Positions 1-39,930 of a DNA stretch of 39,930 nt are shown here, piece after piece. Positions within the stretch are counted from its first letter, which is position 1. The number at the start of each line of letters is the position of its first letter. The stretch covers positions 1 through 39,930 of the forward strand of contig JAOHDU010000008.1 in the NCBI GenBank assembly GCA_028096805.1, read 5' to 3'. A program made the position numbers and the translations under genes. Source of the stretch: Pontimonas sp. GTDB taxonomy: Bacteria > Actinomycetota > Actinomycetes > Actinomycetales > Microbacteriaceae. Under the pieces are notes generated by a model. The model was not told the DNA's origin and searched no databases. It was given only the letters and a program-made list of their open reading frames with translations.

Positions 1-1
1 G

Positions 2-1261
2 GAAGTCGAAGCCAGCGTTCTCGGCAACGTCACGGACACCGGTCGCCTCGTCATTCACTGGCGCGGGGAAACCATTGTCGATGTTGACCCGGCCACTGTC
101 GCCATCGATTCACCGGTCTATGACCGCCCCTATCACCGACCCGAGTGGCTTGACGCACTCCAGGCGGATTCAGCGACCACACTCAAGCGGTCTGTCGACC
201 CAGAAGATATCCGCTCGGACATTCTGAAGGTTCTTGCCTCGCCTACGGTGGCGAATACTGAGTGGATCACCAACCAATACGACAGGTACGTGATGGGTAA
301 CACCGCTCTGGCGTATCCCGATGACGGCGGGATGATTCGCGTTGACGAAGAGTCCGGTCTTGGAGTTGCGTTGTCACTCGATGCCAACGCACGCTATAGC
401 TACCTCGACCCTTATCGCGGTGCCCAACTGGCCCTCTCGGAGGCTTACCGAAATGTTGCCGCAACAGGTGCGCGACCCGTGGCCGTCAGCGATTGTTTGA
501 ATTTCGGCAGCCCGGAAGACCCGGAAGTGATGTGGCAGTTCGTCGAATCAGTCACGGGCCTAGCGGATGGATGCCAAGAGCTCGGCATACCCGTCACCGG
601 GGGAAATGTCAGCCTCTACAACCAAACAGGGTCCACCCCGATTTATCCCACCCCCGTCGTGGGAGTGATGGGAGTCATCGACACGGTCGAGCGCCGCTTG
701 CCCAGTGGTTGGCAAGACGATGGTGAAAACCTCTATCTGCTCGGAACCACCAAAGATGAACTCAGTGGCTCGCTCTGGTCGGAAGTGCTCCATCAGCATT
801 TGGGTGGCATGCCCCCCGCTCCTGACTTGCCCGCAGAAAAAGCTCTCGCAGGTGTGATGGAAGCAGCAGCGCGAGATGGTTTGGTCACCAGCGCACACGA
901 CCTCTCGTCCGGTGGGTTGCTGGTGACTCTCGCCGAAGGTGTCCTTCGTCGCGGAGTGGGAGCAAGGATCTGGCTCGGCGATGTGATGGACAACACCGAT
1001 CTTGATGCCACCACAGTCTTGTTCTCTGAAAGCGTTGCGCGCATGGTGGTGTCAGTGGCCCGGGAAGATGATGTGAAATTCCAAGGCTTGTGCCGGGGTC
1101 GCGGAGTCCCCGTCGCCAGAATCGGAGTTACCGACCTTCCCTCGGCGGAACTCGACATCGCTGATATTGCGAGGTTCTCGATTGACGAACTTACCGCGAT
1201 TACCCGCGCAACCCTCCCGGCAGCGCTCGGCCCAGTGGTGGGGTATCACCCCGCCTCGTAG
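2..1261 (+). CDS. purL: Phosphoribosylformylglycinamidine synthase II, C-terminal part
   Basis: This is the 3' part of purL; the reading frame is open from base 2, so the start lies before the window and about 419 residues are visible. The enzyme converts FGAR to FGAM with ATP and glutamine-derived ammonia in de novo purine synthesis. Recognisable PurL stretches are RPYHRPEW near the left edge, VSDCLNFGSPEDPEVMWQF, PVTGGNVSLYNQT, TSAHDLSSGGL and LFSESVARM. The visible part covers the second half of the synthetase, ending in the AIR-synthase-like C-terminal domain. The length suggests the small bacterial PurL that works with separate PurQ and PurS, not the fused large form, but the missing 5' end prevents certainty. 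purA and purB also occur in this window. An ATG at 248 is internal and is not the real start. Confidence 0.95.
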   Translation, partial: EVEASVLGNVTDTGRLVIHWRGETIVDVDPATVAIDSPVYDRPYHRPEWLDALQADSATTLKRSVDPEDIRSDILKVLASPTVANTEWITNQYDRYVMGNTALAYPDDGGMIRVDEESGLGVALSLDANARYSYLDPYRGAQLALSEAYRNVAATGARPVAVSDCLNFGSPEDPEVMWQFVESVTGLADGCQELGIPVTGGNVSLYNQTGSTPIYPTPVVGVMGVIDTVERRLPSGWQDDGENLYLLGTTKDELSGSLWSEVLHQHLGGMPPAPDLPAEKALAGVMEAAARDGLVTSAHDLSSGGLLVTLAEGVLRRGVGARIWLGDVMDNTDLDATTVLFSESVARMVVSVAREDDVKFQGLCRGRGVPVARIGVTDLPSAELDIADIARFSIDELTAITRATLPAALGPVVGYHPAS

Positions 1262-1290
1262 GGTCGCTGTCGGATGCGGGCTATACGGTT

Positions 1291-1893
1291 GTGACGAACA
1301 TGATTGAGACTTCCCGCTTCCTGGTGCCCTCCAGCGACTATCAAAAGTGGCTTCAGGTTCGAGCCTCCGGGGTAACGGCAACAGCTGTGTCCAAAGCCGT
1401 CACCCCGTCAGGCTTTCGCGAAATCGCCCATCAAATGAAATACCCTCGAGCGATCCCGGACAACGACTACATGCGTTTTGGCCGGGAGCAAGAACAATCG
1501 CTGATGGAGAAACTCGGGGAGCGTTTTGAGCTACACGCCAACGATTGGCTGATCGCGCGGGATGACACCGAACGAAAATGGCAAATGGCCACACCCGATG
1601 GCCTGTCTCCCGATCATGACCTCATCGCCGAAGTTAAGACCACCGGTAAGGACTGGGGCGAATGGCGCTTTGTGCCTGGTCACTACCAGCGGCAAGTGCA
1701 GTGGCAGCTCTATGTGACCGGCGCGCAGTCGTGTGTTTTCGGCTGGATGTTGCGGGAAAACAAGAACGGAACCATGGTGCCCGGCTGGCCGGGACCCAAA
1801 TACGTCATCGTGGAACGGGATGAAGCGCTCATCGAGCGACTGGTGGAGGTTTCCCACAACCTCTACCGAGAATTACCCCTCGCCAGCAGCTAA
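1291..1893 (+). CDS. YqaJ/lambda-exonuclease-like PD-(D/E)xK nuclease
   Basis: This 200-residue protein resembles the YqaJ viral recombinase/lambda exonuclease family. The N-terminus carries a WLQVRASG segment like the family's W-x-x-x-R-x-x-G motif (residues 20-27). It is followed by GREQE (64-68), an ATPDGL aspartate (D103), the E-x-K pair in AEVKTTGK (E114, K116) and a glutamine-rich helix QRQVQWQLYVTG (133-144). The metal-binding and catalytic residues therefore look intact. In phages such enzymes chew DNA 5' to 3' and load a single-strand annealing protein. No RecT/Erf partner or phage gene is nearby, so the cellular role here is unknown. The start is GTG at 1291, with ATG at 1300 as an alternative. 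Its end overlaps the convergent chorismate mutase gene by 21 bp. It could also be a housekeeping repair nuclease of this lineage. Confidence 0.8.
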   Translation: MTNMIETSRFLVPSSDYQKWLQVRASGVTATAVSKAVTPSGFREIAHQMKYPRAIPDNDYMRFGREQEQSLMEKLGERFELHANDWLIARDDTERKWQMATPDGLSPDHDLIAEVKTTGKDWGEWRFVPGHYQRQVQWQLYVTGAQSCVFGWMLRENKNGTMVPGWPGPKYVIVERDEALIERLVEVSHNLYRELPLASS

Positions 1894-2169
1894 CTCTTCG
1901 TGGTGCTGAATCACCTCAGCGAGGATAAAGCTCAAAAACTTTTCGGCGAAGGCAGGGTCTAAATCCGCCCCTTTCGCAAGCTCCCTCAAACGCTCCAGTT
2001 GGGATGCTTCGCGGGTGGGGTCGGAAGGCGGCATGGATAGGTCTGCTTTGAGTCGCCCCACCTGTTGGGTTGTTTTAAACCGCTCCGCGAGCAGGTGGAC
2101 GAGCGCGGCATCGATATTGTCGATGCTTTTGCGCAAGGTGACCAACTCGCTGGGGACTGAAGACGTCAT
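1873..2169 (-). CDS. aroQ: Chorismate mutase, AroQ class
   Basis: A 98-residue all-helical chorismate mutase that converts chorismate to prephenate on the way to phenylalanine and tyrosine. The full AroQ active-site set can be read in order: R13 (LRKSIDNID), R30 (AERF), K41 (GRLKADL), D50, R53 and E54 (SDPTREAS), and Q88 (VIQHHEE). The spacing matches the E. coli P-protein mutase domain closely. It is a stand-alone enzyme without prephenate dehydratase or a regulatory ACT domain. The start is ATG at 2169, preceded by TAGGGT and then exactly six bases, so the message is probably leaderless. The 3' end overlaps the convergent nuclease gene. Confidence 0.9.
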   Translation of the reverse strand: MTSSVPSELVTLRKSIDNIDAALVHLLAERFKTTQQVGRLKADLSMPPSDPTREASQLERLRELAKGADLDPAFAEKFLSFILAEVIQHHEELAAGEG

Positions 2170-2175
2170 GACTTG

Positions 2176-2181
2176 ACCCTA
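2176..2181 (-). promoter_or_regulatory. -10 box, leaderless promoter of aroQ
   Basis: TAGGGT on the minus strand, separated by six bases (CAAGTC) from the ATG. This spacing places the transcription start at or next to the start codon. No Shine-Dalgarno sequence is present. Confidence 0.55.
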
Positions 2182-2202
2182 TCGAGGCGCGAGCCGAGGT
2201 GA

Positions 2203-3489
2203 CTAGTCCAGAAGAGCATGCCGGGTGACGATGGCATCGCGCCCTGGGCCCACGCCAATCGCGGAAATGCGCGACCCGCTCATGCCTTCCAGTGCGATGA
2301 CGTAATCCTGGGCATTCTGCGGCAGGTCTTCAAAACGGCGCACGCCCGTGATGTCTTCGCTCCAGCCGGGGAAGTATTCATAAATGGGGGTGGCGTGGTG
2401 GAAGTCCGACTGGGACCAAGGAATATCTTCTACGCGCTGGCCATCGACGTCGTAGGCAACACACACCGGAATCTTCTCCAGCCCCGTCAAGACATCGAGC
2501 TTGGTCAGAACAAAGTCGGTCACGCCGTTGATGCGCGCCGAGTAGCGCGCAATGGGGGCGTCATACCAACCAGTTCTGCGCGGTCGACCGGTTGTGGTTC
2601 CAAACTCGTGGCCGTTATTGCGTAAAAATTCACCAAACTCATCTTCCAGTTCAGTGGGGAATGGTCCGGCGCCCACGCGCGTCGTGTAGGCCTTCACAAT
2701 TCCGATGATTTTGTCCAGTCTCCAGGGTGCAATTCCGGTACCCGTGCTGGCCCCACCAGACGTGGCGTTGGACGACGTCACAAAGGGATACGTTCCGTGA
2801 TCCACATCGAGCATGGTCGCCTGACCACCCTCGCAGAGCACCGTCTTGCCTTCCTCGAGCGCGCGGTGAAGAAGCAGCCCTGTGTCCTGAACCATCGGCC
2901 GCAGACGGTCCGCGTAAGAAAGCAGCTCATCAACAATCTCGTCGGCCCCGATTGCTCGTCGGTTATAGATCTTCACCAGCAGGTGATTCTTTGCCTCCAA
3001 GGCGCCCTCAACTTTTTGCCGAAGAATCCCTTCATCAAAAAGATCTTGAACCCTGATTCCCACGCGGTTGATTTTGTCCGCATAGGTCGGGCCAATCCCG
3101 CGACCCGTCGTACCAATCTGTCGTTTGCCCAAAAAGCGCTCGGTAACCCGGTCCAGCGTGCGGTGGTAACCGGTGATGATATGCGCGTGCGAGCTCACCA
3201 CGAGCCGTGAAACGTCAATGCCTCGAGCGGTCAACCCATCGAGCTCCTCCATGAGGACCTCCGGGTCAATCACGACGCCGTTGGAGATGACGGGCGTCAC
3301 GCCCGCCGTCAGGATGCCAGAGGGCAGCAGGTGAAGCGCGTACTTTTCCTCGCCGATGACGACGGTGTGCCCGGCATTATTTCCGCCATTGAACTTTACG
3401 ACGTAGTCGATGCGGTCAGAGATGAGGTCGGTGGCTTTGCCTTTGCCTTCATCGCCCCATTGGGCTCCAACAATTACAACGGCGGGCAT
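2203..3489 (-). CDS. purA: Adenylosuccinate synthetase
   Basis: Full-length (428 residues) adenylosuccinate synthetase, which joins IMP and aspartate using GTP in the first committed step to AMP. The N-terminal GTP-binding signature [11 protein letters not shown] is followed by [11 protein letters not shown], the IMP-loop sequence [13 protein letters not shown], and [12 protein letters not shown] near residue 300. The C-terminal guanine-binding TKLD motif is present (FVLTKLDVL). ATG at 3489 has an AAAGGA ribosome site seven bases upstream. The product feeds adenylosuccinate lyase (purB), which lies about 33 kb to the right. Confidence 0.97.
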
Positions 3490-3522
3490 CAGAATCCTTT
3501 GTTTAGCCGTCCTTACCGGCCA

Positions 3523-3528
3523 AGTCTA
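3523..3528 (-). promoter_or_regulatory. Candidate -10 box of purA
   Basis: TAGACT on the minus strand about 33 bases before the purA ATG, leaving room for a short leader with the AAAGGA ribosome site. No convincing -35 is visible. Confidence 0.35.
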
Positions 3529-3548
3529 CTGATAGTTGTGTTTCGGGA

Positions 3549-4175
3549 TCAGTCCTGTCTCTGCACTACCCACTGGTGCATCACAATCGCGGCGGCGGCG
3601 CTCGCGTTCAGAGATCGTGTGGAACCAAATTGCGTGATTTCGACAACGTAATCGGCAGCAGCTAATGCCTCAGCGGAGAGGCCGGGGCCCTCTTGGCCAA
3701 AAAGCAGAATGCACCGTTCCGGTAGCGTCATCTTCTCCACCGGTACCGAGCGCTCCACGTTATCGACGGCCACGAGCGGGAGAGACTGTTGTTGCGCAAA
3801 CTCAAGCAAGTCGTCGATGGTCGCGTGATGCAACACGTGTTGGTAGCGGTCGGTCACCATCGCGCCGCGTTTATTCCAACGTCGACGGCCAACTATGTGG
3901 ACCGTGTCGGCAAGAAACGCGTTCGCGCTCCGGACAATCGAGCCAATGTTCAGGTCGTGCTGCCAATTCTCAATCGCGACGTGGAAGCCATGGCGGCGAG
4001 TGTCGAGATCCGCGACGATGGCTTCCATCGTCCAGTAGCGATACTGATCCACCACATTGCGAGAGTCACCGTTCGCAAGCAGTTCCTGGTCAAAATGATT
4101 GCCTTCGGGCCACGGCCCCACCCAGGGGCCTACTCCATGCGTGGATTTTTCGGGGTGCTCGCCGGCGTCAGTCAC
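3549..4175 (-). CDS. TrmH/SpoU-family RNA 2'-O-methyltransferase
   Basis: A 208-residue SPOUT-class methyltransferase that transfers a methyl group from S-adenosylmethionine to a ribose 2'-OH in tRNA or rRNA. The three SpoU motifs are clear: NIGSIVRSANAF (motif 1), LLFGQEGPGLS (motif 2, SAM binding) and ITQFGSTRSLNASAAAAI (motif 3, trefoil knot). The N-terminus is an extra segment of about 60 residues rich in polar residues, which may contact RNA. The exact substrate nucleotide cannot be told from sequence. The GTG start at 4175 follows TAGGCT and six bases, so it is probably leaderless. It is divergent from the DNA methyltransferase, with 36 bases between the two start codons. Confidence 0.88.
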   Translation of the reverse strand: MTDAGEHPEKSTHGVGPWVGPWPEGNHFDQELLANGDSRNVVDQYRYWTMEAIVADLDTRRHGFHVAIENWQHDLNIGSIVRSANAFLADTVHIVGRRRWNKRGAMVTDRYQHVLHHATIDDLLEFAQQQSLPLVAVDNVERSVPVEKMTLPERCILLFGQEGPGLSAEALAAADYVVEITQFGSTRSLNASAAAAIVMHQWVVQRQD

Positions 4176-4181
4176 CTGACC

Positions 4182-4187
4182 AGCCTA
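4182..4187 (-). promoter_or_regulatory. -10 box, leaderless promoter of the TrmH-family gene
   Basis: TAGGCT on the minus strand, then six bases (GGTCAG), then the GTG start. It lies only 12 bases from the oppositely directed -10 of the DNA methyltransferase. Confidence 0.55.
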
Positions 4188-4199
4188 GGCACCAACGGG

Positions 4200-4205
4200 T
4201 AGCCT
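4200..4205 (+). promoter_or_regulatory. -10 box, leaderless promoter of the DNA methyltransferase
   Basis: TAGCCT followed by six bases (GTGGGA) and then GTG at 4212. This geometry favours 4212 over the in-frame GTG at 4206 as the translation start. Confidence 0.55.
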
Positions 4206-4211
4206 GTGGGA

Positions 4212-5054
4212 GTGAACGAGCAGCCGTGGTCACCCCAAGGCTCCAACCGTGTCTTGGCCGGCGATAACCTTCCTCTGCTGCGAAGCCTGCCGGATGAGTC
4301 CTTCACGCTGTGCTACATGGACCCGCCGTTTAATACGGGCAGAACCCAAACACGAAAGACAACCCGTGCGTCCCAAGCCTCGAGTGGTCAGCGCGGTGGC
4401 TTTGGTGGCCGTCGTTACGACGTCACGGTCGACAAGTTGATGAGCTACGACGACGCTTTTGCCGATTACTGGTCTTTCCTCGCGCCCCGGTTGGAGGAAG
4501 CCTGGCGGGTACTTGCCCCTCACGGCACACTGTATGTCCACTTGGACTGGCGGGAAGTCCACTACGCCAAGGTTGCTCTCGATCTGATTTTTGGTCGGGA
4601 CCACTTTTTGAACGAAATCATCTGGGCCTACGATTACGGCGGCAAAGCGAAAACACGGTGGCCCACCAAACACGACACCATCTTGGTCTACGTGAAAGAC
4701 CCCTCGGCCTACATCTTTAATTCTGATGCCATCGATCGTGAGCCCTATATGGCACCGGGGCTGGTGGGCCCCGAAAAGGCGGCCCGAGGCAAACTGCCCA
4801 CCGATGTGTGGTGGCACACGATTGTGAGCCCCACGGGGTCAGAAAAAACCGGGTATGCGACGCAAAAGCCACTGGGCATCCTTCGTCGGATCATTCAAGC
4901 CTCGAGTAATCCTGGCGACTGGATCCTGGACCCTTTTGCCGGCAGCGGTTCGACCGCTCACGCCGCGGCACTGCTCGAGCGTCGTTTCGTGGTGATGGAT
5001 TCGCATGAGCCAGCGCTCGAAATCATGCGCGAGCGGTTAGAGCCCTACCTTTAG
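4212..5054 (+). CDS. Orphan site-specific DNA methyltransferase (beta class, N6-A or N4-C)
   Basis: About 280 residues of a SAM-dependent amino-methyltransferase. The catalytic motif IV, YMDPPFNTG, is near residue 37 and motif I, LDPFAGSGST, is near residue 240, preceded by the family's TQKPLGILRRII. The order catalytic-then-SAM is that of the beta class (CcrM, MboIIA, Mod-like enzymes). The protein is much shorter than type III Mod subunits, and no restriction endonuclease gene lies beside it, so it looks like an orphan that marks DNA for regulation or replication, or a relic. The target sequence cannot be predicted. The start at 4212 is chosen from the promoter spacing; GTG at 4206 would add two residues. 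The 3' end overlaps the convergent gene by 4 bp. Confidence 0.88.
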   Translation: MNEQPWSPQGSNRVLAGDNLPLLRSLPDESFTLCYMDPPFNTGRTQTRKTTRASQASSGQRGGFGGRRYDVTVDKLMSYDDAFADYWSFLAPRLEEAWRVLAPHGTLYVHLDWREVHYAKVALDLIFGRDHFLNEIIWAYDYGGKAKTRWPTKHDTILVYVKDPSAYIFNSDAIDREPYMAPGLVGPEKAARGKLPTDVWWHTIVSPTGSEKTGYATQKPLGILRRIIQASSNPGDWILDPFAGSGSTAHAAALLERRFVVMDSHEPALEIMRERLEPYL

Positions 5055-5659
5055 TCAAGAAACGACCGCTCGAAAACTTCACCGCTTCCACTGCGGACAA
5101 AACACCACACCACGCGTTGGCCTTCGTCCCACTGAGCCTGCGTCACCGGGTAAGCGGGTTCGACATAAAGGTCCTCAAACTCAGCTGCGTACTCGGTATT
5201 CACGAGGTCGCTCACATCACAAATTTCTCGCGCCAGGATGGCCATTTCCGCCTCGCCCGGATATGACTCGGTGCGATCGCGCGACACCAACTGGGCCACC
5301 AGCACCTGGGCGTCGTGAGGTGTCGAGCACTCGACCACGGAGAACGTCTCGGCAAAAGCAGTCTCAAAGGGGCGAAGGCATTCACCCCCACGCAGATCCG
5401 CCCAACTGGCGTCCCCCGGTTCCCGCGGCCCACCCGTCAGAGAGGGAAACTCGACGACCGGACGCTCAACGTCGAGAACTTCTTGCGCCTGCGTCACGGT
5501 TGCCGCGGGGGTTTGAGGAGCCAATGACTGGCCCACAAAAAATGCCCCGACAGCAGCGCCAAGAAAAACGAGGGTAGCTGCGACGGACGAGGCAACAATG
5601 ATGTTCTGGCCGCGACGAGTCGCGCGCAGGGGAACCCGCGGGGGTGATTCCTGATCCAC
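5051..5659 (-). CDS. Membrane-anchored Septum_form-like protein
   Basis: A 202-residue protein with a short charged N-terminus, one transmembrane helix (about residues 21-46) and an exported domain. The exported part has the pattern of the actinobacterial Septum_form domain: GECLRPFE, then VVECSTPHDAQVL, and a closing WDEGQRVVWCFV with paired cysteines. Function within that family is poorly defined; links to cell division come from family naming only. GTG at 5659 shares its first base with the pyrE stop (TAGTG), so it is translated from the pyrE message. The link to pyrimidine synthesis is probably only positional. Confidence 0.75.
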   Translation of the reverse strand: MDQESPPRVPLRATRRGQNIIVASSVAATLVFLGAAVGAFFVGQSLAPQTPAATVTQAQEVLDVERPVVEFPSLTGGPREPGDASWADLRGGECLRPFETAFAETFSVVECSTPHDAQVLVAQLVSRDRTESYPGEAEMAILAREICDVSDLVNTEYAAEFEDLYVEPAYPVTQAQWDEGQRVVWCFVRSGSGEVFERSFLD

Positions 5660-6204
5660 TAAAGCCCCAGGTCAGCCAAATGAAGAGCCGCCCGATACGG
5701 GTAACCGGCTTCTTCAATGATCCGATCGGCCCCAGTGTCTCGGTCTACCACGACACACACGGCGACGACCGTTGCCCCGGCTGCTTCCGCAACCCGAGCG
5801 GCCGTGAGCGGAGAACCCCCCGTGGTGGAGGTGTCTTCCACGATAATCACCCGTTTGCCGGAGAGATCTGGGCCCTCAATCTGGCGGCCGCGCCCATGGT
5901 CTTTGGGCTCTTTGCGCACCACGAACGAATCAAGATTTTTTCCTTGAAGCAACCCGCGATGCATGATGGCCGAGGCAATGGGGTCAGCCCCCATCGTCAA
6001 CCCTCCGACAGCATCGATAGGAGCAAACTCCTCCACGATGGGCAACATAACATCGCCAATGAGCGGGGCTACACGGTGATCCAGGCTGACCTGGCGAAGA
6101 TCGATATAGAAAGTGGCTTTTTTTCCGCTAGTAAGCGTGAAGTCGCCGTGATGCACGGCATCACGCGAGATGTGCTCAATCAGTTGTTGCCGGGCGCTAG
6201 ACAC
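5659..6204 (-). CDS. pyrE: Orotate phosphoribosyltransferase
   Basis: A 181-residue enzyme that joins orotate to PRPP to give OMP in pyrimidine synthesis. The type I phosphoribosyltransferase loop VIIVEDTSTTGGS is at about residues 119-131. TSGKKATFYIDLR near the N-terminus is the conserved orotate/phosphate-binding segment, and the flexible catalytic loop FVVRKEPKDHGRG is at about 95-106. The length is typical of actinobacterial PyrE. The GTG start follows TAGAGT and six bases (GGGATT), indicating a leaderless message. It is divergent from xth. Confidence 0.95.
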   Translation of the reverse strand: MSSARQQLIEHISRDAVHHGDFTLTSGKKATFYIDLRQVSLDHRVAPLIGDVMLPIVEEFAPIDAVGGLTMGADPIASAIMHRGLLQGKNLDSFVVRKEPKDHGRGRQIEGPDLSGKRVIIVEDTSTTGGSPLTAARVAEAAGATVVAVCVVVDRDTGADRIIEEAGYPYRAALHLADLGL

Positions 6205-6210
6205 AATCCC

Positions 6211-6216
6211 ACTCTA
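6211..6216 (-). promoter_or_regulatory. -10 box, leaderless promoter of pyrE
   Basis: TAGAGT on the minus strand, six bases before the GTG start of pyrE. It is 11 bases from the opposing -10 of xth. Confidence 0.55.
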
Positions 6217-6227
6217 TCTGCGCGCCT

Positions 6228-6233
6228 TAGGCT
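6228..6233 (+). promoter_or_regulatory. -10 box, leaderless promoter of xth
   Basis: TAGGCT, six bases (GGGGAG), then the GTG start at 6240. The GGGGAG would be too close to the codon for a normal ribosome site, which supports a leaderless start. Confidence 0.55.
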
Positions 6234-6239
6234 GGGGAG

Positions 6240-7076
6240 GTGAAAATTGCCACCTGGAACGTGAACTCCATCCGCACCAGGCACACACTCGTAATTGATT
6301 TCCTGCACCGGCAGGATGTGGACGTTCTGCTCATGCAGGAGACAAAGTGCCGAGACGATCAATTCCCACTCGACGTTTTTGAGGAAGCCGGATACGACGT
6401 TGCTCATTACGGGCTAAACCAGTGGAACGGCGTGGGAATTGCCTCGCGCCTCGGGCTCGCAGATATCGAACCAGGATTCGCGGATATGCCGGGCTTTGCG
6501 AAAGACCCGTCAGCAGAGCAAGCCCCCGAAGCCCGAGCCATCTCGGCGACGGTGGAGGGTATCCGGGTGTGCTCCGTGTATGTGCCCAACGGGCGCGGAA
6601 TTGATGACCCGCACATGGCTTACAAGATTGCCTGGCTGGAGCGCTTAGGTTCCGCTTTTGGTGACTACAGCCAGCACGCCGATGCCCACCCCTTCGTTGT
6701 GGGGGGCGACTTCAATGTTGCGCCGCTCGATTCCGATGCGGGTGACCCTCTGTTCTTGCTGCCTGGCTCGACCCACACGTCGGACAAAGAGCGCTCCGCG
6801 CTCGCAGAGTTTCACGCTCGTGCTGGTGTCAGTGATGTTGTTCGCCCCCTCATTCCCGAGGGCTACACCTTCTGGGATTACAAACAAGGGAAATTCGCGA
6901 AAGACCACGGTTTACGAATCGATTTTCTCTACGGTTCTGCCGACTTTGCCGACGCCGTTGTCGGCGTCGATATCCATCGCGACGAGCGGGCACGCGAAAG
7001 CCCGAGCGATCACGTACCTGTGTCGGTAGAAATAGAGACCAACGGGGACGATGATGATCGCCCCATGGTGTTTTAG
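6240..7076 (+). CDS. xth: Exodeoxyribonuclease III
   Basis: A 278-residue exonuclease/endonuclease/phosphatase-fold enzyme of the ExoIII type, which cuts at abasic sites and removes 3' blocking groups in base-excision repair. Motifs in order are ATWNVNSIRTR (N7), LLMQETKC (metal ligand E34), YVPNGRG, GGDFNVAPLD (catalytic D and N), RIDFLYGS and SPSDHVPV (catalytic D-H pair) near residue 260. All key residues are present. The GTG start is the first codon after the leaderless promoter. The C-terminus ends in a short acidic tail (NGDDDDRPMVF). Confidence 0.93.
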   Translation: MKIATWNVNSIRTRHTLVIDFLHRQDVDVLLMQETKCRDDQFPLDVFEEAGYDVAHYGLNQWNGVGIASRLGLADIEPGFADMPGFAKDPSAEQAPEARAISATVEGIRVCSVYVPNGRGIDDPHMAYKIAWLERLGSAFGDYSQHADAHPFVVGGDFNVAPLDSDAGDPLFLLPGSTHTSDKERSALAEFHARAGVSDVVRPLIPEGYTFWDYKQGKFAKDHGLRIDFLYGSADFADAVVGVDIHRDERARESPSDHVPVSVEIETNGDDDDRPMVF

Positions 7077-7160
7077 GCGAGCGCCAGCAACAGCGAGAGC
7101 AACAATGCCTAAGCTCGCGGTCACGTTGCTCACAACATCCAAATCTGCACTATCGCCTCA

Positions 7161-7181
7161 CCTCCCATCAGCAGTGGGAGG
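7161..7181 (+). promoter_or_regulatory. Hairpin whose right arm is the threonine aldolase ribosome site
   Basis: A perfect inverted repeat, CCTCCCA, seven-base loop, TGGGAGG. The right arm contains the GGGAGGA Shine-Dalgarno of the next gene, seven bases before GTG 7190. Folding of the message would hide the ribosome site. There is no T-run, so a terminator for xth is less likely. Confidence 0.5.
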
Positions 7182-7189
7182 ATGTGTCC

Positions 7190-8251
7190 GTGACTCTTCA
7201 TAATGTGAGCTGGCGCGGCTTCGCCAGCGACAATTACTCCGGTGTTCTCCCCGAAGTGATGGCGGCGATCGAGGGAGCAAACCGCGGACATCAGGTCGCC
7301 TACGGCGGTGACGACTACACGGCCGCTCTCGGGGTGAAAATTGCAGAAATTTTCGGCCCCAAGGCGCAAGTTTTCCCTCTCTTCAACGGCACGGGAGCCA
7401 ATGTTGTCGCCCTCACGTCGATGATGCCGAGGTGGGGAGCGGTCATCTGCTCGACCTCAGCACACATCCACACCGATGAGGGTGGCGCGCCAGAGCGCGT
7501 TAGCGGACTCAAGCTGTACCCGGTTGCGCCGGTGGGAGGAAAACTCACCCCTGAGATTGTTGCCACCCAGGCCTATGGGTTCGGTGATGAACACCGGGCG
7601 CAACCGCTGGTCGTGTCGATTACGCAGAGCACCGAAGTCGGGACGGTATATCGGCCGGATGAAGTGTCGGCGCTTGCCGATTTCGCCCACAGCAAGGGCA
7701 TGCTCCTTCATATGGATGGGGCGCGCCTTTTCAATGCCGCGGCAAGCCTCGGGGTGCCGTTTGCTGACTTCACCACGAAGGCGGGCGTAGACGTTCTGAG
7801 CCTGGGGGCCACGAAAAACGGTGCCCTCGGCGCGGAAGCCATTGTTGTTCTCAACCCCGACGCGGTCGAAGGGATTCCCTACCTCCGCAAGATGAGCATG
7901 CAATTGCCCAGCAAAATGCGTTTTGTGAGCGCCCAAATCCTCACCCTGCTCGAGGACTCACTGGGTATCACCACGGCAGCACAGTCAAATCGAATGGCCC
8001 AACTGCTGCGCTCTCAGCTTCAGGAGCGCATCGACCAAGGCCGCATCACGGGACTTGAGTTCAGCTATCCGACCGAATCAAACGGTGTTTTCGCCCTCAT
8101 CGACCTCGCGGTGGCCGAACGGCTACGACAAAAAGTTCGTTTTTACGACTGGGATCAGTCCCGAGGCGAAGTGCGGTGGATGTGTTCCTTCGACACGACC
8201 GCCGAGGACATCGCGGGGTTTGTGGACCTTATTGAAGCGGAGCTTCAGTAA
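7190..8251 (+). CDS. ltaE: Low-specificity L-threonine aldolase
   Basis: A PLP-dependent fold-type I aldolase that splits threonine or allo-threonine into glycine and acetaldehyde. Key segments are SDNYSGVLPEVM at the N-terminus, FNGTGANVVAL, HMDGARLFNA (the aspartate that pairs with the PLP ring nitrogen, about D176) and LSLGATKNGALG with the PLP lysine at about K209. About 353 residues, as usual for the family. The GTG at 7190 is chosen because GGGAGGA stands seven bases before it; the in-frame GTG at 7184 would be too close. The 3' end overlaps the convergent nitroreductase gene by 7 bp. Confidence 0.92.
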   Translation: MTLHNVSWRGFASDNYSGVLPEVMAAIEGANRGHQVAYGGDDYTAALGVKIAEIFGPKAQVFPLFNGTGANVVALTSMMPRWGAVICSTSAHIHTDEGGAPERVSGLKLYPVAPVGGKLTPEIVATQAYGFGDEHRAQPLVVSITQSTEVGTVYRPDEVSALADFAHSKGMLLHMDGARLFNAAASLGVPFADFTTKAGVDVLSLGATKNGALGAEAIVVLNPDAVEGIPYLRKMSMQLPSKMRFVSAQILTLLEDSLGITTAAQSNRMAQLLRSQLQERIDQGRITGLEFSYPTESNGVFALIDLAVAERLRQKVRFYDWDQSRGEVRWMCSFDTTAEDIAGFVDLIEAELQ

Positions 8252-8823
8252 CGAACACCGTGGGTGACCACATCGGAGAGCGGCTTGCGCATTCGCGGGA
8301 GAGCTTCGCGCTCGCGCAACTTATCCGGGAGGTCCGCGGGGTCGCCGATAACGCCGACTGTCATAACCGAAATCACGGCGTGAGACTGATCCAGCTCCAG
8401 TGACGCACCGAGCTGGTCGGCATCAAAGCCGCCCATCTGGTGAACGACGAGGCCCTCGACAGTGGCTTGGACGCTGAAATGCGCGACAGACTGGCCGAGG
8501 TCGTAGACGGCGTGACCTTGACTTTTCCCCTCCGCGGTTGTCAGCTGCGCAATGTTGGCCACCAGTGCACTCGCGTGCTGTGCCCAGACGGCGTTTCCCT
8601 CGGCGAGCGACTCGAGGATGGCGGCAAACGTGTCATCGCCTCGAAGCCCGAGTGCGAAGCTCCACGGCTGACTATTCCCCGACGAAGCAGACCACCGCGC
8701 TGCCTCAAAACACGGCCCCATCTCGTCTTTGGTGAGGACATGGGTGTGTGAATAGGCCCGCGGACTCCATCGATCCGCAAGCGGCGGGTGGATGTCAAAC
8801 GAGTGCTCAGGGGCGTGGGTCAT
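8245..8823 (-). CDS. Nitroreductase-family protein
   Basis: A 192-residue FMN-dependent oxidoreductase-like protein. The N-terminal RWSPRAY and the following ARWSASSGNSQPW are the family's flavin-binding stretches, and the C-terminal half contains VGVIGDPADLP close to the usual VGxPxxLPxxL. Members reduce nitro groups, quinones or flavins using NAD(P)H. The physiological substrate is unknown. A GGAAAGG lies 13 bases before the ATG. The gene has its own unit between ltaE and the clpB end. Confidence 0.85.
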   Translation of the reverse strand: MTHAPEHSFDIHPPLADRWSPRAYSHTHVLTKDEMGPCFEAARWSASSGNSQPWSFALGLRGDDTFAAILESLAEGNAVWAQHASALVANIAQLTTAEGKSQGHAVYDLGQSVAHFSVQATVEGLVVHQMGGFDADQLGASLELDQSHAVISVMTVGVIGDPADLPDKLREREALPRMRKPLSDVVTHGVRY

Positions 8824-8859
8824 CTGCGGTCAAGCCTTTCCAGTTGGTACCCGAGTCTT

Positions 8860-11007
8860 TCAGTCGATGCTGAACGGAGCGACAGACAGGCCCGACTTGT
8901 CCTCGAGCAGGTCCACACGCACGGTGTCACCGTCTTGGATTTCTCCCGCCAAAATGGCCTGGGCAAGCCGGTCATCGATTTCCCGTTGCATCAATCGTCG
9001 CAGTGGGCGCGCCCCGTAGATCGGGTCGTAGCCATTCTCCGCAAGCCACAATCGGGCTGCGGGAGTGACCGCAAGCTCCAGTCGGCGTTCCGACAGGCGC
9101 TTCTGCAAACGATCCACGGTTATTTCGACGATTTGGCCGAGGTCTTCGCTAGTGAGAGTGGAGAAAACGACGATGTCATCCAGCCGGTTCACAAATTCCG
9201 GCTTGAAGGCCTGGCGCACCTCAGCGTTCACCGCTTCCACTTTGGCGGACCACTCCAGGGATTCATCAGTCAGGTATCCCGAGCCTAGATTAGAGGTCAA
9301 GACCAAAATGGTGTTCCGGAAATCAACGGTCCTACCCTGGCCATCGGTCAGTCGACCATCGTCCAAGACCTGGAGCAGAAGGTCAAAGACTTCAGGGTGT
9401 GCTTTCTCCACCTCATCCAGCAGGATCACCGAATAGGGGCGACGCCGAACAGCTTCAGTCAGCTGGCCACCCTGTTCGTAGCCGACGTAACCAGGAGGAG
9501 CCCCAATCAGTCGTGACACCGAAAACTTCTCGCCGTACTCGCTCATATCGATGCGCACGAGCGCTTTTTCGTCATCAAACAGGTAGTCAGCCAGCGCTTT
9601 CGCAAGCTCTGTCTTACCCACACCCGTGGGTCCGAGGAAGAGGAACGAGCCGGTCGGCCGGCTCGGGTCACTCAGACCCGCACGTGTGCGGCGAACAGCA
9701 TCGCTGACGGCCGTGACAGCATCCTTTTGCCCGACCAGTCGTTTGGCCAACTCTGCTTCGAGGTGGAGCAGACGTTCAGTCTCCCCCTGAGTGAGCTTGT
9801 CGACGGGGATTCCTGTCCAGGCAGCCACTACAGCAGCGATGTCCTCATCGGTCACCTGGTCATTGACCATCCGGTCGTCGCTCTTTTCTTGCGACTCGGC
9901 AGCTGCGATAGCTTCTTCAATTCCCGGAATCACTTCGTAGTTCAGCTTCGAGGCCTCTTGGTACTGCCCTTCTCGCATCGCGCGATCCAAGTCGATCCGG
10001 GCCTCGCTGAGTTTGGTCTTCAGTTCTCCCACATCCTGGAGGGAGGCTTTCTCTTTCGCCCACCGCTCCTGCAGTGCGCCCAATTGCGCTTCTTTCGCAC
10101 CCAGGTCTTCACGCAACTTGCTGAGGCGCTCTTTTGACGCGTCGTCTTTTTCTTTTTTCAGCGCCAACTCCTCAATTTTGAGGCGGTCCACACTTCTGCG
10201 GAGCTCATCGATCTCGACGGGCGATGACTCAATTTCCATCTTCAGCCGACTGGCTGCTTCGTCGATCAGGTCGATGGCTTTGTCGGGCAACTGACGAGAG
10301 GTGATGTAGCGGTTGGAGAGGGTTGCGGCGGCCACGAGAGCGCTATCGGCGACCACCACTTTGTGGTGGGCTTCATAGCGCTCTTTCAACCCGCGAAGGA
10401 TTGCGACCGTGTCCTCAACACTGGGTTCACCGACAAAGACCTGCTGGAACCGGCGCTCCAAAGCTGCGTCCTTCTCGATGTATTCGCGGTATTCATTGAG
10501 CGTGGTGGCGCCAATCAGGCGCAGTTCGCCGCGGGCCAGCATCGGTTTCAACATATTGGCGGCTGCGACAGATCCTTCGCCGCCACCAGCACCCATCAAC
10601 GTGTGGAGTTCGTCAACAAACGTGATGATTTCGCCTTCAGCATCGTTGATTTCCTTCAAGACTGCTTTGAGGCGCTCTTCAAACTCACCCCGATACTTCG
10701 CGCCAGCAACCAAAGCCGCCATGTCCAGGGAAATCAATTGCTTCCCCTTGAGAGAGTCGGCGACGTCACCAGCAACAATTCGCTGGGCAAGTCCCTCAAC
10801 CACAGCGGTCTTCCCCACACCGGGTTCACCGATCAGCACCGGGTTGTTTTTGGTGCGGCGGGTGAGTACCTGAGAGACCCGTCGGATCTCCGAATCGCGA
10901 CCGATCACCGGATCAAGTTTCCCTTCCCGAGCGATGTCGGTCAGGTTCATTCCATATTGCTCTAGAGAACTCTTCTGCTCTTCTTGCTGGGGGTTACCGT
11001 TAGGCAT
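8860..11007 (-). CDS. clpB: ClpB-type disaggregase lacking the N-terminal domain
   Basis: A double-AAA+ chaperone of about 715 residues that works with DnaK to pull apart aggregates. Walker A motifs GEPGVGKT (about 60-67) and GPTGVGKT (about 459-466) and Walker B FVDELHT and LLDEVEK are intact. The coiled-coil middle domain typical of ClpB lies at about 270-390, and the pore loop [11 protein letters not shown] is present. The usual N-terminal substrate domain of about 150 residues is missing: the protein begins just before the first AAA+ module. ATG at 11007 is preferred because AAAGGA lies upstream; an earlier GTG-type start would run into hspR. It is the last gene of the dnaK operon, 11 bp after hspR. 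Confidence 0.93.
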
Positions 11008-11018
11008 TGCTGAGTCCT

Positions 11019-11462
11019 TTACGCATCGTGTTGGCGGGAGGGTGGAAGTATGCCTCGAAGGGGGTTCCACAGCACCACTTGATTGGATTTTTTGGCGCGC
11101 TCTCCGGCACGCAACGGGATAACGTCGCCTTCAGCGCCAGCCGCAAACACGCGGCGTCCAGAGCGAACAAGAATTTCATCGGCCAGAGTGGATTCGAGAT
11201 CGCGCACCCTTTTGGTCAGGCTATCGACCTGCTCCTCCAACTCCACAATTCTTTTGATGCCCTCGAGGTTGAGCCCCTCCGAGCTCAAGCGCTGAACTTC
11301 CCGAAGCTTCACCACGTCCTTCATGGAGTAGCGTCTGGTGCGCCCGGCCGTGCGCGTGGGAGAAACGAGCCCGAGTCTGTCGTACTGGCGCAAGGTTTGC
11401 GGGTGCATGCCGGCAAGCTCAGCCGCAGCTGTGATGGAAAAGAGCGGGGTTAGCTCATCCAT
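11019..11462 (-). CDS. hspR: HspR, MerR-family heat-shock repressor
   Basis: A 147-residue MerR-type regulator. The N-terminal winged helix reads [23 protein letters not shown] and [17 protein letters not shown], the pattern of HspR, followed by a dimerising coiled coil (about 70-95). HspR binds HAIR sequences (CTTGAGT-N7-ACTCAAG) with DnaK as co-repressor and releases when DnaK is busy with unfolded proteins. The gene sits in the operon it should repress, between dnaJ (7 bp gap) and clpB. Matching operators are seen before dnaK. Confidence 0.92.
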
Positions 11463-11469
11463 GACTCAC

Positions 11470-12426
11470 CTACCCTTTCGCTCGCTTAACCAGATCCTCA
11501 CGGGGGTTCTCATTAGGCAGTGCCGCCATCAGTTTCTCGAGGTGACCTTTTGCCGCACCCGACAGGTGGGAGGGGACCGCAACCTGCAGTTCAACAAGCA
11601 GGTCACCCAGTGCTGCTCCGGCCCGCACGCCTTTACCCTTTACGCGCAGCACCTTCCCGCTCGGGGTACCCGCGGGGATTTTGACTTTGACGATCTCGCC
11701 ATCAATCGTGGGGACTTCCACCGTTGCGCCCAGGGTGGCCTCGCCAAAGGTGATTGGAACGTCGATGCGCAGGTGATCACCATCTCGCGAATAAATCTGG
11801 TGCTTGGGCACTCCGACGGTAATGATCACATCACCGGCTTTTCCACCATCAGGGCTGGGGTGGCCTTTGCCTCGTAGTCGCACCTTTTGTCCGTCTTTGA
11901 CTCCGGCGGGAACGCGAGCAGTGATTTTCTTGCCGCCGGGCCCTTCGAGAGTGACGTCAGTGCCTGCAATAGCCGTCTTCAAATCGATGGTCACGCGCGA
12001 GACAACGTCGCGGCCTTTGGTGGGCTCGCGGTAACCATTGAAGCCACCACCCCCGCCACCGAAGAGACCAGAGAAAAGGTCGCCGTAATCTCCCGAGGGA
12101 GCGCTGCGCGGCATGCCGCCGCCAAACATGCCGCCAAAGACGTCCTCAAAACCGCCCTGCGAACCTCCCGCGCTAAACCTGGGCCCGCCCGATTGCATCG
12201 TGCGAATTTGGTCATACTCTGCGCGTTCATTCTTGTCAGAGAGCACCGAATAAGCCTCCGACACCTCTTTGAAGCGTGCCTCGGCCTGAGGGTCATCCCG
12301 GTTTACGTCCGGGTGATACTTTCTCGACAGGGAGCGATAAGACTTCTTGATTTCTGCATCAGAAGCACTCTTGGATACGCCAAGAATCTTGTAAAAGTCC
12401 TTTTCTAACCAATCCTGGCTAGCCAT
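11470..12426 (-). CDS. dnaJ: DnaJ co-chaperone without zinc-finger domain
   Basis: A 318-residue J-protein. The J domain with HPD (RKYHPDVNRDD) occupies about residues 10-75, followed by a Gly/Phe-rich linker with GGMFGGG and GGGGGGFNGY, then two beta-barrel substrate domains (about 145-300). There are no cysteines, so the CxxCxGxG zinc-finger modules of classical DnaJ are absent and this is a class B (CbpA-like) protein. It stimulates DnaK ATPase. AAAGGAGG precedes the ATG. It is 18 bp downstream of grpE. Confidence 0.93.
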   Translation of the reverse strand: MASQDWLEKDFYKILGVSKSASDAEIKKSYRSLSRKYHPDVNRDDPQAEARFKEVSEAYSVLSDKNERAEYDQIRTMQSGGPRFSAGGSQGGFEDVFGGMFGGGMPRSAPSGDYGDLFSGLFGGGGGGFNGYREPTKGRDVVSRVTIDLKTAIAGTDVTLEGPGGKKITARVPAGVKDGQKVRLRGKGHPSPDGGKAGDVIITVGVPKHQIYSRDGDHLRIDVPITFGEATLGATVEVPTIDGEIVKVKIPAGTPSGKVLRVKGKGVRAGAALGDLLVELQVAVPSHLSGAAKGHLEKLMAALPNENPREDLVKRAKG

Positions 12427-12444
12427 CGCACACCTCCTTTAGGT

Positions 12445-13038
12445 CTACTCGTCAGCCGGTACTTTGACGGCCACTTTGGCGGGACGCACCAGCTTGTCGC
12501 CCAGGATGTAACCACCCTCGATGACGTCCGCGACCGTCTCGCCCTCAGCTCCCGCTTCGGGAAGCCGGACCATCGCCTCGTGCTTGGCGGGATCAAAAAC
12601 TTCGCCCACCTCACCTACAGCCGTGAGGCCGTAGCGCTCAAAACTGGCACGCAGTTTTTGTGCCACAAGTTCCAGGGGTCCACCGGCTAAATCCCCGTGG
12701 GCATCCGCGCGATCCAAGTCATCCATCACGGGCAACAGGGCACGAATCACTTCGGCAATAACAGCCTCGCGATTCGCCTGACGGTCCCGCTCCACCCGCA
12801 TGCGGAAGTTTTGGAGCTCGGCCTCAGCGCGCGCAGCACGATCACGGTATTCCGCCACCAAGTCACGCTCTGCTTCGGCAAGAAGCTCGATGTCTTCCTC
12901 GGTGATGTCGTCCCCTGAGGCAGCTTCTGCTGCCTCAGGTCGGACATCGCCTGTCTCAGGATCTACCCGTCGTTTATCGGTGAAGAGGGGTTGCTCTTGT
13001 TCCTCTTCTTCGCGCTCGGGTTTGTCTGACTTTGGCAT
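12445..13038 (-). CDS. grpE: GrpE nucleotide exchange factor
   Basis: A 197-residue GrpE. A disordered acidic N-terminus (EREEEEQEQ, then SGDDITEEDIELLAEAERD) leads into a long coiled coil with AELQNFRMRVERDR (about 75-88), then the beta domain with EVFDPAKHEAMVRLPEAG and the closing GYILGDKLVRPAKVAV. It releases ADP from DnaK and may act as a thermosensor. It begins 5 bp after the dnaK stop, so translation is probably coupled. Confidence 0.95.
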   Translation of the reverse strand: MPKSDKPEREEEEQEQPLFTDKRRVDPETGDVRPEAAEAASGDDITEEDIELLAEAERDLVAEYRDRAARAEAELQNFRMRVERDRQANREAVIAEVIRALLPVMDDLDRADAHGDLAGGPLELVAQKLRASFERYGLTAVGEVGEVFDPAKHEAMVRLPEAGAEGETVADVIEGGYILGDKLVRPAKVAVKVPADE

Positions 13039-13043
13039 CGTGT

Positions 13044-14912
<1,869 letters not shown>

Positions 14913-14934
14913 TTACGTCATGTAGTGGCCCATA

Positions 14935-14955
14935 TATGAGCCGAGATGACTCAAG
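14935..14955. promoter_or_regulatory. HAIR-like HspR operator 1
   Basis: On the plus strand tATGAGc, seven bases, ACTCAAG. The right half-site matches the HAIR consensus 7 of 7, the left 4 of 7, with the exact seven-base spacer. Confidence 0.65.
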
Positions 14956-14962
14956 TTTGCAA

Positions 14963-14983
14963 CATGAGTCGACCCTTGTCAAG
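14963..14983. promoter_or_regulatory. HAIR-like HspR operator 2
   Basis: CATGAGT, seven bases, tgTCAAG; 6 of 7 and 5 of 7 matches to the consensus halves. It overlaps a minus-strand TTGACA (14977-14982) that could be a -35 of dnaK. Confidence 0.6.
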
Positions 14984-14997
14984 TATTTCTTTCAAAA

Positions 14998-15018
14998 TGT
15001 GAGTCGCTAGCGCTCATA
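14998..15018. promoter_or_regulatory. HAIR-like HspR operator 3
   Basis: tgTGAGT, seven bases (CGCTAGC, itself near-palindromic), gCTCAta; 5 of 7 and 4 of 7 matches. It is the weakest of the three but keeps the exact spacing. Confidence 0.45.
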
Positions 15019-15074
15019 TATTGACAATTCACCGCGACGAAAGGCCGTGTTTAGGCACGGCGCGGTCCTCCCGC

Positions 15075-15080
15075 TACGGT
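15075..15080 (+). promoter_or_regulatory. -10 box, leaderless promoter of the MFS transporter
   Basis: TACGGT, then six bases (TATTAC), then ATG 15087. A TTGACA at 15021-15026 lies too far upstream to be its -35. Confidence 0.5.
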
Positions 15081-15086
15081 TATTAC

Positions 15087-16484
15087 ATGGCCAACGACGG
15101 TTCACACACTCCCCACCCTGCCCCTCTTGCCGACACGGACGCGCTTCCGATTGTTGGGCTCACCCTCAACCAGGACGCGGTCATCCCGAAACGCCGGGTC
15201 TGGTCGTGGGCGCTGTGGGACTGGGCAACCCAGCCTTTTGCGAGCGTCATCACAACGTTTGTCTTCACCGTGTACGTCACCAGCTCGCTCTTCCTGCCCG
15301 AAGATATCCGGGCGTTGGGTGAAGACAGTGACGCCTATCAACGCGGTCTCGCCGAGCTCTCCAGCGATTTGGGTTTTGCCATCGCCCTAGCGGGCGTCGT
15401 CGTGGCTCTGCTGGCCCCGGTCCTGGGACAACGCTCCGATCGTGCAGGTCGCCGCAAACTATGGTTGGGCACCAATACGGGGCTCGTTGTTCTCGCCCAG
15501 GCCAGCATGTTCTTTGTCGAGGCGACGCCGTCGTTCTTCTGGCTGGGAATCACTCTCGTCGCTGCCGGGAATGTCTTCGCTGAGATTGCGAACGTGAACT
15601 ACAACGCCATGCTGGTGCAGGTTGCAAAACCCTCCACCGTCGGACGCGTCAGCGGGCTGGGTTGGGGATTCGGATACCTCGGCGGAATCGTTGCGCTGCT
15701 GGTCTCGTATTTCGGATTCATCGAAGGCGATGTTCTCGGGCTGGGTAGCGAAAACGGTATCGACATTCGTGCCATCGCCCTGTTCTGCGGGGTGTGGACG
15801 CTCATCTTCTCCCTACCGATCCTGTTCTTTGTTCCCGAGATTCCCGGCAAACCGCAGGGTGCCAAAGTGAACTTCCTCGCCAGTTACGGGGTGCTTCTGC
15901 GAGACGTCGTCGGGTTGTTTCGCACCTCGCGCACCACGTTCTGGTTCCTGGCCGCCAGCGCGATTTTTCGTGACGGCCTTGCCGGTGTCTTCACCTTTGG
16001 TGGGGTGCTCGCAGCCGTCACCTACGGTTTTAGCGCCAGCGAAGTGCTGATCTTTGGAATTGCCGCCAACCTGGGGGCGGGTCTCAGCACCATGCTGTCG
16101 GGACGCCTTGACGATGTCTTTGGTGCCCGCGCGATCATCCTTTTCTCCCTCGGCGGTCTTCTCGTGGCCGGGATGTCCCTGTTCTTTTTCCGTGACAGCG
16201 GTGCGACGGCGTTCTGGATTGCTGGGATGACGCTCTCGCTCTTTGTGGGCCCCGCCCAGGCCGCCTCACGGTCGTTCCTCGCACGCGTAACGCCTACAGG
16301 CCAAGAGGGTCAAGTGTTTGGTCTCTACGCGACAACGGGTCGCGCGGTGAGCTTCCTGACCCCTGCGCTGTGGGCGCTGTTTATCTCGATCGGGGGAGCT
16401 CAGTACTGGGGCATCCTCGGCATCATGACGGTGTTGGCGCTTGGACTCATCTTGATGATTTTCGTCAAGATGCCGCGCGCGTAG
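15087..16484 (+). CDS. UMF1/Atg22-like MFS transporter
   Basis: About 465 residues with roughly twelve transmembrane helices. The segment WSWALWDWATQPFASVITTFVFTVY near residue 30 resembles the start of the UMF1 family (vacuolar amino-acid effluxer Atg22-like), and RSDRAGRRKLWLG is the MFS loop between helices 2 and 3. Substrate unknown; in fungi relatives export amino acids. ATG 15087 is chosen over an upstream TTG at 15021 because of the leaderless promoter spacing. It is divergent from dnaK and ends 3 bp from the convergent carotenoid operon. Confidence 0.85.
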   Translation: MANDGSHTPHPAPLADTDALPIVGLTLNQDAVIPKRRVWSWALWDWATQPFASVITTFVFTVYVTSSLFLPEDIRALGEDSDAYQRGLAELSSDLGFAIALAGVVVALLAPVLGQRSDRAGRRKLWLGTNTGLVVLAQASMFFVEATPSFFWLGITLVAAGNVFAEIANVNYNAMLVQVAKPSTVGRVSGLGWGFGYLGGIVALLVSYFGFIEGDVLGLGSENGIDIRAIALFCGVWTLIFSLPILFFVPEIPGKPQGAKVNFLASYGVLLRDVVGLFRTSRTTFWFLAASAIFRDGLAGVFTFGGVLAAVTYGFSASEVLIFGIAANLGAGLSTMLSGRLDDVFGARAIILFSLGGLLVAGMSLFFFRDSGATAFWIAGMTLSLFVGPAQAASRSFLARVTPTGQEGQVFGLYATTGRAVSFLTPALWALFISIGGAQYWGILGIMTVLALGLILMIFVKMPRA

Positions 16485-16487
16485 TCG

Positions 16488-17357
16488 CTACGCAGCCTGC
16501 TGGGCCCACCACTCAAACAGCACAAGAAACACCACCGCACCGGTGATGAAGTTGAGCAGCAGAAACCATCTCCAACCGCGGTTCGCTGATTCGGCTTTCT
16601 CATCGGTGACCCGCCACCAGGGCAGCACCGCCGCCATATAGAGCACCACGGTGGGTGCAATGAGAGGCAAGGGGGGTGGGGTACTCAGCATGACTAGCCC
16701 GGCTGCCGCATAAGCAACCAGGGCGAACCGAACCGCCCCGGCGGCTCCGATCGCTGTGGCGATCGAGGAAAGCCCTGCCTCCCGATCGGCGAGGACGTCT
16801 TGAACCGCGCCAAAGGCGTGAGACGCCATTCCCCAGAGGAAAAACGCGACAAGCAGCGTGAAGGCACTCCGGCTCGGCGAAGAGCCACCCACGGCCAGCC
16901 CAAACACCGCGGGCATCACAAAATGAGCGCTCGAGGTGAGGGAGTCAAGAAAGGGGATTTCCTTGAAGCGCAGCCCTTTGGCAGAGTAGGCAATCACAAA
17001 GAAGAGGCTGAGCGCCAGAATTCCGGTCGACGCTACCGTCCCCCACCACACAAGGACGCCAACGAAAGGGACGCTCAGCGCGACGCTCGCAATCAGCGTT
17101 GCGCGGTGCAGATCAGGCGGCAACAACGCTCCCTCAACACCCCCCTTGCGCGGATTGCGAAGATCCGATTCGTAGTCGAAGACATCGTTGATTCCGTACA
17201 TCAAAAAGTTGTAGGGAATCAAAAAGAACAAGAACCCGAAGGCTAAGACCGGATCAAACGATTCCGTCACCACGTAATACGCGAGCGCAAAGGGCACGGC
17301 GGTGTTCACCCAACTCAACGGGCGTGAGCTCAGAACCAGGGTACGCAGGGTCCGCAT
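16488..17357 (-). CDS. crtEb: Lycopene elongase, UbiA-type prenyltransferase
   Basis: A 289-residue membrane prenyltransferase of the UbiA superfamily. The first Asp-rich motif is INDVFDYESD (N57, D58, D61, D65) and the second is DVLADREAG (about 205-213), with about eight membrane helices. Position at the end of a crtB-crtI-cyclase operon indicates lycopene elongase: it adds two C5 units from DMAPP to make C50 carotenoids such as flavuxanthin. ATG 17357 overlaps the crtYf stop as TAATG, and that coupling decides the start over the longer in-frame option at 17393. Last gene of the operon. Confidence 0.88.
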   Translation of the reverse strand: MRTLRTLVLSSRPLSWVNTAVPFALAYYVVTESFDPVLAFGFLFFLIPYNFLMYGINDVFDYESDLRNPRKGGVEGALLPPDLHRATLIASVALSVPFVGVLVWWGTVASTGILALSLFFVIAYSAKGLRFKEIPFLDSLTSSAHFVMPAVFGLAVGGSSPSRSAFTLLVAFFLWGMASHAFGAVQDVLADREAGLSSIATAIGAAGAVRFALVAYAAAGLVMLSTPPPLPLIAPTVVLYMAAVLPWWRVTDEKAESANRGWRWFLLLNFITGAVVFLVLFEWWAQQAA

Positions 17358-17662
17358 TAACCCAGCTCCTGGGGTCTCTCGAACGCGTGCCATAGTGCGG
17401 GGATCATCAGCACAGCAGCCAGCGTGTACGCGAAATCTTCGATCGGCGCAACACCGATCCTCACACCGCTAATCAAAAGCTCGTCGTAGTCGACAAGCCC
17501 AAAGCCGATAATCGCGTTGTCAAAGACTGCGGTCAAAAGCATCATGACCGCCGCGGCAATCCACCAGGGCTTCGCGTGCACCCTCGACCCGCGCCGATGG
17601 GCAAACCAAAAAACCAGAAGCGCAATAACCAGAAACGGCAGATTGATAAGGGAATAGATCAT
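17357..17662 (-). CDS. crtYf: C50 carotenoid cyclase, small subunit 2
   Basis: A 101-residue, three-helix membrane protein of the heterodimeric lycopene-cyclase-domain family. APIEDFAYTLAA is the counterpart of the P-x-E-E/D-x-x-F motif. With the previous gene it should form one active cyclase that closes the rings of the elongated C50 carotenoid. ATG 17662 overlaps the crtYe stop as ATGA. Whether the rings are epsilon, beta or gamma cannot be told by eye. Confidence 0.85.
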   Translation of the reverse strand: MIYSLINLPFLVIALLVFWFAHRRGSRVHAKPWWIAAAVMMLLTAVFDNAIIGFGLVDYDELLISGVRIGVAPIEDFAYTLAAVLMIPALWHAFERPQELG

Positions 17663-17985
17663 CTCGCTGCCCTCCCAACCATGGCTTTTCGCGCCAACAA
17701 ATACGCAATGAGCGTGGAGTAGCTCAGCAGTGTGAGAAAGAACGCTTCCTCCAACGGCAGCTCTGGCCCCAACAACACCCCCGTCATCCACGGCCCCGTT
17801 CCGCGAAAAAAAACCCCGGTGACAATTCCGACCACATCCCACACGAGGAAGAACGCGACCGAGAGCGCCACAATGAGGATCGTGCGACCAGCTGCGCCGC
17901 CGAACAGGGCTAAGCGATGGCGAAAGTCCAGGAGGCCGGTGCCAAGTAGAGCCCCGACTAAAGCAGAAAGATAAACGAAGGACAT
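17659..17985 (-). CDS. crtYe: C50 carotenoid cyclase, small subunit 1
   Basis: A 108-residue protein with three hydrophobic helices and the conserved ELPLEEAFF motif of CrtYcd/CrtYe-type lycopene cyclase subunits. It pairs with the overlapping downstream gene. It starts 7 bp after the crtI stop. The naming follows the Corynebacterium glutamicum decaprenoxanthin cluster; ring type is not proven. Confidence 0.85.
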   Translation of the reverse strand: MSFVYLSALVGALLGTGLLDFRHRLALFGGAAGRTILIVALSVAFFLVWDVVGIVTGVFFRGTGPWMTGVLLGPELPLEEAFFLTLLSYSTLIAYLLARKAMVGRAAR

Positions 17986-17992
17986 CGCCCTT

Positions 17993-19579
17993 TTAGGACA
18001 CCGGCACGAGAGGCTCAGGTAGCGGCCCCGTGGAGACGTCGCCTCTCACGCGCTTGAGCAGAACTTCCGCACTAATCAAACACATCGGCAGCCCGATTCC
18101 GGGAATCGTGGAAGATCCCGCGTAGTAGAGCCTGTCAACTTTTTTGCTGACATTGCCAGCACGGAACAGCGCGCTTTGCATCAGCGTGTGCGCCGGGCCC
18201 AGAGCTGTTCCCTTCCAAGCGTTCAATTCGCCCGCGAAGTCTGCCGGTCCCACGCTGCGGCGGACGACAATCCGGTCAGCCAAATCGGTTGCGCCACTCC
18301 AGCGCATGATTTGCTCAATCGCTCGATCCGCAATCCCTTCGACCTGCGGGTCGCCGGTCCCATCGAGCCCGCCGTGCCCGAGTCCCACATCGGCGGGCAT
18401 GGGGACCAGCACAAAGAGGTTGGTGTGCCCCCTCGGGGCAACGCTCGAATCCGTAGCGCTCGGTTTGCACACGTAGAGAGATGCTGGCGAAGGAACCGTG
18501 GGCTTATCGGCGAAAATCTGGGAGAAATTGGAATCCCAGTCTTGCGTGAAAAACAAACTGTGGTGCAGTAACTCCGGAACTTCACCCTTCACTCCGAGAT
18601 ACAGAAGCACTGCACTGGGACCAGCCACCTTCTTGTCCCACCATTTCTGGGGATAGGTCTGAAGTTCCGGCGGCAACAGGGTGGTTTCGCTGTGGTGGAG
18701 GTCGGTGGTGGAGACCACCATGTCTGCCGAAAGAGTGTGGGTGTGCCCGTCGGCATCCTTGTAGGTAATGCCCGTCGCTTTTGCTTTCCCACCAGAACGC
18801 TCCGTAGCGATCGCCGTAGCCTTGGTGCCGGTCATAATCGTGACGCCGTGGTCTTCAATGATTTCTCGCATCGAATCGATCACCCGCGTGAAGCCGCCCT
18901 CGGCGTAGAGAACGCCGTCTTGCAGGTCCAGGTGTGACATCAGGTGGAACATGCTGGGGGCGATGTAGGGGCTTGAGCCCAAAAAGACGGCCGGGTAGCC
19001 AAGGATCTGGCGAATACGGGGGTTTGCCGTGTACTTTTTCGCAAACGTCATGATCGGGGTTGTCAGCAGTCGGACCAGGGTTCCCGTGCGCGAGAGGACT
19101 TCCTTGACCAACAGCGGGCGCAGATCCTGAAACGATGTGTAGAGAAAGTGCTTCTTCGCGATTTCGTAGGTCTCTTCGGCCGAGTCGAGATACTTCTCCA
19201 TGCTGGCGCGAGAACCAGGCTCCATTTCTTCGAGCAAGGCCAAGTTGTCCTCGCGGGTTGCCCGGATGTCGACAAACTCCGCCGGTTCGCTGGAGGATGG
19301 CTCGAAATACACCCGGTAACCCGGGTCGAGCTTGGTCAGCTTCAAGTGCTCCGCCGCGGAACTCCCCATCAACCGGTACCAGTGGTCAAAGACCTCGGGC
19401 ATCAGATACCAAGAGGGCCCGGTGTCGAAGCGGAAACCGTCTTTCTCCCACAGGCCTGCCCGCCCTCCGAGGCGTGAGTGTGCCTCGACCAGAGTGACGT
19501 CATAGCCGTCTCGCGCCATCAGGCCCGCCGTCGCGATACCGCCAATACCGCCACCGACAACAACAACGGACTTAGCCAT
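17993..19579 (-). CDS. crtI: Phytoene desaturase
   Basis: A 528-residue CrtI-type FAD enzyme that takes phytoene to lycopene. The N-terminal dinucleotide fold is VVVVGGGIGGIATAGLMARDGYDVTLVE (split here as VVVGGGIGGIATAG with the acidic end E36), followed by RLGGRAG. The C-terminal flavin motif is LYYAGSSTIPGIGLPMCLIS. Length is normal. The start overlaps the crtB end by 8 bp. Confidence 0.95.
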   Translation of the reverse strand: MAKSVVVVGGGIGGIATAGLMARDGYDVTLVEAHSRLGGRAGLWEKDGFRFDTGPSWYLMPEVFDHWYRLMGSSAAEHLKLTKLDPGYRVYFEPSSSEPAEFVDIRATREDNLALLEEMEPGSRASMEKYLDSAEETYEIAKKHFLYTSFQDLRPLLVKEVLSRTGTLVRLLTTPIMTFAKKYTANPRIRQILGYPAVFLGSSPYIAPSMFHLMSHLDLQDGVLYAEGGFTRVIDSMREIIEDHGVTIMTGTKATAIATERSGGKAKATGITYKDADGHTHTLSADMVVSTTDLHHSETTLLPPELQTYPQKWWDKKVAGPSAVLLYLGVKGEVPELLHHSLFFTQDWDSNFSQIFADKPTVPSPASLYVCKPSATDSSVAPRGHTNLFVLVPMPADVGLGHGGLDGTGDPQVEGIADRAIEQIMRWSGATDLADRIVVRRSVGPADFAGELNAWKGTALGPAHTLMQSALFRAGNVSKKVDRLYYAGSSTIPGIGLPMCLISAEVLLKRVRGDVSTGPLPEPLVPVS

Positions 19580-20483
19580 GATGATCCTCTCTCACGCCAC
19601 GGGGAGCTTGGGGGACAACACCCACCAGGACTTTCAGCGCCAACCAGAACTTGCTGACCGTAGGAACACTAATACGGGTGGTCTGCAAAACTCCTGCGGG
19701 AGTAGCCCGAATGCGGACCGCCAGGGCTTCGAACAACGTATGGGCAAGACTCACCGCTCGGCGCGGGCCTGCGGGCAGGAGCGGCACAGCTTTCGCCGAC
19801 TGAGCAAGGTCACGGTCAATGTCCTCAAGCAAACGCTCCTTTACGTCATCGGTCAGCTCATCGACCACAACATCCGGGAAGTAGCTGCGACCTAGTGCTT
19901 GCGCATCGGCTCCAAGATCACGTAAGAAATTGACCTTCTGGAATGCTGCGCCGAGAGCCCGTGCTCCGCTGACCATAATCTCGCGCTGTTCGGCGGTCAC
20001 GCTCTGGCCCTGAAGGAACGCTGCGAGGCACATGAGTCCCACAACCTCGGCCGACCCGTAAACGTAGTCTGCAAAAGACTCTGGGGTGTGCGTGGTTTCG
20101 CTCAAATCCATGCGCATGGAATGAAAGAACGGTGTGGTCAGTTCGCTTCCCACCCCCACTTGGCGGGCGGAGTGGGCAAAAGCGTGCACGATGAGATTAG
20201 TGCTGTAGCCCACCTCGAGCGCGCGGTTCGTGTCTGCCTCGAGAGCATCCAGCATCACCGCCGCCTCGGCTACATCCACGCCGGCCTCATCGGCAACCCC
20301 ATCCACGACTTCATCTGCCAACCGGACCAGCGCGTAGAAATTTCCGATGTGGGTGCGCATTTTCTTATCCAACAGGCGCGAAGCGAGGCCAAACGAGGTG
20401 GAATAGCGTCGGATCACGCCAGCGGAGGTCTCCTCCGCAACACGGGTATAGAGGTCGATGCGGGTATCCAGGTCAACCGCCAT
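19572..20483 (-). CDS. crtB: Phytoene synthase
   Basis: A 303-residue squalene/phytoene synthase, joining two GGPP to phytoene. The first Asp-rich motif is ADEVVDG (D57, D61) and the second is FLRDLGADAQALGRSYFP (D189, D193). It is first in the operon crtB-crtI-crtYe-crtYf-crtEb. GAGAGGA stands about eight bases before ATG 20483. The gene usually upstream, crtE for GGPP, is absent; idi lies divergently instead. Confidence 0.94.
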   Translation of the reverse strand: MAVDLDTRIDLYTRVAEETSAGVIRRYSTSFGLASRLLDKKMRTHIGNFYALVRLADEVVDGVADEAGVDVAEAAVMLDALEADTNRALEVGYSTNLIVHAFAHSARQVGVGSELTTPFFHSMRMDLSETTHTPESFADYVYGSAEVVGLMCLAAFLQGQSVTAEQREIMVSGARALGAAFQKVNFLRDLGADAQALGRSYFPDVVVDELTDDVKERLLEDIDRDLAQSAKAVPLLPAGPRRAVSLAHTLFEALAVRIRATPAGVLQTTRISVPTVSKFWLALKVLVGVVPQAPRGVREDHHG

Positions 20484-20529
20484 GGTTGTTTCCTCTCCCG
20501 CCGCCTCGTGAGCCCATTGGCTACACTGT

Positions 20530-20543
20530 TGTGGTCTGCCACA
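20530..20543. promoter_or_regulatory. Inverted repeat between crtB and idi
   Basis: TGTGG-TCTG-CCACA, a perfect 5-bp dyad in the 109-bp gap between the divergent crtB and idi starts. It could bind a dimeric regulator of both units, or be chance. No regulator gene is adjacent. Confidence 0.35.
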
Positions 20544-20592
20544 CAGGCAATCAACTCTTCACTTTACCGTTGCACACGAGGGCAAGAAACCC

Positions 20593-21138
20593 ATGACAAC
20601 CCCCGAACTTGTGGTCCTCCTCGACGCCGATGAGAGACCAACCGGTACCGCCGACAAGGCCACGGTCCACACCACAGACACCCCCCTGCACCTGGCTTTT
20701 TCCTGCCACGTGTTCAACGACAAGGGTGAAGTTCTCATCACCCGGCGCGCACTATCGAAGAAGACCTGGCCAGGTGTGTGGACGAACTCCGCGTGCGGGC
20801 ACCCCGGCCCTGACGAAAGCATGGAGGACGCCATTCGCCGCCGCGCGGAACACGAACTGGGCCTGACCTTGGACTCTATTTCGATTGCTCTGCCGGACTT
20901 CCGCTACCGAGCTGTCGACGCCTCGGGCATTGTGGAAAACGAAGTCTGCCCCGTGTTTATCGCCACCACGTCCATGGACCCTTCCCCGGCGCAGTCAGAG
21001 GTGTGCGAATGGAAATGGGCCGCCCCCGAGGCTGTTCGCTCGGGTGTTGAGCACACCCCTTTTGCTTTTAGCCCCTGGTTGGTGGACCAAATGGCAGCGT
21101 GGACCGGGCCCTACGCTCCCGAGGTGTCTGAGCGGTGA
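20593..21138 (+). CDS. idi: Isopentenyl-diphosphate delta-isomerase, type I
   Basis: A 181-residue Nudix-fold isomerase that interconverts IPP and DMAPP. The catalytic cysteine is C68 (TNSACGHPG) and the catalytic glutamate E116 ([10 protein letters not shown]), close to the E. coli positions 67 and 116. The Nudix-like box reads [17 protein letters not shown]. It supplies DMAPP both for chain building and for the lycopene elongase in the divergent operon. The end overlaps convergent dcd by 28 bp. Confidence 0.95.
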
Positions 21139-21695
21139 AAATTCTGGGATGACCGCGAAGCGGTAGGACCACGTTGGCCCTGATACCGACTGCCGTACTT
21201 CTCTGAACCGTAAGGGTGCTCGGCGGCCGAGCTCAAACGGAAAAAGCACAGCTGGCCGATCTTCATTCCTGGCCACAAAGTGATCGGCAGCGTGGCAACG
21301 TTGCTGAGCTCCAGTGTGACGTGACCAGAGAAACCAGGGTCAATAAAGCCCGCGGTGGAGTGGGTCAGCAAACCGAGTCTGCCGAGCGAGCTTTTTCCCT
21401 CTAGCCGGGCGGCGACATCGTTGGGCAGGGTGACGACTTCGAATGTCGCCCCCAATACGAACTCGCCCGGGTGGAGAACAAAGGCCTCTTCGGCATCGAC
21501 CTCCACCAACCGCGTGAGGTCGGGTTGATCGATAGCGGGGTCAATGTGTTGGTACTTGTGATTGTCAAACAATCGAAAAAATCGGTCGAGCCGGACGTCC
21601 ACGCTGGAAGGCTGAACCATCGAAAGATCCAGAGGATCGAGTCCTACACGGCCCGATTCGAGTTCTTTTCGGATATCCCCGTCTGAGAGCAACAC
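21111..21695 (-). CDS. dcd: dCTP deaminase
   Basis: A 194-residue trimeric nucleotide deaminase. [20 protein letters not shown] opens the protein; [41 protein letters not shown] (with the catalytic glutamate) and the C-terminal [15 protein letters not shown] are all present. It makes dUMP or dUTP for thymidylate synthesis; the actinobacterial forms may be bifunctional, but that is not proven here. GTG 21695 follows TAGTGT and six bases, so the start is leaderless. Confidence 0.95.
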
Positions 21696-21701
21696 CCTTC
21701 C

Positions 21702-21707
21702 ACACTA
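21702..21707 (-). promoter_or_regulatory. -10 box, leaderless promoter of dcd
   Basis: TAGTGT on the minus strand, six bases (GGAAGG), then GTG. It directly abuts a plus-strand TAGACT that may serve the tRNA. Confidence 0.55.
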
Positions 21708-21708
21708 G

Positions 21709-21714
21709 TAGACT
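21709..21714 (+). promoter_or_regulatory. Candidate -10 box of tRNA-Gly
   Basis: TAGACT 32 bases before the mature tRNA 5' end. A clear -35 is not seen. Confidence 0.35.
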
Positions 21715-21746
21715 CGGGGTTTAGTGCCGAGGCAACGCTGGGCTTC

Positions 21747-21820
21747 GCGAGTGTAGTTCAATGGTAGAACTTCAGCTTCCCAAGCTGATGGCGCGGGTTC
21801 GATTCCCGTCACTCGCTCCA
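21747..21820 (+). tRNA. tRNA-Gly (anticodon CCC)
   Basis: A complete 74-base cloverleaf. The acceptor stem GCGAGTG pairs with CACTCGC, followed by discriminator T and an encoded CCA. The D arm is GTTC...GAAC, the anticodon stem TCAGC/GCTGA holds loop TTCCCAA (anticodon CCC, 21779-21781), and the T arm is CGGG-TTCGATT-CCCG. It reads GGG codons. Confidence 0.97.
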
Positions 21821-21842
21821 CGGGAGCTTACGTGTCACGCGG

Positions 21843-23144
21843 CTAAATCAGGCGGTTCGTCCCGCGCTCTTGCGCCATAAACCGCACCACGTCTTGGTCA
21901 ACAATGATGTCCGAGGGCGTCAGTGGCCTTTTCAAATACAGGCCTTCCAATGAGGTCAATCGGCTGAAGGCGACATATGTCTGGCCCGGTGCGAAGGCTC
22001 GCGCCCCCAAATCAATCACCGCAGCGTCGAGAGTCTTTCCTTGCGCCTTATGGATAGTGACCGCCCACGCTAGGCGCAAAGGAAATTGAGTGAATTCGGC
22101 AACCACCTCTTGGCTGAGCATTTTCGTTGCCGGGGAATAGTCGTATTTCACTTTTTCCCAGGTCACCGGCTCGACCAGCACCCCTTCTCCGTCGACATCC
22201 ACCAGCACGGTATCCGTGATTTTTTCGACGATACCCAGGCTGCCGTTGACGTACCGAGGGCCATCGGGACCCGCGGTGTCATTCCGGAGAAACATCACGC
22301 GGGCACCCGGCTTCAAAACCAGCTGCTCATCGGCCGGGTACGCGGAGGTGGAACCAAAATCTCCCTCGATGTCCGCATGGGCGATCTTTCCTTTGCCTCC
22401 CAAGCGCTCCAGCGCCGACTGGTTGATACGCGACACCGCAGCATTCGTCGTCGAGAGGGTAATCAGGTCGGGGTCTTCCGGCGCGCGCATTCCCTGTTCG
22501 TTCAACATGCGCCCCATGTCAGGTTCCATCCGCCCCTCGCGCAGAGCGTTGAGGACCGCGCGGAACTCACTGTCTGCTTGGCGGTGAATGGTGTCAAGCT
22601 CTTCGATTTCGATCTCTGTTTCCGACCAGATTTTCGCGTCAAAAAACCAGGGTGAACGATAGTGATCGCGGTAATACGCCTTTTCTGCCTGTCCTGACAC
22701 CACCGGCGAGAGTTGATACGGGTCACCAAACATGATGAGTTGAATGCCGCCGAAGGGAACGTGTCTCTTTCGCTTGGCTTGGCGAAGGCGCCGATCGATG
22801 GCGTCGAGAACATCGGCGGACACCATCGATATCTCGTCAATCACCAGGGTGTCGAGCGCCGCGAGCACGGCCAATGATTCTTTGGGGATAAAGCTCAGCT
22901 CGCGTTTGCCGATGATGCCAATCGGCAAACGCAAAAGGGAATGAATCGTCTGCCCACCGGCAGCAAGCGCCGCAACACCGGTTGGCGCACACACGGCAAC
23001 ACGTTTTGACGTCGTGTCGACAAAAGCTTGGAGGAGTGTTGTCTTCCCGGTGCCCGCCCGACCAGTAATAAAAAGGTGGTCGAGCGAATTTTCCATTCGA
23101 TCGAGGACAGTCTTTTGCTCGTCACTCATGGCGATCTCAGTCAC
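21843..23144 (-). CDS. Pif1/RecD-like superfamily 1 helicase
   Basis: A 433-residue SF1B helicase. Motif I is GRAGTGKT (28-35), motif II VIDEISM (D102, E103), motif III GDPYQLSPV, and the C-terminal motifs are TIHKAQGKTLDAAV and YVAFSRLTSLEGLYL. These match the Pif1 family, 5'-to-3' helicases that unwind G-quadruplexes, R-loops and stalled forks. The protein is a compact helicase core without extra nuclease or zinc domains. The GTG at 23144 has GAGAGGG upstream; ATG at 23129 is an alternative. It ends 22 bp from the tRNA-Gly gene and is convergent with it. Confidence 0.88.
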   Translation of the reverse strand: MTEIAMSDEQKTVLDRMENSLDHLFITGRAGTGKTTLLQAFVDTTSKRVAVCAPTGVAALAAGGQTIHSLLRLPIGIIGKRELSFIPKESLAVLAALDTLVIDEISMVSADVLDAIDRRLRQAKRKRHVPFGGIQLIMFGDPYQLSPVVSGQAEKAYYRDHYRSPWFFDAKIWSETEIEIEELDTIHRQADSEFRAVLNALREGRMEPDMGRMLNEQGMRAPEDPDLITLSTTNAAVSRINQSALERLGGKGKIAHADIEGDFGSTSAYPADEQLVLKPGARVMFLRNDTAGPDGPRYVNGSLGIVEKITDTVLVDVDGEGVLVEPVTWEKVKYDYSPATKMLSQEVVAEFTQFPLRLAWAVTIHKAQGKTLDAAVIDLGARAFAPGQTYVAFSRLTSLEGLYLKRPLTPSDIIVDQDVVRFMAQERGTNRLI

Positions 23145-23190
23145 GGGGCCCTCTCGTCAAACTGCCTGCCGCCAGGCTAGGCAACCAACC

Positions 23191-23196
23191 TAGGAT
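23191..23196 (+). promoter_or_regulatory. -10 box before the unknown membrane-anchored protein
   Basis: TAGGAT followed by seven bases and ATG 23204. This suggests a leaderless start at the fourth codon of the longest frame. Confidence 0.4.
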
Positions 23197-23203
23197 GTCA
23201 GCT

Positions 23204-24148
23204 ATGTGGTCAATTGTCCGGAGGTTTGCGGTCATTGCCCTCGGTGTTGTGGCCTCGTGGCTTCTTGTGGTTCTCATCCTGAATCTCACGGTCTACTCAC
23301 CCGCCCGTTCCGTGCAGCTCTACTTGAGCGCTCTCGAGGAAGGGCGCTTTGGCGAAGCGGCAGGGATCGCAGGTATGTCGAGCGTCCCCGCGGTCCTTCC
23401 CGAACCATCGGGTTCGCTCAGCGAGCCAGAAGTTGTGGGCACACGAACACTGGCTTCGGGAAAAGTGGTCGTTCTGGCCGAATACGTCCTCCAGGGCGAC
23501 ACCGAGTCCAGTTATTTCACCTTGGAGCCAGCCGGAGATGTGTTGGGCTTGTTCAACACCTGGACATTCAGCACAAAACCCACCGCAACGTTGGTTTATT
23601 CGATAATCGGCGATGAGCGCATCGACGTCAATGATGTTCGGTTGAGCACCCGTGCGCTCGGCGTCGCACCTCAGAGCACCGTTTTGGTCCCCGGGGTCTA
23701 CGAAGCATCTCTCAGCACACCGTGGGTTTCGGCCCCATCCACCGTCGCTCGCGTGACGCAGACGGAGGCCGAATATCCCTTGCGGCTCCGGGTTGCCCCG
23801 ACCAATGAGCTCACAGACACCGCCACCACCGCCATCGAGCGCTACCTCGAGGGTTGTGTCGCCCAGGAAATCCTTCAGCCCATTGAGTGCCCGTTTGGAA
23901 TCACCATTTCGGACCGAGTGGTGGGGGTGCCGGCCTGGACGGTGCTGGACTTTCCCGTCGTTTCCGTAACGCTCGGTGCGGACCGGGAATCGTGGGACGT
24001 CCTAGCTATTGGTGGCGTCGTTGAGGTAACCGTTTCGGTGCAATCACTATTCGATGGGTCCATCAGCGAATACAGCGAAATCGTCTCCTTCCTCGTCGAG
24101 GGTTCCCTGCAAGGAACCCTGATCGACGAGCCCGTTCTCACCCTTTAG
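23204..24148 (+). CDS. Unknown membrane-anchored extracytoplasmic protein
   Basis: About 314 residues with one N-terminal membrane helix (WSIVRRFAVIALGVVASWLL onward) and a long exported part rich in beta-strand-like, Thr/Ser/Val-rich sequence. YLSALEEGRFGEAAGIAG just after the helix looks like a short helical hairpin of the kind found in exported DUF4878-type proteins. Two cysteines (GCVAQ and IECPFG) may form a disulfide. I do not recognise the family. ATG 23204 is favoured by promoter spacing; ATG 23195 adds three residues. The gene is divergent from the helicase and overlaps the convergent CopD-CtaG gene by 11 bp. Confidence 0.7.
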   Translation: MWSIVRRFAVIALGVVASWLLVVLILNLTVYSPARSVQLYLSALEEGRFGEAAGIAGMSSVPAVLPEPSGSLSEPEVVGTRTLASGKVVVLAEYVLQGDTESSYFTLEPAGDVLGLFNTWTFSTKPTATLVYSIIGDERIDVNDVRLSTRALGVAPQSTVLVPGVYEASLSTPWVSAPSTVARVTQTEAEYPLRLRVAPTNELTDTATTAIERYLEGCVAQEILQPIECPFGITISDRVVGVPAWTVLDFPVVSVTLGADRESWDVLAIGGVVEVTVSVQSLFDGSISEYSEIVSFLVEGSLQGTLIDEPVLTL

Positions 24149-26144
24149 GTCGGGTGGGCTGAGCCTGGGAAAGTTTGCCCAGCATCTCGTTATACGCGTC
24201 GAGTTCCTGGTCGCCCTGCCGGTCGGCCAGTCGGTCCCGGCGTTTGTTGATGCGATCGTCGCTCTTACTCCACGCCCACGTCACGAGGATGGCGAGCGCT
24301 AACGTCGGGAACTCGCCGAGGCCCCAGGCGAGCTCGCCGCCGTTTTGTTGATCGAGAAGGGGCGGGTCACCCCAGGTTCTGCCCATCGCGCCAAACCACT
24401 CCGGGACCAAGAGGGATGTGCCAAGGATGATGCTGAGGCCAAAGAACGCGTGAAACGCCATCGTCGCCAAGACAATGATGAGTCGCAAGGGGTAGGGAGG
24501 GTCGTGGGGGCTGGGGTCAATTCCAATCAGCGCTTGGGCGAACAGGTATCCCGACAAGACAAAGTGCGCGGTCATCCACATGTGCCCAAGGTGCTCGCGC
24601 AGCGCCCATTCAAAGAGCGGGGAGTAATAGAACACGATCAGCGAGACACCAAAGATGACAGCTGCGACCAGCGGGTGGCCGATCACGGCCAGATACTTCG
24701 AATGGACGGCCACCAATAACCACTCGCGAACGCCTCTCGAGCCATCCTTTCTCGCGGCAATGGCCCGGGAGGCAAGCGTGATGGGTGCGCCTAAGACCAG
24801 CAACAGGGGAACGGCCATGCTGAGCAACATGTGGCCCAGCATGTGAATGCTGAAGAGGTACTTTCCATAGATAATCAGGCCCGAATTGGTGGCAAATCCC
24901 AACAGCAGCATTCCCGACACCCAGAGCACGGTGCGGGATACCGGCCAGTGGTCTCCCCGCTTCGCTAAACGCAGGTGTCCCCACACGTAATACACAATCC
25001 CAAACACGGCAATAATCGCCCACAACAAGTCCAGTTGCCACAGGGTGAACAATCGCGACCAAGCGAACTCGGGCGGTAACGGCTCTCCGGTAAGAATCTC
25101 CGCGGGGGTCGCTTGAGCGATCTCACTGGCAGGAATCTGAGGGACGGGCGTCTGTGTCCTTGCTAGAGCGCTGGCGAGGCCTGAGGCTATTCCCATCAGG
25201 GCAAGCTCGGCGCTCACCACAAGCGTGGTCACTCTCACAACACCGCTTCGCGATGCTTTCAAATCCCCCAGCAGTTTCCTTCGATAGACAGCGCCCATGA
25301 GCCCCAAAACGACCAGTGCACCCGTCTTGGCAATAACCAGGACGCCATAGCTGGTGGCCAAGCCCTCAACACTCCCGACCCGAAGCCAGGCGTTCGTCGT
25401 GCCCGAAAGTGCCACCACGATAAAACTCAGCAAAGCGATGCTGGAATAGCGCCCGAGCATCGCGTGATACTCCGCGGCTCGAGGTTTTTCGCTCCAGGCC
25501 ACCACGGCCATCATGACAAGCCCGCCGATCCACATCGCCGCAAAAACACTGTGGGCAAAAGAGGCGCTGACAGCGGCCTCGTGATTGGCCGACCCAGCTG
25601 CGTGGCCCTGTTCGGCCAGCGGCCAGAGTGCAGCCACCGAGAGAACACCGGCAACAAGGACCCCGCCGAAGCTTCGAACCACCACCGTCAGCACCGTCAC
25701 GAGGGCGCCCAGTCCCATGGTGATGAGCCAGCCCCGCCCAATCTCGGTGGATTGGAGATACAGCCAGAGCAAATCGCCAAACCGCTGGTCAATGCTCACC
25801 GGTTCCACATAAATCGCCATAAACGTCAAGAACGCTGTCGCCGCCGAAGCAACCGTGAGGAGTGCTGCACCGATTGATGCCACAACAAGTGCCGAGCTAA
25901 AAGCTTTTTGCCTCCGGGTCAGCACAAACGCCGCCACCATCAGAGAGCCAATGGACAACGCAGCACCCAGATGAACCAGTGCTTTTGCGACCGGGATGCC
26001 CCAGCGCACTGTAGGCCCAGGATCAACAATCAAGAGGGGTGCGGCACCCCCGCCCACCAGAAGCCCCACCACTACGGCAATCCCGAGACCCGCAAGAAAC
26101 AGCCCGCCCGCTGACGAGAGTGCAGTGGTCAGACGAGTGGTCAC
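24138..26144 (-). CDS. CopD-CtaG fusion: copper import / cytochrome oxidase assembly
   Basis: A 668-residue polytopic membrane protein made of two modules. The first half (about 1-330) resembles CopD, with many helices and HAAGSANHEAAVSASFAHSVFAAMW carrying clustered histidines. The second half (about 370-640) resembles CtaG of caa3-type oxidase assembly, with SIHMLGHMLLSMAVPLLLVLGAP, EHLGHMWMTAHFVLSGYLF and AFHAFFGLSI, each bearing the conserved histidines that bind copper. It probably delivers copper to cytochrome c oxidase. The C-terminus is a charged cytoplasmic tail. GTG 26144 follows TAAACT and six bases, so it appears leaderless. Confidence 0.88.
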   Translation of the reverse strand: MTTRLTTALSSAGGLFLAGLGIAVVVGLLVGGGAAPLLIVDPGPTVRWGIPVAKALVHLGAALSIGSLMVAAFVLTRRQKAFSSALVVASIGAALLTVASAATAFLTFMAIYVEPVSIDQRFGDLLWLYLQSTEIGRGWLITMGLGALVTVLTVVVRSFGGVLVAGVLSVAALWPLAEQGHAAGSANHEAAVSASFAHSVFAAMWIGGLVMMAVVAWSEKPRAAEYHAMLGRYSSIALLSFIVVALSGTTNAWLRVGSVEGLATSYGVLVIAKTGALVVLGLMGAVYRRKLLGDLKASRSGVVRVTTLVVSAELALMGIASGLASALARTQTPVPQIPASEIAQATPAEILTGEPLPPEFAWSRLFTLWQLDLLWAIIAVFGIVYYVWGHLRLAKRGDHWPVSRTVLWVSGMLLLGFATNSGLIIYGKYLFSIHMLGHMLLSMAVPLLLVLGAPITLASRAIAARKDGSRGVREWLLVAVHSKYLAVIGHPLVAAVIFGVSLIVFYYSPLFEWALREHLGHMWMTAHFVLSGYLFAQALIGIDPSPHDPPYPLRLIIVLATMAFHAFFGLSIILGTSLLVPEWFGAMGRTWGDPPLLDQQNGGELAWGLGEFPTLALAILVTWAWSKSDDRINKRRDRLADRQGDQELDAYNEMLGKLSQAQPTRPKG

Positions 26145-26150
26145 GCTCCG

Positions 26151-26156
26151 AGTTTA
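26151..26156 (-). promoter_or_regulatory. -10 box, leaderless promoter of CopD-CtaG
   Basis: TAAACT on the minus strand, six bases (CGGAGC), then the GTG start. Confidence 0.55.
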
Positions 26157-26195
26157 GGCGAGCAACCCGAATACCCGACGAGAGCGCTTAAATGA

Positions 26196-26227
26196 CGAAG
26201 GGGCCGCCGTTTCCGGCAGCCCCTTCG
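26196..26227 (-). terminator. Strong hairpin after the HU gene
   Basis: CGAAGGGGC (26196-26204) pairs with GCCCCTTCG (26219-26227), with four more inner pairs around a TTTC loop and one mismatch. It lies 16 bp after the HU stop; only a short ATTT follows on the minus strand, so it is a terminator with a weak T-tract. Confidence 0.7.
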
Positions 26228-26242
26228 CGGTAAGTCTTCTGA

Positions 26243-26515
26243 CTACTTGACAGAAGCCTTCAGCTTGGAACCAGCGGACACCTTGACGCCCTTGGAAGCG
26301 GCGATCTGGATGGTGGCACCGGTCTGAGGGTTACGGCCCTGGCGAGCGGCACGGTTAGTGCGCTCGAAGGAGACCCAACCGGGGATGGTGACTTTGTTGC
26401 CACCGGCAATTTCCTTCGACACAACGGCGAAGATAGCGTCAACGACACCGTTAACAGCGGTCTGGGGGTGACCCGTGTGCTCTGCTACTGCTGCAACAAG
26501 TTCTGAGCGATTCAT
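26243..26515 (-). CDS. hup: HU-family DNA-binding protein
   Basis: A 90-residue histone-like protein. MNRSELVAAVAEHTG, then the beta-arm region GWVSFERTNRAARQGRNPQTGATIQI with the conserved R-x-x-R-x-G-R-N-P-x-T-G. It lacks the long Lys/Ala-rich tail of mycobacterial HupB. It bends and compacts DNA. GGAGGA precedes the ATG. Downstream is a clear hairpin terminator. Confidence 0.95.
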   Translation of the reverse strand: MNRSELVAAVAEHTGHPQTAVNGVVDAIFAVVSKEIAGGNKVTIPGWVSFERTNRAARQGRNPQTGATIQIAASKGVKVSAGSKLKASVK

Positions 26516-26549
26516 AGTTATGTCCTCCTCGGACTTTTGTAGTTATTCC

Positions 26550-26576
26550 GGCTCGGCCCTGAACGAGTTCCGAGCC
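26550..26576. repeat. Inverted repeat between rpsN and hup
   Basis: GGCTCGG, 13-base loop, CCGAGCC. It lies in the 70-bp gap upstream of hup. On the minus strand it is not followed by a T-run, so it may be an attenuator-like fold or an mRNA 3'-end stabiliser for rpsN. Confidence 0.4.
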
Positions 26577-26585
26577 ATCAAAAAG

Positions 26586-26891
26586 TTACCAGCTGGACTT
26601 CGTAATGCCCGGTAATTCGCCCCGGTGTGCCATATCGCGGAATCTCACACGAGAAACGCCATATTTCTTGAGGAAACCACGGGGGCGACCGTCGATCGAG
26701 TCGCGACCGCGAACGCGAACGGGAGAAGCATTCCGGGGAAGCTTCTGGAGCCCGATGCGAGCTGCTTCGCGTGACTCGTCTGTTCCGGCGGGGTCCACCA
26801 GAGCCTTCTTGAGCTCGAGACGCTTCTCGGCGTAGCGCTCAACAATTACTTTGCGCTGTTCGTTCTTGGCAATCATGCTTTTCTTGGCCAT
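26586..26891 (-). CDS. rpsN: Ribosomal protein S14, zinc-free form
   Basis: A 101-residue S14 of the long type without CxxC pairs. [13 protein letters not shown] opens it, and [37 protein letters not shown] (two blocks) is the conserved C-terminus. It binds 16S rRNA in the head of the 30S subunit. Third gene of rpmB-rpmG-rpsN, with its ribosome site inside the rpmG end. Confidence 0.95.
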
Positions 26892-26894
26892 GCT

Positions 26895-27062
26895 CTATCG
26901 CTCCTCGCGAAACTCAACGTGCTTACGCACTACGGGGTCGTACTTCTTCAACACCAGGCGGTCAGGGTCATTGCGGCGGTTCTTCCGGGTCACGTAGGTG
27001 TAACCGGTGCCGGCGGTGGAGCGCATCTTGATGATGGGTCGGACATCTTGTGCTTTAGCCAC
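26895..27062 (-). CDS. rpmG: Ribosomal protein L33, zinc-free form
   Basis: A 55-residue protein read between rpsN and rpm[21 protein letters not shown], then [20 protein letters not shown] and a C-terminus ending EFREER. It has no cysteines, so it is the zinc-independent form. GTG 27062 shares one base with the rpmB stop (TAGTG). Confidence 0.93.
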
Positions 27063-27298
27063 TAGAGCTTCACTCCTTTGCGCATGAGCTCTGCGACGAC
27101 GGATTCGATGCCGCGAGAGTCGATGGTTTTAATTCCCTTGGTGGACAGTGTCAACGTCACACTGCGCTTCAGCGAGGGGACGAAGTACGTCTTCTTCTGG
27201 ATGTTCGGGTCAAAACGACGCTTCGTGCGTCGGTGTGAGTGCGAAATGTTGTGTCCGAAGCCGGGTTTGGCTCCTGTTACTTGGCAGACTGCTGCCAT
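27062..27298 (-). CDS. rpmB: Ribosomal protein L28, zinc-free form
   Basis: A 78-residue L28 with [20 protein letters not shown] and [17 protein letters not shown]. Only one cysteine is present, so the four-cysteine zinc site is absent. It heads rpmB-rpmG-rpsN and has a CAGGAGG ribosome site. A stable stem-loop lies 67 bases upstream. Confidence 0.95.
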
Positions 27299-27364
27299 GG
27301 TTCCTCCTGTTAGTGGTTACCGTAGAGCGAAAGCCCTACCCAAGGTCACTTGTCGGCACGCGAT

Positions 27365-27399
27365 CGTCAGGTTTCCATCCCTTCGGGATGAGACTGACG
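27365..27399 (-). promoter_or_regulatory. Two-tier stem-loop upstream of rpmB
   Basis: Outer arms CGTCAG/CTGACG and inner arms CATCCC/GGGATG around a three-base loop, within the 143-bp gap between zur and rpmB. Beside it (27409-27436) is a second fold, GGCG-CCCAC-TCGC-GTGGG with a bulge and CGCC. They may terminate the znu-zur message or form the leader of the ribosomal-protein message. No T-run is present. Confidence 0.45.
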
Positions 27400-27441
27400 T
27401 GCGTACAAGGCGCCCACTCGCGTGGGAGCCAACGCCTAAGA

Positions 27442-27843
27442 CTACGCGCTCGCTTCGCGGGTAGCAACCCCTTGGCACTCTGAGCACGTCCCAAAGATGT
27501 CCACGATGTGCTGGGGGTCTCCGAAACCGTGCTCGCGAGCCACGTCGTGCGCCCAGGACTCCACCGCATCGGCCTCGATTTCCACGGTAAGCCCGCACCC
27601 ACGACAGATCAAGTGGTGGTGGTGACCGGGAGAGCACGCCCGGAAGAGGTTCTCGCCCTCACGAGAGAGGGCATCCGCTGCTCCCTCTTCCGCGAGGGAA
27701 TTAAGGGTTCGGTAGACCGTGGCAAGCCCAATGCTGGACCCCGCCTCCTTCAGTGTGTAGTGCAGGTCCTGGGCGCTCACAAAGCTGGGGGTTTTCTCGA
27801 GAGCGCGCCACACTTCTTCACGCTGTTTGGTGTTGCGCTTCAT
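27442..27843 (-). CDS. zur: Zur, Fur-family zinc uptake repressor
   Basis: A 133-residue Fur-type regulator. The winged helix contains STVYRTL-like GLATVYRTLNSLAEEG (about 40-55). The metal-binding part has SPGHHHHLICRGCG and, near the C-terminus, GTCSECQG, giving the two CxxC pairs of a structural zinc site. Overlap with znuC as ATGA and the znuA operator support Zur over Fur. It represses zinc uptake when zinc is sufficient. Confidence 0.85.
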   Translation of the reverse strand: MKRNTKQREEVWRALEKTPSFVSAQDLHYTLKEAGSSIGLATVYRTLNSLAEEGAADALSREGENLFRACSPGHHHHLICRGCGLTVEIEADAVESWAHDVAREHGFGDPQHIVDIFGTCSECQGVATREASA

Positions 27844-28631
27844 GCTCCCCCCTCCGTGTGGTGATGCGACGTGTCGTGCGCATCATCAATAATTCCACCC
27901 TCTCCGGTTTGTCCCGGGTGAAGCAACCCCAAACCATAGGCGGTAGCGAGATTGTCATTGGATAGTGCCTGCTCGGGTGGGCCGCTCGCCACCACGTAGC
28001 CACTAACCAAAATGACATGATCGGCTGCCCGGGCCTCTTCCAGATCGTGCGTGGTGAACACGACCGAGCACCCGCGTGCCGGTTCGTCGTGGATGATGTC
28101 ATCGATCGTCTGAGCAGACTGGATGTCGAGGCCCGTCAGGGGTTCATCCATCAACAACACAGTGTGGTCTTGAGCGAGAGCCTGAGCCACAAAGACTCGT
28201 TGGCGCTGTCCGCCAGAAAGCCGGAACACCTGGCGGTCAGCGAGATCATCAATCCGCAACAGCTCCATCACATCCTGAACAGCCTGCTTATCGCTTTCCG
28301 CTAACCGCCGAAAGGGCCCCACAGTGGCGTACCGACCCATGGTGACCACTTCTCGGACGGTCATGGGGGTACCGGGGGAAACATTCATGTGCTGCAACAC
28401 GTAAGCAACATCGTTTCTCGCCTCAGCCGGTGTACGGCCCCCCACATCCAAGGTGCCCTGTGAGAGAGGTAACAGCGCCGTCATGGCGTGCAAGAGGGTT
28501 GACTTGCCGCTGCCGTTGGGCCCAATGACGGCGGTGATGGCAGCTTCGGGCACAGTGAAATCCGAGGCCCGAAGAGCAATGCGCCCATCGCGCTCGACCA
28601 CCACACCACTTCCCGTCATGATGTTTGTCAT
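27840..28631 (-). CDS. znuC: Zinc ABC transporter ATPase
   Basis: A 263-residue ABC ATPase. Walker A is GPNGSGKST, the signature LSGGQRQRVFVAQAL, Walker B VLLMDEP and the switch histidine lies in TTHDLEEAR. The C-terminus ends in a histidine-rich HDTSHHHTEGG that may bind zinc. Overlaps znuB and zur by 4 bp each. Confidence 0.9.
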   Translation of the reverse strand: MTNIMTGSGVVVERDGRIALRASDFTVPEAAITAVIGPNGSGKSTLLHAMTALLPLSQGTLDVGGRTPAEARNDVAYVLQHMNVSPGTPMTVREVVTMGRYATVGPFRRLAESDKQAVQDVMELLRIDDLADRQVFRLSGGQRQRVFVAQALAQDHTVLLMDEPLTGLDIQSAQTIDDIIHDEPARGCSVVFTTHDLEEARAADHVILVSGYVVASGPPEQALSNDNLATAYGLGLLHPGQTGEGGIIDDAHDTSHHHTEGGA

Positions 28632-29464
28632 GCGCTCACCGGCTGTCGAATCGAGCGAAGCAGGCTTTGGAGAGACAGCACGAGGAAGAACAGGACAATG
28701 GGGACGAGTGCCATGGTTGCCGAAGCGGCAATCCCCCAGTGGTAGCTCAGCACTAGCCCTGCCCAGACAGAAAAAACGCCAATCACTCCAGCGACGACCA
28801 TCATCGCGCGAATAGTGCCCGTCAGCAGGCTGGCCGTGGCAGGCGGCCCCACCAATAGGCCAAACACCAGAAGGGTTCCCACCGACTGGTAGGAGCCGAT
28901 CACGGCAAGCGCAATCAATATCAACAGCGCCGCGTGGGCTATTCGTGGTCGCATTCCCAACAGCTCAGCCTTGTCCCGACTCAAACTCAGCGCCACCAGT
29001 GGCCGATAGAGCAGCAAGGAAGCTATCAACACAACGCCGAGCACTATTAGTTGCCCGAGGATATCTGCTGTTGTCACACCGAGCGCGTCACCAAACAGGA
29101 TGCTGGTTAGTGACCCCGAATAGGAATCCATCCGCGAGATGATCACAACACCCAGGGCCAACATGCCGACAAAAAGTAGCCCGATAGACGTGTCTTCGCC
29201 CAACACCGTTTTACGCTGAACCAGTTCGATGGCAGCAACCATTACGGCCGCCGCTACCGCGGCACCTAGGAGCGGATTGATATCCAACACGACCGCCGCG
29301 GCGACCCCGGGAACAACTCCGTGAACGAACGCGTCGCCGAAAAAGCTCATTCCTCGGAGGACTAGCCAGGTACCGACGGTGGAGGCCATCAGGGCGGCTA
29401 ACACACCGCCGAGCAGTGCCCGTTGCTGGAAGCCCAGCTCAAACGGCTCTACAAACCAGTCCAC
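28628..29464 (-). CDS. znuB: Zinc ABC transporter permease
   Basis: A 278-residue ABC-3 type permease with about eight membrane helices. RGMSFFGDAFVHGVVPGVA near residue 38 is the characteristic segment, with FGDALGVTTADI further on. It forms the channel for zinc (or manganese) with the adjacent ATPase and binding protein. Four bp separate it from znuA. Confidence 0.9.
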   Translation of the reverse strand: MDWFVEPFELGFQQRALLGGVLAALMASTVGTWLVLRGMSFFGDAFVHGVVPGVAAAVVLDINPLLGAAVAAAVMVAAIELVQRKTVLGEDTSIGLLFVGMLALGVVIISRMDSYSGSLTSILFGDALGVTTADILGQLIVLGVVLIASLLLYRPLVALSLSRDKAELLGMRPRIAHAALLILIALAVIGSYQSVGTLLVFGLLVGPPATASLLTGTIRAMMVVAGVIGVFSVWAGLVLSYHWGIAASATMALVPIVLFFLVLSLQSLLRSIRQPVSA

Positions 29465-29468
29465 TGAC

Positions 29469-30626
29469 CTAGTCTGTCAGTGCTTGCGCGATGAGAGTAG
29501 CGTTCGTTGTCATCATCTGGACATACGTGGTGGCCTCGGAGTCCGGCCCTCCCAAGCTTCCGATGAACAAGCTCACCACCTGGACATCTCTGCCCACCTC
29601 TTCGGCAACCACGTCCAGGACGTCCTGTCCGAGAGCGGTATTCCCAAAGATGGCGGGAACATTGCGATCCTGAATAACGCCCACGAGCGTCGCTAACTCT
29701 TGCGAGTTTGGTTCACCCAGTGTTGAACCGCCAGGAATGACGACTCCGGCCACGGTGTAGCCGTAACGCTGTGCGAAATACTCGAGTGCGTCGTGGTCGG
29801 TGACAAGAACGCGCTGGCCCTCGGGGACGGATTCGAGAATGTCCATGACCGACCGTTCAGCACTTTCAATTTTTTCCGCAATCTGGTCTCCACATACTTC
29901 GAATCCGCCCCCGGCGATGGTCTGAAGCTGCTCGCCGATCAGCTCAGCGGCATCGGCCATCCGGTCCATATCAAGCCAAAAATGGGGGTCCAACCCGCCT
30001 GCGTGGTCGTGGTCGTGGTCGTGCCCTTCTTCCTCCGAGTGCTCCTCATCAGACTCGTCATCCTCGTGCGCGTGATCGTCGTCGTAAGCTTCTTCTTCTG
30101 CGTGCTCCTCGTGACCGTGATCGTCGTCGTCGTGCGCTTCTTCTTCCGAATGGTCTTCCGAGGAGTCCTCATCGTGGTCGTGGTCGTCATGCTCTTCTTT
30201 TCCCTCCGCGCTACCACCACCGAAAGAGATGGGGTCGAGTTGCGCAGCAACTCTCAGCACGGCAGCGCCATCGGCTTCGATGCTCTGGAGTGCCGGAAGC
30301 AGGCCCTCCTCAAGTCCCAATCCATTCACGACGACTAAGTCAGCAGCCGCCATCTGCCCTACTTGCGCGGAGGAGGGCTGGAAATCATGAGGGTCGGCGC
30401 CGACGGGCATAACGGTGGTGACGGTGGAATCATCGCCGGTCTCGCAGCGAACAATGTCCCGCACCACATCGCCCAGCATTGTGGTGCTGACGACTACAGA
30501 CAGGCCGGAGCCTTCGGTGACAGTCGTGGTCGTGGGCTCTACCTCCGCAGGAGAGCCCATAGTGCAACCGGTCAGGGCGAACGCGGAAGCAACCGCGAGG
30601 ATGGAGAAAGATGTGGCGTTTGTCAT
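29469..30626 (-). CDS. znuA: Zinc-binding lipoprotein with long His/Asp/Glu tract
   Basis: A cluster A-I metal-binding lipoprotein of about 385 residues. A signal peptide ends in the lipobox LTGC. Zinc ligands are likely the histidines in GADPHDF and GLDPHFWLD, the VTDHDALEYF histidine and the aspartate in LGQDVLD. Between the first two is a tract of about 63 residues made almost only of His, Asp, Glu and Ser/Ala, with imperfect repeats around EEEAHDDDDHGHEEHA and EEEAYDDDHAHEDDES. Such a loop usually gathers zinc and passes it on; here it is long and highly acidic. ATG 30626 follows TAGAGT and seven bases; GTG 30635 with AAGG before it is an alternative. Confidence 0.9.
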   Translation of the reverse strand: MTNATSFSILAVASAFALTGCTMGSPAEVEPTTTTVTEGSGLSVVVSTTMLGDVVRDIVRCETGDDSTVTTVMPVGADPHDFQPSSAQVGQMAAADLVVVNGLGLEEGLLPALQSIEADGAAVLRVAAQLDPISFGGGSAEGKEEHDDHDHDEDSSEDHSEEEAHDDDDHGHEEHAEEEAYDDDHAHEDDESDEEHSEEEGHDHDHDHAGGLDPHFWLDMDRMADAAELIGEQLQTIAGGGFEVCGDQIAEKIESAERSVMDILESVPEGQRVLVTDHDALEYFAQRYGYTVAGVVIPGGSTLGEPNSQELATLVGVIQDRNVPAIFGNTALGQDVLDVVAEEVGRDVQVVSLFIGSLGGPDSEATTYVQMMTTNATLIAQALTD

Positions 30627-30633
30627 GACGATC

Positions 30634-30663
30634 ACTCTAAACCTTATTGAGAATGATTGTCAA
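30634..30663 (-). promoter_or_regulatory. znuA promoter
   Basis: On the minus strand TTGACA (30658-30663), 18 bases, TAGAGT (30634-30639), then seven bases to ATG 30626. It overlaps the Zur box. Confidence 0.55.
30648..30662. promoter_or_regulatory. Zur box
   Basis: TGAGAATGATTGTCA, a perfect TGAnAATnATTnTCA dyad. It covers most of the -35 and spacer of the znuA promoter, so bound Zur would block RNA polymerase. Confidence 0.8.
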
Positions 30664-30665
30664 CA

Positions 30666-31964
30666 TCAGTCTAGGAGCAGTGCAGGTTCCTCCATCACGC
30701 TGGCCACATCAGCCACGAAGCGGCTTGCTACGTCCCCATCCACGACCCGGTGGTCAAAGCTCGCGGCGACCGTAGTGACCATGCGTGATCGCACTTCGCC
30801 CTCGACAATCCAGGGCTTGGGCTTAATCGTGCCCAAGGCGACAATGCTGACCTCACCGGGGTTCAGAATCGGCGTTCCCGTGTCGACGCCGAACGAGCCC
30901 AAGTTGGTGATCGTGATGGTGCCCTGCCGCATATCCTCGGGGGCGGTCTTACCTTCACGCGCGGTCGTCGTGAGTTTCTCCAGCGCAATTGCTAGTTCTT
31001 TCAGGCTCAGCGTCTGGGCTTCCTTGACGTTGGGCACGATCAGCCCCCGTGGTGTTGCCGCCGCAACCCCCATATTGACGAAGTGGTGAACGATAATTTC
31101 CTCGTCCGTCCAGGTCGAGTTCACGGTGGGATTGCGTTGAACAGCCCAAATCATGGCCTTGACCATGACCAAGAGGGGAGAGACCTTGATGCCAGCAAAG
31201 TCGGGTGAAGCCTTGAGTCGCTTCACGAAGTCCATTGTTCGGGTCGCGTCCACATCAACAAAAACGGACACGTGGGGAGCGGTGAACATCGAAGTGACCA
31301 TCGCCTGAGCAATAGCCTTCCGAACTCCCTTGACGGGGATTCGGTCCTCCCTGTTTTCCGGCCACGCCGGCGTCTCAAGATTCTTGAACACAGTCGCCTG
31401 GCCGGCGTCGCGGATCACGTCTTCGCGGGTAACCTCACCGCCGGCACCGGTGGCCGTCACACTGGCAAGTTCGACGCCCAAGTCTTTCGCAAGCTTCCGG
31501 ATGGGCGGCTTGGCTAACACCGCCTCGCCAGGCTGGGTTGCGACCGGCGCAGGAGCGGGTTCGGCGGGCGCCGCTGGCTGGGCCCGCCGTCGCCTGGAGA
31601 CGGTTTCTTTCGGTCCCGTTCCGTAACCCACAAGATTTTTTACCGGCGGAGCGTCGTCGGCGCTCACGCTGCCGGCCACATCGGCGACGGCCTCGTCCAC
31701 GGTGGAATCTTCGGTGGCTTCGCCCTCACCGCGAACAGAAATGATGGGGGCACCCACTTGAACCGTGTCCCCCTCTTGGGCGAGCAGCTCGTTGACCACT
31801 CCGACAAACGGGGAGGGCAGCTCAACGAGCGACTTAGCGGTCTCGATTTCGCAGACAATCTGGTTAACCGCAATCTCATCGCCTGGCTTGACTCGCCACT
31901 GAACGATTTCTGCTTCGGTCAGCCCTTCACCGACGTCCGGCAGCGGGAAAGTGAAATCAGCCAT
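30666..31964 (-). CDS. 2-oxoacid dehydrogenase E2 (acyltransferase)
   Basis: A 432-residue E2 core protein. The lipoyl domain (1-80) has the lipoylated lysine in [14 protein letters not shown] (K44). An Ala/Pro-rich linker leads to the peripheral-subunit-binding domain ([20 protein letters not shown], at about 154-173). The catalytic domain ends with FDHRVVDGD, holding the active-site histidine and aspartate. It transfers the acyl group to CoA. The set resembles branched-chain (BCKDH) or pyruvate complexes; actinobacteria usually use AceE for pyruvate, so branched-chain is favoured. No E3 gene is present here. Confidence 0.9.
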
Positions 31965-31987
31965 GTCTGCTCCTTATTCCTGCACCA

Positions 31988-32962
31988 CTAGTAAGCCATG
32001 CTTCGGTCGACAGCATCCAGAATTCGATCGACGTCTGGAAGGTAGTGACTCTCCAGCCGTGCAGGGGGGAAAGGCGTGTTAAAACCGCTGACGCGCAGGA
32101 CCGGCGCCTCCATCAGGTAAAAAGCCTTCTCGGTCATTGTTGCTGCAATCTCGCTGCCCAGGCTGGCCTGAGAGGGTGCCTCTTGCGCAATCACCAGTCG
32201 TTGGGTTTTGGTGACCGATTCCTCGATTGTCCGATAGTCAATCGGCGACAACGACCGAAGATCCACCACCTCAGCGCTGACCCCTTCGCTTTGGGCGACA
32301 TCGGCTGCCTGCAACAGCATGCTCACCATCGCGCCGTGCCCGACGAGCGTCACATCAGATCCCTCCCGCACCACGGCTGCCTGAGTCATGGCGGGTGCGG
32401 GTGTGGCGTCATCGACGGGGGCTTTGTGCCAGTAGCGGCTCTTGGGCTCCAGGAAAATCACCGGGTCGTCGCTGGCGATGGCCTGTTGAATCATCCAGAA
32501 AGCGTCGTTGGGGCTTGCCGGCGAAATGACCCGCAGCCCGGCAGTGTGAGCGAAGTACGCTTCGGGGCTTTCCTGGTGGTGCTCCACCGCACCGATATGC
32601 CCGCCATAAGGAATACGAATCACGACGGGGAACGACTGAGTTCCCTCATGGCGGGCCGTTTGCTTCGCAAGCTGAGTCACAATCTGGTCGAAAGCGGGGT
32701 ACACAAAACCATCGAACTGAATTTCACACACCGGCCGATAGCCGCGCATAGCCAAACCGATGGCGGTTCCCACAATTCCCGATTCAGCCAGGGGGGTGTC
32801 CACCACCCTGTTGGGCCCGAACTGCTCCTGCAGTCCCTCAGTGACGCGGAAAACTCCGCCCAGTTGGGCGATGTCCTCGCCCATCACCATGACCTTGTTG
32901 TTCTCGACCATTGCAGTGCGAAGGCCCTCGTTGATGGCTTTGGCCATGGGAAGCTCGTGCAT
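31988..32962 (-). CDS. 2-oxoacid dehydrogenase E1 beta
   Basis: A 324-residue transketolase-like beta subunit. MHELPMAKAINEGLRTAM, GEDIAQLGGVFRVTEGL and DTPLAESGIVGTAIG are the conserved TPP-side segments. IRIPYGGHIGAVEHHQESPEAYFAHTAGL and FLEPKSRYW follow (the first quoted in parts: PYGGHIGAVEHHQESPEAYF). ATG 32962 overlaps the E1 alpha stop as TAATG; the longer frame from 33010 is therefore rejected. It ends 23 bp before E2. Confidence 0.92.
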   Translation of the reverse strand: MHELPMAKAINEGLRTAMVENNKVMVMGEDIAQLGGVFRVTEGLQEQFGPNRVVDTPLAESGIVGTAIGLAMRGYRPVCEIQFDGFVYPAFDQIVTQLAKQTARHEGTQSFPVVIRIPYGGHIGAVEHHQESPEAYFAHTAGLRVISPASPNDAFWMIQQAIASDDPVIFLEPKSRYWHKAPVDDATPAPAMTQAAVVREGSDVTLVGHGAMVSMLLQAADVAQSEGVSAEVVDLRSLSPIDYRTIEESVTKTQRLVIAQEAPSQASLGSEIAATMTEKAFYLMEAPVLRVSGFNTPFPPARLESHYLPDVDRILDAVDRSMAY

Positions 32963-34077
32963 TACTGCCCCTCTTCCAGCGACTGGGTGTATTCCTTGAG
33001 CCACTCCCACTCATCGCTCATCAGCGCGTGGTCTTCGGTATACACGTGACGGAAGATGTCTTCCAAGGGCGGGTCTTCGATCGCCAATGTGCGGCGCCGA
33101 ATATCGGCTGCGTAATCGTCGGCTTCCTCGGCTACCGAATCAAAGAATGTGCCCTCAACGCCTTGTCCCTGCAGGAACGCGCGGAACCGGTCGATGGGGT
33201 CATGCGCTTGCCAAAACGCCAACTCGTCTTCATCGCGGTATTTCGTCGGGTCATCACTCGTGGTGTGGGCGCCAATGCGGTACGTGAGCGCTTCAATGAA
33301 ATGTGGTCCCTGGCCAGCGCGGGCGGCATCTAGTGACAGTCGGGTCGCCGCGTAGCTCATCAAAGCGTCGTTGCCGTCGATCTGCACGCTGGGAAGACCA
33401 AAGCCTGCCGCCCGCTCAAAAAGCGGGGTGCGCGACTGCACACGAACGGGGACAGAAATTGCCCAGTGATTGTTTTGCAAGAAAAACACCTGAGGCGTCT
33501 GGTAGCTCTGAGCAAAGATGAAGGCTTCGTTCGTGTCGCCCTCGCTGCTGGCGCCGTCGCCGAAATAGACCATGACCGCTTCGTCCTTATCGGGGTTTCC
33601 CGTCGAACACGCTCCGTCGTATCCGATACCCATGGCGTAACCGGTGGCGTGAAGTGTCTGTGAGGCCAACACCAGGGTGTACAAGTGGAAGTTGTTGGTC
33701 TTCTTAGGGTCCCAACCGCCATTGGTTACGCCACGAAGCATGCGGATGATGTCCAACAGGTCAAGCCCTCGCACATATCCCACCGTGTGTTCACGGTAGG
33801 CGGGAAAAATATGGTCTTGAGGTCGCGAGGCAAAGGCAGAGCCCACCTGCGCCGCCTCTTGGCCAATACTCGGGACCCACAAAGCCATATGGCCCTGCCG
33901 TTGGAGGTTTCCGGCTTCAACATCGAACCGTCTCACCACGGTCATCACCCGATAGAACTCACGGAAATCTGCCTCAGTCAGATGCGAGATGGCCTGGTGA
34001 TATTGGTCAAGTCCGTCACCTTGCACCAAGGTGCCATCTTGATTCAAGAGCCGGAGCGTCGAATCCGTGTAAGGCAT
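32962..34077 (-). CDS. 2-oxoacid dehydrogenase E1 alpha
   Basis: A 371-residue TPP-dependent alpha subunit. The TPP motif runs from GDGASSEGDTNEA (G173 onward) to the asparagines in FFLQNNHWAISVPV (N202). QEAAQVGSAFA and the phosphorylation-loop counterpart YRIGAHTTSDDPTKY are present. It decarboxylates the 2-oxoacid and passes the acyl unit to lipoate of E2. The ATG follows TAGGTT and six bases, so the whole operon may begin with a leaderless message. Confidence 0.92.
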   Translation of the reverse strand: MPYTDSTLRLLNQDGTLVQGDGLDQYHQAISHLTEADFREFYRVMTVVRRFDVEAGNLQRQGHMALWVPSIGQEAAQVGSAFASRPQDHIFPAYREHTVGYVRGLDLLDIIRMLRGVTNGGWDPKKTNNFHLYTLVLASQTLHATGYAMGIGYDGACSTGNPDKDEAVMVYFGDGASSEGDTNEAFIFAQSYQTPQVFFLQNNHWAISVPVRVQSRTPLFERAAGFGLPSVQIDGNDALMSYAATRLSLDAARAGQGPHFIEALTYRIGAHTTSDDPTKYRDEDELAFWQAHDPIDRFRAFLQGQGVEGTFFDSVAEEADDYAADIRRRTLAIEDPPLEDIFRHVYTEDHALMSDEWEWLKEYTQSLEEGQ

Positions 34078-34083
34078 ACGTCT

Positions 34084-34089
34084 AACCTA
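34084..34089 (-). promoter_or_regulatory. -10 box, leaderless promoter of the E1 alpha operon
   Basis: TAGGTT on the minus strand, six bases (AGACGT), then ATG 34077. Confidence 0.55.
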
Positions 34090-34190
34090 GCGGCGGCACT
34101 TTCGCAGGGCCGCCATTCCTGGCCCACAAAGCGCCCCCACCAACGTCGTCTTTCTGACACAACCCGCTAGCGAAATATTCCACAGCCGGG

Positions 34191-34196
34191 CATAGT
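34191..34196 (+). promoter_or_regulatory. -10-like box before the YvlD/holin-like gene
   Basis: CATAGT, six bases (TAGGGG), then ATG 34203. The first base departs from TAnnnT, but the spacing is the same as in the leaderless set. Confidence 0.4.
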
Positions 34197-34202
34197 TAGG
34201 GG

Positions 34203-34622
34203 ATGTTTCGCTTCTTTGCTCGACTGCTGATCAACTCCCTGGCCTTAGCCGTAGCAGTGTGGATTGTTCCTGGTCTCACCATGGTCCCCTACGGAGAGGG
34301 AGCGGAGCTGTTTGCTGGCGGACCCAGTCTTCCTGTTGTGCTCAGCTACGTCCTCTTCGCCTTTATCTTTGGTTTGATCAATGGCGTGGTGGGTAACGCC
34401 ATTCGCATTGTGGCCTTTCCGATCTACCTGCTCACGCTAGGGCTCGTGTCCCTGGTTGTGAACGGTGTTCTGCTTCTCTTAGTGAACCTGGTGTCCGAAG
34501 GGCTGGGGTTTGGCCTCTTTGTCGAGGACTTCTACTGGGGCATTATCGGGGCCTTGGTGCTGAGTTTGACCAGCTGGATTATCGGCATGGTCTTGCGGCC
34601 ACTCGTCAAAAAGCGCCGCTAG
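34203..34622 (+). CDS. YvlD-like four-helix membrane protein (phage holin superfamily IV)
   Basis: A 139-residue membrane protein with four helices: LLINSLALAVAVWIVPGL, then VVLSYVLFAFIFGLINGVV, PIYLLTLGLVSLVVNGVLLL and GIIGALVLSLTSWIIGMVL. The pattern FGLINGVVGN...LTLGLVSLVVNG is that of the YvlD/Phage_holin_4_2 family, widespread in chromosomes. No lysin or phage gene is near, so it is not evidence of a prophage. Role unknown; relatives are linked to envelope stress. Its end overlaps the convergent hydrolase by 4 bp. Confidence 0.85.
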   Translation: MFRFFARLLINSLALAVAVWIVPGLTMVPYGEGAELFAGGPSLPVVLSYVLFAFIFGLINGVVGNAIRIVAFPIYLLTLGLVSLVVNGVLLLLVNLVSEGLGFGLFVEDFYWGIIGALVLSLTSWIIGMVLRPLVKKRR

Positions 34623-35740
34623 CTTCCTTCTCGGCGAGCGGAAAACGTCTGGGATTTGCCCTCTGCCGCGTCCCATCGGGGGAACGAGTCTCGGGCCGGG
34701 CTGGCGTCCACGCGTTCGGCGGTGTGAGCGTATCCTTCCCGGGAGTGAGCCCCTGCTACATCCAATGGATAGGAACCGCTGTGCGTTTCAATGAGGATGC
34801 GCCCCGTGGGTTCTTGGGCTCCGGCCACCCCCGGCACCAGATCGTCGGTATGCGCGATAGCGAGTGCCGGATAGCTTCCGCTGGCAGGTGCCGTACCGAG
34901 AGGTGCGCCGACGGTGAGAACGCTCCCGGTCAAATACCGGCCGCTTTCGGCAACGCGGCTCGCTAACAGCCCGCCCTGGGAATGGCCCACGAAATGAACG
35001 CGGTCGGTCGGTCGAACACCGGCTTTCTTCATGGCGGCCTGCACCGCCACCAGGGACGCCGCCGAGACCCCCGCCACCAAAGCGAGATTGCTTTCCATGT
35101 CGAAGGGTTCCGCGCTTGAACCCAGCCCCCAATGCTGAGTTCCCGCTATGTAGACATCAGATTCCCAGGAGCCTGAAGCCGTTTGGTAACGCTCAATACG
35201 GATCGGACTCTCCCCGTCAGGGATTCTCCCGACCCGCTCGGAAAGCGAAGTGGCGCGATCCACCGCGTGCGGGCCGGGGCCCACCGCCTCCACCGCCACC
35301 GAGTGCGGGCCGGGATTGCCAAGGAGGACCTTGGCTGCCGGCGAGATGTCTCCCACTCGAACAGCGCTGGAGAGATCGCCTCGCCCGAGGACGACAGTCA
35401 TCAAGCTCAACAACCGCTCCCGCGGGACCTCCCACGTCGCAATCCGCCAACGCTCTTGATCCGCTGTTGCCTCGGCGTAGTGGCGCGCAGCAAGCCCTAA
35501 GGCTTCCGCATCCTCTAGTAGACGCTCGAGCGATCCCACAATTGGACCCAAAGACACCGCCGGAATACTCCGCAATGTCTCGGTGAAGGGGTCCCGCTCC
35601 GCAACCTGTATTGCCGCCACTCGATGGCTAACACCAACGAGCTCTGCCTGGACATCCTTCAGGGATGTCGCCAGCGCGAGAATTTCGTCCTCCGATACCC
35701 ACAGCATTCCCGCGGTCGTCACCACCAGGCCATTGCTCAT
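34619..35740 (-). CDS. Alpha/beta hydrolase with N-terminal helical (WXG-like) domain
   Basis: A 373-residue protein in two parts. Residues about 15-115 are helical with repeated heptad-like Leu/Ala, resembling the WXG100/ESX-type hairpins that precede actinobacterial secreted hydrolases. Residues about 180-345 form an alpha/beta hydrolase: nucleophile S254 in VGHSQGGLLA, aspartate in AHTDDLVPG (D299 or D300), and histidine H332 or H339 in GAHSREGYAHT. The fold is closest to PGAP1/lipase-like families. No signal peptide is seen. It overlaps the upstream small gene as ATGA. The substrate is unknown; a cell-envelope lipid is a guess. Confidence 0.75.
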   Translation of the reverse strand: MSNGLVVTTAGMLWVSEDEILALATSLKDVQAELVGVSHRVAAIQVAERDPFTETLRSIPAVSLGPIVGSLERLLEDAEALGLAARHYAEATADQERWRIATWEVPRERLLSLMTVVLGRGDLSSAVRVGDISPAAKVLLGNPGPHSVAVEAVGPGPHAVDRATSLSERVGRIPDGESPIRIERYQTASGSWESDVYIAGTQHWGLGSSAEPFDMESNLALVAGVSAASLVAVQAAMKKAGVRPTDRVHFVGHSQGGLLASRVAESGRYLTGSVLTVGAPLGTAPASGSYPALAIAHTDDLVPGVAGAQEPTGRILIETHSGSYPLDVAGAHSREGYAHTAERVDASPARDSFPRWDAAEGKSQTFSARREGS

Positions 35741-35958
35741 AGTGATTCGGCTCGCGCCGACGCCGCACCCTCCTGATCTGCCCAGATCTCGAGCCGCCGC
35801 GCGATGGTGTGCGCTGAACGCTCAAGAGCCGCAAGCTCGGCCTCGCACGCATCCTTTGCCGGCGAGCGCCAATACGTCCCCAAGCTGTGGGTCGCAAGCT
35901 CTGCCGCGACCCGGCGCAGAGCCTGGGCCGCTTCCCGAGCCTCTGTTGCTGCCGCCAT
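35737..35958 (-). CDS. Small WXG-like helical protein
   Basis: A 73-residue protein, almost all helix, with a break at LGTYWRSPAKDACEAEL in the middle where WXG100 proteins have W-x-G. GGAAGGG stands eight bases before ATG 35958. The stop overlaps the hydrolase start as ATGA, so the two are made together, as with ESX-type chaperone/effector pairs. No ESX secretion machinery is visible in the window. The WXG identity rests on size, helix pattern and one motif only. Confidence 0.65.
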   Translation of the reverse strand: MAAATEAREAAQALRRVAAELATHSLGTYWRSPAKDACEAELAALERSAHTIARRLEIWADQEGAASARAESL

Positions 35959-36116
35959 CGTGATCGCCCTTCCGAGAGGGCATCATCTCTGAGGTGCAGC
36001 GCGTCCGCCGCGCCTTCGCTTACCCTCCCGAAAACCTCAGCAGCGCAATGCTCCGTGGACAAGGATGGATAGGGGAGAATAGAGGAAGAGAAGCTTCGCT
36101 GAGAGAAAAGGTGACC

Positions 36117-37499
36117 ATGTCAGCGTTAGGCCACCAACCGCTCAGTCCTCTCGATGGGCGCTACCAGAGCGCCATGGGCGATCTCCCCGAGTATTTTTCG
36201 GAGGCCGCACTCAACCGTGAGCGCGTCCATGTCGAAATTGAGTGGGTAATCGCGCTCACCAATGCCGGTTTTGCCGGCGTCTCTGCTTTGTCTCCAGACA
36301 CCATTGCGGCTTTGCGTTCGGTTGTAACCACCTTGGGCGAGACCCAGCTCCGCCAGATCGCGGACTACGAAGCCGTCACCAAACATGACGTCAAGGCTGT
36401 CGAATACTTTGTGCGGGATGTCTTGTGTGAAAACGGGCTGGAATCACTGGTGGAGCTCGTGCACTTTGGTTGCACGAGCGAAGACATCAACAATGTTTCT
36501 TACGCTCTTCTCACGAAGAAAGCCCTGCACAATGTCTGGTCACCCGCACTCCAGGGTGTTCGTGACCGCCTCAAGGAGCTGGCCCAGGAATGGCGCGAGG
36601 TTCCGATGCTCTCGCGTACTCACGGACAACCCGCCACTCCCACGACTTTTGGCAAGGAGCTAGCGGTGTTCGCACACCGCGTGGACCGAATCTCTCCGGT
36701 GATTGCCCAAGCCCAGTTCCCGGCGAAATTCAGCGGTGCCACCGGAACTTTTTCTGCGCACGTCGCTACCGATCCAACCCGGGACTGGGCAGCCCTCAGC
36801 GCGTCCTTCATCGAGGGCCTTGGTTTGGAATGGAACCCGCTCACCACACAGATCGAGTCTCATGACGGCGTCGCGCATGTGTTGAGTGCCGTGTCGCACG
36901 TGAATCGGATTCTTCATAATCTCTGCACCGACGTCTGGACCTATATTTCGCTCGGCTACCTCACGCAGATTCCCGAACCCGGCGCCACGGGCTCCTCCAC
37001 AATGCCTCACAAGATCAACCCGATTCGCTTTGAGAACGCGGAAGCCAATTTCGAACTTTCTTGTGCCCTGTTGGACTCTCTCGCCAGCACGTTGGTCACC
37101 TCCCGCTTACAGCGCGACCTCACCGACTCCACCACCCAGCGAAATATCGGTGTTGCGCTGGGACACTCCCTGCTTGCACTCTCGAACGTTGCGAAGGGTT
37201 TGACAGAAATAGCCCTCAACCGCGAACTCTTAGCAGCCGACCTCGAGGCAAACCAGGAGGTCCTTGCGGAGGCTATTCAGACCGTCATCCGGTCAGAGAT
37301 CGTCCAAGGCCGCTCGAGCATCGAGGACCCCTACGCGGTGGTGAAGGAGCTCACCCGGGGTAACAAACTCGACCAGCTAGCGCTACAGGAATTCATTGCT
37401 GGCCTCGACATCTCGCCTGAGGCAAAGAAGTCTCTGAGCGAACTCACCCCGCAGGGATACGTCGGGGTAGCGGCTGCACTGGTGGACCACCTGCGCTAG
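36117..37499 (+). CDS. purB: Adenylosuccinate lyase
   Basis: A 460-residue fumarase/aspartase-superfamily enzyme that splits SAICAR and adenylosuccinate, releasing fumarate. LSPLDGRYQSAMGDL opens the protein; SRTHGQPATPTTFGKE and the signature GSSTMPHKINPIRFENAE are clear, and VHFGCTSEDINN carries the catalytic region. ATG 36117 is chosen because AAAGG lies five bases upstream and the product matches the E. coli-type PurB start; the open frame continues to 35994 without support. The gap 35959-36116 holds no gene. Confidence 0.96.
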   Translation: MSALGHQPLSPLDGRYQSAMGDLPEYFSEAALNRERVHVEIEWVIALTNAGFAGVSALSPDTIAALRSVVTTLGETQLRQIADYEAVTKHDVKAVEYFVRDVLCENGLESLVELVHFGCTSEDINNVSYALLTKKALHNVWSPALQGVRDRLKELAQEWREVPMLSRTHGQPATPTTFGKELAVFAHRVDRISPVIAQAQFPAKFSGATGTFSAHVATDPTRDWAALSASFIEGLGLEWNPLTTQIESHDGVAHVLSAVSHVNRILHNLCTDVWTYISLGYLTQIPEPGATGSSTMPHKINPIRFENAEANFELSCALLDSLASTLVTSRLQRDLTDSTTQRNIGVALGHSLLALSNVAKGLTEIALNRELLAADLEANQEVLAEAIQTVIRSEIVQGRSSIEDPYAVVKELTRGNKLDQLALQEFIAGLDISPEAKKSLSELTPQGYVGVAAALVDHLR

Positions 37500-37502
37500 C
37501 GC

Positions 37503-37745
37503 TTAGTCGTTCCCCGTTTCCGGTTTTTCCCACTCGCCTTCCGGCTGCTTGTTGGGGGTCATAGCCAGAACCATCATGGCAAGCCCAATCACCACGATGA
37601 CAAAAGCCCCTCCGACCACGACGGTCGCCATCAGGACGTCGCGGGTGACCATCAAGAAAATTGCGCCGGCGAAAAGAGCCACAACACCAGCCAAACCGAC
37701 GTACTCGATAGGCCGCAGAGCGTTGAATTCGCGTGACTTCGTCAT
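37503..37745 (-). CDS. Small two-helix membrane protein
   Basis: An 80-residue protein, MTKSREFNALRPIEYVGLAG, with two hydrophobic helices (about 16-34 and 39-60) and an acidic C-terminus (GEWEKPETGND). No family is recognised. ATG 37745 overlaps the upstream stop as ATGA, so it is co-translated with the preceding membrane protein. Confidence 0.75.
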   Translation of the reverse strand: MTKSREFNALRPIEYVGLAGVVALFAGAIFLMVTRDVLMATVVVGGAFVIVVIGLAMMVLAMTPNKQPEGEWEKPETGND

Positions 37746-38308
37746 GATGAAACCTTCTCGTTCATAGCTTTGTTCATGCTGTGGTGGGTAATGGCAGCAA
37801 TGACCAGGTAGACACCCATGACGATAGCCCAGGCGCCAAAGAATCCAACAACGGCCACACTGTCGGCACTCTGGGTCAAAACGACCAGAGCAAACAAAAC
37901 GGTCAGCGTGCCTTGGGTCACCCAGTCTCTGCGCAGAACATCTCGTTTCGGCAGACGAAGGCCAGCCAGGATCTCCGAGGCACCCATTAACAGGGCCCAA
38001 ACCACGACGGCCCATAAGAGCAGGCCTATTCCATAGGAATTCAAACCCAGTGCGAGCGCACCAATGACGAGCGAGACCGCAGCTTGGAAACCATAAATGC
38101 CTCGAGCAGGGTGGTTTCCGAGGACACGCCAGGCGAGACCCCCCTGAACCACCGCAAGCACCAGCCCCGTTATCCCCAGCGCCACGAGTCCAAACTGGCC
38201 GGTGTGCCCGGGTGTGAACGTGATGAAAAGCCCCGGGACAATGAGAACAATGGCTCGGGACAGGGCGGCTGCCCCGTAAGAATTCGAGGTCTGGATGTGA
38301 GCTTCCAT
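37742..38308 (-). CDS. HdeD/DUF308-like membrane protein
   Basis: A 188-residue protein with about six helices arranged as repeated hairpins; YGIGLLLWAVVVWALLMGAS-EILAGLRL is typical of HdeD/DUF308 proteins. In E. coli HdeD is tied to acid resistance; here the role is unknown. ATG 38308 is preferred because TACACT (38318-38323) stands nine bases upstream. The longer frame reaching into dnaB is rejected. Confidence 0.75.
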   Translation of the reverse strand: MEAHIQTSNSYGAAALSRAIVLIVPGLFITFTPGHTGQFGLVALGITGLVLAVVQGGLAWRVLGNHPARGIYGFQAAVSLVIGALALGLNSYGIGLLLWAVVVWALLMGASEILAGLRLPKRDVLRRDWVTQGTLTVLFALVVLTQSADSVAVVGFFGAWAIVMGVYLVIAAITHHSMNKAMNEKVSS

Positions 38309-38317
38309 TACCCCCAC

Positions 38318-38323
38318 AGTGTA
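38318..38323 (-). promoter_or_regulatory. -10 box before the HdeD-like gene
   Basis: TACACT on the minus strand, nine bases before ATG 38308, within the 40-bp gap after dnaB. Confidence 0.4.
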
Positions 38324-38348
38324 GGAGCAGACACCTGGGTGATCGGGG

Positions 38349-39722
38349 CTAGACCCGAGGCATATCCGCGAATCGCGAATAGTGGCCTTGAAAGCCCACC
38401 ACGATGGTGTCCGTGGGTCCATTGCGATGCTTGGCCACAATGAGATCAGCTTCGCCCGCTCGGGGGTTTTCTTTCTCGTAGGCACTTTCGCGGTGAAGAA
38501 GGATCACCATATCCGCGTCCTGCTCCAGCGATCCAGACTCACGGAGATCGCTCAGCTGCGGCTTTTTGTCAGAGCGCTGCTCGGGGCCACGGTTCAGCTG
38601 CGAAAGGGCGATGACGGGCACTTGGAGTTCTTTTGCCAGAAGCTTCAGAGCCCGGGAAAACTCACTCACTTCCTGTTGGCGAGACTCCACTCGCTTACCC
38701 GAGGACATGAGCTGCAAATAATCGATCACGATCATCTTGAGGCCCACCCGCTGCTTGAGCCGACGAGCTTTAGCCCGAATTTCCACCAAGGTCATGTTCG
38801 GGCTGTCGTCAATGTAAAGCGGCGCCGCCTCAATGCGTCCGCGGGTTGAGGCAATGGTTTTCCAATCATTGGCTTCGATCTGGCCCTTGCGCATTTTTTG
38901 AAGCGGAATTGATGTCTCCGCAGAAAGCAGCCGCATGGCAATCTCTGACTTACCCATTTCCAGCGAAAAGAGAATGGTGGGCTCTTTGTGCTTAATGGAC
39001 GCTGCCCTTGCAAGGTCGAGGGCCAGAGTTGACTTACCCAACGCTGGGCGAGCGGCGATAAGGATCAACTGTCCAGGGTGTAGGCCATTGGTGAGCGCAT
39101 CCAACTCGGCGAAGCCCGTGGCAACCCCCACCATTTGTCCATCGCGGCCTCGCGCGGCCTCAATCTCATCAACCGCCGACGTGACGGCATCGGTCAGAGG
39201 GACGTAGTCTTCCGATTCGACGCCTCCCGCAACCTGGTAAATCTCCGTTTGAGCGTCGTTGACAAGCTCCGAAACCTCTCCTTCGCTCGCGTAGCCGAGG
39301 TTGGCGATCCGCGTACCCGCGTCCACGAGACGCCGCAGGACCGCCTTGTCGGCGACGATGGTGGCGTAATGGCCAGCACTCGCAGCGGTAGGAACGAGGC
39401 CCACCATGGTGTGAAGGTAATCGACGCCGCCAGCTCGCGAGAGCATTCCGGTCTTCGTGAGTTCGTCCGTCACCGAAATCACGTCGGTCGGCTCGCCGTG
39501 AGAGTACAGGTTGAGCAGCGCATCGAAAATAATTTCGTGCTTGGGCAAGTAAAAATCGCGGCCCTTGATTACTTCAATAACATCCGCAACGGCGTCCTTG
39601 CTGAGGAGCATGCCCCCGAGGGTGCCCTGCTCGGCCAGTGTGTCGTGAGGGGGCGTCCGCTCGCCACCGTAACTGCGTTCGCCGGGGGAGTCAGGGACGA
39701 GACCAAGCTGCGCGATAGACAC
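38349..39722 (-). CDS. dnaB: Replicative DNA helicase DnaB
   Basis: A 457-residue hexameric helicase. The N-terminal collar domain (TLAEQGTLGGMLLSKDAV and on) is followed by the RecA-like motor with Walker A ARPALGKST (about 224-232), FSLEMGKSEIAMR, Walker B VIDYLQLM, ALSQLNRGPEQR and DLRESGSLEQDADMVILLHR. No intein is present. GTG 39722 follows GAGGAG by seven bases and fixes the start. It unwinds DNA at the replication fork. Confidence 0.96.
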   Translation of the reverse strand: MSIAQLGLVPDSPGERSYGGERTPPHDTLAEQGTLGGMLLSKDAVADVIEVIKGRDFYLPKHEIIFDALLNLYSHGEPTDVISVTDELTKTGMLSRAGGVDYLHTMVGLVPTAASAGHYATIVADKAVLRRLVDAGTRIANLGYASEGEVSELVNDAQTEIYQVAGGVESEDYVPLTDAVTSAVDEIEAARGRDGQMVGVATGFAELDALTNGLHPGQLILIAARPALGKSTLALDLARAASIKHKEPTILFSLEMGKSEIAMRLLSAETSIPLQKMRKGQIEANDWKTIASTRGRIEAAPLYIDDSPNMTLVEIRAKARRLKQRVGLKMIVIDYLQLMSSGKRVESRQQEVSEFSRALKLLAKELQVPVIALSQLNRGPEQRSDKKPQLSDLRESGSLEQDADMVILLHRESAYEKENPRAGEADLIVAKHRNGPTDTIVVGFQGHYSRFADMPRV

Positions 39723-39889
39723 TAATGAACTCCTCGATTTGCTCCACGACCAGGGCGAACTCACCCTCCACCCACAGGTCTATCAGCACCGACTGACACG
39801 GCGGGGAGGGCACTCTGGAGGCCTGGTTTTGCCTCCTAGCAACGAACTTCTCCAGGCTATGTTTCACCCTGACGGTTGGCAATCCAGGC

Positions 39890-39898
39890 TGTGGATAA
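39890..39898. promoter_or_regulatory. Perfect DnaA box upstream of dnaB
   Basis: TGTGGATAA on the plus strand (TTATCCACA on the minus strand), the consensus DnaA-binding site, about 170 bp before dnaB. A second site, TGTGGGCAA at 39902-39910, differs at two positions. An inverted repeat GGAGGC/GCCTCC lies between these and dnaB at 39817-39836. No gene is seen from 39723 to the window end. Confidence 0.6.
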
Positions 39899-39930
39899 CT
39901 CTGTGGGCAACGCGCCGGAAATTCTCACAG

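Follow-up and report, generated by a model that had tools for sequence, protein, structure and literature searches.

The question raised by this locus is whether the HAIR-like elements upstream of dnaK in Pontimonas form a single array of equivalent HspR operators and whether their control extends to a divergently transcribed MFS transporter gene. The window, that is, the whole stretch of DNA that was analyzed (39.9 kb), comes from a 990-kb draft genome (41 contigs). Profile searches placed dnaK, grpE, dnaJ, hspR, and clpB on its minus strand and the MFS gene, from 15087, on its plus strand, and all three HAIR-like elements lie within the 186-bp gap from dnaK to the MFS gene. The hspR gene, which scores above the NF047375 cutoff, is encoded in the predicted dnaK operon. 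The features of the locus are as follows.

8860-11070, minus strand: clpB-like disaggregase gene, overlapping the hspR end (1159.9 bits versus a cutoff of 1232.1)
11019-11462, minus strand: hspR, MerR-family heat shock repressor (NCBIfam NF047375, 135.8 bits, cutoff 105; Pfam MerR_1)
11470-12426, minus strand: dnaJ-like gene (J domain and DnaJ_C; NCBIfam matches under cutoffs)
12445-13038, minus strand: grpE (NCBIfam GrpE models, best E value 7.1e-36, under curated cutoffs)
13044-14900, minus strand: dnaK (NCBIfam DnaK equivalog, score above cutoff)
14909-14913, minus strand: Shine-Dalgarno sequence AGGAG of dnaK, read off the sequence
14935-14955, minus strand: proximal HAIR (site 1), CTTGAGT-CATCTCG-GCTCATA in the dnaK sense
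14954-14959, minus strand: -10 hexamer CAAACT of the dnaK promoter, with a 17-bp spacer (the commonest outgroup string, 29 of 88)
14963-14983, minus strand: middle HAIR-like site (site 2), CTTGACA-AGGGTCG-ACTCATG, its left half being the -35 box and its right half lying in the promoter spacer
14977-14982, minus strand: -35 hexamer TTGACA of the dnaK promoter, from outgroup conservation
14998-15018, minus strand: distal HAIR (site 3), upstream of the -35 hexamer
15052-15057, plus strand: predicted -35 hexamer of the MFS gene
15075-15080, plus strand: predicted -10 hexamer TACGGT of the MFS gene, 6 nt before the ATG, read by eye
15087-16484, plus strand: MFS transporter gene (MFS_1/Atg22-like; Pfam), given as context

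A zinc-finger domain was not found in the dnaJ-like product (11470-12426) by the Pfam search, and in the ClpB-like protein (8860-11070) Clp_N was not found, the profile match beginning at ClpB position 146. Just past the MFS gene, at about 16488-21138 of the window, lies what we take to be a carotenoid-like cluster, its ORFs named from their translations: phytoene synthase, phytoene desaturase, lycopene cyclase pieces, a prenyltransferase, and an isopentenyl-diphosphate isomerase.

The initial annotation had described three imperfect HAIR-like copies starting at 14935, 14963, and 14998, and this description held in its particulars. The half-sites fall at 14935/14949, 14963/14977, and 14998/15012, with seven bases between the members of each pair; the first copy has the perfect ACTCAAG half (14949-14955), and the TTGACA said to be overlapped by one copy is the minus-strand TTGACA (14982-14977) inside the middle site. 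A second TTGACA, on the plus strand at 15021-15026, stands just outside the distal site. Scored against the consensus CTTGAGT-N7-ACTCAAG, as quoted in PMC6102357, the three sites match at 11/14 (14935), 11/14 (14963), and 9/14 (14998) positions. Since the whole window contains four 11/14 and eight 10/14 matches, a single match means little. At a looser cut, two other clusters in the window pack two or three 9/14 matches into 84 bp, and there are five further clusters of two or three sites in all, one of them with three; the highest position weight matrix (PWM) score in the window (15.5, at 32995) lies in coding sequence and exceeds those of all three dnaK sites. None of 20,000 dinucleotide shuffles placed two 11/14 sites in the 186-bp intergenic region, and 113 of them had one such site; we regard conservation in relatives as stronger evidence than this shuffle test.

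Upstream regions of dnaK were gathered from the genus, family, and class, the dnaK start being readable in 113 of 124 loci (11 without); for the genus genomes G007 and G013 no dnaK start was obtained. Among 90 outgroup Microbacteriaceae upstreams of 300 bp, a count that omits six duplicate records and one locus with a short upstream (L075), exactly two HAIRs scoring at least 10/14 were found in 85, three in four, and one in one, so that at least two HAIRs precede dnaK in 89 of 90 loci. Mononucleotide shuffles of the same upstreams gave none in 83 and one in seven. The half-site conservation on which the initial annotation had staked its proposal is therefore present for two of the three elements across the family, while the middle one is found in 12 of 17 Pontimonas loci and in 1 of 88 outgroups.

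The same comparison allowed the dnaK promoter to be recognized because it is conserved in relatives, a generic sigma-70 promoter scan having returned nothing in the dnaK upstream region. In the 88 placed outgroup loci (L149 and L166 were left out, only a single site reaching the PWM cut), the -35 hexamer reads TTGACA in 65, TTGACT in 14, and TTGACG in 9, with a distal HAIR upstream of each. The HAIRs overlap both boxes of this promoter, the proximal one the -10 and the middle one the -35. The proximal site covers the last two -10 bases and the inferred transcription start, near 14947, in the window, and in 85 of the 88 placed loci it begins four bases into the -10 hexamer.

The distance between the outer sites follows a discontinuous rule. 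Measured start to start in the 88 placed family loci, a set that was not hand-picked, it is 52 to 55 bp (12 loci) or 62 to 65 bp (76 loci) and never 56 to 61 bp; in the window it is 63 bp. As read from these alignments, the permitted distances are five or six helical turns. A wider set was hand-picked: it took in 28 loci from the class or family and 8 of the 17 Pontimonas loci and omitted single-site class loci and seven f24 loci (22 to 23 bp); its 121 chosen pairs (88, plus 8 Pontimonas and 25 class or family pairs) fall at 52 to 55 bp in 24 cases and 62 to 65 bp in 97, with none at 56 to 61 bp. On the DnaK tree (124 rows, three short-spaced ones included), the spacing class changes 14 times, a figure that is approximate because 44 of 115 forks in this FastTree are open and four rows have 12% of the columns. 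Exceptions occur outside the family, in the seven f24 loci with sites 22 to 23 bp apart, most of them with a second site of low PWM score, and in f20 (L178 and L192; 27 to 28 bp); within the family, the sites of L200 are 29 bp apart, and L204 and L205 have only one site of at least 10/14.

Helical phase separates the outer pair from the middle site: the former is in phase in the window (63 bp) and in 88 of 88 family loci, and the latter lies 28 and 35 bp from its neighbors. Thus, the proposal that the array binds HspR cooperatively is indirectly supported for the outer pair, through helical phasing, and the middle site, out of phase with both neighbors, is not an equal member. Cooperative binding by the outer pair is plausible. 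However, as the proximal site keeps a fixed position relative to the -10 hexamer, the data fit either the other dimer or RNA polymerase as the partner of distal HspR, and a positional requirement of distal HspR relative to RNA polymerase might also underlie the five- or six-turn rule. Judged by conservation and spacing, the three sites do not form an equivalent set: sites 1 and 3, at a distance of 63 bp, make up the conserved pair, and site 2 is lineage specific and based on the -35 hexamer.

The middle site is partial in one of the remaining Pontimonas loci (L052) and absent in four (L047, L051, L053, and L054), and its presence requires two changes on the dnaK DNA tree. From this distribution, the outer sites are read as old and the middle site as a recent addition in part of Pontimonas only. 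It is important to consider that HspR might bind the outer sites only, the middle one being a by-product of the -35 hexamer and of a spacer kept for promoter strength or for another factor. A site-like score (PWM of at least 5) at the middle position in only 1 of 88 outgroup loci, its absence or partial state in 5 of 17 Pontimonas loci, and its phase relative to the outer pair would all agree with this reading, as would the fact that the -35 hexamer explains five of the seven left-half bases (CTTGACA resembles CTTGAGT). Nevertheless, over the 12 loci that have the site, ACTCA is invariant (0 changes in five columns), whereas the rest of the spacer varies: the seven columns before it have 3, 2, 3, 1, 4, 0, and 1 changes (14 in total) and the five after it 1, 3, 0, 0, and 1. 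Eight of the 17 spacer columns are unchanged, and by hand calculation the probability that these include all five ACTCA columns is about 0.009. Furthermore, the ACTCA half lies exactly seven bases from the -35 half, and in the near-identical sisters L045 and L046 the middle site outlasts the proximal one (11/14 and intact versus 8/14 and decayed). A comparable site also exists in L200 (G033, a 0.93-Mb Microbacteriaceae genome), where a -35-based HAIR, CTTGACA-N7-ACTCAAG, has a second site 29 bp on and no further site of at least 8/14 upstream within 190 bp.

The conservation of the middle site comes from one clade and the left half is nothing more than the -35 box; with these limits, we hold real HspR binding there to be fairly probable and its origin as a mere by-product possible but doubtful. 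The middle and proximal half-sites together form a regular lattice, with 14-bp steps in alternating direction. The L200 site resembles the Pontimonas middle site, yet it lies on another branch. Another stretch, GTTATCCACAGG-like, is common to the dnaK spacer between -35 and -10 in six loci (L201, L202, L203, L205, L209, and L211), and it resembles a DnaA box (TTATCCACA).

The distal site has drifted within the genus. In most Pontimonas, its palindrome is ATATGAGYC..GACTCATAT-like, replacing TTGAG..CTCAA, and another diverged form reads ATCTGAGTC..GACTCAGAT; most HAIR arms that are clear of promoter boxes have lost the outer T/A in Pontimonas. On the family PWM, 8 of 17 Pontimonas loci have a distal-site score below zero (-4.0 in the window; in L049, the low score comes from one extra base inside the palindrome), and for this reason Pontimonas HspR may bind it weakly. 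Examined by eye, the two arms can pair at the diverged position in 10 of 17 loci (A/T in seven and C/G in three) and not in the other 7, which supports a palindrome that may still work despite its poor score on the family matrix. At residue 42 of HspR, presumably in the wing, all 19 Pontimonas have T and all 71 named outgroups have S. Coevolution of operator and regulator through this residue was considered and rejected, as L197, L199, L204, and L205 carry T42 too and have mostly ordinary sites.

The exact core TGAGYC-N5-GRCTCA was found at 30 sites in 19 Pontimonas genomes, against 3 for the reversed-pattern control, and 21 of the 30, placed by hand from coordinates, are upstream of dnaK. Six of the nine other cores were inspected, and all six lie within long open frames; in L222 and L227 the core palindrome lies over what is probably the start region of a homologous gene, at the same place in both, and was taken as coding. 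With this core, no HspR target beyond the dnaK operon was evident in the 19 genomes, which are mostly drafts. As the operon includes clpB, HspR may have few other targets in Pontimonas, within what draft genomes can tell. A wider regulon in the window's own genome was considered and rejected: a HAIR scan allowing three mismatches gave no signal, with 230 matches per strand versus 257 for the reversed control. The two one-mismatch sites of that genome both overlap coding sequence, one at the start of a membrane-protein-like ORF (L001) and the other inside a binding-protein-like ORF (L002). The claim that HspR operators precede dnaK is strongly supported by hspR in the operon, the family-wide conservation of the outer sites, and the 21 of 30 core palindromes at dnaK.

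The initial annotation had also suggested that the array is a shared control region, making the MFS gene heat responsive, an idea that fared poorly and that we consider unlikely. The divergent pairing is indeed common in the family: 69 of 113 loci have a divergent MFS homologue, a count that takes in 6 duplicate records and 10 loci with the homologue over 400 bp from dnaK. In seven Cryobacterium loci, no more than about 16 bp separate the distal site from the MFS start, the starts being extrapolated from alignments. However, in 35 outgroup loci the distance from the distal HAIR to the MFS start takes values between about -7 and 136 bp, and in the window the predicted MFS -35 begins 33 bp beyond the distal site. 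None of the 10 homologues more than 400 bp from dnaK, some of which may be paralogues, has a HAIR scoring above 1.4 nearby; in L076, where the MFS gene is 378 bp from dnaK, the dnaK HAIRs fall in range. Heat control of the MFS gene is unlikely because the distances vary so widely and the distant homologues are without a HAIR. The history of the MFS gene also differs from that of dnaK: the MFS proteins of the window clade (the window, L041, and L042) group with L051-L054 (SH-aLRT 99) and not with L043-L050, the nearest dnaK relatives. In-place replacement of the MFS gene beside a conserved dnaK promoter is a likely explanation, with homologues in L041-L058. A TANNNT hexamer, read by eye, lies 6 to 7 nt ahead of the MFS start codon in Pontimonas upstreams, and this position suggests a leaderless transcript. 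The MFS gene is probably outside HspR control.

Regulation of dnaK by HrcA/CIRCE or ClgR, with an incidental HAIR likeness, is highly improbable: although both control chaperone or protease genes in Bifidobacterium according to PMC9004370, the CIRCE pattern TTAGCACTC-N9-GAGTGCTAA has no match in the window with up to three mismatches, the single one-mismatch ClgR match (at 32285) is about what chance would give, and hspR lies in the operon, with the HAIR pair found family-wide.

The region is very probably the autoregulated HspR operator of dnaK-grpE-dnaJ-hspR-clpB, with an outer pair of sites and a later middle HAIR. Around the observed site positions, conservation, spacing rule, and lineage distribution of the middle site, we infer HspR binding, repression, and cooperativity as follows. 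HspR on the outer sites would enclose the TTGACA-N17-CAAACT promoter from both ends and keep it closed at normal temperature, probably by contact with other HspR or with RNA polymerase. Unfolded proteins would then draw off the corepressor DnaK, HspR would be released, and the operon, hspR included, would be transcribed; in mycobacteria, DnaK is described as an HspR corepressor that is lost to unfolded proteins (PMC10415612). In most Pontimonas, a third half-site would have arisen in the spacer and, with the -35 box, would form the middle HAIR beside the proximal one, probably adding a directly competing HspR dimer and being maintained by selection.

A broader reading is offered tentatively, the balance leaning slightly against it: throughout Microbacteriaceae and several other actinobacterial families, HspR might repress dnaK by joining two dimers across the promoter, and in Pontimonas a third operator derived from the -35 might have evolved and, in L045 and L046, might have begun to replace the proximal one. 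Two dimers joined in this way would let the spacing jump from five to six turns and skip the distances between.

These results emphasize, on sequence evidence, that small-genome marine Microbacteriaceae appear to retain an HspR-controlled chaperone operon, the clpB-like gene included. The spacing of five or six turns provides a testable rule for HspR dimer placement, and the -35-derived third site offers an example of a repressor operator possibly growing from a core promoter. In addition, the view of three sites as an equal array is corrected, and heat control of the adjoining transporter is made unlikely. The additions to a kind of system already known from Streptomyces and Bifidobacterium are modest, namely, the phasing and the late third operator; our literature search, whose reach did not extend to the original Streptomyces papers, returned no title on HspR operator phasing, and novelty is not claimed.

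For the dnaK operon of Streptomyces coelicolor, HspR and three HAIR inverted repeats have been described (Bucca et al. 1995, as cited in PMC6102357 and PMC2687793). The present locus is similar in having several HAIRs of the same consensus ahead of the dnaK operon, HspR binding being known there and predicted here; likewise, four loci of the large-genome family f19, presumed from genome size to be Streptomyces-like, have two strong HAIRs 52 bp apart. In contrast to S. coelicolor, the pair here is six turns apart, and the third element, found in only part of one genus, occupies the -35 and the spacer. The clpB-like gene lies within the operon here, whereas clpB and lon are separate HspR targets in S. 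coelicolor, according to PMC2687793. As in Pontimonas, two HAIRs are found upstream of dnaK in Bifidobacterium breve, B. longum, and B. adolescentis, while B. animalis has one; Bifidobacterium clpB, and clgR in B. breve, carry separate sites (all from PMC9004370), and in the mostly draft Pontimonas genomes no target beyond the dnaK operon is evident with the exact core. On the Helicobacter pylori Pcbp promoter, HspR covers about 70 to 80 bp, and three dimers have been modeled as cooperating there (PMC6102357). The array described here is similar in extent, spanning 84 bp. On Pcbp, the same source reports one central HAIR with unrecognized flanking determinants, whereas here a site is visible for each putative dimer. 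With hspR in the operon, HAIRs at the promoter, and conservation in relatives, the locus fits the autoregulated actinobacterial HspR/HAIR type in its sequence features.
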